43,763 nt of DNA from an uncultured beta proteobacterium. Lineage in GTDB: Bacteria; Pseudomonadota; Gammaproteobacteria; Burkholderiales; Burkholderiaceae_C. Shown in pieces: positions 1-43,763 of this stretch. The notes under the pieces were generated by a model. It was not told the origin of the DNA. It saw only the letters and a list, made by a program, of their open reading frames with translations, and did no database searches. The stretch covers positions 1-43,763 of the forward strand of contig CAJAVE010000022.1 of assembly GCA_903945325.1 (NCBI GenBank), read 5' to 3'. How positions within the stretch are numbered: the stretch's first letter is position 1; the number at the start of each line of letters is the position of its first letter. The translations under genes were made by a program, and so were the position numbers.

Positions 1-2
1 CG

Positions 3-236
3 GCTATGCCAAAGGCGCGCCTGGTTGATATCAATAGCGCCGGACGTAATGAATTGATGACGCTTCCCGGTGTGACCGATGCTGTGGCGGAGAGAATCAT
101 CGCTGGGCGACCCTTTGGCAGCAAATCACACCTGACAACGCGCGGTATCGTTGCGCGCGATGTTTATGAAGACCTCAAGAAATTGGTGGTCGCCAAACAG
201 GATGCTGTCAGTGCTGCAAAGCTCTTAAAAAAGTAA
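3..236 (+). CDS. Helix-hairpin-helix (ComEA-like) protein, 5' end outside window
   Basis: The C-terminal part of a small helix-hairpin-helix DNA-binding domain protein. The stretch VDINSAGRNELMTLPGV followed by AERIIAGRPF is the typical ComEA-type pattern, in which a short LPGV-type hairpin binds the DNA backbone without sequence specificity. The frame stays open to the window edge, and family members usually carry an N-terminal signal or membrane segment before this domain. The ATG at position 6 is therefore probably internal and the true start lies upstream. The protein ends in a lysine-rich tail and a TAA stop. Whether it acts in DNA uptake or elsewhere cannot be told, because no competence genes are visible. 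Domain assignment is firm; function is inferred. Confidence 0.75.
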   Translation, partial: AMPKARLVDINSAGRNELMTLPGVTDAVAERIIAGRPFGSKSHLTTRGIVARDVYEDLKKLVVAKQDAVSAAKLLKK

Positions 237-341
237 GTCGTGGCCGAGAGCACTTTTTTGACTCCATAGCACGCACGATGCACGTTTTCGCCGAGCCTTG
301 AAGCAAAGTAGCGGCGCGAGGTTCGTGCTGCTTTCACTTTG

Positions 342-455
342 GTGCGCCCAGCATGGGCGCAACCCTGCCGGCGCAAGTCCCGCCGTAAAGTGATCACAAG
401 GAGCGACGAGAAGCCCAACTGCGTGAGGGCAACCGATAGCGGCTACCCCTGTACC
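342..455 (+). mobile_element. Probable 5' remnant of a bacterial group II intron
   Basis: The sequence begins with GTGCGCCCAGCATGGGCGCA, which has the GUGYG 5' boundary and the hairpin typical of bacterial group II intron domain I. It continues with AAGTCCCG, a GAAGC element and a GTGAGGGCAACC stretch in the order I remember from intact introns that start GTGCGCCCGGCATGGG. No reverse transcriptase gene and no domain V or 3' end follow, so it would be a dead 5' fragment. The right boundary is approximate. The call rests on remembered similarity and was not tested by a structure model. Confidence 0.5.
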
Positions 456-474
456 AATCCAGTTGAAACAAATT

Positions 475-496
475 GGCTAAGCCAAGTGGCTTAGCC
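475..496 (-). terminator. Hairpin terminator downstream of the cytochrome c gene
   Basis: A perfect 9-bp inverted repeat, GGCTAAGCC and GGCTTAGCC, flanks a 4-nt loop. It lies 18 bp beyond the stop codon of the leftward cytochrome c gene. On the minus strand it is followed by AATTTGTTT, a moderate T-rich tail, so it fits a factor-independent terminator for that gene. Confidence 0.6.
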
Positions 497-513
497 CGAG
501 ACACATTCCTGAG

Positions 514-867
514 TTAATGCGACAAATACCAATCGGCCAGGTTCTTGATTTCTTTTTGGTCTTTGGTGTCGATTACTTTGTGCTTTTCCTTCTTGCCACT
601 GCCTTTTGGCCGCAACTCAACTTCCATTGCCTCGGTCATGTTTTTGATGGCTTTCTCTTGTCCATCGGCCTTGCCACGATATTTATCGGCAATTTCTTTC
701 ATGGACGGCCCTTTCTTCTCCTTGTCTGCCGCGTGGCACTTGAGGCAGTCGTTGCTTTTGGCAAGTGCCTTGGCCGCTTCCTCGTCAACCTTGGCGAAGG
801 CGGGGGCAGAAGCGGACATAACGATCGCAACGGCCGCCGCAATCAGGGTGAATGGTTTCTTGGTCAT
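514..867 (-). CDS. Periplasmic monoheme cytochrome c, class I-like
   Basis: A 117-residue exported c-type cytochrome. A Sec signal peptide ends near residue 25 (AFA/K). The single heme motif CLKCH is at residues 41-45, followed by KKGPSMKEIADKY as in small c551/c552-type electron carriers. The usual KMPP-type segment carrying the methionine ligand is not recognisable; the corresponding area reads PKGSGKKEKHKVID with a histidine at 96, so ligation may be atypical. The ATG is preceded by an AAGGAAA ribosome site about 7 nt upstream. The gene stands alone, about 190 bp beyond the end of the cytochrome b gene on the same strand, with an FNR-type box between them. A role as shuttle for the neighbouring multiheme system is inference. 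Confidence 0.85.
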   Translation of the reverse strand: MTKKPFTLIAAAVAIVMSASAPAFAKVDEEAAKALAKSNDCLKCHAADKEKKGPSMKEIADKYRGKADGQEKAIKNMTEAMEVELRPKGSGKKEKHKVIDTKDQKEIKNLADWYLSH

Positions 868-978
868 TGAATTTTCCTTAACAGAACTTAAGTTTGAGAT
901 TGAATAGCCCCATTTGAGGCTTGTGCTTGCGTGAAGTCAAGTGGTGTAAAGGCGGTCAGATTCAATTTTTGTGAGCAT

Positions 979-992
979 TTGATTTAAATCAA
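979..992 (-). promoter_or_regulatory. Perfect FNR/Anr box upstream of the cytochrome c gene
   Basis: TTGAT-TTAA-ATCAA matches the FNR/Anr consensus TTGAT-N4-ATCAA at all ten positions. Its centre is about 118 bp upstream of the cytochrome c start codon. It lies in the gap after the end of the cytochrome b gene, so the leftward cytochrome c gene is the only obvious target. I could not place a convincing -10 hexamer at the class II distance. Oxygen-dependent control is inferred. Confidence 0.6.
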
Positions 993-1057
993 TTGATGTC
1001 GCTAAGGCTTAGGGATATGTGTTGAATGCTGTCGCAGCAGACGGTCTCCATCAGCCA

Positions 1058-1690
1058 TCAATGCTTGCCACCGTCGTCAACGTCTTCATATCCAGTCAGC
1101 ATGGCTTTGATGTGGGCTGTACGTGTGTGGCCCAGTGTGATCAGGTACAGGTGCATGATCAGAAAACCACTGAAAACAATAAACATCAGCACGTGAATGG
1201 TGTCGACGATACGCACGCCGCCAAGTAGTTCTACCAAAAAGTCGAATCGCTTGACATCCCACAGGAGCAAGCCGGAAATGAACTGAATGGGGACAAATAT
1301 CAGCATGATGATTTGGTACATCATGATTTGTAGCGGGTTGAACTTGTGGTAAATCGTGGGCTGGTGTGGGTTGGCCTTGCCCAGAAAAATCTCGTAGCCA
1401 TAAAACTTGATCTGCCGCCAAGAGTCCTTAAAGTACTTCTCGGCGTTCAATTCTGGCAAGTACACCGTGATTTTGTCGGTGAACATGTAAAAGCCTAACC
1501 ACAGAAAGTAGTTGGCCATCAGAACAAATCCAATCCAGTTGTGCACATCCACGGCCAATTTGAAGGGCAGGACTTGCAAGATATCCATGTAGCGGATCTG
1601 TAATCCGGTTGCAATCAATATGATGAACCCGAATGCGTTGACCCAGTGCCAGATTCGGATAGGGAGCGGATGAATGTAGATTTGTTTCAT
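1058..1690 (-). CDS. HydC/cytochrome b561-type membrane cytochrome b
   Basis: A 210-residue integral membrane diheme cytochrome b of the Ni/Fe-hydrogenase cytochrome b / formate dehydrogenase gamma type. Four hydrophobic helices are visible (about residues 15-32, 47-68, 122-144 and 163-185). Candidate heme b ligands are H15 (IRIWHW), H50 (VDVHNW), H166 (TIHVLM) and H180 (IMHLYL). Its start overlaps the stop of the nonaheme cytochrome gene by 4 bp, which implies coupled translation and a shared complex. In this pairing it would take electrons from membrane quinol and pass them to the periplasmic hemes, as the HydC-like half of Geobacter CbcL does. The family is clear; the direction of electron flow is inferred. 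No hydrogenase or formate dehydrogenase gene is adjacent. Confidence 0.85.
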   Translation of the reverse strand: MKQIYIHPLPIRIWHWVNAFGFIILIATGLQIRYMDILQVLPFKLAVDVHNWIGFVLMANYFLWLGFYMFTDKITVYLPELNAEKYFKDSWRQIKFYGYEIFLGKANPHQPTIYHKFNPLQIMMYQIIMLIFVPIQFISGLLLWDVKRFDFLVELLGGVRIVDTIHVLMFIVFSGFLIMHLYLITLGHTRTAHIKAMLTGYEDVDDGGKH

Positions 1691-3033
1691 GATTGATCCT
1701 TTTTGCTGGCGGCTTTCAGTTGTTCGCGCTTCGCTTTAAACAGGCGGTTTGCTGTCAGGTGGGCGATGGGAACCAATGCCACCCCCAGGATCACCAGGAC
1801 CAGCAAGTAGTCCAGCAACTTGATGCGGGTGCTACCGATTGCGTAAAAGCCTTTCATGGTTCCGGTCGCGGTCAATGAGCTCAGAATTTCCTTCTCAACG
1901 CCGTGGCGCAGGGGCCGTCCATCCGGGCCTGCCATGGTCAGCACCACGGTCTGGAACGGGGTCGCGCCGTACTGGTGACAGACTTTGCAGTCCTTGATGG
2001 CCTTTTCTTTTTCACTCAATTGGTGTGCCTGTACCCCGGAGCGCACCTCCAGACGACCACTCAAGATGGCTTTGGGGCCTTCACTTTCCAGGTTGAATTC
2101 TTTGAGGAAGCTGCGAAGTTCCTTTTCATCCAGGCCAACCTCCTTGCCATCGGCCGTCTTGATAAGGCGTTCGAACTTTGGCACACCGTGTTGTTCCAAC
2201 AGTTGTTTGCCGCCAACGCTGTCGACCATGCGCAGATTGACCCGCCGTTGCGCATCGGGCGCATGGCAAACCGGGCACGACACGGCTTCAAAGTGCAAAG
2301 CGGAATTGGGCAGCCACTTCTCATGTGAGGACGCCGAGTCCTTATGGCATTTGATGCAACTGTCTTTCAGGGCATCCCCAAACGACGCAGCCTTGATCTC
2401 GTGCGCAGAGTGGCAGGTATTGCAGGTCGGCGCGTCTTTTCCCTTGGCCACGCGTTCCAGTCCATGCACGTCCTTGGCGTAGGCCTTGTAAATGTCCTCA
2501 TGGCAGCGGGCGCAGGGAACCTGGTCGATGGGAGAAAGAATCTTTACTGACTTGACGGTATGGGAGTTATGGCAGTCAGAACAGCTGGCTGCCTTGTCGC
2601 TGCCGCCTTTGATCATGGCGGCATGGACCGTATCTTTAAAAAGTGCGACGTTTTCTTTGTGGCAGGAAATACAGGTGTCGCTCATCTTGAGCGTAAATTC
2701 CCGCTTGCTGCTGACCGTTGAAGGCGCCTTGCCGTGCGTTTTTTCGTCGAGGTCGTCGTGGCAATCTTCGCAACTGGTTTTGTTGTGCATCGATTCGACA
2801 AATGCCTTGGTTGAAATGCTCAACGGTAGCACCTCGCCCTTTTGGGTCTTCATTTTCAGGCCCTCTTTGTCGTGGCACTTCAGGCAAGCCAGTTCGGGGG
2901 CGTCGAGTTCAACGTCTGCAGCCAGGGCGGCGGGCGCAACAAAGGCAAACGACAGCGCCACCAAACTGGCAAGTACCAGTCTAGTCCTGAGGGATGAAAG
3001 CGCAAGCCAGCCCGGTTTTGGAAAGTTTTTCAT
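1687..3033 (-). CDS. Membrane-anchored nonaheme cytochrome c
   Basis: A 448-residue multiheme cytochrome c. Nine CxxCH motifs are present, at about residues 50, 88, 121, 151, 174, 204, 226, 253 and 349. An N-terminal signal (LVLASLVALSFAFVAPAALA) directs export, and a single C-terminal helix at about 407-428 anchors it in the inner membrane with a short basic cytoplasmic tail. Extra histidines (for example SMH, TVH, DVH and SSHE) could give bis-His ligation. It overlaps the small membrane protein gene upstream and the cytochrome b gene downstream by 4 bp each, forming a tight three-gene unit. Nine c-hemes plus a HydC-like cytochrome b is the composition of CbcL, here in two genes. It is not NrfA: no CxxCK motif was seen. 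Confidence 0.88.
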   Translation of the reverse strand: MKNFPKPGWLALSSLRTRLVLASLVALSFAFVAPAALAADVELDAPELACLKCHDKEGLKMKTQKGEVLPLSISTKAFVESMHNKTSCEDCHDDLDEKTHGKAPSTVSSKREFTLKMSDTCISCHKENVALFKDTVHAAMIKGGSDKAASCSDCHNSHTVKSVKILSPIDQVPCARCHEDIYKAYAKDVHGLERVAKGKDAPTCNTCHSAHEIKAASFGDALKDSCIKCHKDSASSHEKWLPNSALHFEAVSCPVCHAPDAQRRVNLRMVDSVGGKQLLEQHGVPKFERLIKTADGKEVGLDEKELRSFLKEFNLESEGPKAILSGRLEVRSGVQAHQLSEKEKAIKDCKVCHQYGATPFQTVVLTMAGPDGRPLRHGVEKEILSSLTATGTMKGFYAIGSTRIKLLDYLLVLVILGVALVPIAHLTANRLFKAKREQLKAASKKDQS

Positions 3034-3224
3034 TTGTGTGTTTCTTTGGAGACTGAGGGGTCTTTCTTGTTGCTTTCGGCCTTCATGTCGGCCATTGCCA
3101 GCTGGAACAACTTGCCGGGCAGCAGCACCGCGTAAATCAGCCCGATAAATGGGGAAGCCAGAAAAAGACCGATATTCTTCAGACGGCTGTTTTGGGTGGG
3201 GGGGGCGGTACTGGCAGTGCTCAT
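3030..3224 (-). CDS. Small single-helix membrane protein of the cytochrome operon
   Basis: A 64-residue protein with a polar N-terminus, one hydrophobic helix (about residues 21-38, NIGLFLASPFIGLIYAVLL) and a charged lysine-rich C-terminus. I do not recognise a named family. The start chosen is the ATG at 3224, which has GGAG about 8 nt upstream; an upstream in-frame ATG at 3257 would add eleven residues and overlap the FNR-type box. The stop overlaps the start of the nonaheme cytochrome gene by 4 bp, so it is probably made in step with it. It may be an assembly or anchoring subunit, but that is only context. Confidence 0.65.
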   Translation of the reverse strand: MSTASTAPPTQNSRLKNIGLFLASPFIGLIYAVLLPGKLFQLAMADMKAESNKKDPSVSKETHK

Positions 3225-3236
3225 GGCAAAAGCTCC

Positions 3237-3250
3237 GTGATTTAGATCAA
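3237..3250. promoter_or_regulatory. FNR/Anr-type box between the cytochrome operon and frdA
   Basis: GTGAT-TTAG-ATCAA matches TTGAT-N4-ATCAA except at the first base. It sits only 13 bp upstream of the leftward small-protein start, too close for standard activation of that gene. A GATGAT hexamer at 3275-3280 lies close to the class II distance for rightward transcription toward frdA. A single site could therefore activate frdABCD and block, or differently control, the leftward operon. The 3225-3467 gap also holds a TTGACA at 3302-3307 and an imperfect inverted repeat near 3345-3362. Confidence 0.5.
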
Positions 3251-3467
3251 TCGGCATTATGACGAAACCATTGCGATGATGAAAATTCTTGTTCGTCCGA
3301 CTTGACAAAGTGCAAAGACACTGCTTTTAAACATCGGTTGTTCTGCATTCCTTGTCAAGAATGCGTCAGAATCAGCGCTTTGGTGCGGAACAGTTGGCAT
3401 TTTTGGGATATCAGGGCTCCCGGGTTGTTCGGCTATTTGAGTCACTTCTGGTGATTGAAAGGAAAAC

Positions 3468-5225
3468 ATGGAAATCGTAGAAGCAGATGTTGTCATTGTT
3501 GGCGCAGGTGGAGCTGGACTGCGGGCGGCCATTGCATTGGCCGAGACGGATCCGACACTGAAAATTGCGCTCATCTCCAAGGTCTATCCCATGCGCAGCC
3601 ATACCTGTGCGGCCGAGGGCGGCGCCGCGGGTGTTATCAAGAAAGATGACAGCCTGGCCCTGCACTTTGACGATACGGTCGGCGGCGGAGACTGGCTGTC
3701 CGATCAGGATTGTGTTGAATACTTCGTGAACGAAGCACCCAAGGAGTTGTTGCAGCTGGAACACTGGGGATGCCCCTGGAACCGAGAGGAAGACGGCTCG
3801 GTGGCGGTGCGGCCCTTTGGGGGCATGAAGAAGCAGCGCACCTGGTTTGCGGCCGACAAGTCTGGCTTTCACATCCTGCACACGCTGTTTCAGACCACCC
3901 TGCAGTTCCCGACCATCACGCGCTACGACGAGTACTTCGCGCTGGACCTGTTGGTCGATGAGGGCCGTTGCCAGGGCCTGACCGCCATGGAAATGAAGAG
4001 CGGCATGATCAAGCAGTTCAATGCGAAATCGGTCATTATTTGTGGCGGCGGAGCAGGGCGCATGTTCCCGTTTACCACTAACGGTGCCATCAAGACCGGT
4101 GACGGCATGGCCTTGGCCTACCGGGCCGGTGTGCCGCTGAAGGATATGGAGTTTGTTCAGTACCACCCAACCGGGTTGCCCAACACCGGCAGCCTGTTGA
4201 CCGAAGCCTGCCGGGGTGAAGGCGGTGTGATGCTCAACAAGAATGGTCGCCGCTACCTGCAGGACTACGGCATGGGACCCGAGACACCGCTGGGGAAACC
4301 CCAGCTCAAGACCATGGAGCTCGGCCCCCGCGACCGCGTGAGCCAGGCCTACTGGCACGAGGTGCAAAAGGGCAACACCGTTACCACGCCGTGGGGCGAG
4401 TGCGTGCTGCTGGATATGCGCCACCTGGGCGAAAAATACATCGACGAGCGCCTGCCACTGGTGCGTGAACTGGCCATTGCCTACCTGGGCGTGGACATTG
4501 TCAAGGACCCAGTGCCCATTCGCCCGGTGGTGCACTACATGATGGGTGGTATTTCCACCAATACCAAGGCCGCCACCGAATTGCCTGGGCTGTTTGCCGC
4601 TGGCGAATGCGCCTGTGTGAGCCTGAATGGTGCCAACCGCCTGGGATCCAACTCGCTCACCGAACTGCTGGTGTTTGGCAAGGCAGCGGCACTGTCAGCC
4701 ATTGCGCACGCGAAGTCGGTTGGCACTGCCAACAAGGCGGCACTAAAGGCACAGGCCGATGCCTCACAGGCTCGCATCCGCGAACTTTTCCTGCGAACCG
4801 ACGGCAAGGAATCCATGTCGGGCCTGCGCAAGGAAATGATGGACACCATGGAGAAAAACTGTGGCCTGTACCGGACCGAAGAAGGCCTTCAGGAAGCGGT
4901 CGCCAAGATTGTGGAGCTGCGACAGCGTTACAACAAGGTGGTGTTGCACGACAAGAGCAATGTGTTCAACACCGACCTGTTTCAGGTGCTGGAACTGGGC
5001 TCCATGCTCGATTGCGCCTCGGCCCTCACGGTTGGTGCCCTGGCGCGCAAAGAGTCACGCGGTGCGCACCAGCGCCTGGACTTTGTAGAACGTGATGACA
5101 AAAACTTCCTGCGCCACAGCATGGCTTATTACCAGGGTCAGGACACAGCCCGCATCGATTACCTCGATGTGGTGATTACCAAGTCACCTCCGGGTGTGCG
5201 GGACTATTCAGGAGACCACAAATGA
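3468..5225 (+). CDS. frdA: Fumarate reductase flavoprotein subunit FrdA
   Basis: The 585-residue catalytic subunit of quinol:fumarate reductase, reducing fumarate to succinate on the cytoplasmic face (E. coli FrdA has about 600 residues). The FAD-binding GAGGAG is at 12-17 and the covalent-FAD histidine is H45 in [10 protein letters not shown]. Substrate-site segments include [24 protein letters not shown] and VVHYMMGGI, and the C-terminal dinucleotide segment reads [21 protein letters not shown]. The start has AAAGGAA about 5 nt upstream. The gene order A-B-C-D and the anchor sequences identify Frd rather than succinate dehydrogenase. The stop overlaps frdB by 4 bp. Confidence 0.95.
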
Positions 5226-5977
5226 CACAGCTGAAACAGCGTCTGGTCCAGCTGGAAGTGCTGCGCTATGACCCCGAGAAGGACTCCGAGCCGCACTTCC
5301 AGAAGTACGAAGTGATGTGCGCTGAGGAGTGGGTGGTGCTGGACGCGCTCAACGCCGTGAAAGAGACCATTGACCCCACACTGGCGTACCGCTGGTCCTG
5401 CCACATGGCCGTGTGCGGTAGCTGCGGCATGATGGTCAATGGTGAGCCCAAGCTGTCGTGCCACGCATTCCTGCGGGACTATGTGGGCATGGTCATTCGG
5501 GTGGAACCCCTGGCCAACTTCCCGATTGAACGGGATCTGGTCACTGTGGCAGACGACTTCATCGACAAACTCAAGCGGGTCAAGCCCTACCTGATTCCCA
5601 AAGAGAAGAAGACGATTGAGCAGGGCGAGTACAAACAGACGCCCGCGCAGCTGATGAAGTACCGCCAGTTCTCCATGTGCATCAACTGCATGCTGTGCTA
5701 CGCAGCCTGCCCCGAATACGCGCTGCAGCCCAAGTTCATAGGGCCTGCCGCTATTACCCTGGCGCACCGCTATAACCAGGACTCGCGCGACGGTGGTCGT
5801 GACGAGCGCCAGGAAGTGATCGCCACCAATGAGGGCGTCTGGGAATGTTCGTTTGTGGGCGCCTGCTCCGAGGTCTGTCCCAAGGCGGTTGACCCGGCTG
5901 GCGCACTACAGCAAGTCAAGGTTGCCAGCACCATTGACTGGTTCAAGGAACACCTGTTACCCGGAGGTTCAAAATGA
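5222..5977 (+). CDS. frdB: Fumarate reductase iron-sulfur subunit FrdB
   Basis: A 251-residue subunit that carries electrons from quinol to the flavin. The plant-type [2Fe-2S] cysteines are C60, C65, C68 and C80. The [4Fe-4S] set is C153, C156, C159 (CINCMLC) and the [3Fe-4S] set includes C163, C209, C215 and C219 in the usual interleaved pattern. The stretch [20 protein letters not shown] is nearly identical to E. coli FrdB as I remember it. It overlaps both frdA and frdC by 4 bp, so the four subunits are likely translated in step. Confidence 0.95.
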
Positions 5978-6366
5978 GTCGCAAGCCTTTTGTCCGCCCT
6001 GTTTCCAAGACGGGTTGGTGGTTGAAGCACCCGCGCTATATGCGCTACATGTCACGCGAGGTGACTTGCGTTTTTATCGGCGCATTTGCGTTGCTGATGC
6101 TGTGCACGCTGGAGCGCCTGTCCAAGGGGCCAGAAGCCTACGCGTCGTTTATCGCCGCGATACAGGGGCCGCTGAGCGTGGTCGGAATGTTGCTGGTGCT
6201 GGTATTTGCCCTGCACAACGCCACCAGCTGGTTCAATGTCACGCCCAAAGCCTTGCCGGTCCAGATCGGTGAAGAGTTTCTTGCGGGTAAATACATCATT
6301 GGCGCGCACTATGCGGTCTGGATTGTGGCCTCGCTGGTGGTACTGTTTTTTGCAGGAGTGATCTAG
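5974..6366 (+). CDS. frdC: Fumarate reductase membrane anchor FrdC
   Basis: A 130-residue membrane anchor. The N-terminus RKPFVRPVSKTGWW followed by MRYMSREVTCV matches the FrdC pattern of enteric bacteria, and three hydrophobic helices follow (about 31-48, 66-84 and 107-128). With FrdD it forms the quinol site of the heme-free type of fumarate reductase. It starts inside the frdB stop and ends 2 bp before frdD. The quinol used is not encoded in the sequence, but the adjacent rquA points to rhodoquinol. Confidence 0.9.
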   Translation: MSRKPFVRPVSKTGWWLKHPRYMRYMSREVTCVFIGAFALLMLCTLERLSKGPEAYASFIAAIQGPLSVVGMLLVLVFALHNATSWFNVTPKALPVQIGEEFLAGKYIIGAHYAVWIVASLVVLFFAGVI

Positions 6367-6368
6367 CC

Positions 6369-6710
6369 ATGGCCAAGTCCAACAAACCGATCTTCTGGAG
6401 CCTGTTTGCGGCGGGCGGCACCTTGGCTGCCTTCCTGGCACCCGTGCTGGCATTGTTGTTCCTGATGGTGGCCATGGGGCATGCACCGGCAGTGTTCAGC
6501 TATGCCAATCTGCATGCATTTGCGGCCAACTGGTTGGGGAAAATCATCATACTGGGCGTGATCACGCTGTTTTTGTGGCATGCTGCACATCGATTACGGG
6601 TAACGTTGCATGACTTCGGGTTGCGCCAGGACGCCATCGTCGCGGTCGTGGTCTATCTGATTGCCGCAGCCGGTACCGGCTTGTCTTTGGTGTACTTGTT
6701 GCGCATCTGA
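6369..6710 (+). CDS. frdD: Fumarate reductase membrane anchor FrdD
   Basis: A 113-residue protein with three hydrophobic helices (about 14-34, 56-73 and 90-110). The start KSNKPIFWSLFAAGG and the HAAHRLR and HDFG stretches match FrdD, which is about 119 residues in E. coli. It lies 2 bp after frdC and completes the complex. No heme-binding histidine arrangement like that of the diheme fumarate reductases was seen, so this is the heme-free type. Confidence 0.9.
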   Translation: MAKSNKPIFWSLFAAGGTLAAFLAPVLALLFLMVAMGHAPAVFSYANLHAFAANWLGKIIILGVITLFLWHAAHRLRVTLHDFGLRQDAIVAVVVYLIAAAGTGLSLVYLLRI

Positions 6711-6720
6711 GTTTTTACCT

Positions 6721-6750
6721 ACTTCACCAACTTCGCCCTCGCGGTGAAGT
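6721..6750 (+). other. Stem-loop between frdD and rquA
   Basis: ACTTCACC and GGTGAAGT form an 8-bp perfect stem around a 14-nt loop, 10 bp after the frdD stop. A second short palindrome, GCCCATGGGGC, follows at 6756-6766. No T-run follows, so it is not a standard terminator. It may be a processing or partial-attenuation element that sets rquA output relative to frdABCD. Confidence 0.4.
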
Positions 6751-6784
6751 TGACTGCCCATGGGGCAATACCTAAGGTTTTTCC

Positions 6785-7531
6785 GTGAGTCCAAAACAAA
6801 CTGCTGCAATTGCACAAGCCGACTCGCTCCAGACGCTGGGTGGCGGACGTTCATTGACCCCTGCGGTCATTCCCGAATACCTGCACAACACCTACTGGTG
6901 GGCGTATTTGCATCCCAGGGCGGTTCATATATTTGAGCGCCAATGGCTGGTCAATCTCATCTTGTGGGGCAACTTTGCGAAGCTTCGCGATGCGGCCTTG
7001 CAGGAAATGGGTGACGTTATCAATGGCCGTGTGTTGCAAGTTGCCTGTGTCTATGGTGACTTCACCGAACACCTGGTGCGCCGATTGGGTCCGCAAGGCA
7101 GTGTCGACGTGATTGATGTGGCACCGATCCAGATCAAGAACCTGCAAGCCAAGTTGAGCAACCCGCAGCATGTCAACGCGCTGTTGCAAGACTCGACCGA
7201 CCTGCACTTTGAAGATGGAAGCCACGATTCGGTGGTGGTGTTTTTCCTGCTGCATGAGCAACCGGCCGATGTGCGACGCAAGACCATTTCAGAGGCATTG
7301 CGGGTTACCAAGCCAGGTGGCAAGCTTATTTTTGTGGACTACCACAAGCCCGCGGCGGTCAACCCATTTCGGTACATTATGGTGCCCATACTCACGACGT
7401 TGGAGCCATTTGCCATGGACGTGTGGCGCGGAGAAATTGTCGATTGGTTGCCAACCGATATCAAAATTTCCAAAATGGAAAAGCAGACTTACTTTGGCGG
7501 CTTGTACCAAAAGGTCGTCATCACCCGTTAG
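6785..7531 (+). CDS. rquA: Rhodoquinone biosynthesis protein RquA
   Basis: A 248-residue methyltransferase-fold enzyme needed to convert ubiquinone to rhodoquinone. Recognisable features are NTYWWAYLHPRAV, then FERQWLVNLILWGNF, then the motif I region VLQVACVYGDF at 83-93. That region lacks the usual acidic residue and glycine-rich loop of SAM methyltransferases, an atypical feature known for RquA. The later FFLLHEQP and VTKPGGKLIFVDYH segments also fit. The start is GTG with TAAGG 7 nt upstream. It follows frdD by 74 bp on the same strand and probably shares its transcript. Its TAG stop interlocks with the recJ stop on the other strand. The product would lower the quinone potential so that quinol can feed fumarate reductase. 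Confidence 0.88.
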   Translation: MSPKQTAAIAQADSLQTLGGGRSLTPAVIPEYLHNTYWWAYLHPRAVHIFERQWLVNLILWGNFAKLRDAALQEMGDVINGRVLQVACVYGDFTEHLVRRLGPQGSVDVIDVAPIQIKNLQAKLSNPQHVNALLQDSTDLHFEDGSHDSVVVFFLLHEQPADVRRKTISEALRVTKPGGKLIFVDYHKPAAVNPFRYIMVPILTTLEPFAMDVWRGEIVDWLPTDIKISKMEKQTYFGGLYQKVVITR

Positions 7532-9243
7532 GCCGGTAGTTGAGCGCCTTCGACCAGGAAGCGCACGCGCCTGACGCCATTCCATTCGTCGGCATCCAGC
7601 CGAAAGGCCAGTGTTACTTTGGCGGGCAATGGCTCGGTATGGCCAAACCAGATGCCATCGACTGGCTGCCCCTGGTGTTTGAGCTTGAGTGCCAGGTGTT
7701 TTTCACCCACCAGTCGCTGCGATAGCACTTCTACTTCTTCGCTGAAAGTAGGGGCGGCAAAGCCCTGACCCCACACTTCTTTGTGCAGCGTGTCTACCAG
7801 GTCTACGCGCCGATACTCGGGTGCCAATGGGCCATCGGTTTCCATGCGGCGGGTCAGGGTGGCTGCGTCAAGCCACTCTTGCGCAACTTGAATGAGCCCC
7901 TGCTCAAAGGTATCCAGGCCGTCCTCATGTATGGTGCAACCGGCCGCCATGGCGTGTCCACCAAAACGCAGCAGGACACCTGGGTGGCGCTTGGCCACCA
8001 GATCCAACGCGTCACGCAAGTGAAATCCGGGGATCGAGCGCCCTGAGCCTTTGAGTTCATGCTGTTTGCCGGGTGCGGCGCTGGCCGCAAACACAAAAGA
8101 CGGACGGTGCAGTTTGTCTTTGATGCGCGACGCCACAATGCCCACCACGCCCTCGTGAAAATCCGGGTCAAACACACAAATGGCGGGTGGCGGCTCATCG
8201 CCTTCGTCAAACAGCGACTCGGCAATTTGCATCGCCTGTTCGCGCATGTCACCTTCAATCACACGGCGGTCGCGGTTGATGCCGTCCAGCATTTTCGCCA
8301 ACTCATCCGCGCGTGCCGGGTCGTCCGTGAGCAGGCACTCAATACCCAGCGTCATGTCGCTCAAGCGGCCCGCCGCGTTGACACGCGGGCCAAGGGCGAA
8401 GCCGAAGTCGAAGGTGGTAGCAACTAGGGCAGAGCGGCCCGATGCTACAAAAAGGCTAGCTATACCGCAAGGCATGGCGAGTGATCGAACCCGCTTTAGC
8501 CCCTGTGCTACCAGTCGGCGGTTGTTGGCGTCCAGCCGCACGACATCCGCCACAGTACCCAAGGCAACCAACGGCAGCAATGTGTCCAGTTTGGGTTGTG
8601 TGGTCGCATCAAAAACACCGCGTGCGCGTAATTCGCTACGCAGCGCCAGCAGCACATAGAACATCACGCCAACGCCCGCAATCGATTTACTGGCGAAGCT
8701 GCAACCCGGCTGGTTGGGGTTGACGATCACGTCTGCAGCAGGAAGCTCTGACGCTGGCAAATGGTGGTCCGTTACCAGCACCTGCAGGCCCAAGGCCCGG
8801 GCGTGCGCCACGCCGTCCATGCTGGCAATGCCGTTGTCCACCGTGATCAGTACGTCGGCGCCTGAGTCTTTGACCCGCTGTGCAATGGGTGCTGTCAGTC
8901 CATAACCATCCACGATGCGATCGGGCACGATGTAGTCCACATGCTGCGCACCAAGCAGCTTCAGGCCACGCAGCGCAACTGCGCAAGCAGTGGCTCCGTC
9001 ACAGTCGTAATCGGCGACAACACTCAGTACTTTGTTCTGGGCAATGGCGTCTGCCAGCAGGCGCGCTGCTGCGGGCAAGCCGAGCATGGTCGAGGGGGGG
9101 AGCAACTTTGCAAGCGCGTCGTCCAATTCTTCCATGCCGGTCACTCCCCGCGCGGCGTACAGGCGCGCCAGCAGGGGATGGACACCAGCCTGCTCCAGCA
9201 CCCATACGCTACGGGGTGGAATGTCACGGGGAACAATGTTCAT
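7528..9243 (-). CDS. recJ: Single-stranded-DNA-specific exonuclease RecJ
   Basis: A 571-residue 5'-3' exonuclease of the DHH superfamily acting in RecF-pathway and mismatch repair. Metal-binding motifs are VADYDCDGATA, the GADVLITVDNG segment, VTDHH (the DHH motif) and RVNAAGRL; the C-terminal DHHA1 part includes the GSGRSIPGFHL and GGHAMAAG segments. The ATG at 9243 is chosen because family similarity begins at NIVPRDIPP; the frame stays open further upstream but that sequence belongs to the gene before it. It overlaps that gene's stop by 4 bp, so the two are coupled. Its TAA overlaps the stop of rquA. Confidence 0.95.
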   Translation of the reverse strand: MNIVPRDIPPRSVWVLEQAGVHPLLARLYAARGVTGMEELDDALAKLLPPSTMLGLPAAARLLADAIAQNKVLSVVADYDCDGATACAVALRGLKLLGAQHVDYIVPDRIVDGYGLTAPIAQRVKDSGADVLITVDNGIASMDGVAHARALGLQVLVTDHHLPASELPAADVIVNPNQPGCSFASKSIAGVGVMFYVLLALRSELRARGVFDATTQPKLDTLLPLVALGTVADVVRLDANNRRLVAQGLKRVRSLAMPCGIASLFVASGRSALVATTFDFGFALGPRVNAAGRLSDMTLGIECLLTDDPARADELAKMLDGINRDRRVIEGDMREQAMQIAESLFDEGDEPPPAICVFDPDFHEGVVGIVASRIKDKLHRPSFVFAASAAPGKQHELKGSGRSIPGFHLRDALDLVAKRHPGVLLRFGGHAMAAGCTIHEDGLDTFEQGLIQVAQEWLDAATLTRRMETDGPLAPEYRRVDLVDTLHKEVWGQGFAAPTFSEEVEVLSQRLVGEKHLALKLKHQGQPVDGIWFGHTEPLPAKVTLAFRLDADEWNGVRRVRFLVEGAQLPA

Positions 9244-10184
9244 AGACTGTTCAGTAACTGCTCGGGCGATGACACTGAAAAACGTTGCTGGATGCGACCC
9301 CACCAGGGCTTGTTTTGCAGTTCCAGGGTCACTGCCATGCGGGGACCGCACAAGGTCAGTTGCACGGGCTTGGCGGCTTTCGCACTTTGAACCAGGCCGG
9401 CCAGCCGCGTGCAATCCAGCGTTTGCCACGCCGCTTGCCATGCTTGGTGGTCGTCCTGAAGTGCAGCCCGGCGCAGCGAGTCCACAGACTCCAGCGACTC
9501 TGGATTGGCAACAGGTGACGGCGGGGGTGTACCGGTTCCACTGATCCAGAACGCATTGATGGCGGGCTTGCCAAGCGCACTGCGGGCATCGTTCACAGCG
9601 TGCGTATAGAGCAGCATCTGCATTTCGTTTTGCAGACGACGCAAGTGTTTTGCGCCTTCCTCGTGTGGCATCCACGGTTCGATGGATGCGCCGGCAACCC
9701 GCTCCAGCGAGGCGGTGGGCAGGTCTTTGAATACGTCGCCGAAAGCCAGCCAGGTGCCGTTGTTCAAGGGGTGCAGGGTGATACCGTCTTCGTCAAAATA
9801 CCGTTTCATGGCGGCGCGCAGGGTATCGCATTCGTGCGCGCTCATGTCGAGTTCCAGCGGGTCATCCATCAGGATCTGGCTGGACTGAACGTTCAGGTGG
9901 CATGGCGTGATCCAGGCCCAGCCCGCGGCTCCGTGAACCTTGGTCAGTCCCAGTTGCTGGGCATCCATGGCCGCCCAGGGTATCAGTCCATCAGCACCCT
10001 GCAGACCCATGTGGGTGGCACGCAGGCGCTCAGGCAAAGGGGTTAGCGAATCTGGTGTACCTGATAGCGCAGGGGTAGCTGTCAGCAGCCCCAGCAGTTC
10101 ATTCAGGTTGGGCAGTGCGAGTTGGGCAATGGTTGCCCGGCATTGGGGTCCGGGCGGTGCAGCGTGGGAAATAAGCAAGTGCAT
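9240..10184 (-). CDS. RpfE-like conserved protein coupled to recJ
   Basis: A protein of about 314 residues beginning HLLISHAAPPGP. It resembles the family annotated in relatives as regulatory protein RpfE or, loosely, as a phosphoglycerate mutase-like protein, and which neighbours recJ in Xanthomonas. No catalytic motif could be picked out. The segment HLNVQSSQILMDDP and the phrase GTWLAFGD recur in this family as I remember it. The start at 10184 has AGGA 10 nt upstream; an ATG at 10202 is possible, while the much longer open frame reaches into the divergent lolC and is not used. The 4-bp overlap with recJ is the strongest functional hint. Confidence 0.65.
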   Translation of the reverse strand: MHLLISHAAPPGPQCRATIAQLALPNLNELLGLLTATPALSGTPDSLTPLPERLRATHMGLQGADGLIPWAAMDAQQLGLTKVHGAAGWAWITPCHLNVQSSQILMDDPLELDMSAHECDTLRAAMKRYFDEDGITLHPLNNGTWLAFGDVFKDLPTASLERVAGASIEPWMPHEEGAKHLRRLQNEMQMLLYTHAVNDARSALGKPAINAFWISGTGTPPPSPVANPESLESVDSLRRAALQDDHQAWQAAWQTLDCTRLAGLVQSAKAAKPVQLTLCGPRMAVTLELQNKPWWGRIQQRFSVSSPEQLLNSL

Positions 10185-10220
10185 AGGTAGATTGTCCTGC
10201 ATGGATGCCACAATCCGGGG

Positions 10221-11480
10221 ATGTTGATATTTCCATACGAGCTTCGCATTGGCTGGCGCTATACGCGAGCCGGTCGTACGACTCGCCGCAACGGGTTTAT
10301 TTCGTTCATTTCCGGCGTTTCCATGCTGGGCATCGCACTGGGTGTGGCTGCGCTCATTATCGTACTGAGTGTGATGAACGGGTTTCAAAAAGAGGTTCGG
10401 GACCGCATGCTGGGTGTGGTGTCCCACATCGAGGTGTATGCCAATGGCGGTCAGGCCTTGCCCGACGTGAGCCTGACCCTTCGCCAGGCTCGTGCCAACC
10501 CCGAAGTGATTGGTGCTGCGCCCTTTATTGCGGCACAGGCCCTGTTGGCGCGTGGTGAGGATATGAAGGGTGTCATGGTTCGGGGTATCGACCCGACCCA
10601 GGAGCACCAGGTAACCGATGTGGCGGCGGGCGCACAGGCTGCTGCACTGGCGCAACTGGTGCCAGGTGGTTTTGGCGTTGTTTTGGGATCCGAGCTGGCG
10701 CGATCACTGGGCGTGCGCAGCGGTGACCGGGTGACGTTAGTGGCGCCTAGCGGCCAGCTCACGCCCGGCGGAGTCATGCCGCGCATGAAGCAGATGACTG
10801 TGGTGGGCACATTTGATTCCGGCCATTTTGAATACGACTCGGCCCTGGCCATGGTGCATGTGGACGATGCGGCCAAAATATTCCGCCTCGAAGGTCCCTC
10901 GGGCTTGCGCCTGAAGCTGCGCGACCTGCACGACGCGCGGGCGGTGGCCGAAGTGCTGGGGCGTTCTCTGACGGGCGACTTGTACATCCGTGACTGGACG
11001 CGCCAGAACCGCACCTGGTTTGCTGCCGTGCAGGTGGAAAAACGCATGATGTTCATCATCCTGACCCTTATCGTGGCGGTTGCGGCTTTCAACCTGGTGA
11101 GCACGCTGGTGATGACGGTAACCGACAAGCGCGCTGACATTGCCATTTTGCGTACGCTGGGGGCCAGCCCTGCCAGCATCATGGGCATCTTTGTGGTGCA
11201 GGGTGCCATGGTGGGTGTGATCGGCACATTGGCCGGCCTGCTGCTGGGCCTGGGCGTGGCTTTCAACATCGACGTCATCGTGCCCGCGCTGGAGCAGGCT
11301 TTGGGAGCCAGTTTCTTGCCCAAAGACATTTATCTGATCAGCCGCATGCCCAGCGACCCGCAGCAGGCGGACATTGTGCCGGTTGCGGTGATCGCCCTGG
11401 TGCTGGCATTTGCGGCCACCTTGTACCCCAGCTGGCGCGCCAGCCGGGTGAATCCAGCGGAGGCCCTTCGGTATGAGTGA
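10221..11480 (+). CDS. lolC: Lipoprotein-releasing ABC transporter permease LolC/LolE
   Basis: The 419-residue permease of the LolCDE system, which extracts lipoproteins from the inner membrane and hands them to LolA. One N-terminal helix (about 26-48, with the [21 protein letters not shown] pattern) precedes a large periplasmic domain. Three C-terminal helices follow at about 273-297, 320-350 and 382-402, ending in the [16 protein letters not shown] motif typical of MacB/FtsX-like permeases. Only one permease gene is present here, so LolC and LolE roles may be shared by a homodimer. It overlaps lolD by 8 bp. Confidence 0.92.
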
Positions 11481-12237
11481 CTTTGAATCGGCGGTGGGTG
11501 CAGCCCATTACCGCATGGTGGCTGACCTGACAGGCACTGCGCCAGCTTCATTGCCAGCCGGTGAGGTGGTGCTACGCGCACAGGGTCTGACCAAGCGGTT
11601 TACCGAAGGGCGGCTGGATGTTACCGTTTTGCAGGGGGTTGACCTGCAGGTGCACCGGAGTGAAACCCTGGCCATCGTGGGCACGTCGGGCTCCGGCAAG
11701 AGCACGCTCTTGCACCTGCTGGGTGGCTTGGATGCGCCAACCAACGGCTCGGTTCATTTGCATGGGCAGGACCTGGCACACATGGGTGCTGCCCAGCAGG
11801 GTCGGATGCGCAACCTGCATTTGGGTTTTGTCTACCAGTTTCACCACCTGTTGCCGGAGTTCAGTGCGCTGGACAACGTCGCCATGCCATTGACTATTCG
11901 GCGTCTAGGCCCCGCGGAATGTGCGCAAGCAGCTATGAAAATGCTAGCGAGTGTGGGGTTGCAGGACCGCATGCACCACCGCCCGGCCGAGCTTTCCGGG
12001 GGCGAGCGCCAGCGCGTGGCCATTGCCCGGGCGCTGGTTACCAAGCCCGATTGCGTGCTGGCTGACGAGCCCACCGGCAACCTGGACCGAAGCACCGCTG
12101 ATGGGGTTTTTGACCTGATGCTGACCCTGGCGCGCGACAACGGCACGGCGTTTGTGCTGGTCACGCACGACACCACGTTGGCAGCGCGTTGCAGCCGCCA
12201 ATTGAAGCTGGTATCGGGACGGCTTGCACTGGCCTGA
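11473..12237 (+). CDS. lolD: Lipoprotein-releasing ABC transporter ATPase LolD
   Basis: The 254-residue ATPase of LolCDE. Walker A is GTSGSGKST, the Q-loop is [12 protein letters not shown] (typical of LolD), the signature is [15 protein letters not shown], Walker B is [12 protein letters not shown] and the switch histidine is in VTHD. About 30 residues precede the ABC domain, so a later start such as Met15 is possible; the 11473 ATG is kept because it overlaps the lolC stop. Codons for [14 protein letters not shown] are built from a copy of the dispersed repeat described separately. Confidence 0.93.
11900..11949 (+). repeat. Dispersed repeat copy inside lolD
   Basis: TCTAGGCCCC, then GTGCGCAAGCAGCTATGAAA, then GCTAGC corresponds to the dispersed element also found at 12313, 21539 and 43323. 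The core matches the intergenic copies except for one base (TATGAAA in place of TATCAAA). It is read in frame as part of lolD and gives residues AQAAMK. From memory, LolD proteins have a stretch of the same length here, so it does not appear to add length. Confidence 0.7.
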
Positions 12238-12258
12238 GTGCCATTCGCCCGGCAAGCC

Positions 12259-13122
12259 ATGGTCTGGATTGACACCCATTGCCACTTGGACGCAGTGGAG
12301 TTTTATGAGCCAAATAGGCCTCTAGCCCCCGTAGTACGTGCGCAAGCAGCTATCAAAGGTGTAGCACATTGCGTGATTCCTGCCGTTCAGGTGGCCAATT
12401 TCGACGCTGTGCGAACGCTGGCTCAGCGCTTCGGTGACAGCTACTGCCTTGGTATTCACCCGCTCTATGTCCAGCAAGCCAACGCTGATGACCTGGGAAC
12501 CTTGCATGCCGCACTACACACCCACTGCGATGACCCCAGGCTGGTGGCGGTGGGCGAGATCGGACTGGACTACTTTGTGCCCGAGCTGCGTGAAAGCCCG
12601 CTCAGGGAAAAGCAGGAATTTTTCTACCGCGAGCAGCTCAAGTTGGCGCGCCAATTCGGGTTACCGGTGGTGCTGCACGTGCGCCGCTCAGCGGATCGCC
12701 TGCTCAAGCACTTGCGGGATCTGGGGCGAAGCGGTCCGCTCTGGAGCGGCATCGCCCATGCGTTCAACGGCAGCGAGACACAGGCACATGAATTCATCAA
12801 GCTTGGTTTCAAGCTGGGCTTTGGGGGTGCAGTGACCTTTGCGCGTGCGTTGCAGTTGCGACACCTGGCGCAAACCTTGCCGCTGGAATCCATCGTGCTG
12901 GAGACTGACGCGCCCGACATCCCCCCGCATTGGCTCTACACCACGGCACCAGACCGGCTGGCTGGCGCAGCGCAGGGCCGCAACGAACCCGGCGAATTGC
13001 CACGCATCGGGGCGGTGGTGGCACAACTGCGCGGGATGTCGGTAGAGGCTCTGGCTGAAGCCACCACTCACAATGCGTGCATAGCTCTGCCAAAGCTGGC
13101 CGGGCTGCTGCTCCTCAAGTGA
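12259..13122 (+). CDS. TatD family metal-dependent hydrolase
   Basis: A 287-residue TatD-type Mg-dependent deoxyribonuclease or hydrolase. The metal-binding start VWIDTHCHLD, the GEIGLDYF motif, VVLHVR, then IAHAFNG and LETDAPDIPP are all present in the usual order. The ATG at 12259 is preferred because family members begin two or three residues before the DTHCHLD motif; a GTG at 12238 would add seven residues. It follows the lolD stop by 21 bp. A dispersed repeat is translated within it (residues about 19-36) between the DTHCHLD motif and VAHCVIPAV, where relatives as I recall are about four residues shorter. RNA quality control and DNA repair have both been proposed for the family. Confidence 0.9.
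   Translation: MVWIDTHCHLDAVEFYEPNRPLAPVVRAQAAIKGVAHCVIPAVQVANFDAVRTLAQRFGDSYCLGIHPLYVQQANADDLGTLHAALHTHCDDPRLVAVGEIGLDYFVPELRESPLREKQEFFYREQLKLARQFGLPVVLHVRRSADRLLKHLRDLGRSGPLWSGIAHAFNGSETQAHEFIKLGFKLGFGGAVTFARALQLRHLAQTLPLESIVLETDAPDIPPHWLYTTAPDRLAGAAQGRNEPGELPRIGAVVAQLRGMSVEALAEATTHNACIALPKLAGLLLLK
12313..12366 (+). repeat. Dispersed repeat copy inside tatD-like gene
   Basis: GGCCTCTAGCCCCCGTAGTA followed by CGTGCGCAAGCAGCTATCAA and AGGTGTAGCA is a full-looking copy of the dispersed element. It is read through in frame and encodes RPLAPVVRAQAAIKGVA. The reading frame is the same as for the copy inside lolD. Confidence 0.8.
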
Positions 13123-13133
13123 TTTAATACTCC

Positions 13134-13892
13134 ATGGCAAAAAAACCAACGATGGTGTTACCCGAAGTCAATTTCTCCGATGATGGCCCGATACGGCACC
13201 TGCACCTGGACAGCATCTGGATACAGGGCTCCATGCTAATGGATGCACCCACGGTGCTGGTGCATGAGTACATCCAGCGCATGATGGCCTGGCTGCTGTT
13301 CATGGACCCCAGTGGTGTGGAAAAGCGCCAGGCCTTGCAGTTGGGGCTGGGCGCAGCATCGCTGACCAAGTTCTGCCATAAGGTGGTGCGCATGAAGACC
13401 ACGGCCATTGAGCTCAATCCCCAGGTGGTTGCGGCCTGCCGGGGCTGGTTCAAGCTGCCACAGGACAACAACCGCCTGCAGGTGGTGCTGGCCGATGCCG
13501 GGCAGGAGATCAAAGCGCCGCGCTGGGCCGGCGCAGTCGATGCCCTGCAGGTTGACCTGTATGACCAGGAAGCAGCCGGCCCTGTGCTGGACAGTGCAGA
13601 GTTCTATGCTGACTGTCGCAAGGTGCTTACCGAGGACGGCTGCATGACCGTCAATCTGTTTGGGCGCTCATCGAGCTTTCAGCGCAGCGTCGACAATATG
13701 ACTGCGGCGTTTGGCAAAGAAGCCATTTGGGCCTTCAAGGCCACGCGCGAGGGCAATACCGTGGTCCTGGCGCAGCGTACGCCTGTGCGCCCGGCGCGTT
13801 CCGTGCTGATGGAGCGCGCCGATTTCATCCAGCGCCACTGGGGCTTGCCGGCCGACAAGTGGGTCCGCGTCTTTAAACCGGTGAATCCATGA
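13134..13892 (+). CDS. Spermidine synthase-like protein
   Basis: A 252-residue Rossmann-fold protein of the spermidine synthase/methyltransferase type. Segments include QALQLGLGAASLTKF (in place of the GGGDG motif of true spermidine synthase), then TAIELNPQVV and VDALQVDLYDQE. The GGGDG loop and the catalytic Asp region of genuine SpeE are not well conserved, so aminopropyl transfer should not be assumed. The gene is about 10 bp after tatD, and its stop overlaps the following GspE-like ATPase gene by 4 bp. The substrate is unknown. Confidence 0.7.
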   Translation: MAKKPTMVLPEVNFSDDGPIRHLHLDSIWIQGSMLMDAPTVLVHEYIQRMMAWLLFMDPSGVEKRQALQLGLGAASLTKFCHKVVRMKTTAIELNPQVVAACRGWFKLPQDNNRLQVVLADAGQEIKAPRWAGAVDALQVDLYDQEAAGPVLDSAEFYADCRKVLTEDGCMTVNLFGRSSSFQRSVDNMTAAFGKEAIWAFKATREGNTVVLAQRTPVRPARSVLMERADFIQRHWGLPADKWVRVFKPVNP

Positions 13893-15676
13893 ACGTCCCT
13901 ACACCTACCGCATCGCGTGCCAAACTTGACCATGCCGGTCCCATTGACTGGCGTCGGCTGGTTGAGTGGTTGCACGCCGATGGTGTGATTGCGCAGGAAG
14001 AGGCCACGCGCACCATTGCGCGCTGCGCACAGGCCGAAAGTGTGCAGCACCCGCTGGTGCGCCTGGCCAGTGTGTCCATGCGCAGGGCCGTGGACAACAA
14101 GCCGCTGGATATTGAACTGCTGACGCAGTGGCTGGCGGCCCGGGTGGGCATGGACTATTTGCGCATAGACCCGCTGAAAGTGGACGTGAGCAAGGTGGCC
14201 GACGCGATGGGCGCGGTCTATGCCGAGCGGCACCGCATCCTGCCCGTAGGCGTCAATGCCAGCGAGATCACGGTGGCCACCAGCGAACCGTTTGTCATCG
14301 ACTGGGTGGCCGAGGTGGAACGCCAGTCCCGCCGCAGTGTGCGCCGTGTCCTGGCCAGCCCGCAGGAGATTCACCGCTACACCGCCGAGTTCTACGCGCT
14401 GGCCAAGTCGGTCAAGGCGGCAAACAAGAACGGTACCAATAACGGAGCCAGTTTTGAGCAGCTGGTGGAGCTGGGCAAGTCCAACAAGCAAATCGACGCC
14501 AATGACCAGAGTGTGGTGCAGGTGGTGGACTGGTTGTGGCAATATGCCTTTGACCAGCGCGCCAGCGACATCCATCTGGAGCCCCGGCGTGAGCAGGGCG
14601 TGATCCGCTTCCGCATCGATGGCGTGTTGCATCAGGTTTACCAGATGCCGATGGGCGTGCTCAATGCCATGACGGCGCGTATCAAGCTGCTCGGTCGCAT
14701 GGACGTGATTGAGCGCCGTCGCCCGCAGGACGGTCGCATCAAGACACGCAATCCGGGCGGTGACGAGATTGAAATGCGGATATCGACATTGCCAACCGCG
14801 TTTGGCGAGAAGATGGTGATGCGTATTTTTGACCCGGACAATACGGTCAAGGACCTTGACGCCTTGGGCTTCTCCAGCCACGACGGGCAGCGCTGGGAAG
14901 CACTGGTCAAGCAGCCTCACGGCATCATTCTTGTGACGGGCCCCACGGGATCCGGTAAGACGACCACGCTCTATGCCACGCTCAAACGCGTGGCGACCGA
15001 AGAGGTCAATGTCAGCACGGTAGAAGACCCCATCGAAATGATAGAACCGGCCTTCAACCAGACCCAGGTGCAGCCGCAACTGGACTTTGGTTTTGTGCAG
15101 GGCCTGCGGGCGCTGATGCGCCAGGACCCCGACATCATCATGGTGGGCGAAATCCGCGATACCGAGACTGCCGAAATGGCCGTGCAGGCAGCGTTGACCG
15201 GTCACCTGGTCTTTTCGACCCTGCACACCAATGACGCGCCGTCTGCGGTGACGCGCCTGATGGAACTGGGCATTCCCCAGTACCTGATCAACGCCACTTT
15301 GCTGGGCGTGCTGGCGCAGCGCCTGGTGCGTACCCTTTGCAAAAACTGTAAGGTGCGTGACGAGGATTCCACCCGCGAACAGTTGACTGAGCTGGTCAAG
15401 CCCTGGCAAATCAACGGTGGCTATAAGCCCTATAGACCTGTGGGCTGTGTGGACTGCCGTATGACCGGCTATATGGGTCGCATGGGTCTATATGAACTGC
15501 TGACCGTGACAGATGGTTTTAAGGCGAAGGTCGTCGCTGATCCTAGTATTGATGCTCTGCGTCGCCAGGCCATTGCCGATGGTATGCGCCCGCTGCGTCT
15601 GGCAGGCGCATTGCGCATGGCCGAGGGGCAAACCGTCATCGAAGAGATTTTGGCTTCTACGCCACCTCTGGCCTGA
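13889..15676 (+). CDS. Orphan GspE/PilB family secretion ATPase
   Basis: A 595-residue ATPase of the type II secretion/type IV pilus assembly class. An N-terminal MshEN/GspE-N-like domain (about 1-190) precedes the catalytic core. Walker A is GPTGSGKTTT, the Asp box is STVEDPIE, Walker B is DIIMVGEIRD, the His box is FSTLHTNDAPSA, and a zinc tetracysteine is formed by CKNC and CVDC about 40 residues apart. All catalytic elements look intact. No pseudopilin, secretin or inner membrane platform gene is nearby. Its 4-bp overlap with the spermidine synthase-like gene is its only operon link. The pilus or secretion machine it powers must be encoded elsewhere. Confidence 0.88.
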   Translation: MNVPTPTASRAKLDHAGPIDWRRLVEWLHADGVIAQEEATRTIARCAQAESVQHPLVRLASVSMRRAVDNKPLDIELLTQWLAARVGMDYLRIDPLKVDVSKVADAMGAVYAERHRILPVGVNASEITVATSEPFVIDWVAEVERQSRRSVRRVLASPQEIHRYTAEFYALAKSVKAANKNGTNNGASFEQLVELGKSNKQIDANDQSVVQVVDWLWQYAFDQRASDIHLEPRREQGVIRFRIDGVLHQVYQMPMGVLNAMTARIKLLGRMDVIERRRPQDGRIKTRNPGGDEIEMRISTLPTAFGEKMVMRIFDPDNTVKDLDALGFSSHDGQRWEALVKQPHGIILVTGPTGSGKTTTLYATLKRVATEEVNVSTVEDPIEMIEPAFNQTQVQPQLDFGFVQGLRALMRQDPDIIMVGEIRDTETAEMAVQAALTGHLVFSTLHTNDAPSAVTRLMELGIPQYLINATLLGVLAQRLVRTLCKNCKVRDEDSTREQLTELVKPWQINGGYKPYRPVGCVDCRMTGYMGRMGLYELLTVTDGFKAKVVADPSIDALRRQAIADGMRPLRLAGALRMAEGQTVIEEILASTPPLA

Positions 15677-15691
15677 AACACCGGAGTTGCG

Positions 15692-16579
15692 CTAACCGAC
15701 CTCGAATGACACCATGGGTGCCTTGTCAGCACCGATCTCGCACCCCAGAGAAAGCTGGCCGAAGCCCACCAGAAAGCACTCGGTGCGACGCAAGGTCACC
15801 GCTTCAATTTGGTTGGCAAAGTACACCCAGGTGCCAAAACTTGAGGTGTCGGTCAATACAATTTGGCCCGCTCGATTGGTGATGGTGGCGTGCACCCTTG
15901 ACACACGGGGGTCCAAAATCGGCAGCTTTGCTTCGGTGGAACGACCGATCGTGATGCCCGCGCCAGCAATGTCAAAAACTTGGGTGCGTCCTGCCAAAGT
16001 CAAGGCGAGTGTCTGGTGTTTGGCAGGAGCGTACATGGAGACGCCCATGGCGGTTGTGTCCATGTGGTGATTGGTCTGCCATTCGACGCGGTAAATATGG
16101 GTGGCCAGCGCCTTACCCCGCAAGTGCATGGGACCAAGGCTGCGCAAGGATGGCCGTTGGGCGGACAATATTTCGTTCCATACATTTTGGGTGGTCAGGA
16201 TCTGGTCGGCACCGGCCAAGTCCGCCAGCCGGGCGGCGCTGTTGACAGCGTCTCCGAAACAGTCGCCCTCAATCTCAACCACTTCACCAGACTCGACACC
16301 CATTTGCATCTGGATGGGGCGCCCGGAACCTGCCGGTATCACAGGTTCCGCCTTGAAGCGTGCCTGAAGGCTGACGCAGGCTGCTATGGCATCTCCCGCG
16401 TTTGGGAAAACTGCGAATACGCCGTCGCCCAACAGTTTTACCACCCGCCCGTTGTGTTGCTCGAAGACCCTGCCCAGCACGCCAGTCAACTGGTTCATCA
16501 ACTGGGATGCGCTGGTATCGCCCAATTTTTCAAAAAGGCCGGTGCTTCCAACAATATCGGCAAATACAACAGCAGGCAT
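15692..16579 (-). CDS. Class III adenylate cyclase with C-terminal FHA domain
   Basis: A 295-residue cytoplasmic protein. The class III cyclase domain (about 1-170) has the metal aspartates in VVFADIVGST and KLLGDGVFAVF, the adenine-selecting lysine before LLGD, and the GDAVNSAARL motif with the transition-state Asn and Arg, so it looks active. The FHA domain (about 190-290) has ITIGRS, RVSRVHATI and TSSFGTWV, the elements that bind phosphothreonine. The gene is divergent from a Ser/Thr kinase, the most likely source of that phosphothreonine. It ends 16 bp from the end of the GspE-like gene, convergently. It has no transmembrane segment. Confidence 0.85.
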   Translation of the reverse strand: MPAVVFADIVGSTGLFEKLGDTSASQLMNQLTGVLGRVFEQHNGRVVKLLGDGVFAVFPNAGDAIAACVSLQARFKAEPVIPAGSGRPIQMQMGVESGEVVEIEGDCFGDAVNSAARLADLAGADQILTTQNVWNEILSAQRPSLRSLGPMHLRGKALATHIYRVEWQTNHHMDTTAMGVSMYAPAKHQTLALTLAGRTQVFDIAGAGITIGRSTEAKLPILDPRVSRVHATITNRAGQIVLTDTSSFGTWVYFANQIEAVTLRRTECFLVGFGQLSLGCEIGADKAPMVSFEVG

Positions 16580-16785
16580 CAGGAGACTTTCGGCACAGGA
16601 AGTGGGGCCGGTTCGGCCCGGTTGAGGCGGGTGCGCCTATCCTATCGGGTTCGTCAGACGCTTGCAATAGAACGCCGCAAGAGGAGCGCCCAAAGGGCGC
16701 ACTGCTGGATGACGGTTGCCGGAGTGTCTGCTAGCATGGCATATCGGTGCAGGTTTCCACAGTTCTAAGGGGTTCCGGGTTGGAA
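16580..16785. other. Divergent intergenic region with two GC-rich hairpins
   Basis: The space between the cyclase-FHA gene and the kinase gene contains GGGCCG-GTT-CGGCCC at 16605-16619 and GCGCCC-AAA-GGGCGC at 16686-16700, both perfect 6-bp stems with 3-nt loops. Neither is followed by a T-run. No convincing promoter hexamers were found by eye. Confidence 0.4.
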
Positions 16786-18654
16786 ATGGGTGATATTGAA
16801 AAACTAGGCAGATACGACATTATTCGCGTGCTGGGAAAAGGCGCGATGGGCGTCGTCTATGAAGGGCGCGACCCCAACCTGGACCGCGTGGTGGCCATTA
16901 AGACCATACGTGTGCAGACCCTGACGCCTGAGGCGGCCCTGGAGTATGAAGGGCGCTTTCGCACTGAAGCACGCTCGGCCGCACGGCTACATCACCCCAA
17001 CATCGTTAGCGTTTTTGATTCGGGCCAAGATGACGGAATTGCCTACCTGGTCATGGAATTCATTCAGGGGGAAGACCTTAAGCAGCATTTGGAGTGCGGC
17101 GCGCGGTTTTCGGTGCGGTCTTCCATTGTCATGCTGCATGAACTGCTGATGGCGCTGGACCACGCACACCGGCAAAACGTGGTGCATCGGGATATCAAAC
17201 CTGCCAATATGATGATGGAGGTGACTGGCCGAATCAAGTTGACAGATTTTGGCGTTGCCCGCATTCAGGAGCCCAATGAGACCAACCTGACCCAAGTGGG
17301 GGGAGCGGTGGGTACTCCCAAATATATGTCCCCTGAGCAGGCCAAGGGTTTGCGCGGGGACTCGCGCTCCGATGTATTTTCGGCCGCTGTAGTGTTGTAC
17401 GAGTTGTTGACCGGTACCTTGCCCTTCAATGGTGAAAACCAGTTTGTAGTGATTCACCAGATTGTTGGCCATGAGCCCACAGCGCCCAGTAGCCTCAACC
17501 CAGAGGTACCCATCGCGATGGACGATGTCATTGCCCGGGCTATGGCCAAAAACCCTGATGAACGGTACGCAACTGCACGTGATTTTGCAGTGGCCCTGCG
17601 CGCAGTGGCGCAGCAAATGAATGCGACGACTGGTAGCTTCGGCGCCGATGTAGGTGCAGAGCTTGGCCAGTTTCTTGCCAATCGGCCTGCGCTGGCACCG
17701 GCATCGTTGCGCGACGGTTCCAGTACCGGCATATTTGCGCCCAGCCTGGAAGTGGCGCTGAACTCGACCGTTAACCATGAGGCGGAGCTGGGTGCCTGGA
17801 GTGCGGTCAGGGAATCCACCGATCCCCAGGATTTTTTAAGTTTTCTTTTGAGTTTCCCCGCAGGCATTTACGCCCGTCGTGCCCAAGACCGTGTGTACCA
17901 GCTCGGAGCGGGCCCTGCTTTGCAAGGTGCCGAAACGCAGCCGCATTACCGAGCGCTGGCAAGGGATTCAACGTTTCAATCAACGGTAGGCGTCGGCGTG
18001 GCGACCCTCCCTCCGCTATCGCCAGACAACACGACGCCGGCCAATCGGGCGGTTGTTCCTGCTACTGCCCCGGTATCGGCCATGCCCGACACCGTAGCGA
18101 AAACGCGGATTGCCGGATTTTTGATTGCAGGCGGGAGTCTGTTGGTTGGCGCTATTGCTCTGTTCCTGATTTTTAAACCCGAGGTTTCGGAGCGCCAGTA
18201 CCCGAGCCCTACAGTGGCACTTGAAGACGCTGCCTTGACTGCAGCTGCTTTGCCGTCCGAGCCCCTTGTACATCTGCCCTCTGCGCCTGTAGCAACCCCA
18301 CCCGTAGGGGTGGCTGCCTCGCCACCTCAAATGGGCGTATCGAAGTCCGTCATCAAATCCAAGGTGCAGAGCATCGTCGCTTCGGCCCCGTTGGAGCATG
18401 CTTCAACAGCGGTTCGGCCAGCGCCTGTTCAGGTAAGCCAGCGAGAGGCCGTTCCCGCAGTAGCGGCGCAAGTTCACGGTCAAGCCCAGGGACCATCCCA
18501 GCCAGGGCAGGTATGTGCAGACCGGGTGTTTATTTTCAAAATAGCATGCCTTGCCGAACAGTGCATGACCGACCGTTACCAGAATACCTCAGAGTGCATC
18601 CGTTTCAAGGATATGGAAAGAGAACGGGAAGAGCAGCGCAACAGTCGACGGTGA
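16786..18654 (+). CDS. Transmembrane Hanks-type Ser/Thr protein kinase
   Basis: A kinase of about 622 residues. The catalytic domain (about 9-280) has the glycine loop LGKGAMGVVYEG, catalytic K39 in VVAIK, VVHRDIKPANMM, LTDFGVAR and GTPKYMSPEQA, so it is an RD kinase with all key residues. A long linker follows, then one transmembrane helix (IAGFLIAGGSLLVGAIALFLIF), a proline/alanine-rich stretch and a periplasmic C-terminus with four cysteines in the last 50 residues. The ATG at 16786 is used; a TTG at 16780 with AAGGGG 7 nt upstream and a GTG at 16747 are alternatives. Divergence from the FHA-cyclase suggests a phosphorylation partner. The periplasmic cysteine-rich tail is an unusual sensor part. 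Confidence 0.88.
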   Translation: MGDIEKLGRYDIIRVLGKGAMGVVYEGRDPNLDRVVAIKTIRVQTLTPEAALEYEGRFRTEARSAARLHHPNIVSVFDSGQDDGIAYLVMEFIQGEDLKQHLECGARFSVRSSIVMLHELLMALDHAHRQNVVHRDIKPANMMMEVTGRIKLTDFGVARIQEPNETNLTQVGGAVGTPKYMSPEQAKGLRGDSRSDVFSAAVVLYELLTGTLPFNGENQFVVIHQIVGHEPTAPSSLNPEVPIAMDDVIARAMAKNPDERYATARDFAVALRAVAQQMNATTGSFGADVGAELGQFLANRPALAPASLRDGSSTGIFAPSLEVALNSTVNHEAELGAWSAVRESTDPQDFLSFLLSFPAGIYARRAQDRVYQLGAGPALQGAETQPHYRALARDSTFQSTVGVGVATLPPLSPDNTTPANRAVVPATAPVSAMPDTVAKTRIAGFLIAGGSLLVGAIALFLIFKPEVSERQYPSPTVALEDAALTAAALPSEPLVHLPSAPVATPPVGVAASPPQMGVSKSVIKSKVQSIVASAPLEHASTAVRPAPVQVSQREAVPAVAAQVHGQAQGPSQPGQVCADRVFIFKIACLAEQCMTDRYQNTSECIRFKDMEREREEQRNSRR

Positions 18655-18739
18655 CTTTGCCGTGGCTCCGCGCCAGGACGATAGAGGCTTTGTGGCACAC
18701 TGGTATGGGAGTCAGTATTTGTTGACAGGAGACAATTGA

Positions 18740-19228
18740 GTGAACATAAAAAGTCAAAAAGACTTCTTTTCTGGCCTGATGTTTATGGTGGTTGGCGTTG
18801 GGTTTGCTTGGGGTGCCAGCGGTTACACCATTGGGACTGGTGCACGGATGGGGCCAGGCTACTTCCCTCTGGCATTGGGCGTGTTGCTGACAGTATTGGG
18901 CGGTGTGATTACCTTCAAAGCGCTGGTGGTCGAAACCTTTGATGGTGACAAGATTGGTGCCTTTGCCTGGAAGCCGCTGGTCTTCATCATTTTGGCCAAT
19001 CTGGTGTTTGGTGCCATGATTGGTGGCCTTCCCCGTATCCATTTGCCGCCAATGGGGTTGATTGCAGGGATCTACGCGCTGACGTTTATTGCCTGTCTGG
19101 CCGGAGATCGATTCAATCTCAAAGAAGCGATTGTGTTGGCGACCATTCTGGCCGTCATGAGCTACTTTGCCTTCATCAAATTGCTCAATTTGCAGTTTCC
19201 TGTTTGGCCAGCGTTTCTCACTGCCTGA
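18740..19228 (+). CDS. tctB: Tripartite tricarboxylate transporter small membrane subunit TctB
   Basis: A 162-residue membrane protein with four hydrophobic helices and the GARMGPGYFPLALG motif typical of TctB. It is the small membrane subunit of a secondary, periplasmic-binding-protein-dependent carboxylate importer. GTG start with AGGAGA about 8 nt upstream. It precedes tctA by 11 bp. No tctC binding-protein gene is adjacent, so the binding protein and hence the substrate are supplied from elsewhere. Confidence 0.88.
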   Translation: MNIKSQKDFFSGLMFMVVGVGFAWGASGYTIGTGARMGPGYFPLALGVLLTVLGGVITFKALVVETFDGDKIGAFAWKPLVFIILANLVFGAMIGGLPRIHLPPMGLIAGIYALTFIACLAGDRFNLKEAIVLATILAVMSYFAFIKLLNLQFPVWPAFLTA

Positions 19229-19239
19229 TCGGGATATTC

Positions 19240-20751
19240 ATGGATTTATTCAACAATCTCGCGCTGGGTTTTGGTGTCGCTTTCACTCTGCAGAACCTGA
19301 TGTATGCCTTTATTGGGTGCCTGTTGGGAACGGTCATCGGCGTGCTGCCCGGTATTGGCCCACTGGCGACTATCGCCATGCTCTTGCCTGCCACCTATGC
19401 GCTGCCACCGGTTGCTGCATTGATCATGTTGGCCGGCATCTATTACGGCGCGCAATACGGCGGCTCCACCACCGCCATTCTGGTCAATTTACCCGGTGAA
19501 TCCTCGTCGGTCGTGACCGTCATTGATGGCTACCAGATGGCCCGCAGCGGTCGGGCAGGCCCAGCTTTGGCCGCGGCTGGTTTGGGGTCCTTTTTTGCGG
19601 GTTGTGTGGGTACGCTGATTCTGGCCGCGTTTGCCGCGCCATTGACTGAGCTGGCTTTCAAGTTTGGCCCGGCAGAATATTTTTCCTTGATGATTCTGGG
19701 TTTGATTGGCGCTGTGGTGCTGGCGTCGGGCTCACTGATCAAAGCGATTGCCATGATCGTTCTGGGGCTGCTGCTCGGGATGATGGGCACTGACGTTAAC
19801 TCGGGCGTGGCCCGATTCAGTTTTGACATACCGGAGTTGACTGACGGCATTGGATTCATCGTGATTGCCATGGGTGTATTCGGTTATGGCGAGATCATCA
19901 GCAATCTGGGCAAGCACGAGAGTGAGCGCCAGGTGTTCACCGCAAATGTCACCGGTTTGATGCCGACCAAGGAGGATTTTCGGCGCATGATTCCAGCCGT
20001 GTTGCGTGGTACGGCGCTGGGCTCGCTGTTGGGCATTCTGCCGGGTGGCGGTGCGGTCATGGCCGCATTTGCCGCCTACACGCTGGAGAAAAAAACCAGG
20101 CTGGAGCCCGGAGAGGTGCCGTTTGGAAAAGGCAATATCCGTGGCGTAGCGGCACCCGAGGCAGCCAATAACGCAGGTGCGCAAACGTCCTTCATTCCGT
20201 TGCTGACCCTGGGCATTCCGCCGAACGCCGTGATGGCGCTGATGGTGGGCGCCATGACCATTCACAACATCCAGCCCGGTCCTCAGGTCATGACCAGCAA
20301 CCCCGAGTTATTTTGGGGTCTGATCGCCTCCATGTGGATTGGTAACTTGATGCTGATCATTTTGAATTTGCCTTTGATCGGCATCTGGATCAGACTGCTG
20401 AGCGTTCCCTATCGCTGGCTGTTTCCGTCGATTGTGCTGTTCTGTTCCATCGGTGTGTATTCCACCAATAACAGTACTTTTGACATCTGGATGGTGGGCC
20501 TCTTTGGACTCATCGGTTACTTGTTCATCAAGCTGGGCACCGAGCCTGCGCCATTGTTGCTTGGATTCATTCTGGGCCCGATGATGGAGGAGTACTTGCG
20601 AAGGGCGCTGCTACTTTCGCGTGGGGACTGGAGTGTGTTCGTAACCCGTCCGATTTCCGCAGGCTTGCTTGCTGGTGCTGTGCTTCTGCTGGTCATCGTG
20701 CTGATGCCGTCGGTCAAATCCAAACGCGAAGAGGCATTTGTTGAGGATTGA
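19240..20751 (+). CDS. tctA: Tripartite tricarboxylate transporter large subunit TctA
   Basis: A 503-residue integral membrane protein with about twelve helices. Typical TctA signatures are GVLPGIGPLATIAMLLP, YYGAQYGGSTTAILVNLPGE, then GILPGGGAVMAAFAAY and APEAANNAGAQ. The ATG at 19240 is chosen over an upstream in-frame ATG at 19204 that would fall inside tctB. TctA does the ion-driven substrate translocation. The missing tctC makes the substrate unassignable. Confidence 0.92.
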   Translation: MDLFNNLALGFGVAFTLQNLMYAFIGCLLGTVIGVLPGIGPLATIAMLLPATYALPPVAALIMLAGIYYGAQYGGSTTAILVNLPGESSSVVTVIDGYQMARSGRAGPALAAAGLGSFFAGCVGTLILAAFAAPLTELAFKFGPAEYFSLMILGLIGAVVLASGSLIKAIAMIVLGLLLGMMGTDVNSGVARFSFDIPELTDGIGFIVIAMGVFGYGEIISNLGKHESERQVFTANVTGLMPTKEDFRRMIPAVLRGTALGSLLGILPGGGAVMAAFAAYTLEKKTRLEPGEVPFGKGNIRGVAAPEAANNAGAQTSFIPLLTLGIPPNAVMALMVGAMTIHNIQPGPQVMTSNPELFWGLIASMWIGNLMLIILNLPLIGIWIRLLSVPYRWLFPSIVLFCSIGVYSTNNSTFDIWMVGLFGLIGYLFIKLGTEPAPLLLGFILGPMMEEYLRRALLLSRGDWSVFVTRPISAGLLAGAVLLLVIVLMPSVKSKREEAFVED

Positions 20752-20795
20752 TGTGCTGATGCAGCATCTGCAAACAACGGGACGCAAGCCTGGCC

Positions 20796-20860
20796 ATAGG
20801 TTTTGCCAATCTGATTGATTGGATCAATCAAACCACAAAAGCCCATAGAAGCCCTAAGAT
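20796..20860 (+). promoter_or_regulatory. Candidate OxyR site and -10 box of ahpC
   Basis: Four quarter sites in OxyR spacing start at 20796: ATAG, CAAT, ATTG and CAAA at offsets 0, 11, 22 and 33. Compared with the consensus ATAG/CTAT pairs they match 4, 3, 3 and 2 of 4 bases. A -10 hexamer TAAGAT lies at 20855-20860 with no good -35, and the OxyR-like array ends where a -35 would begin, as expected for an OxyR-activated promoter. The match is partial, so this is a candidate only. Confidence 0.45.
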
Positions 20861-20902
20861 TCACCCTGTTCACTGTAGAACGCAACCAAGAGGATCCCCA
20901 AC

Positions 20903-21466
20903 ATGTCATTGATCAACACCCAAATTCAGCCCTTCAAGAACGAAGCTTTCCACAACGGCAAGTTCGTGACCGTGACCAACGAGACCCTCAAGGGCAAATG
21001 GAACGTGTTCATTTTTATGCCCGCCGCCTTCACGTTCAACTGCCCCACCGAAGTGGAAGATGCAGCCGACAACTACGCAGAATTCCAGAAAGCCGGTGCC
21101 GAGGTTTACATCGTGACCACCGACACGCATTTCGCGCACAAGGTGTGGCATGAGACATCCCCCGCCGTGGGCAAGGCCAAGTTTCCGTTGATTGGCGACC
21201 CCACACACAAGCTCACCCGGGCCTTTGACGTGCACATCGACGAGGATGGCCTGGCGCTGCGCGGCACCTTCGTGATCAACCCCGATGGCGTGATCAAGAC
21301 CATGGAAGTGCACTCCAACGAAATCGCCCGCGATGTCAAGGAAACCCTGCGCAAGCTGAAGGCGGCCCAATACACCGCAGCCCACCCCGGTCAGGTGTGC
21401 CCTGCCAAGTGGAACGAAGGCGCCAAGACCATTACACCGTCCTTGGACCTGGTCGGCAAGATCTAA
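20903..21466 (+). CDS. ahpC: Alkyl hydroperoxide reductase subunit C (peroxiredoxin)
   Basis: A 187-residue typical 2-Cys peroxiredoxin that reduces hydrogen peroxide and organic peroxides in the cytoplasm. The peroxidatic cysteine is in FTFNCPTE (about C47) and the resolving cysteine in PGQVCPAKW (about C166). The GTFVINPDG stretch is also typical. AGAGGATCC lies upstream of the ATG as ribosome site. A terminator follows directly, and ahpF lies about 130 bp downstream with its own leader. Confidence 0.95.
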   Translation: MSLINTQIQPFKNEAFHNGKFVTVTNETLKGKWNVFIFMPAAFTFNCPTEVEDAADNYAEFQKAGAEVYIVTTDTHFAHKVWHETSPAVGKAKFPLIGDPTHKLTRAFDVHIDEDGLALRGTFVINPDGVIKTMEVHSNEIARDVKETLRKLKAAQYTAAHPGQVCPAKWNEGAKTITPSLDLVGKI

Positions 21467-21478
21467 GCAAACGCCCCC

Positions 21479-21525
21479 AGCCGGACAGCGTCAGGGCGCC
21501 CAGCGCCTTGCCGTCCGGCTTTTTT
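21479..21525 (+). terminator. Rho-independent terminator after ahpC
   Basis: AGCCGGAC and GTCCGGCT form an 8-bp GC-rich stem with a GC-rich inner region, followed immediately by a run of T. It lies 12 bp after the ahpC stop and should separate ahpC from ahpF transcription, at least partly. Confidence 0.85.
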
Positions 21526-21538
21526 ATGTGCAAAACAC

Positions 21539-21587
21539 GCTGTAGCCCCCGTGGATCTTGCGCAAGCAGCTATCAAATTTGTAGTAA
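21539..21587 (+). repeat. Dispersed repeat copy between ahpC and ahpF
   Basis: TGTAGCCCCCGTGGATCT, then TGCGCAAGCAGCTATCAAAT and TTGTAGTA is an intergenic copy of the dispersed element. It ends right before the AAAGGAAA ribosome site of ahpF, so it forms most of the ahpF leader. Confidence 0.8.
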
Positions 21588-21599
21588 AAGGAAACCACC

Positions 21600-23156
21600 A
21601 TGCTCGACGAAACACTGAAAGGCCAACTGGCTGCCTACCTGGAGCGCGTGGCGCTGCCGATCGAGATGGTGGCTTCACTGGACGACAGTGAAACCGGCCG
21701 CGAAATGCTGGATCTGTTGCAAACCATTCAAAGTCTGCGCAGCGACAGGATCACCTTGCGTACGGATGGCACCGACTCCCGCAAGCCCTCCTTCACCCTT
21801 CAGCGTGCTGGAACGGCGACCAGTCTGCGCTTTGCCGGTTTGCCGCTGGGCCATGAGTTCACGTCGCTGGTGCTGGCGCTACTGTGGACGGGCGGCCACC
21901 CGCCCAAGGTGGAGGCCGACATCATCGAACAGATCAAAGGGCTGGACGGCGACTTCAATTTTGAGGTCTACATGAGCCTGACCTGCCATAACTGTCCGGA
22001 CGTGGTGCAGGCCCTGAGTCTGATGGCCATCTTCAACCCCAAGGTCAAAACCACGGTAATTGAAGGCGGTGCGTTCCAGAAGGAAGTGACCGAGCGCGAC
22101 ATCATGGCCGTGCCCATGGTGTTTTTGAACGGAGTCATGTTCGGCTCTGGCCGCATGCTGGTGGAAGAGATTCTGGCCAAGATCGATACGGGTGCCGCCG
22201 CCAAGGACGCTGCCAAACTGTCCGAGAAAGAGGCCTTTGATGTGCTCATCGTTGGCGGTGGCCCCGCCGGTGCAGCTGCGGGCGTGTACGCTGCCCGCAA
22301 GGGCATTCGCACCGGCATCGCGGCAGAACGCTTTGGCGGCCAGACCAATGACACGATGGCGATTGAAAACTACATTTCGGTGCTGGAAACCGATGGCCCC
22401 AAGTTTGCTGCGGCACTTGAGGCGCACACCCGCGCCTACGATGTGGACATCATGAACCTGCAACGCGCTGAGCAGTTGATTCCAGCCGCCCAACCCGGCG
22501 GCCTGATCGAGATCAAGCTGACCAACGGCGGCATTCTCAAGAGCAAGACGGTGATCCTGTCCACCGGTGCGCGCTGGCGCAATGTCAATGTGCCTGGCGA
22601 AGCCGAGTACAAAAACAAGGGCGTGGCCTACTGCCCGCACTGCGATGGCCCGTTGTTCAAGGGCAAGGATGTGGCGGTGATTGGTGGTGGCAACTCCGGC
22701 GTGGAGGCTGCGATTGACCTGGCCGGTGTGGTACGCCACGTCACCGTGGTCGAATTCATGACCGAGCTGAAGGCCGATGCAGTGTTGGTCAAGAAGCTGC
22801 ACAGCCTGCCCAACGTGACCGTTCATACAAGTGCACAAACCCTGGAGATAACTGGAGTTGCTGGGCGGGTCAACGGCTTGCGCTATAAAGACCGGGCGAC
22901 CAGCGAAGAGCACACTGTCGCGCTGGAAGGTGTGTTCGTGCAGATCGGCCTGGTCCCCAACACTGAATGGCTCAAGGGCACGCTGGAACTCAGCAAGTTT
23001 GGCGAGATCATCGTCAATGCCAAGGGCGAAACCAACCTGCCCGGCGTGTTTGCCGCGGGCGACTGCACCACGGTGCCCTTCAAGCAGATCGTCATCGCCG
23101 CCGGTGATGGAGCCAAGGCGGCGCTGAGCGCTTTTGACCACCTGATCCGCCACTGA
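21600..23156 (+). CDS. ahpF: Alkyl hydroperoxide reductase subunit F
   Basis: A 518-residue NADH-dependent flavoprotein that reduces AhpC. The N-terminal tandem thioredoxin-like domain carries the CHNC pair ([13 protein letters not shown], about residues 129-132). The thioredoxin-reductase-like part has the FAD motif [10 protein letters not shown], the redox CPHC pair in [13 protein letters not shown], the NADH motif [10 protein letters not shown] and the C-terminal FAD motif [12 protein letters not shown]. Length and order match E. coli AhpF (521 residues). AAAGGAAA precedes the ATG. It follows ahpC but is separated from it by a terminator and a dispersed repeat. Confidence 0.95.
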
Positions 23157-23166
23157 ATACGCAGCA

Positions 23167-24162
23167 GTGCGCATTTACCTCGCCCCGATGGAGGGGCTTC
23201 TTGATTTTGTCTTGCGTGACATCCTGACGCGCGTCGGCGGAGTGGACCGTTGCGTGTCGGAGTTCATCCGCGTCACGCACACATTGTTGCCCGAACACGT
23301 GTTTTTGCGCGTCATTCCCGAGCTGGCCAATGGGGGCAGCACGCCGTCGGGCGTGCCGGTGCGCGCACAGTTGCTGGGCTCTGACCCGGTGTGCCTGGCA
23401 GAGAATGCGGCCCGCCTGGCCGCCATGGGTCCGCACGGCATTGACCTGAATTTCGGCTGCCCGGCCAAGGTGGTGAACCGCCACGGCGGCGGTGCAGCTT
23501 TGCTGGAAGATCCCGAGTTGCTGACCCGCATTGTGTCCGCCGTGCGCCGTGCGGTGCCGGCCCACATGCCGGTGTCGGCCAAGATGCGTCTGGGCTTCAA
23601 CGACGATGCGCGTGCCGTGGAGTGCGCGCAGGCCCTGGCCGACGGCGGTGCGGACGAGCTGGTGGTGCACGCGCGCACCAAAGCCGATGCGTACCGCCCG
23701 CCCGCTTACTGGGAACGCGTCAACGACATTCGCCTGGGCGTCTCCATTCCCGTGGTTGCCAACGGCGAAATCTGGACGCTGGACGATGCGCGTCGCTGCC
23801 GCCAGGCCTCGGGCTGTACCAGTTTGATGCTGGGGCGCGGCATGGTGACCGACCCCGGCCTTGCACTGGCCATCCGCCGCGCCGATGAGGGTGCGGGTGG
23901 ACCCGAAGTGTCCTGGGAAGAGCTACTGCCGCTGATCGGCACCTTCTGGGTGTTGGTGGTGGAGCGGCTGGAGTTGCGCCAGCAGGCCGGTCGCTTGAAG
24001 CAATGGCTCAATTTTTTGCGCCATCGCTATCCGCAAGCTGAAGTGGCCTATGCTGCACTGCGTACGCTGCACGACCCGCATTCGGTGACACAGTGGATGG
24101 TGGAGCAGGGCGCGTTGGCGTCCGCTGCCGCGATTTCCAGGCATCATCACCAACCAAGGTGA
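23167..24162 (+). CDS. dusC: tRNA-dihydrouridine(16) synthase DusC
   Basis: A 331-residue FMN enzyme that reduces uridine 16 of tRNA. The start RIYLAPMEGLLDFVLRD, LLGSDPVCLAENAARL, the catalytic cysteine in DLNFGCPAKVVNRHGGG, SAKMRLG and LVVHARTK fit DusC rather than DusA or DusB. The GTG at 23167 is 10 bp after the ahpF stop; no strong ribosome site precedes it, so translation may depend on ahpF readthrough. Confidence 0.9.
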   Translation: MRIYLAPMEGLLDFVLRDILTRVGGVDRCVSEFIRVTHTLLPEHVFLRVIPELANGGSTPSGVPVRAQLLGSDPVCLAENAARLAAMGPHGIDLNFGCPAKVVNRHGGGAALLEDPELLTRIVSAVRRAVPAHMPVSAKMRLGFNDDARAVECAQALADGGADELVVHARTKADAYRPPAYWERVNDIRLGVSIPVVANGEIWTLDDARRCRQASGCTSLMLGRGMVTDPGLALAIRRADEGAGGPEVSWEELLPLIGTFWVLVVERLELRQQAGRLKQWLNFLRHRYPQAEVAYAALRTLHDPHSVTQWMVEQGALASAAAISRHHHQPR

Positions 24163-24297
24163 AACCCCCGGATTAAACTCCTCTGACCTTGCTGATTCGC
24201 ACGTCCACGCCACTGCGGCCAAGTGCTTTCGCGTGGTACGTTGCCTTGCACGAGTTATTAGACGTTTTGTCACTGTTTGCGGCGGCAATCACCTTAT

Positions 24298-24981
24298 TTA
24301 CCCGATGTCCAATGCATGTAGAACACGAGCACACAGCTCCTGAGGGGTTCGTGAAATCACGTCTTCAGGTACCTTGAATTTTTTCGTCAAGCGTATGTAG
24401 TCCTCAAAGCCATATGAAACCATAAATGAATGCATTCCTGCAGCCGTGGCAGCGTTGAAATCTTTGTGTTCATCGCCGCACGCAAAAGAACGCGCCGGGT
24501 TAATGTCGAATTTCTTTCTGGTTGTTCTGAAAGTCGAAGTTTTTTCCTGGCCCAACGGCACGTGGGCTATGAAGTCCAACGCGTCGAGGTCAATATCGTG
24601 TCGAGCCAACAACTTGCGAATGGTTAACTCTGGCTCGTTAGTAATGTTGCGAGTGACAATACCAACCCGGATGCCGGGTGCCGAAATGAGGGTGTGAATA
24701 AGGTCGGCGACACCAGGATAGAGTTTCGCGTCATTGCGGTATACGTCGGTGAGCGTGGCCAATATTTTTTTGCGATTCTGGTTGCCCAGTTGCCTCTTCA
24801 AATTCAAAGGAAATTCTTTGAAACCGCCCAAATACTTGAATAGTTTGTGCCGCTTTTGAAATCTTTCCAGATCACCTAGCTCCATACCATGTGTCGAAAA
24901 TGTTTGATCGATCGCTGCATAGGCATCAATGATCGTGCCATCAGCGTCGAAAATTATTAGCCGCTCGCTATTGGTATACAT
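24298..24981 (-). CDS. HAD family hydrolase
   Basis: A 227-residue haloacid dehalogenase-like hydrolase resembling phosphoglycolate phosphatases. Motif I is IIFDADGTIID with nucleophile and acid aspartates, motif II is VGIVTRN, motif III includes the lysine near GQEKTSTF, and motif IV is FACGDEHKDFNAA. A helical cap lies between motifs I and II. The substrate is unknown. It is flanked by long spacers and reads visibly more AT-rich than its neighbours, which hints at more recent arrival. It starts at an ATG with no strong ribosome site. Confidence 0.8.
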   Translation of the reverse strand: MYTNSERLIIFDADGTIIDAYAAIDQTFSTHGMELGDLERFQKRHKLFKYLGGFKEFPLNLKRQLGNQNRKKILATLTDVYRNDAKLYPGVADLIHTLISAPGIRVGIVTRNITNEPELTIRKLLARHDIDLDALDFIAHVPLGQEKTSTFRTTRKKFDINPARSFACGDEHKDFNAATAAGMHSFMVSYGFEDYIRLTKKFKVPEDVISRTPQELCARVLHALDIG

Positions 24982-25248
24982 GAGATTCGCGATGGGTTCG
25001 AGTGGATGCGACAGACCTGCAACCGATTGACTGTGTCACCGACGGAGAGTGTTGGTTTGAAAAAAGTGGGAGCACTAGAGTATGTTTGTGTTGTTCGCCC
25101 AAAATGACACGTTCAAGAGTCCGAAAGGACGCCCAATATTGGCTTAGTGGAGTGTAATTTTGATGTGGCGCAATACTCATGAAATCATCATCAATTGGGT
25201 CATATAGGCGTCACATTCAGTTTTTACATTGATTTGCAAGCTTGCAGG
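24982..25248. other. Gene-free AT-richer spacer
   Basis: No gene can be supported on either strand between the HAD gene and the Mpo1-like fragment. The base composition is richer in A and T than the surroundings. Near 25199-25216 two TGTCA-like half units (GGGTCAT and GCGTCAC) stand 11 bp apart, resembling a weak Pho box in front of the gene fragment; this may be the decayed promoter of the lost gene copy. Confidence 0.4.
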
Positions 25249-25434
25249 CTAGCCCTTGGGGTGGGTGGACTTGCTTTTCGCACCGTGCATCTGTTTTTTA
25301 TCCGCAGCACAGCGTGGGGATTGGCTTGGGCCTGCAAAATTTTGCTGGACCCATTCCACAACGTGGCAATCTACTGGAAATCGCCGTTTGCATTGATGCG
25401 GGGCCAGAGGTATGACCCGCTAACACCATCCTGA
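25249..25434 (+). pseudogene. C-terminal fragment of an Mpo1-like membrane protein gene
   Basis: The translated stretch GVGGLAFRTVHLFF to PFALMRG and its following residues match residues about 142-195 of the intact gene at 28027-28638: 34 of 54 residues are identical in a hand alignment without gaps. The first 140 residues of the family are absent and the upstream sequence is unrelated. It is therefore the remnant of a diverged paralogue, or of an earlier copy, 2.6 kb away from the intact gene and in the same orientation. Confidence 0.75.
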
Positions 25435-25491
25435 TTTTTTGCAGGACGATGCCATGAGGTTGGCGAACCATCATGTCCCGTTGCTGCAACT

Positions 25492-26421
25492 TCAATATCG
25501 CTCCGGAACAATCATCTCCGGTGGAACCGGCTGGCGGATGTAGTCCTCGTTGCGGACGCGTGCGGGCAACTCAACGGCGTCTTGTTGCACCTCTTCGTAG
25601 GGAATTTGCTCCAACAAGTGGTGTATGCAATTGAGGCGAGCTGCTTTCTTGTCCACCCCTTGGACGATCCACCAGGGTGCTTCTGGAATGTGTGTGCGGT
25701 CCAGCATGATCTCTTTGGCTTTGGTGTAGTCTTCCCAGCGCACGCGGGATTCCAGGTCCATGGGGCTCAGCTTCCACTGCTTGAGCGGGTCATGGATGCG
25801 ACCCAAAAAGCGCGAGTGCTGTTCGTCGTCGGTGATCGAGAACCAGTACTTGATCAGTTGAATGCCGGAACGAGCCAGCATCTTTTCGAATTCTGGAACG
25901 GTACGGAAAAACTCTTCATATTCCGCATCGTTGCAAAAGCCCATGACCCGCTCCACGCCGGCCCGGTTGTACCAACTGCGGTCAAACAAAACGATCTCCC
26001 CCGCTGCAGGCAAGTGCGAGACATAGCGCTGAAAATACCACTGCGTCTTTTCCCGGTCATTGGGAGCGGGAAGTGCTGCCACGCGTGCTACGCGGGGGTT
26101 TAGCCTTTGCGTGATGCGCTTGATAACGCCGCCCTTGCCGGCCGCATCGCGCCCTTCAAACAAAATCACAACCTTGTGTCGGCTGCGTACCACCCAGTCC
26201 TGTAGTTTGACCAACTCACCTTGCAGTCGAAACAGTTCCTGAAAATATTGACGCCGGGCGGTTCTTTCTGCATCCGTTCGCACACCACTGGCCGCTGCAT
26301 TGAGTTCGTCCATGCTGCGGTCTTCCAGCTCCATTTCCAGCTCTTCGTCATAACTGTCCATCAGGTCTTCCCTGATCCGGCGGATCAGGTCTTCATGTGG
26401 TTGCGTGGAATCAGGACTCAT
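25492..26421 (-). CDS. ppk2: Polyphosphate kinase 2
   Basis: A 309-residue PPK2 enzyme transferring phosphate between polyphosphate and nucleotides. Walker A is FEGRDAAGKGG, Walker B is VLFDRSWYNRAGVE, and the lid includes KYWFSITDDEQ, RIHDPLKQWKLSPMD and the later IPEAPWWIV. It looks like a single-domain class I or III type; which nucleotide it uses cannot be read with confidence. The ATG at 26421 is preferred, since the longer frame begins with TTG. It is divergent from UDP-glucose dehydrogenase across about 160 bp. Together with the Pho-box-like sites to the right it suggests a phosphate-related neighbourhood. Confidence 0.9.
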   Translation of the reverse strand: MSPDSTQPHEDLIRRIREDLMDSYDEELEMELEDRSMDELNAAASGVRTDAERTARRQYFQELFRLQGELVKLQDWVVRSRHKVVILFEGRDAAGKGGVIKRITQRLNPRVARVAALPAPNDREKTQWYFQRYVSHLPAAGEIVLFDRSWYNRAGVERVMGFCNDAEYEEFFRTVPEFEKMLARSGIQLIKYWFSITDDEQHSRFLGRIHDPLKQWKLSPMDLESRVRWEDYTKAKEIMLDRTHIPEAPWWIVQGVDKKAARLNCIHHLLEQIPYEEVQQDAVELPARVRNEDYIRQPVPPEMIVPERY

Positions 26422-26579
26422 GGCGTGTTGAATAATGGTTGTGGGTCCGGCGAGCATAAGGCGAAATTGTGACAAGGTCGTGATGGTGAACCCTTGCCCA
26501 CACCCACCTATTCATATGTCACAAAACTATCGCAATACCCGGACAGACTTGGAACATTTTTCCTCAAGGAATCCAGACC

Positions 26580-27902
26580 ATGAAAATTTCAGTGATAGGA
26601 ACCGGGTATGTCGGTTTGGTAACGGGAACGTGCTTGTCGGAAGTGGGCAATGATGTAATGTGTTTCGACACGGATGAGGACAAAGTCAACCGTCTGCAAA
26701 ATGGCGAGGTTCCGATTTATGAGCCGGGTCTTCAGGAGATGATTCGGCGCAATGTCAGCGCTGGACGTCTGCACTTCACGAATAGTGTCGAATTGGCAAC
26801 CCAGTTTGGCACCGTTCAGTTCATCGCCGTGGGAACTCCCCAGGGAGAGGATGGCAGTGCCGATGTGCACTACGTGATGGAAGCCGCACGCAACATTGGC
26901 CGCCACATGAACGACTACAAGGTGGTGGTCGACAAGAGCACGGTCCCGGTCGGAACCGCAGATGCTGTAAGGGCTGCGATACAGGAGGAACTGGCGCAGC
27001 GCGGGGTGGATACACCGTTTAGTGTGGTGTCAAATCCGGAGTTTCTGAAAGAAGGCGCTGCCATCGACGATTTCATGCGCCCGGGACGCATCGTCCTGGG
27101 CTGTGATGACGAACAGGCGGCGTTGAACATGCGGGCACTTTATGCGCCGTTCCAACGCCACCACGAACGGCTGGTGTTGATGGATATTCGCAGTGCTGAA
27201 TTGACCAAATACGCCGCCAACGCCATGCTCGCCACGCGTATCAGCTTTATGAATGAGCTGGCCAATCTCGCGGAAAAAGTGGGCGCCGACATCGAAAGTG
27301 TCCGAAAGGGCATTGGGAGCGACCCGCGTATCGGCTACGATTTTCTCTATGCGGGTGCGGGCTACGGCGGCTCCTGCTTTCCCAAAGACGTCAAGGCGCT
27401 GATACGGACTGCGGCCAGCGAAGCGGGTATCGATCTCAAAGTTCTCAACGCGGTCGAGTTTGCCAACAACGCACAAAAGCATGTGCTGGGCAACAAAATT
27501 GTGGCCCGATTCGGTACTGATCTGACGGGGCGGCATTTCGCACTTTGGGGTCTGGCGTTCAAGGCCAACACGGATGACATGCGTGAAGCCAGCAGCCGTT
27601 CCGTCATCGACGACTTGTTGGCGGCGGGCGCAACGGTTACCGCCTACGATCCGGTCGCCATGGATGCCGCGCGGCGGATCTATGCCCATGAAGCCCGGTT
27701 GAGCTTTGCGGATTCCCAGTCGGCCAGTCTGAGCAACGCGGATGCACTGATTATCGTGACGGAATGGAAAGAGTTTCGTAGCCCGGACTTTGATGCGATC
27801 AAGAAAGCTTTGAAGTCCCCCGTCATATTTGATGGACGGAATTTGTACGATCCGCAACTTATACGCGGCATGGGCTTCGAATACATGGCTATTGGCCGCT
27901 GA
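26580..27902 (+). CDS. ugd: UDP-glucose 6-dehydrogenase
   Basis: A 440-residue NAD-dependent enzyme oxidising UDP-glucose to UDP-glucuronate. The N-terminal NAD motif is [11 protein letters not shown], the substrate-site stretches are [10 protein letters not shown] and [16 protein letters not shown], the catalytic cysteine is in [12 protein letters not shown], and the C-terminal UDP-binding half includes [24 protein letters not shown] lies just upstream of the ATG. The enzyme supplies UDP-glucuronate for capsule, lipid A or glycolipid synthesis; the GT4 glycosyltransferase 4 kb away is a possible user. Confidence 0.93.
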
Positions 27903-27971
27903 TGTGTCGAGCCCAGGGCGCATCAATGTCTTCCCTCCCTTGCACGCCAATTCACCATACCGTCACACTGC

Positions 27972-28005
27972 CTGTCACACGACTGCCATCAATTGCCACT
28001 AAATT
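27972..28005 (+). promoter_or_regulatory. Pho-box-like promoter of the Mpo1-like gene
   Basis: CTGTCAC and CTGCCAT, separated by 4 bp, each match the PhoB half-site CTGTCAT at 6 of 7 bases (27972-27989). A -10 hexamer TAAATT follows at 28000-28005, exactly 10 bp after the second unit, which is the usual layout of PhoB-activated promoters. The start codon is 21 bp further on, with AAAGGAG before it. PhoB control is inferred. Confidence 0.5.
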
Positions 28006-28026
28006 GAGGTAAAGGAGAAACCATCG

Positions 28027-28638
28027 ATGTCTGAATTTTTAAAGCAACTTGCCGTTCAGCGTTGGGACGACCACCGCTACTATCATCACAGCCGAATCAA
28101 CCAGTCGCTGCACCTGCTCAGTGCGATCAGCTTTTTAGTGGCCTATGCATTCCTGTTCAAGGATCCGGCCATTTCTGCACTGATTGGATGGCTTGTGTCC
28201 ATGACTGCGCGCCAGTCAGGGCACTTCTTTTTCGAACCACTAGGGTACGACGAGGTGAACCAGGCGACCAACTCCCACAAAGAGGCGATCAAGGTTGGCT
28301 ACAACCTGCGACGCAAGCTGGTCTTGCTTGGAATTTGGGCAGTCTCGCCCATGGTGATCGTGATGGATCCCACCTTGATGGGTTTGTTTGAAGCGCGTCC
28401 CGGCTTTGAGGGCTTTGTGCACAACACGGGTCTGCTCTGGTTGTGGATTGGGGTGGGCGGGCTTGTTTTCAGGACCGTGCACCTTTTCTTCCTGAAAGAT
28501 GTCATGTCGGGTCTGGTCTGGATGACCAAGATTCTGACGGACCCGTTTCATGATGTTTACCTGTACCACAAAGCGCCGTTTGCATTGATGCGTGGCGAGT
28601 TGATCGAGCCGCGCAAAAGCGGCGCAAACCACGCCTGA
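28027..28638 (+). CDS. Mpo1-like (DUF962-like) membrane protein
   Basis: A 203-residue membrane protein with about four hydrophobic segments (residues 30-45, 48-60, 98-113 and 135-158). The N-terminal YYHHSRINQSLHLL pattern (H20, H21, N25, H29) and the later GHFFFEP (H66) resemble the conserved histidines of Mpo1/DUF962 proteins; yeast Mpo1 is a 2-hydroxy fatty acid dioxygenase. The resemblance is distant and is inferred from the motif pattern only. It has AAAGGAG as ribosome site and a Pho-box-like promoter, and a truncated relative lies at 25249-25434. A fatty-acid or lipid role would fit the neighbours. Confidence 0.6.
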   Translation: MSEFLKQLAVQRWDDHRYYHHSRINQSLHLLSAISFLVAYAFLFKDPAISALIGWLVSMTARQSGHFFFEPLGYDEVNQATNSHKEAIKVGYNLRRKLVLLGIWAVSPMVIVMDPTLMGLFEARPGFEGFVHNTGLLWLWIGVGGLVFRTVHLFFLKDVMSGLVWMTKILTDPFHDVYLYHKAPFALMRGELIEPRKSGANHA

Positions 28639-28646
28639 TTCGCTTC

Positions 28647-28673
28647 GCAAGCCCCTCTTTTGGAGGAGCTTGC
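28647..28673. terminator. Bidirectional terminator hairpin
   Basis: GCAAGC-C-CCTC pairs with GAGG-A-GCTTGC around a TTTTG loop, giving ten base pairs with one C-A mismatch. It lies between the convergent ends of the Mpo1-like gene and the aminotransferase gene. No long T-run follows on either strand, but the position fits a shared terminator. Confidence 0.6.
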
Positions 28674-28678
28674 CATTG

Positions 28679-30343
28679 TTAGAACTTGGCCGCCAGCATT
28701 TCCCGAAGTATTCGACGCTTGATGGACTTGTTCGTCATCTCTGCATCGAGCCACCACCAGCCGTCCTGCTGCATCTTCTGGGCGGCCTTTACAAAACGGT
28801 CTGCCACTGCGTCAAAGTCGGCTTGTGTGTAATTCAAGCTGAAGATGATTCTGCCGCTGCCCACCCAACTCAGAGCCAAGCCTTCCAGGCGTAAATAGTG
28901 CTGAAACAACCAGTTGTAGCAAGCCGGCTGCGTGTACAAGACGGTCCAGATCGAGGACATATTGGCCACTTGGACCGGAACCTTCGCATCCCGCAGACGC
29001 TGGTTCAGCGCTTGCGCACGTTGATTCCAGATGTCGTCGAGCCCCAAGTAAAGTGCGCGAATATCCGGACTGTCAAGACGCTTCAGAAATGCGTTCATGG
29101 CGCCCATGACGTAGGGGTGGGAATTGAAGGTACCACGTGCAAAACAGATGTTGGCGGGAGACTCATCGCTGAAGCGTTGCATCCAGTCACGCTTGCCGCA
29201 CAACACGCCAACAGGCAGCCCGCCACCCAGCGTTTTTCCGTAGGTGACCATGTCAGCCTTCACCCCAAAGTATTCCTGTGCGCCGCCAGGCGCCAGACGG
29301 AAGCCGACAAAGACTTCGTCGAATATCAACGCGATGGATTTTTGATCACAAATAGCGCGAAGGTCTTTCAGCCATTGGGTGTAGGCCGTGCGCGAGAAAT
29401 GGGCTTTGCGCGCGCTGTCCAGCAAAGACGAATCGCCTGGTGCGGCGGCATTGGGGTGCAAAGCCTGGAGCGGATTGATCAGTATGCAAGCGATGTCGTT
29501 GCGGTTGCGCAGCACGCGCAGGGTTGCATCACCCATTTCCTCCAAAGTGAAGGTGTCGCGTTCGGTGACCGGGTTGCCAATGCCAGGCTGTACATCGCCC
29601 CACCAGCCATGGTACGAACCACAAAAACGCACGATCTTGCTGCGTCCGCTATGGAAGCGTGCCAGGCGCACGGCCTGCATGACGGCCTCGGTGCCCGACA
29701 TGTGAAACGACACTTCGTCCATGCCCGAGATGCGTTTCAATCGAGCCACGTTGTCGGAAACAACCGGGTGATACGAACCCAGAACCGGTCCGAGGGCGCG
29801 TACAGCGTCAGCGCCCTCGTCGATGCACTCTTTGTAGAAGTCGTTTCCAAAAAGATTGACGCCATACGACCCAGTCAAATCGTAAAAGCTGTTGTTATCC
29901 AGATCGGTGAGCGTTACTCCGTCGGTCGACTGCACAAACGAGGCAATTTTCAGGCCTTTGGTTGCCAGGTTTCTGAACTGGTAGGGAATTCTGTAGGCGC
30001 TGACAAATTGCAGGTCAGACAGGCCACTGGCAACGTCGGCACCTTGATGAAGGCTTTTGGGGAACCGTGCGCCGATTTCTGCAACCAGAATATTAAACGC
30101 CTGCTGCCGCCTTGCGACAATGTCAGCTGGCGCGCCATCCACGCCGAATACCTCTTCATCGCTGTAGCGGTAGCTCGGAAGCAGGGCGGCCAATCTTCGC
30201 GCCATGCGCGGATGGCCCGCCAAAGAGCGGTGCTTGGCCAGCGAGAGTTCCCCGCGTGCCTTGAGGCGTTTGAGCGCCAACAAAAATGCCGCTGTACTCA
30301 CACCATAGAGCAGCCAGGCATTCAATCCAATCGTTTCGTTCAC
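28679..30343 (-). CDS. Membrane-anchored class III (GSA-like) aminotransferase
   Basis: A 554-residue PLP enzyme of the glutamate-1-semialdehyde aminotransferase type. A hydrophobic N-terminal helix (about 8-25, AWLLYGVSTAAFLLALK) and a further 80-residue extension precede the catalytic fold. Core motifs are MSGTEAVMQAVRLAR, FCGSYHGWWGD, FDEVFVGFR and the PLP lysine in TYGKTLGGGLPVGV. The start is GTG with AAGGAA 8 nt upstream. It is divergent from the phosphatidylserine decarboxylase gene, with only 45 bp between start codons. True HemL lacks the membrane helix, so a different amine or keto substrate, perhaps lipid-linked, is likely. Function is not assigned. Confidence 0.82.
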   Translation of the reverse strand: MNETIGLNAWLLYGVSTAAFLLALKRLKARGELSLAKHRSLAGHPRMARRLAALLPSYRYSDEEVFGVDGAPADIVARRQQAFNILVAEIGARFPKSLHQGADVASGLSDLQFVSAYRIPYQFRNLATKGLKIASFVQSTDGVTLTDLDNNSFYDLTGSYGVNLFGNDFYKECIDEGADAVRALGPVLGSYHPVVSDNVARLKRISGMDEVSFHMSGTEAVMQAVRLARFHSGRSKIVRFCGSYHGWWGDVQPGIGNPVTERDTFTLEEMGDATLRVLRNRNDIACILINPLQALHPNAAAPGDSSLLDSARKAHFSRTAYTQWLKDLRAICDQKSIALIFDEVFVGFRLAPGGAQEYFGVKADMVTYGKTLGGGLPVGVLCGKRDWMQRFSDESPANICFARGTFNSHPYVMGAMNAFLKRLDSPDIRALYLGLDDIWNQRAQALNQRLRDAKVPVQVANMSSIWTVLYTQPACYNWLFQHYLRLEGLALSWVGSGRIIFSLNYTQADFDAVADRFVKAAQKMQQDGWWWLDAEMTNKSIKRRILREMLAAKF

Positions 30344-30388
30344 GGAAATATTCCTTTTTTAGACAACAAACTTGCGAGACCTTGAGAA

Positions 30389-31270
30389 ATGAGCCTGCGT
30401 CAACAAATCCACAGCCTGCTTAACCAGGAAGACCTGAATTTCCTGCTGACCAATCGACTGCCGCGTCGCTTTCTGACCCAGTTCATGGGTTGGTTCAGCA
30501 AGATCGAACAGCCTCTGGTGCGGGACTTTTCCATTGCCATCTGGAAGTACTTTTCTGCCCTTGACCTCACGGAGGCGAGGAAGACTCAGTTCACCAGCAT
30601 GCACGACTGCTTCACCCGCGAACTCCAACCGGGCGTGCGTCCGTTGGCGATGGACCCCCGGGTGATGGCGAGTCCGGTAGACGCGATCATTGGCGCGTTC
30701 GGTCCCATCGAGGGCACGCGTGTGTTCCAGGCCAAGGGTTTTCCGTACACGCTGCAAGACCTTCTGGGTGATGAGGAAAACATCAGTGACTGGGTGGATG
30801 GCAGCTTTGTCACCCTGCGACTGACGTCGAGCATGTACCACCGGTTCCACGCACCCTGTGACTGCACAGTCGAAAAGGTACGGTACTTCTCGGGCGACAC
30901 CTGGAACGTCAACCCCATCGCACTGCGGCGCGTCGAGAAGCTTTTCTGCAAGAACGAACGGGCTTTTATACGTACCAGGCTTGGTGGAGATGGCCCCTGT
31001 GCCGGTTTGCATGTGGCGCTGGTGCCAGTAGCCGCTATTCTGGTGGCGAGTATCCGGTTGCACTTTTTGGATGTGCTGTTTCATCTGAAGTACAACGGAC
31101 CCACGTCCATCGTGTGCGACGCACCGTTCAAAAAAGGTGATGAGATGGGCTGGTTTCAGCACGGATCCACCATCATTGTTCTGGCGCCAAAGTGCTTTAC
31201 CCTCGACGATGGTCATGAACAAGGGTCCCATGTGCGCATGGGTCAGGCCCTCATGCGCTGGACTGGCTGA
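30389..31270 (+). CDS. psd: Phosphatidylserine decarboxylase family protein
   Basis: A 293-residue protein of the PSD family, which makes phosphatidylethanolamine from phosphatidylserine at the inner membrane. The early segment CFTRELQPGVRPL, then SPVDAIIGAFG, YHRFHAPCDC and the C-terminal processing motif FQHGSTIIVL are present; HGST stands for the usual LGST, in which cleavage before serine creates the pyruvoyl group. Length is close to E. coli Psd (322). It may be a second copy or a specialised decarboxylase. Its 3' end overlaps the convergent glycosyltransferase gene by 20 bp. Confidence 0.85.
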   Translation: MSLRQQIHSLLNQEDLNFLLTNRLPRRFLTQFMGWFSKIEQPLVRDFSIAIWKYFSALDLTEARKTQFTSMHDCFTRELQPGVRPLAMDPRVMASPVDAIIGAFGPIEGTRVFQAKGFPYTLQDLLGDEENISDWVDGSFVTLRLTSSMYHRFHAPCDCTVEKVRYFSGDTWNVNPIALRRVEKLFCKNERAFIRTRLGGDGPCAGLHVALVPVAAILVASIRLHFLDVLFHLKYNGPTSIVCDAPFKKGDEMGWFQHGSTIIVLAPKCFTLDDGHEQGSHVRMGQALMRWTG

Positions 31271-32462
31271 GCGGTGAGGTGCGAACGGGCTGGCTAGGCT
31301 GAGTGAACTGCCTACCATGCCGCTCCAACACGCCCGAGAGGGTTTCCACAAAGCTGTCGAATACGGCATCCCACCCCACATGGGCTACGCTGGCTGGAGC
31401 GGCCTGGCGAATTCTCTGCAGCTTGGCCGGATCCAGTGCCAATGCGACTGCTGCATCGATAAAGTCGAGTTCGTCGGTTTTGGTTATCAATGCGCCGTTG
31501 CTTCCATCGGTGATCAGTTCCTTGGCTGCTGCATGGTCATATGACAGTACGGCCAGACCGCTGGCCAATGCTTCGGGTACGACATTGCCAAAAGTCTCGG
31601 TCAGGCTGGGGAATAGAAACAGGTCGCCGCTGGCGTAGTGAGTGGCAAGTTCCTCTCCTTTGCGCACACCGGCAAACAAGGCGTCCGGGCAAGCTACTTC
31701 AACTTGCTTTCGCAAAGGCCCGTCGCCTACAAAAACCATTTTCGCGTCCGGCACCCGAGCCTGAATCGCACGGAATGCTGAAATCACCAAAGCGATATTT
31801 TTTTCCTTTGCCAACCGGCCCACATGCACTGCAACCAGGGTGTTGGGCTCCACGCCCCAACTCGCGCGCAATGTGTGCGAACGTTTGTCGGGGTGAAATT
31901 GGTCTGTTGCAACGCCACGAGACATCAGTGTCACGTTGTTGTAGCCTCGCGATTGCAGCTCCGCAACCATGGCACGGGTGGGTACCAGTGTGGCTTGCGT
32001 GCGGTTGTGCAATTTTTTCAGATAGCCTTCGATGGGCTTCTTGAAGAGTCCGATTCCGTAGTGTTGTGAATAGCTCTGGAAATTGGTGTGGAAGGAACTG
32101 GTGACGGGAAGTTGCAGGGCGCGTGCTGCAGCAACTGCGGACCATCCCAGGGGGCCTTCAGTAACTACGTGCACGATGTCCGGGCGCTTTTCACTCCAGA
32201 GTTTGATCAGTCGGGTTTTCGATGGCAAGCCGAACCTTAGGTCCCCATAGGCTGGCACAGGAACACCCCTGGATAAGACCTCATCGAGCCCGACACGGGA
32301 GTCCAGGTTGGCTTCTTTGGCCTGGCGTGGCCTGACAATCTGGATCGCGTGTCCGCGTTGCAGCAAGCCATCGACGATACGTCCCAGAGTCATGGCAACG
32401 CCATTGACTTCGGGTGGAAAAGTCTCCGTCACTATCGCAATCCGCAAGCTTGGCGCTCGCAC
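31251..32462 (-). CDS. GT4 family glycosyltransferase (SqdX/MgtA-like)
   Basis: A glycosyltransferase of about 403 residues with two Rossmann domains. The N-terminal LRIAIVTETFPPEVNGVAMTL is the start pattern of GT4 enzymes of the SqdX/MgtA type, which glycosylate lipids. HVVTEGPLGW, SSFHTNFQSY and the C-terminal ETFGNVVPEALASGLAVL (the EX7E retaining motif) follow. The start chosen is the GTG at 32462; the frame extends to a TTG at 32522, but that would place the Pho-box-driven start point inside the gene. Activity on diacylglycerol with UDP-sugar is inferred from the subfamily resemblance. Confidence 0.85.
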   Translation of the reverse strand: MRAPSLRIAIVTETFPPEVNGVAMTLGRIVDGLLQRGHAIQIVRPRQAKEANLDSRVGLDEVLSRGVPVPAYGDLRFGLPSKTRLIKLWSEKRPDIVHVVTEGPLGWSAVAAARALQLPVTSSFHTNFQSYSQHYGIGLFKKPIEGYLKKLHNRTQATLVPTRAMVAELQSRGYNNVTLMSRGVATDQFHPDKRSHTLRASWGVEPNTLVAVHVGRLAKEKNIALVISAFRAIQARVPDAKMVFVGDGPLRKQVEVACPDALFAGVRKGEELATHYASGDLFLFPSLTETFGNVVPEALASGLAVLSYDHAAAKELITDGSNGALITKTDELDFIDAAVALALDPAKLQRIRQAAPASVAHVGWDAVFDSFVETLSGVLERHGRQFTQPSQPVRTSPLSQSSA

Positions 32463-32508
32463 CGCGAAGGACTCTACAAATAGTTCATATGGATTGTTCA
32501 CGCACTCA

Positions 32509-32553
32509 AGGCTACTGGTCAAAGATAACAGTTTGATGATGATTTCTTGACAG
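32509..32553 (-). promoter_or_regulatory. Three-unit Pho-box-like array upstream of the glycosyltransferase
   Basis: On the minus strand three 7-bp units, CTGTCAA, TCATCAT and CTGTTAT, are separated by exactly 4 bp each (32553 down to 32525). They match the PhoB half-site CTGTCAT at 6, 4 and 6 of 7 bases. A weak -10, TAGCCT, lies at 32514-32509, again 10 bp after the last unit. The 11-bp period repeated twice is unlikely to be chance, though the -10 is poor. Confidence 0.5.
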
Positions 32554-32582
32554 TTTTAAGACGGTGTGTCTACAGGCGCAAT

Positions 32583-33824
32583 TCAGTAGGGATTGGCGCC
32601 GGGTGCCAATAGCAGCCTTTGACGGTTGAAGACCAGAACGGCCATCGTCACCGTTACCAGAGCGCTAAAACACCAGATCAGCGAATGCAGGGATAGTTGT
32701 GCGGCTGTAGCTGCCGCATAGACCGCCAGCATCACGAGCATGCCGGCATTTTCATTGAACCCCTGGACTGCAATGGAGCGACCAGCGGTCAGCAGACTGC
32801 AGCCACGGTGTTGCAACAGGGCGTTCATGGGCACGATAAAGAACCCTGCAAGTGTTCCCAGCACGATCAATAGCACGACCGCAGCCGTAACTGACTGAAC
32901 ACCCAGCATGACTGGAAACAACAGACCCATCACAATTCCCAGGGGCAAAACGTTGATGGCCTGGTGAAGAGAGACAAACCGACTGGCCAAAACAGCGCCT
33001 GCTATGGCACCAAATGCGGTCACACCCTGCAGGTAGGCACCTTGCGCCAGCGACAGACCCAACGCCTCGTTGGCCCATCGCAGCACAATCAGTTGCAAGG
33101 TTGCGCCAACGCCCCACAACAAGGTGGTGACGGACATGGAGATGCCACCCAGCGGATCTCTCCACAAGACGGCGTTTTCACGGAAGAAGCGCTGGATCAC
33201 CAGCACCGGATGAAATGAATGCGCCGGGTAGCGCTTTCCGCTGTCAGACACGCCAAAGTTCAGGCACAGTGCCAGCGCGTTGAGGCCCACCAGGCAGAGC
33301 ATGCCCGCAACCAACTGGGTCGGTGTGGTGTCAAATTGGGAGTAATCGGTCGGCAGGTCAATGTGCGGCATGATGGGACTGATCAAAACGCCTCCCAGCA
33401 CCGTGCCGAGGATGACGGCGCAAACCGTTGTGCTTTCAAAGAAGCCGTTGGCGCGCACCAGGTCTTTGGGGGGTAACAGTTCAGTCATGAGTCCGTACTT
33501 GGCGGGTGCGTAAATTGCCGCGCCCAAGCCGCCAAACAGCAACGAAAGAACCGGGTCGACACCAGAGAGAAGTAGCATGACGGCTCCGACCTTGATCCCA
33601 TTGGCCATAACCATGACGCGGCCTTTGGGAATCGCGTCGGCCAACGGCCCGACAAACGGCGCGAGCAGGACGTAAAACACAGTGAAACCGATCTTGAGCA
33701 GCGGTGTCACCCAGTCCGCAGACGATAGTTCAATCACCCTTGCGATGGCGACAATGAGAAAGGCGTTGTCCGCAATCGTCGAGATGAACTGTACGATCAG
33801 GAGCAGGTAGAAATTACGGGGCAT
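32583..33824 (-). CDS. lplT: Lysophospholipid transporter LplT-like MFS protein
   Basis: A 413-residue major facilitator with about twelve hydrophobic helices. RNFYLLLIVQFISTIADNAF, then LLAPFVGPLADAIPKGRVM and YAPAKYGLMTELLPP are the LplT pattern; LplT flips lysophosphatidylethanolamine inward for reacylation. The ATG at 33824 is used, 11 bp inside the preceding TRAP permease gene, so the two are coupled; the longer frame upstream is not credible. No Aas acyltransferase is fused or adjacent. Its link to a TRAP transporter operon is unusual. Confidence 0.85.
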   Translation of the reverse strand: MPRNFYLLLIVQFISTIADNAFLIVAIARVIELSSADWVTPLLKIGFTVFYVLLAPFVGPLADAIPKGRVMVMANGIKVGAVMLLLSGVDPVLSLLFGGLGAAIYAPAKYGLMTELLPPKDLVRANGFFESTTVCAVILGTVLGGVLISPIMPHIDLPTDYSQFDTTPTQLVAGMLCLVGLNALALCLNFGVSDSGKRYPAHSFHPVLVIQRFFRENAVLWRDPLGGISMSVTTLLWGVGATLQLIVLRWANEALGLSLAQGAYLQGVTAFGAIAGAVLASRFVSLHQAINVLPLGIVMGLLFPVMLGVQSVTAAVVLLIVLGTLAGFFIVPMNALLQHRGCSLLTAGRSIAVQGFNENAGMLVMLAVYAAATAAQLSLHSLIWCFSALVTVTMAVLVFNRQRLLLAPGANPY

Positions 33825-35652
33825 ACAAGAGACCCGGCAGATAAGTGGCGGTGGCGGGTACAAAGGCAATTGCCAGGGTTCCCAGAAAGATTGCCAACAC
33901 CGCCGGAACAACCGCACCTGCCACGTAGCGCACGGGTTTGTTGAACATGGCAGACGCAAAATAGATGTTCATGCCGGCCGGTGGGCACAAAAATCCCAGT
34001 TCCATATTGGCCAGAAAGATGATGCCGAAGTGCACCGGGTCAATGCCGTAACTCAGTGCCACTGGCAGAAGCAATGGCACCAGCACCACAATGGCAGCAA
34101 AGATTTCCATCAATGCTCCAGCAGCAAACAGAAATAGATTGAGCGTGAGCAGGAATACCCACTTGTTGGGTATAACCCCCTGAACCCACTCAATCGCCAG
34201 GTCCGGAATGCCCGCTTCAATCAGGTAGTTGGTCAGGCCGAGCGCCATCCCAAGAATCAGCATCACGCCACCGATGATCTGGGCGCAGTCGCTCAGGGTG
34301 CGCGCCAGCTTTTGAAAGCTGAGTTCGCGATGGACCAGCATTTGGGTGAATACGGCATAGACCGCAGCAATCGCGGCGCTTTCGGTGGGTGTTGCCAACC
34401 CGCTGACCAGCGCGCCTATCGTGACGACCGGTGCCAGAATTTCCCACTTGGCTGCCCACAGGGTGGTTGTGATGTCAGGGCCAGTGGTTGCTGGCGTAAC
34501 GCCCAATTTCACGGTTGACACAGGGCTCTGGCGCGTCAGAAACCCACCAAATACCAATAGAAAGGCCACCATGATGACAGCGGGAATCAGCCCCGCCAAG
34601 AACATCGTGTTAATCGGTACGCGGGCAATGATGGCGTACATGATGAGAGGAACCGATGGTGCAAGCAGTACCCCCAGCGCACTCGCACTGGTGACCAGAC
34701 TGATACCGCGCCGCTCGGGAAATCCGGCATCGCGCAACAGGGGTAGAAGCAAGCCGCCCAACGCCAGAATGGTGACACCACTGCCACCGGTAAATGCGGT
34801 GAATGCGGAGCACAGCACCGCGCTGGCCACCACCGTGCCGGTAGCGCCACCCCCGAACAGTGCTACAAAGACCGCACCCAGCCGTTTGGTGGCACCAGTG
34901 CGCGCAAATACCAGGCCCGCCAGCGTGAACAGTGGCAACGCAGGCAAGGACGGGTTCACCGTGATTTGGTAGTGCGACAAGGGAACGGATGCAAGCGGCA
35001 GGGCGTCTTGCCAGAATAGGGCCAATGCCAGTCCACCCAATACCGTGAATATGGGCGCGCCAAACAGCAGTGACGCCAGCAGTGCGATGAGGATCGGCCA
35101 AATTGGCACTGCGGTACCGTCCAGTTGCCAACCCAGCATGAAGCCCACCGCCACTGGCAATAGGCTTCCCAGGATTTTTTGCCACCGTCCGCTTATTCCC
35201 TGCGCACCCAATTGACTACCCAGTAGCAGTAAACCCAACGGCATGCTGGCCTGGATCCACCAAACCGGGATGCCATAGGCCAAAATGTGGGCGACCTGGC
35301 GCTCACTGTCGACCAGACGCCAACTGGCGATGCACAGCGTGCCGCAAACCAAGGCGCCAAACAGCTTTGCGAAAACCTGACTGTGAGCCAACGTGCGCGG
35401 ATAGTGGGCTGGAATGAAGCCGCTGCCAAACGTGCTCAGGTGTCCATGCCTAAGCGCTGCAACAGAGCCAAACATGGCCATGGCAAGCCCAAGGTGCTGC
35501 ACGACGACCGGAGCGTTCTCAATGCCACTGCCTGCGACGGGACGCAGCAGTATCTCTACCAGCGGTATGACAGCCATCAGCACCAGCGCACAGGATGCCA
35601 GCCATTCGTCAAGACGGCCAGCGCCGCGTAATTTGCGCGACATCACGCTCAT
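33814..35652 (-). CDS. Fused TRAP transporter permease (DctQ-DctM)
   Basis: A 612-residue integral membrane protein joining the small (DctQ-like, about residues 1-165) and large (DctM-like, about 185-612) TRAP subunits. The DctM part shows the FTGGSGVTILALGGLLLPLL and GLATPTESAAIAAVYA signatures and CPPAGMNIYFASAMF. It uses the sodium gradient to import a ligand delivered by the periplasmic binding protein. It overlaps dctP by 4 bp upstream and lplT by 11 bp downstream. Confidence 0.92.
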   Translation of the reverse strand: MSVMSRKLRGAGRLDEWLASCALVLMAVIPLVEILLRPVAGSGIENAPVVVQHLGLAMAMFGSVAALRHGHLSTFGSGFIPAHYPRTLAHSQVFAKLFGALVCGTLCIASWRLVDSERQVAHILAYGIPVWWIQASMPLGLLLLGSQLGAQGISGRWQKILGSLLPVAVGFMLGWQLDGTAVPIWPILIALLASLLFGAPIFTVLGGLALALFWQDALPLASVPLSHYQITVNPSLPALPLFTLAGLVFARTGATKRLGAVFVALFGGGATGTVVASAVLCSAFTAFTGGSGVTILALGGLLLPLLRDAGFPERRGISLVTSASALGVLLAPSVPLIMYAIIARVPINTMFLAGLIPAVIMVAFLLVFGGFLTRQSPVSTVKLGVTPATTGPDITTTLWAAKWEILAPVVTIGALVSGLATPTESAAIAAVYAVFTQMLVHRELSFQKLARTLSDCAQIIGGVMLILGMALGLTNYLIEAGIPDLAIEWVQGVIPNKWVFLLTLNLFLFAAGALMEIFAAIVVLVPLLLPVALSYGIDPVHFGIIFLANMELGFLCPPAGMNIYFASAMFNKPVRYVAGAVVPAVLAIFLGTLAIAFVPATATYLPGLLYAP

Positions 35653-36662
35653 TTTCTCTGGGTCTGACGGTAAGCCCTGACGTGCGTGAACACCTCATCA
35701 AAGGTATCCGCCGGGACCATGCTGCCACGAATGCGTGGATACAGTTTTTCAGCCAAATCATTCCATTCCTGCATTTCCTGCACATTGGGCTTGTGCACGA
35801 TAAGGCCGCGTTTCTTCATGGCCTCAACGGCCTCGTCCACTTCGCGGCGGGCCTGGGCGCGCATTTGTATCCCGGCCTTTTCACCCGCCACACGCAACGC
35901 ATCCTGTGCCGCGGGAGTCATTGCGTCCCACGCCCTGGTTGTGACAACCATGGCACCGACGATGGGAGCCCAGTTGATCTCCAGCATGTGGGGTGCCGTG
36001 TTGTAGATCTGACTGGCCAGCGCGAAGTAGGGTGTTGACGGCACCACGTTGATCATGCCGGTCTGCATGGCCGGCAGAATGTCGGCAGTCTCGAGCGGTA
36101 CGGGGGTATAGCCCAGGCTTTTCATGATGGACTGTTGCTCTTTCTCAGCGCCCCAGGAAAAGAACTTCATGTGCTTGTAGTCGTCTGCACGAACGGCTGC
36201 ATCCTTGGAGAAAAATCGCACCCAGCCTGCATCGCCCCATGCCAGCACCACAAAGCCTTTGTCGAAAAACTTCTTCTCCATTGCGGGCCGCATCTTTTCA
36301 CGCACATAGTCCAGTTCTTCCCAGCTTTTGAAGAGAAGTGGCAAGCTTTGCAAGGCAGTGATGGAAGGTTCAATTTCACGCAGCCCGACTACAGACATCA
36401 GTGCGGACTGCAACTGGCCGATGCGCAGGCGACGGGCCATTTCCGCTTCCCCGCCCTGGCTGCCATCGGGGTACACCACGTATTTGGAAGCGCCACCCTG
36501 CACAGTGCGCCATGCTTCACCAATCTCCATCAATTGGCGGTGGTACAGAGAGTTCTTGGGCGCCAGTGTGCCCACACGCAGCGTGATGTCGGCTGCATGG
36601 GCAAGGATTGAATTTCCGAGGATCAGTGCCAAAGCGAAAAGTGTCGTCAGTGTATTTTTCAT
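35649..36662 (-). CDS. TRAP transporter substrate-binding protein (DctP/TatP type)
   Basis: A 337-residue periplasmic binding protein with a signal peptide ending near AHAAD. LRVGTLAPKNSLYHRQL, then AEMARRLRIGQLQSAL and VPLETADILPAMQTGMINVVPSTP are typical of DctP-family proteins, including the ligand-binding region. The residue usually anchoring a carboxylate ligand (Arg in the GAFTF-like strand) is not evident to me, so an organic acid should not be assumed. It lies between tatT and the fused permease, as in TatT-associated TRAP systems. Confidence 0.9.
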   Translation of the reverse strand: MKNTLTTLFALALILGNSILAHAADITLRVGTLAPKNSLYHRQLMEIGEAWRTVQGGASKYVVYPDGSQGGEAEMARRLRIGQLQSALMSVVGLREIEPSITALQSLPLLFKSWEELDYVREKMRPAMEKKFFDKGFVVLAWGDAGWVRFFSKDAAVRADDYKHMKFFSWGAEKEQQSIMKSLGYTPVPLETADILPAMQTGMINVVPSTPYFALASQIYNTAPHMLEINWAPIVGAMVVTTRAWDAMTPAAQDALRVAGEKAGIQMRAQARREVDEAVEAMKKRGLIVHKPNVQEMQEWNDLAEKLYPRIRGSMVPADTFDEVFTHVRAYRQTQRK

Positions 36663-36686
36663 GAGACGGGTAGGAAGGAGAAATTG

Positions 36687-37607
36687 TTAGAAGAGATCGT
36701 CCACATTGCCCAACAGCCACTGTGCGCGTTCGCGCATGACGACGTTTTGCATGTCGGGGTGGGCGATGCTCACCGCCAAAGCCTGGCGAAGCAGAGACTC
36801 AAATTCAGGCCTGTTTCCATTCGGCAGTGAGACGCCTTCAGCCTTTGCCACAAGTGCACTGGCGCTGTGCGTTGCACCCAGGGCAATTGCCTGATCGAAG
36901 TAGATCAATGCCTGTGCACTGGAGCCGCCCGCCCGCGCGGTTTCAAAAGTACCCATCAGGCTTGCAAGAGATCCCTTGCCGTATTGCGGATTCTTTGCAT
37001 ATGCGAGATGGGCCAATCGCACTGCAAGCGGCAGGTCGGCTACTGTGTCAGGGCTGTCTTTGGACAGGGAAATGAATCCCCCCCATGACGCGGCGGCCCA
37101 GTACGCCAGTCCCACGCTGTCTGCGCTGATTTTCGGCCAGTCTGCTGGCTGGGTGCTCTGCAATGCTTTGCGAAAACCCGGATGCGCGAGCTCCAGGGCC
37201 GCCATCGCATGGCGGTTTCCACGCCAATAGAGGCGTGCCGCGCGCTCGCGCAGTACCTGTGCTGCCCGGGAGTCTTTGCCTTCGATGCGTTCCGCTTCAA
37301 ACGAGACGAACGCATACGCATATTGCGTGAAACCGGTGGCAACTGATTCCGACAATTTGGCATTGTCCGGTACTGATAGCAGTAGGGACTCCGATAGCTT
37401 GAGGTAGAACGCGCTTGCCTCGCGTGCCAGAACCAAGTCGTCTTCAGATGCCTGGCCTTGGCTAGCCAACTCATTGGCAATGCCCTGAATTATCAAATGC
37501 CTGGGTGAGCAGGCACTCAAACACAGCAATATCGATGCAATGAGCACTGCACGCCAAGCTGTCCTGGTGCGTGAAAAAATGACAGAAAGTGCAATCAGAT
37601 GGAGCAT
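36687..37607 (-). CDS. tatT: TRAP-associated TPR lipoprotein TatT
   Basis: A 306-residue lipoprotein: the lipobox LSAC gives a lipidated cysteine at residue 33. The mature part is helical with repeated A-L rich segments matching the TatT family (Treponema Tp0956), in which TPR helices form a ring with a central pore that stacks on the binding protein. In Treponema a hydrophobic ligand has been proposed. It starts the leftward unit tatT-dctP-permease-lplT. No strong ribosome site was found before the ATG at 37607. Confidence 0.82.
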   Translation of the reverse strand: MLHLIALSVIFSRTRTAWRAVLIASILLCLSACSPRHLIIQGIANELASQGQASEDDLVLAREASAFYLKLSESLLLSVPDNAKLSESVATGFTQYAYAFVSFEAERIEGKDSRAAQVLRERAARLYWRGNRHAMAALELAHPGFRKALQSTQPADWPKISADSVGLAYWAAASWGGFISLSKDSPDTVADLPLAVRLAHLAYAKNPQYGKGSLASLMGTFETARAGGSSAQALIYFDQAIALGATHSASALVAKAEGVSLPNGNRPEFESLLRQALAVSIAHPDMQNVVMRERAQWLLGNVDDLF

Positions 37608-37627
37608 AAGGTCGAGACAACAATGCG

Positions 37628-38137
37628 CTAAGTCGCGTACTTACCAAGAAAGCTCCGCAGATCGCGAAACGCTTCCCGGCGTACTGTCAGGGTCTCGTGA
37701 TCCCAGTCCCACCATGCCGTAGATTCGTTGGCCTTTGCGATATCCCGTGGAAAGCGTTGGCGAATCACTTTGGCGGCAACGCCGCCGACGATGGCATTCG
37801 GTGGCACATCTTTGGTCACCACCGCGTTGCTTCCAACCACGGCACCGTTGCCAATGTGTACGCCTGGCATGACGACAGCGCCGTGGCCAATCCAGGTGTC
37901 ATGGCCGATGACTACGCGCTGGCGCCTGCGCCAGGCAAAGAGTTCAGCATCGTCCTGCTCAGCCATGTCGTATAGCGTCGGGCGATACATAAAGTGGTGC
38001 AAGCTGGGCTGCTCCATCGGTTGAAACCCGGGGTTAATACGGACCATGGAAGCGATGTTGGAGAACTTTCCGATGTCGGCCGACATCAGGTCGCAGTGCG
38101 GCTGCACGTTGTGTTGTGCAATATGGATGTGGTTCAT
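37628..38137 (-). CDS. Hexapeptide acetyltransferase of phosphonate type, N-terminally truncated
   Basis: A 169-residue left-handed beta-helix acyltransferase. IGKFSNIASMVRINPGFQPM, then VVIGHDTWIGHGAVVMPGV and AVVTKDVPPNAIVGGVAAKVI give the hexapeptide repeats. The ending WWDWDHETL is typical of the transferases of phn (phosphonate) operons. Those are around 200 residues and begin with about 40-50 more residues of repeats, which are missing here; the start NHIHIAQHNVQPH is unrelated. It lies 10 bp after a broken phnC, so it is probably the 3' part of a gene joined by a deletion and may not be functional. Confidence 0.65.
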   Translation of the reverse strand: MNHIHIAQHNVQPHCDLMSADIGKFSNIASMVRINPGFQPMEQPSLHHFMYRPTLYDMAEQDDAELFAWRRRQRVVIGHDTWIGHGAVVMPGVHIGNGAVVGSNAVVTKDVPPNAIVGGVAAKVIRQRFPRDIAKANESTAWWDWDHETLTVRREAFRDLRSFLGKYAT

Positions 38138-38147
38138 GGCAATGGGG

Positions 38148-38621
38148 TCAGTAGGCCCGGTTGCCGAACAACCTGGTCTCCAATACTGTTGGCATGCCCA
38201 CGCGCTTCAGGGCATCGACGCCCCGCGCCACTTCGGCCGCAGTAAACCAGCGTGTCAGACTTCGCCACAAGGGAACACGGTGCAAAGTTCCGGCGAGCAC
38301 ATTCACAATCACTGGCAAACGGCCTACCAAATTGAATTGCTGAAAGACGAATCCTATGCCCGCTCGCGTTTGACGAATATCCGACGCAATCCTGCCGTGT
38401 TGCTGTACCGTTTTTCCGTGGATCTGGATCAAACCCTGGTCCGTCTTGTCGCCCACCATCAAACCTGATATGTGCCGCAGCAGTGTTGACTTTCCCGAAC
38501 CTGATGCGCCAATCAGCGCAACCATTTCACCGGGCGCAATAGCCAGACAGACATCTTGTAGAGCCTTGCGACCTCCTAAAAAAGTCTTGTTTAGTAAATG
38601 GATATGAATGGCAGCCGACAT
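38148..38621 (-). pseudogene. phnC: Truncated phosphonate ABC transporter ATPase phnC
   Basis: The first 157 residues of a PhnC-type ABC ATPase: Walker A is [13 protein letters not shown], the ISGL and [20 protein letters not shown] stretches are typical of PhnC, and the sequence is good up to [10 protein letters not shown]. It then ends in an unrelated tail ([14 protein letters not shown]) and a stop, without the LSGGQ signature, Walker B or switch histidine, and so cannot hydrolyse ATP. GGAG about 6 nt before the ATG is intact. The missing half lies opposite the missing start of the next gene, which points to one deletion. Confidence 0.85.
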
Positions 38622-38961
38622 ATTTACTCCAGAGCAGTAGAGGGAACATATCGGCACAATGTGTCAACTCGGTGTCAATGGGTTGCGCAAATGCCAACAA
38701 GCATCCACGAAAGCCGGGGCGATTTTTCTTTCTCAATGGATGCATCCAGGTAAAAAGTGATAGGGAGGAAAGGGTCCCGGCGCCGTCAACCGATATCGGC
38801 CAAAACTGTTCCAAGCCCATTTGTGCTCCAACCCAACGTACAAGCTGCGCGAACAGCTACTAAAACAATAGCAACTGTGGGGGCTCTGCAAAGTGACCGA
38901 CAGGCTGTGGTCAGTCGCGGTACAGTCTGGAACTGCAATTAACTACACAGGGGGCGCGGCA
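38622..38961. other. Intergenic region with 11-bp-pitch direct repeats and a decayed dispersed repeat
   Basis: No gene is supported here. GTGTCAA occurs twice on the + strand, at 38661-38667 and 38672-38678, with exactly 4 bp between, which is PhoB-like spacing but in the orientation away from phnC. At 38833-38875 GCGCGAACAGCTACTAAA matches the dispersed repeat core at 14 of 18 bases, so it is a decayed copy. The mipA-like start codon follows at 38962 with GGGGG about 10 nt before it. Confidence 0.45.
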
Positions 38962-39804
38962 ATGAAGAGTCGGTTTGTACAGTGTTTGGGAGCCCTTGCG
39001 CTCACTATGGCGATATCCGCGCAGTCACAGGCACAGACCCAAGCACCGCCGCTGCCTCTGTGGGAACTGGGCGCTTTTGCCGGCACCGCGACCACACCGG
39101 CCTATCCGGGCTCGGCAGACCGCGCATCGCGCACCCTTTTGCTGCCCATCTTTGTGTACCGGGGCGAGGTGTTCCGCGCTGAACGCGGCGACATTGGAGC
39201 CCGGCTTTTCAGTAGCGACGATGCCGAGCTGGACCTGGGCTTTGCCGCATCGCTGCCCGCCACGTCAGACGACCTCACTGCCCGCAAGGGCATGAGCGAC
39301 CTGGGCACGCTGGTGGAATTTGGCCCGCGGGTCAAGTTCACGTTGGCACGCCCCTCGCCCGGCAGTCGCGTTCGGCTGGAGCTGCCGCTGCGTGCGGTGC
39401 TGGAATTCAACAACGGTGTGCGTCAGCAGGGCTATGCGTTTGAGCCCGAGCTGGGGCTGGAAGTGCGCGATATAGGCGCGGGCTGGAGTCTTGGCGCCAC
39501 GGCCAGTCTGGTGTTTGGCGACAAGGACCTCAACCACTATTTCTATGGAGTGTCCGCGCCGTATGCCACTGCCGCGCGCCCCACGTATGACGCGCAGGCC
39601 GGGTTGATCACCACCCGGCTGGGTGTCAGCCTGTCAAAGAGCCTGACGCCCGATGTACGCGTGTTTGGCTTTGTGCGCCAGGAACTGATGGAGGGTGCGG
39701 CCAACAAGGCCAGCCCCTTGTTCCAGCAGACCACCGGCACATCGGTGGGTGTCGGTCTCTTGTGGACGCTGGCAAGGTCCGAGCAGCGCGCGGCCGCACG
39801 CTGA
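38962..39804 (+). CDS. MipA/OmpV family outer membrane protein
   Basis: A 280-residue exported protein with a signal peptide ending near SQAQTQ. The mature part starts ELGAFAGTATTPAYPGSADR, a pattern typical of MipA/OmpV proteins, and continues with alternating polar and hydrophobic strands expected of an outer membrane beta-barrel. It ends with a tryptophan-containing strand (GVGLLWTLA). The first 23 residues of the longer frame from 38893 are not used. It lies 30 bp before the sensor kinase gene, in the same direction. Its ligand is unknown; relatives are linked to antibiotic and cell-wall stress. Confidence 0.85.
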   Translation: MKSRFVQCLGALALTMAISAQSQAQTQAPPLPLWELGAFAGTATTPAYPGSADRASRTLLLPIFVYRGEVFRAERGDIGARLFSSDDAELDLGFAASLPATSDDLTARKGMSDLGTLVEFGPRVKFTLARPSPGSRVRLELPLRAVLEFNNGVRQQGYAFEPELGLEVRDIGAGWSLGATASLVFGDKDLNHYFYGVSAPYATAARPTYDAQAGLITTRLGVSLSKSLTPDVRVFGFVRQELMEGAANKASPLFQQTTGTSVGVGLLWTLARSEQRAAAR

Positions 39805-39834
39805 CGCGCATTCAGGCGCGTGCGGTTTCCTCCC

Positions 39835-41319
39835 ATGCCCCTTCTGCTCCAGCGCTACGGCGCCCGCCTTATGGTGTGGCTGGGGCTGTCGGCCATCGGC
39901 TGTGTGCTGTTGGCTCGTCTGGAGCTGGCCCAGCTGCGTGATGCCTTTGAGACCGATGCCCGCATCAGCCACCGCCTGCTGAGCCAGCGCGCCGTGCAGC
40001 ACGATGCGGTGCTGGCCACGCTGGCCCTGTTGCAGCCCAACTCTCCATCCGGCAGCGCGGATTCGGCCGAGCAACGCCTATCGTCCGTCTACCCGCAAAT
40101 ATTGGGTGTGCAGCGGCGTGACCCTGGTGGTGCCTGGGTTGGCACAGGTTTGGAAGCCGCCGAGCAGGCCTCGCGTCAAAACCGGGAGGCCGTGCTGGCC
40201 AACCTTGATTTATCCGCAGAGCGTGCCCGCTACCAACTGGTACTGGCAGGGCAACCCGCCAGTTTCGCTTTGCTGATCGACATGCACGCCAGCGTGCCGT
40301 GGAGCGATTGGTCCATGCCGGTGCAAACCAGCCCGGTGCGCGTGACGCTGGAGCACGCCGGACAGACCTTTGTGGTGCAGCCGGGGCGCATGGACGAGGC
40401 GGGCTGGCGCTTTACGTTTCACAAGCATCTGGCCAGCGCCAGCCAGCCATTTGATGTGGTGGCGATCCGCCAGGTGCTTTGGGTTGAGTTGCCCTGGGCG
40501 TTGATGGCGCTGTGGGTCGCCGGGGTGGCAGGCGGCGTGGCAGCCTGGTCGGCCTGGCAAAGCCAGCGCAGCGCGCGGCGTCGCGCAGAAGAGTTGTTGC
40601 GGGTGGGGCAAGTGGCCCGCCTGAACACCCTGGGCGAGTTGGCCGCCGGCATGGCGCATGAACTCAACCAGCCGCTAACCGCCATTCTGGCCAACACGCA
40701 GGCCGCCAAACGCCTGTTGCAGGATGAGTCACCGGAACTGCCCACCGCTTTGAAGGCGATGGACCAGGCCGTAGCCCAGGCACGCCGCGCTGCCGAGGTG
40801 TTGGCGCGCCTGCGCCGCAGCGTGGAGCAACCTGGCACGTCGCAGCCGGGTGAATCGGTCGACCTGGAGCGGGTGGTGCGCAATGCGCTGCATTTGCTGG
40901 AGCCCGAATGCAGGCGCCGCACCGTCTCTGCGACGGTGCGGGTGGAGCAGGGCGCCACGGTGCTGGCCGAGCGGGTGGCGCTGGAGCAGATCGTGCACAA
41001 CCTGCTGACCAATGCGCTGCAGGCGCTGGACGCGGTGCCCGAGGGTGAACGCCAGCTGACCATGGGCATCTCGGTGGAGCAAGGCACCGGCGTGCTGCGC
41101 GTGGCCGACAGCGGGCCGGGCATTGCAGCGGATGTTTTGCCCCGCGTGTTCGAACCCTTCTTCACCACCCGCGAAGGCGGTCTGGGGCTGGGCTTGAGCC
41201 TGTGCGAAACACTGGCCACGGGCATGGGCGGCCAGTTGCGCGCACAGGCCAATACCCCGCGCGGAGCTCTGTTCACTCTCGTACTGCCACTGGCAGATTC
41301 AATGGCACCCGCTCCATGA
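39835..41319 (+). CDS. Sensor histidine kinase, FixL/TtrS-like
   Basis: A kinase of about 494 residues. A first membrane helix (about 13-29) is followed by a periplasmic sensor region of roughly 190 residues and a second helix (about 222-242). The kinase core has GMAHELNQPL (H-box, phosphorylated His), NLLTNALQAL (N-box), DSGPGI (G1) and a GLGLGLSLC loop (G2). The kinase core is of the NtrB/FixL type. A GTG at 39820 is an alternative start. The stop overlaps the response regulator by 4 bp. No PAS or heme domain is visible, so the sensed signal is periplasmic and unknown. Confidence 0.88.
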   Translation: MPLLLQRYGARLMVWLGLSAIGCVLLARLELAQLRDAFETDARISHRLLSQRAVQHDAVLATLALLQPNSPSGSADSAEQRLSSVYPQILGVQRRDPGGAWVGTGLEAAEQASRQNREAVLANLDLSAERARYQLVLAGQPASFALLIDMHASVPWSDWSMPVQTSPVRVTLEHAGQTFVVQPGRMDEAGWRFTFHKHLASASQPFDVVAIRQVLWVELPWALMALWVAGVAGGVAAWSAWQSQRSARRRAEELLRVGQVARLNTLGELAAGMAHELNQPLTAILANTQAAKRLLQDESPELPTALKAMDQAVAQARRAAEVLARLRRSVEQPGTSQPGESVDLERVVRNALHLLEPECRRRTVSATVRVEQGATVLAERVALEQIVHNLLTNALQALDAVPEGERQLTMGISVEQGTGVLRVADSGPGIAADVLPRVFEPFFTTREGGLGLGLSLCETLATGMGGQLRAQANTPRGALFTLVLPLADSMAPAP

Positions 41320-41942
41320 ATATCCCGCTCTCGCCCCTGATCCAATTGATTGACGATGATGCCGCCGTGCGCGACAGCCTCGCTTTGTTGATCGGCACGG
41401 TTGGGCTGCGGGTGCAGACCTGGGCTGACCCGCAGGAATTCATGCGCAGCTTTGACCGCCAGAGCATTGGGGCCATCGTGCTGGATGTGCGCATGCCCGG
41501 CATCAGCGGCCTGACCGTGCTCGACACGCTGGTGGCCCAGGGGGTGGATCAGCCTGTGATCATGCTCACGGGCCATGGAACCGTGGAACTATGTCGCCGC
41601 GCTTTCAAGTCGGGTGCGGCCGAGTTTCTGGAAAAACCGGTGGACGACGAGGTGCTGCTCGAAGCCCTGCAAAACGCCGTGCGCCAGCATGTGCGCTCGC
41701 GCGAGCGCCACCAGGCCAACCAGCAGGCGCGCGAGCACTACACACAGCTCTCCGAGCGCGAGCGCGAGGTGCTGGGCCTGATTGTGGAAGGCCTCACCAA
41801 CAAGGAAATTGGCCGTGCACTGGGCCTGTCGCCGCGCACCGTGGAAACCCACCGCGCCAACCTGTTTTCCAAGTTGCAGGTGGACTCACTGGCCCACCTG
41901 ATTCGCCACTACGCTGCGCTGGCTGCCCAATCCGGTTCCTGA
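41316..41942 (+). CDS. FixJ/NarL-type response regulator
   Basis: A 208-residue regulator. The receiver domain (about 1-120) has the acidic pocket LIDDDAA, the phospho-acceptor aspartate in IVLDVRMPG, threonine in MLTGHG and lysine in LEKPVDD. A LuxR-type helix-turn-helix (about 145-200) carries LSEREREVLGLI and GLSPRTVETHRANL. The ATG at 41316 overlaps the kinase stop. Tandem repeats 22 bp apart lie just downstream, in front of the hbpS-like gene, and are candidate binding sites. Confidence 0.92.
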   Translation: MNIPLSPLIQLIDDDAAVRDSLALLIGTVGLRVQTWADPQEFMRSFDRQSIGAIVLDVRMPGISGLTVLDTLVAQGVDQPVIMLTGHGTVELCRRAFKSGAAEFLEKPVDDEVLLEALQNAVRQHVRSRERHQANQQAREHYTQLSEREREVLGLIVEGLTNKEIGRALGLSPRTVETHRANLFSKLQVDSLAHLIRHYAALAAQSGS

Positions 41943-41956
41943 TTCCATTTCGCACT

Positions 41957-41991
41957 GCGTAGTTATACGGAGCCTGACGCGTAGCCGCACG
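41957..41991 (+). promoter_or_regulatory. Tandem repeats 22 bp apart upstream of the hbpS-like gene
   Basis: GCGTAG-N4-ACG occurs at 41957-41969 and again at 41979-41991, two helical turns apart. Such face-of-helix repeats are typical of response-regulator dimers. The site is about 90 bp before the hbpS-like start and just after the response regulator gene, so that regulator is the natural candidate. An inverted GGCG-GGAA-CGCC follows at 41995-42006. Confidence 0.45.
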
Positions 41992-42083
41992 AATGGCGGG
42001 AACGCCCGCGAAAAATTACATTTTCTCCAGGGGTGAACGCTTGATTCACTCCCCCAACTTCCACTAGTTACCGGAGAAAACCC

Positions 42084-42575
42084 ATGCGTTCCATTCAATG
42101 TGCTTCCGCCATCCTCTTGTCTTTTGCCACGCTGGGCGCCAGTGCCCAGGCCGTTCGTGCTGAAAAAAACATGTCGATGGAGCTGGCCACCAAAATTGCG
42201 GCCGCCACCGTGGCCGCCTGCAGCGCTGACAAATACAACGTCACCGCCACCGTAGTCGACCGCGCAGGTGGCGTACGCGCCGTGCAGCGTGCCGACAATG
42301 CCGGCCCCCACACGCTGGCTGCCAGCCAAGCCAAGGCGTTCACCTCGGCTTCTGCCAAAAACACCACCCTGGCCATGTGGGAAGGCGTTCAGAAGAACCC
42401 TGCGTCCACCAACGTGGCCATGATCCCCGGCTTCTTGCTGCTGGGCGGCGGCGTGCCGGTGAAAGTGGGTGACGAGGTGATTGGCGCGGTGGGTGTGGGT
42501 GGCGCACCTGGCGGACATCTGGACGAGAAGTGCGCTCTGGCCGGCATTGCCAGCGTGCAGGATATGCTGAAGTAA
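42084..42575 (+). CDS. Exported HbpS/GlcG-like protein
   Basis: A 163-residue protein with a signal peptide (to about residue 22, LGASAQA) and an HbpS/GlcG (DUF336) domain. NVTATVVDRAGGVRAVQRADNAGP, then ASQAKAFTSAS and the ending GAVGVGGAPGG are the usual pattern. In Streptomyces, HbpS is an extracellular heme-binding protein that modulates the sensor kinase SenS. Here a two-component pair is directly upstream. Heme binding is not shown by the sequence and the link is inference. ACCGGAGAA precedes the ATG. Confidence 0.85.
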   Translation: MRSIQCASAILLSFATLGASAQAVRAEKNMSMELATKIAAATVAACSADKYNVTATVVDRAGGVRAVQRADNAGPHTLAASQAKAFTSASAKNTTLAMWEGVQKNPASTNVAMIPGFLLLGGGVPVKVGDEVIGAVGVGGAPGGHLDEKCALAGIASVQDMLK

Positions 42576-42604
42576 ACCATTCGATCACAACCCCGGGAGA
42601 CACC

Positions 42605-43309
42605 ATGTCATCAATCTGCACCCGATTACTGGCGTGGCCAGTGGCGGCCTGCCTGGCGCTCGCAGCCATCGCTCCCGCTGCACAGGCCCAGGTTGCGCCC
42701 AGTGCCGCCGAAGTGGGACGCTACAGCGGCCTGCACGCAGCAGCGCACCGGGGTGAGTTGGCGCAGGCCAAGAAGCTGCTGGCCGGTGGTGCCCTAGTCG
42801 ACGCACGGGACCCTTATGGCCGCACGGCATTGCATGTGGCTACTTTCGCCCGCCAGCGTGAGGTGATCAGGGCGCTGGCGCAAAGCGGTGCCAACCTGGG
42901 CCTGCTGGAAAACGACCGCTACGACGCCGTCACTATTGCGTCGGTGGCCGACGACGAGCCCACCCTGCGCCTGCTGCTGGAGCTGGGTGCCAGCGCCAAA
43001 CTCACCACCAGCCGCTACGACGGCACGGCGCTGATTGCCGCTGCGCACCTGGGGCACGATGGCGTCGTGCGCCAGCTCATCGCCGCCGGTGCGCCGCTGG
43101 ACCATGTCAACAACCTGCACTGGACGGCGCTGATTGAATCCATCGTGCTGGGCGACGGCGGTGCACGGCACCAGGCGGTGCTGCAGGCGCTGCTCCAAGC
43201 CGGGGCCAGTACCCGGCTGACCGACCGCGAAGGCAACACGCCCCTCGCACTGGCCCAAGCCCGCGGCTATAAAGCCATGGCTGAGATGTTGAAGAAGTCG
43301 GGCACCTGA
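42605..43309 (+). CDS. Exported ankyrin repeat protein
   Basis: A 234-residue protein with a signal peptide (ACLALAAIAPAAQAQ) and about five ankyrin repeats, including YSGLHAAAHRGELAQAKKLL, then GRTALHVATFARQREVIRAL, GTALIAAAHLGHDGVVRQLI and NTPLALAQARGYKAMAEML. GGGAG lies 8 nt before the ATG at 42605; the longer frame from 42530 overlaps the previous gene. It lies 29 bp after the hbpS-like gene and is probably cotranscribed with it. Periplasmic ankyrin proteins are often found with catalases or redox proteins; partners here are unknown. Confidence 0.88.
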   Translation: MSSICTRLLAWPVAACLALAAIAPAAQAQVAPSAAEVGRYSGLHAAAHRGELAQAKKLLAGGALVDARDPYGRTALHVATFARQREVIRALAQSGANLGLLENDRYDAVTIASVADDEPTLRLLLELGASAKLTTSRYDGTALIAAAHLGHDGVVRQLIAAGAPLDHVNNLHWTALIESIVLGDGGARHQAVLQALLQAGASTRLTDREGNTPLALAQARGYKAMAEMLKKSGT

Positions 43310-43322
43310 AAATTATGGGTGA

Positions 43323-43374
43323 AATTGGCCTCTAGACCATGTAATCATTGCGCAAGCAGCTATCAAAAGCAGAG
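43323..43374 (+). repeat. Dispersed repeat copy upstream of arsR
   Basis: GGCCTCTAGACCATGTAATC followed by ATTGCGCAAGCAGCTATCAA and AAGCAGAGCG is an intergenic copy with an intact core and a partly decayed left arm (TAGACC in place of TAGCCC). Confidence 0.8.
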
Positions 43375-43450
43375 CGTTTAAGGTGCCTGCAATAGGTTTG
43401 CAGTTGCCTGTGGCGGATAGATAGCGCTCTGACTGCTTTGGTTTTATCCA

Positions 43451-43474
43451 ATAATTCGAGTATCATCGAATTAT
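43451..43474. promoter_or_regulatory. Palindromic operator overlapping the arsR start codon
   Basis: ATAATTCGA and TCGAATTAT form a perfect 9-bp inverted repeat around a 6-bp spacer. The right arm ends within the ATG of the regulator gene. AATTCGA-N6-TCGAATT is typical of ArsR-type self-operators. Binding here would block both transcription start and translation start. Confidence 0.7.
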
Positions 43475-43763
43475 GGAATCAATAGCTGTCATCAAAGCGC
43501 TTGCCGCTCTCGCCCAGTCTTCACGTCTGGAGGTCTTTCGCTCACTTGTGGTAGCGGGGGAAGCAGGGTTGACCCCTGGCGCGCTGTCCGAGAGTCTGGG
43601 CGTGGCGCCCAACACGCTGTCGTTCCATTTGAAAGAACTGGTGCATGCGGATCTGGTGACGCAGGAGCGCGTGGGGCGCAATCTGGTCTACCGCGCCCAA
43701 TACGACCGCATGAACGCCGTTCTGGCGTATCTCACCCAAAACTGCTGCCAGGGCCAGGCCTGC
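43473..43763 (+). CDS. arsR: ArsR family transcriptional regulator, 3' end outside window
   Basis: The first 97 residues of a winged-helix repressor. The helix-turn-helix covers LSESLGVAPNTLSFHLKEL and the wing RVGRNLVYRAQYDRM. The classical CVC arsenite motif in helix 3 is absent; instead a C-terminal CCQGQAC (C91, C92, C97) lies right at the window edge. A C-terminal cysteine trio binds As(III) in the Acidithiobacillus type of ArsR, so arsenic sensing is likely. The operator at 43451-43474 overlaps the start. Genes it controls should lie to the right, outside the window. Confidence 0.85.
   Translation, partial: MESIAVIKALAALAQSSRLEVFRSLVVAGEAGLTPGALSESLGVAPNTLSFHLKELVHADLVTQERVGRNLVYRAQYDRMNAVLAYLTQNCCQGQAC

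Follow-up and report, generated by a model that had tools for sequence, protein, structure and literature searches.

The window is a stretch of 43,763 nucleotides (contig CAJAVE010000022.1, forward strand) from an uncultured beta proteobacterium of the order Burkholderiales. The locus described here comprises genes for a UDP-glucose dehydrogenase (UGD), an Mpo1-like protein (MPO), a class III aminotransferase (AMT), a divergent phosphatidylserine decarboxylase paralogue (PSD), a GT4 glycosyltransferase and a lysophospholipid transporter (LplT), flanked by a polyphosphate kinase (PPK2) and a TRAP permease. Their positions, and those of the Pho-box-like sites, are shown in Table 1. The start of LplT was placed at the beginning of the NF008397 model match. 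The calls of PPK2, UGD, PSD and LplT in an earlier sequence-only reading are borne out, each scoring above its curated profile cut-off.

Table 1. Genes and Pho-box-like sites of the locus (positions in the window; site scores out of 14 positions)
Feature	Position	Strand	Profile or score	Relation to cassette
PPK2 polyphosphate kinase	25492-26475	-	TIGR03707, 372 bits (cut-off 302)	
Pho-box-like site, ppk2 5' end, overlapping the called TTG start	26469-26486	-	11/14	
Pho-box-like site, ppk2/ugd gap	26516-26533	+	11/14	
UDP-glucose dehydrogenase (UGD)	26580-27902	+	TIGR03026, 443 bits (cut-off 190)	
Pho-box-like site before MPO	27972-27989	+	13/14	
MPO, Mpo1-like protein	28027-28638	+	PF06127, below cut-off	core member
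AMT, class III aminotransferase	28679-30343	-	PF00202, 110 bits (cut-off 30.5)	core member
PSD, divergent phosphatidylserine decarboxylase paralogue	30389-31270	+	PF02666 and TIGR00163	core member
GT4 glycosyltransferase	31251-32522	-	PF13692 and PF13439, over cut-off	usual member
Pho-box-like site before GT4	32547-32564	-	11/14	
LplT lysophospholipid transporter	32583 to ~33824	-	NF008397, 443 bits (cut-off 297)	
TRAP permease	33814-35652			no link

Linkage was determined within 8 kb of MPO in 137 distinct loci, from which exact duplicates were removed and in which near relatives remain. AMT was found in 135, PSD in 133 and any GT4 in 116 of these 137 loci. Loci picked by MPO alone, with some genomes occurring in both of the locus sets used, gave AMT in 99/100 and PSD in 97/100, and PSD was present in 40/40 loci of one set. 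A neighbour clustering of 61 loci gives too low a count for PSD (55/61) and for some few further genes, since in part of the loci long antisense frames were chosen in their place. The two genes AMT and MPO also co-occur: among 398 Pseudomonadota genomes of one sample, each was present in 25 and both in 24, with one genome carrying AMT only and one MPO only. PSD is absent from four of the 137 loci, two of which lie at a contig end (L150, L208), one has a partial match (L205) and one has none (L182, with MPO and AMT present). Locus L080 has AMT and PSD without a nearby MPO or GT4, and several loci have no nearby GT4 (e.g., L088, L099, L104, L139, L141 and L144).

Gene order varies by lineage, yet the set stays together. 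The cassette is arranged as divergent pairs in most Burkholderiales, as a GT4-PmtA-MPO run in Bradyrhizobium and as an AMT-GT4-PSD-MPO run in family f79. PlcP, UGD (24/137 distinct loci) and LplT (38/137) recur as neighbours, as does PmtA in Bradyrhizobium-type genomes, where it was named by its match to the solved phosphatidylethanolamine N-methyltransferase 8ys9. At L082 and L083, pst genes and phoB border the cassette (PstS, PstB and PhoB by profile), and pst or pho genes lie near it in some other loci. The cassette ranges over Burkholderiales, Bradyrhizobium-type and further Pseudomonadota, many of them soil and water bacteria, and includes the culturable genera Variovorax, Hydrogenophaga, Rhodoferax, Rubrivivax and Bradyrhizobium. 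The check proposed earlier, conservation of the gene set in other genomes, gave linkage and co-occurrence of MPO, AMT, PSD and GT4. Both ppk2 and the TRAP permease were rejected as members (6/137 distinct loci each). Since the span 33814-35652 is a TRAP permease unlinked to the set, the interval first proposed, 25492-35652, was too wide.

Pho-box-like sites were scored over the 14 defined positions of CTGTCAY-N4-CTGTCAY, which we take to be the Pho-box consensus and which was not trained on the genus of the host. The sites that had been reported before MPO and GT4 were both recovered. The former lies 37 bases ahead of the MPO start codon, at a score for which 0.15 sites are expected per window. 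Over the whole window, sites of 11/14 are no more frequent than chance predicts (10 seen, 12 expected); three of these ten fall within two short gaps or on their borders. The two around the ppk2/ugd gap are additions to the earlier description. The AMT/PSD gap of the window contains no Pho-box-like site (best 9/14), and about 40% of relatives carry one there.

Across distinct regions, a site of at least 11/14 was found upstream of MPO in 93/134, GT4 in 64/82 (27/34 for Bradyrhizobium-type GT4), AMT in 56/137 and PSD in 53/133, against 64/470 for other genes; the loci behind these counts are related to one another, and the counts are not independent because a single gap often lies before both MPO and GT4, and likewise before both AMT and PSD. 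UGD has such a site in 13/24 regions, and PmtA, which is internal in its run, in 1/30. Judged by consensus matching, putative Pho boxes occur in the cassette promoters beyond chance, the AMT/PSD gap of the window excepted. The genes could be adjacent for another cause, such as cell-surface polysaccharide or general stress, with the sites being a similar direct repeat of another regulator. The sites are indeed consensus matches, and GT4 and UGD are generally known from polysaccharide loci as well, but pst/pho genes and PlcP are neighbours of the cassette and its core holds a lipid decarboxylase family, and we consider such a cause very improbable. The locus very probably serves phosphate-responsive lipid remodelling. 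This role, already proposed in the sequence-only reading, has good support for GT4, MPO, AMT and PSD from linkage, co-occurrence, Pho-box enrichment and the pst/pho and PlcP neighbours; it is weakly supported for ppk2 and falls away for the TRAP permease.

GT4 has GlcN_PG_synth and MGlcDAGSynMgs as its best NCBIfam models, both below cut-off, and PimA as its best PDB match (E=2.9e-16). It resembles lipid glycosyltransferases, with diacylglycerol as a putative acceptor, and UGD likely supplies UDP-glucuronate. The genome of the window encodes a PlcP-type homologue outside the window (G000:C136:32251-33027, 61% identity to the L102 query). By profile this type of protein is a calcineurin-like phosphoesterase related to LpxH, below cut-off; the name PlcP is our assignment from its motif. 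PlcP is present in 18/18 cassette genomes without a long GT4 fusion, compared with 130/374 other genomes, and absent (E up to 1e-40) from 6/24 cassette genomes, those with the long fusion. A PHP phosphoesterase domain, suggested by eye from motifs in the long N-terminal part of two fusion proteins, is not claimed, as no Pfam family matches there at E<=1.

The match of the window's MPO to PF06127 falls short of the cut-off (15.2 bits against 24, E=0.024). All 35 scanned members match this family when E up to 10 is allowed, the best at 2.4e-5; any other Pfam family matches three of them at most. Ten residues are invariant in the 35 sequences (D14, D15, H16, H20, N25, H29, Q63, G65, H66 and E70). 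H16, H20, H29 and H66 lie in the stretch matched by PF06127, and the invariant histidines are presumably iron ligands. Yeast Mpo1 is a 2-hydroxy fatty acid dioxygenase, which shortens the 2-hydroxy acid and leaves no keto acid. MPO shares with yeast Mpo1 and PF06127 the profile match of all members and the invariant histidines, but is 203 aa long against a profile of 95 positions, and no sphingolipid breakdown genes are among the neighbours identified. The AlphaFold2 model (pLDDT 87.8) is mostly helical, and MPO is probably a membrane protein. No solved structure stands out in a fold search with this model, which does not decide whether the fold is new. An oxygenase role of MPO is uncertain because the PF06127 match is weak and no solved fold was matched.

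AMT is a class III aminotransferase by its PF00202 profile, its fold and a PLP-type lysine; D342 and K370 are invariant in 35 sequences. Its hydrophobic N-terminus, with a predicted helix at residues 3-36, looks by eye like a membrane anchor. The closest solved structure, both by sequence (E=3.5e-50) and by fold (target TM 0.82, 28% identity in the alignment), is the aminotransferase domain of mycosubtilin synthase, 6kfm. Against TIGR00713, the hemL model of glutamate-1-semialdehyde aminomutase, AMT scores 175 bits, under the cut-off of 527. It has the fold and lysine of both relatives, but differs from them in being stand-alone, in its hydrophobic N-terminal helix, in about 130 extra N-terminal residues and in its partner genes. 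We take the substrates of these nearest relatives to be beta-keto acyl thioesters or glutamate semialdehyde and not alpha-keto acids. Seven weaker matches occur in the family genomes (32-35% identity), six of them in open frames of 1,547-5,032 aa, a size as expected of polyketide or peptide synthetases. These long frames and the 6kfm match, together with the action of yeast Mpo1 on 2-hydroxy fatty acids, suit an alternative in which AMT makes beta-amino acyl from beta-keto acyl groups and MPO shortens or oxidises 2-hydroxy acyl chains; the product would be an amino-acyl or sphingoid-like lipid. That alternative is unlikely: it leaves the linkage of PSD unexplained, and no acyl carrier protein or ketosynthase is among the recurrent neighbours identified (about half of 27 clusters).

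PSD scores 185 bits with PF02666 (cut-off 22) and 156 bits with TIGR00163 (cut-off 112). At least 98% of 133 cassette PSD sequences retain the motifs SPxD, YHRFH and GST; GST is presumably the self-cleavage site, and the kept Asp and His the catalytic positions of phosphatidylserine decarboxylase. Cassette PSDs form a clade apart from 22 non-cassette PSDs (100/100), on a very long branch. A further PSD match was found in all 48 cassette genomes tested, part of about 87 known, the match in G487 being weak (E 1.1e-4) and incomplete and that in G036 truncated by the contig end; the other PSD of the window's genome lies on contig C304. The cassette copy as the genome's only PSD is thereby rejected. 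PSD thus resembles an ordinary phosphatidylserine decarboxylase in family and in self-cleavage and catalytic motifs, but differs as an extra copy in a separate long-branch clade linked to AMT and MPO. It could be a phosphate-starvation isozyme that sustains phosphatidylethanolamine and, with PmtA, phosphatidylcholine as PlcP consumes phospholipid, with AMT and MPO separately adjusting acyl chains or head-group precursors. The retained motifs, the TIGR00163 score and the neighbouring PmtA of Bradyrhizobium-type genomes, whose known substrate is phosphatidylethanolamine, agree with this. With phosphate scarce, however, making more phospholipid would be an odd answer; all cassette genomes tested already have a further PSD match, the cassette PSDs stand apart on a very long branch, and the tight tie to AMT and MPO is not accounted for, so that we rate the isozyme as rather unlikely.

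For the locus as a whole, we lean slightly towards a PhoB-controlled remodelling cassette with two arms, one making a glycolipid and one formed by MPO, AMT and PSD. In the glycolipid arm, PlcP, encoded elsewhere in the genome, would convert phospholipid to diacylglycerol, to which GT4 would add a sugar, probably glucuronate from the neighbouring UGD. In the second arm, MPO would oxygenate a lipid-linked hydroxy acid, AMT, at the membrane, would aminate the keto group so formed, and the divergent PSD would remove the carboxyl group, leaving a lipid with a free amine; in Bradyrhizobium-type genomes this lipid would pass to the PmtA-type N-methyltransferase. At low phosphate, the cell would benefit from a zwitterionic or cationic lipid that offsets the anionic glycolipid. 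Points against this chemistry are the yeast Mpo1 reaction, which yields no keto acid, and the substrates of the nearest AMT relatives; against the reading as a whole stand the site-free AMT/PSD gap of the window, the cassette genomes lacking PlcP and the loci lacking single members. Successive action of MPO, AMT and PSD on one lipid has about an even chance, and an amine lipid as the product somewhat less than that. Tentatively, these enzymes may form an undescribed three-step route to an amine-bearing membrane lipid in the phosphate-starvation response. In the same tentative reading this lipid may be the counterpart of phosphatidylethanolamine, either phosphorus-free or phosphorus-sparing, and PmtA may methylate it in some genomes.

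Soil and freshwater bacteria often live at low phosphate, and to our knowledge the main examples of membrane rebuilding under this condition are PlcP-Agt glycolipids, ornithine lipids and betaine lipids. As far as found, MPO, AMT and PSD have no described role in such a pathway: the open-access literature matches listed include no paper on this gene set and, in line with the earlier statement on the aminotransferase-decarboxylase pair, none giving that pair such a role. The Pho-linked module of aminotransferase, decarboxylase and Mpo1-like protein points to a lipid or step for which we found no assignment, and its presence in culturable genera makes a lipid role testable.

The PlcP-Agt pathway produces glucuronosyl diacylglycerol under phosphate limitation, e.g., in Methylosinus trichosporium OB3b (PMC9239053); in the main text of that article the terms aminotransferase and phosphatidylserine decarboxylase each occur 0 times. 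The cassette is similar in its GT4-type glycosyltransferase and its presumed phosphate-linked regulation, in that many of the same genomes have PlcP, either nearby or at another place, and in a UGD that could supply UDP-glucuronate. It differs in that PlcP-Agt consists of two proteins, whereas the cassette core adds three more enzymes and GT4 is sometimes missing. OlsBA makes ornithine lipid, which is phosphorus-free, on phosphate limitation. The cassette would likewise answer phosphate limitation, the phosphorus-free product being known for OlsBA, but uses other enzymes. A sample of 69 genomes from the family took in every genome with cassette AMT (38) and 31 of the 112 without it; genes of the OlsB-type family PF13444, which is wider than OlsB and gave a few weak matches (E 1e-15 to 2e-4), were present in 37/38 and 29/31 genomes, respectively. 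Being equally common either way, they give no support to the cassette as a simple replacement of ornithine lipids; the two coexist, PF13444 genes being neither replaced by the cassette nor excluding it.

The sequence-only reading had proposed a phosphate-responsive membrane-lipid remodelling region. The genes that it named are all present in the window and the region is a real feature, with a set consisting of a GT4 glycosyltransferase, an Mpo1-like protein (MPO), a class III aminotransferase (AMT) and a divergent phosphatidylserine decarboxylase paralogue (PSD), together with Pho-like sites. Conservation of the set in other genomes, a check for which that reading had asked, was found: within 8 kb of 137 distinct MPO copies there is an AMT in 135 cases, a PSD in 133 and any GT4 in 116. 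This count pools all loci, including the best 80 of at least 568 GTDB relatives; the loci were selected by MPO or AMT, so the anchor gene's own count is uninformative, the loci are kin to one another, and many stretches end at contig ends. Two further proposed members, LplT (38 of 137) and UDP-glucose dehydrogenase (UGD, 24), are retained as frequent neighbours. A PlcP-type phospholipase (PlcP) lies as close in 39 cases and an N-methyltransferase (PmtA) in 30. PPK2 (6 of 137) was removed from the set. The TRAP permease, which falls inside the region as first drawn, was likewise rejected as a member; the transporter is probably unrelated to the cassette, because a similar permease occurs near it in only 6 of the 137 distinct loci.

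Coordinates of features accompanying the cassette in the window and elsewhere in its genome (G000)
Feature	Position	Strand	Remark
Second Mpo1-like gene, remnant	window, 25249-25422	+	last 55-58 codons alone match
TRAP transporter, fused DctQ-DctM then DctP	window, 33814-36662	-	adjoins LplT
PlcP homologue and adjacent PF13444 gene	contig C136, 32251-33749

Linkage was also seen in other samples. A survey of 150 genomes from the window's family gave 44 that reached the cut-off for AMT: 38, counting the one that holds the window, have a copy at least 53% identical, and the remaining six have matches of 32-35% identity only. At the level of the order, 29 out of 250 searched genomes contain MPO. 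Stretches of 14-20 kb around 40 matches, 20 picked via AMT and 20 via MPO, contained MPO in 39, AMT in 40, PSD in 40 and GT4 in 35. In a sample of 398 genomes from the Pseudomonadota, 25 have AMT (threshold E 1e-80), 25 have MPO (threshold E 1e-10) and 24 have the two together. One exception, G517, is 90% complete and has its AMT on a contig of 4.4 kb; the other, G641, is 78% complete. Scanning GTDB genome contigs with the MPO alignment gave at least 594 matching stretches, at least 568 of them relatives; among the 80 best of these, which were carried forward, all have MPO, 79 AMT and 77 PSD. Hydrogenophaga flava, Variovorax sp. YR216 and Bradyrhizobium are culturable examples among the carriers matched in that scan. 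In most Burkholderiales PSD and AMT are divergent, as are MPO and GT4; in the Rhodoferax group, window included, GT4 stands behind PSD; Bradyrhizobium has GT4-PmtA-MPO, then AMT and PSD; and family f79 has AMT-GT4-PSD-MPO in one same-strand run. That gene order is rearranged between lineages, yet the genes are not dispersed, argues for a joint function.

The window spans its contig (C22) entirely and belongs to a 4.7 Mb draft genome, 90% complete. By the MPO gene, the closest named organisms among the GTDB contig matches listed are Rhodoferax and other Comamonadaceae. Judged by profile matches, 'Mpo1-like' is the weakest name among the window's genes: the window's MPO matches PF06127 at E=0.024 only. 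Even so, every one of the 35 family members scanned matches this profile, with a best E of 2.4e-5, and any other family matches three of them at most. Residues H16, H20, N25, H29, Q63, G65, H66 and E70 are invariant within the matched stretch. The AlphaFold2 model is confident (pLDDT 87.8) and predicts a mostly helical protein; a fold search with it against solved structures gave no convincing match. The MPO remnant is 60-62% identical to residues 139-196 of the intact protein. A Rhodoferax bin (L171) carries a second, full-length MPO match on the opposite strand near a UGD gene, and G707 has two MPO copies.

Pho-like sites were scored as matches of at least 11/14 to CTGTCAY-N4-CTGTCAY over 300 upstream bases, a consensus not trained on this genus. 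Sites precede MPO in 93/134 distinct regions, GT4 in 64/82 (Bradyrhizobium-type GT4, 27/34), AMT in 56/137 and PSD in 53/133, counts that overlap since MPO and GT4, and likewise AMT and PSD, share a gap in many loci. Values for neighbours were 13/24 (UGD), 15/34 (LplT), 17/41 (PlcP), 1/30 (PmtA) and 0/5 (TRAP DctP), with a background of 64/470 for the remaining genes of the same loci and 5-10% in shuffled sequences for the larger groups. Enrichment is carried by effect size, not by the P value, which for MPO (7e-35) is too small, relatives having been counted as independent. The window's MPO site is the best-scoring across its 43.8 kb; its AMT/PSD gap yielded none. In loci L082 and L083 the cassette adjoins a pst gene run and phoB; PstS (L082), PstB and PhoB (L083) were named by profile, the others there by cluster. 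Cluster membership or tblastn identified pst or pho genes in other stretches too, e.g. L095, L097, L071, L076, L096, L159, L181 and L200.

Two or three PSD matches were found in all 48 cassette genomes tested, the second being partial in G036 and G487. In a tree of the window's PSD, 45 cassette PSDs drawn at random from the remaining 132, and 22 other PSDs, the 46 cassette sequences separated from the 22 at 100/100 support, bootstrap not fully settled, with branch lengths of 2.5 and 3.0 at the split; the 22 are best-scoring matches, which leaves out the shorter type of Bradyrhizobium-like genomes. The cassette PSD retains its catalytic motifs and is therefore probably active, though old and separate. 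That it is an ordinary phosphatidylserine decarboxylase working with PmtA is a serious rival reading: the PmtA-like neighbour is closest to a solved PE N-methyltransferase (8ys9; one representative compared), and each of the 14 Bradyrhizobium loci among the best 80 relatives has it placed between a GT4 and MPO. PmtA-like loci include L187, L190 and L193 (Bradyrhizobium) and L130-L135. From the family chemistries of MPO, AMT, PSD and the N-methyltransferase we infer an order of steps in which an oxygenase-like protein would be followed by the aminotransferase and an amino-acid-lipid decarboxylase, with an amine-lipid N-methyltransferase added in some genomes. A lipid-linked hydroxy acid would thus pass through keto and amino acid forms to an amine, and the resulting amine lipid might offset an anionic glucuronosyl lipid. 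An AMT reaction on an acyl chain fits as well, the closest solved relative of AMT being the aminotransferase domain of a polyketide/peptide synthetase.

PlcP, by profile calcineurin-like and LpxH-related, occurs (E up to 1e-40) in 18/18 cassette genomes without a long GT4 fusion, 0/6 with one and 130/374 other genomes. It is not tied to the ordinary GT4 of the cassette, because some of the 18 have no GT4 nearby. The fusions (L138, L140, L142, L143, L145, L146) carry an N-terminal part of about 500 aa; a Pfam scan of two gave no match for it, and PHP phosphoesterase-like motifs were seen by eye. This part might replace PlcP. In G000, plcP lies outside the window, 0.4 kb from a PF13444 (OlsB-type) gene, and the pair is a second phosphate-type lipid locus; the adjacency recurs in G070 and G087. 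The cassette is an addition to ornithine lipids and not their substitute, because PF13444 gene presence does not vary with it.

The regulatory and lipid framing of the cassette is of an already known type. Among the open-access titles and abstracts listed by literature searches there is no description of an MPO-AMT-PSD module, and on that footing the three-enzyme module within this framing appears to be undescribed.
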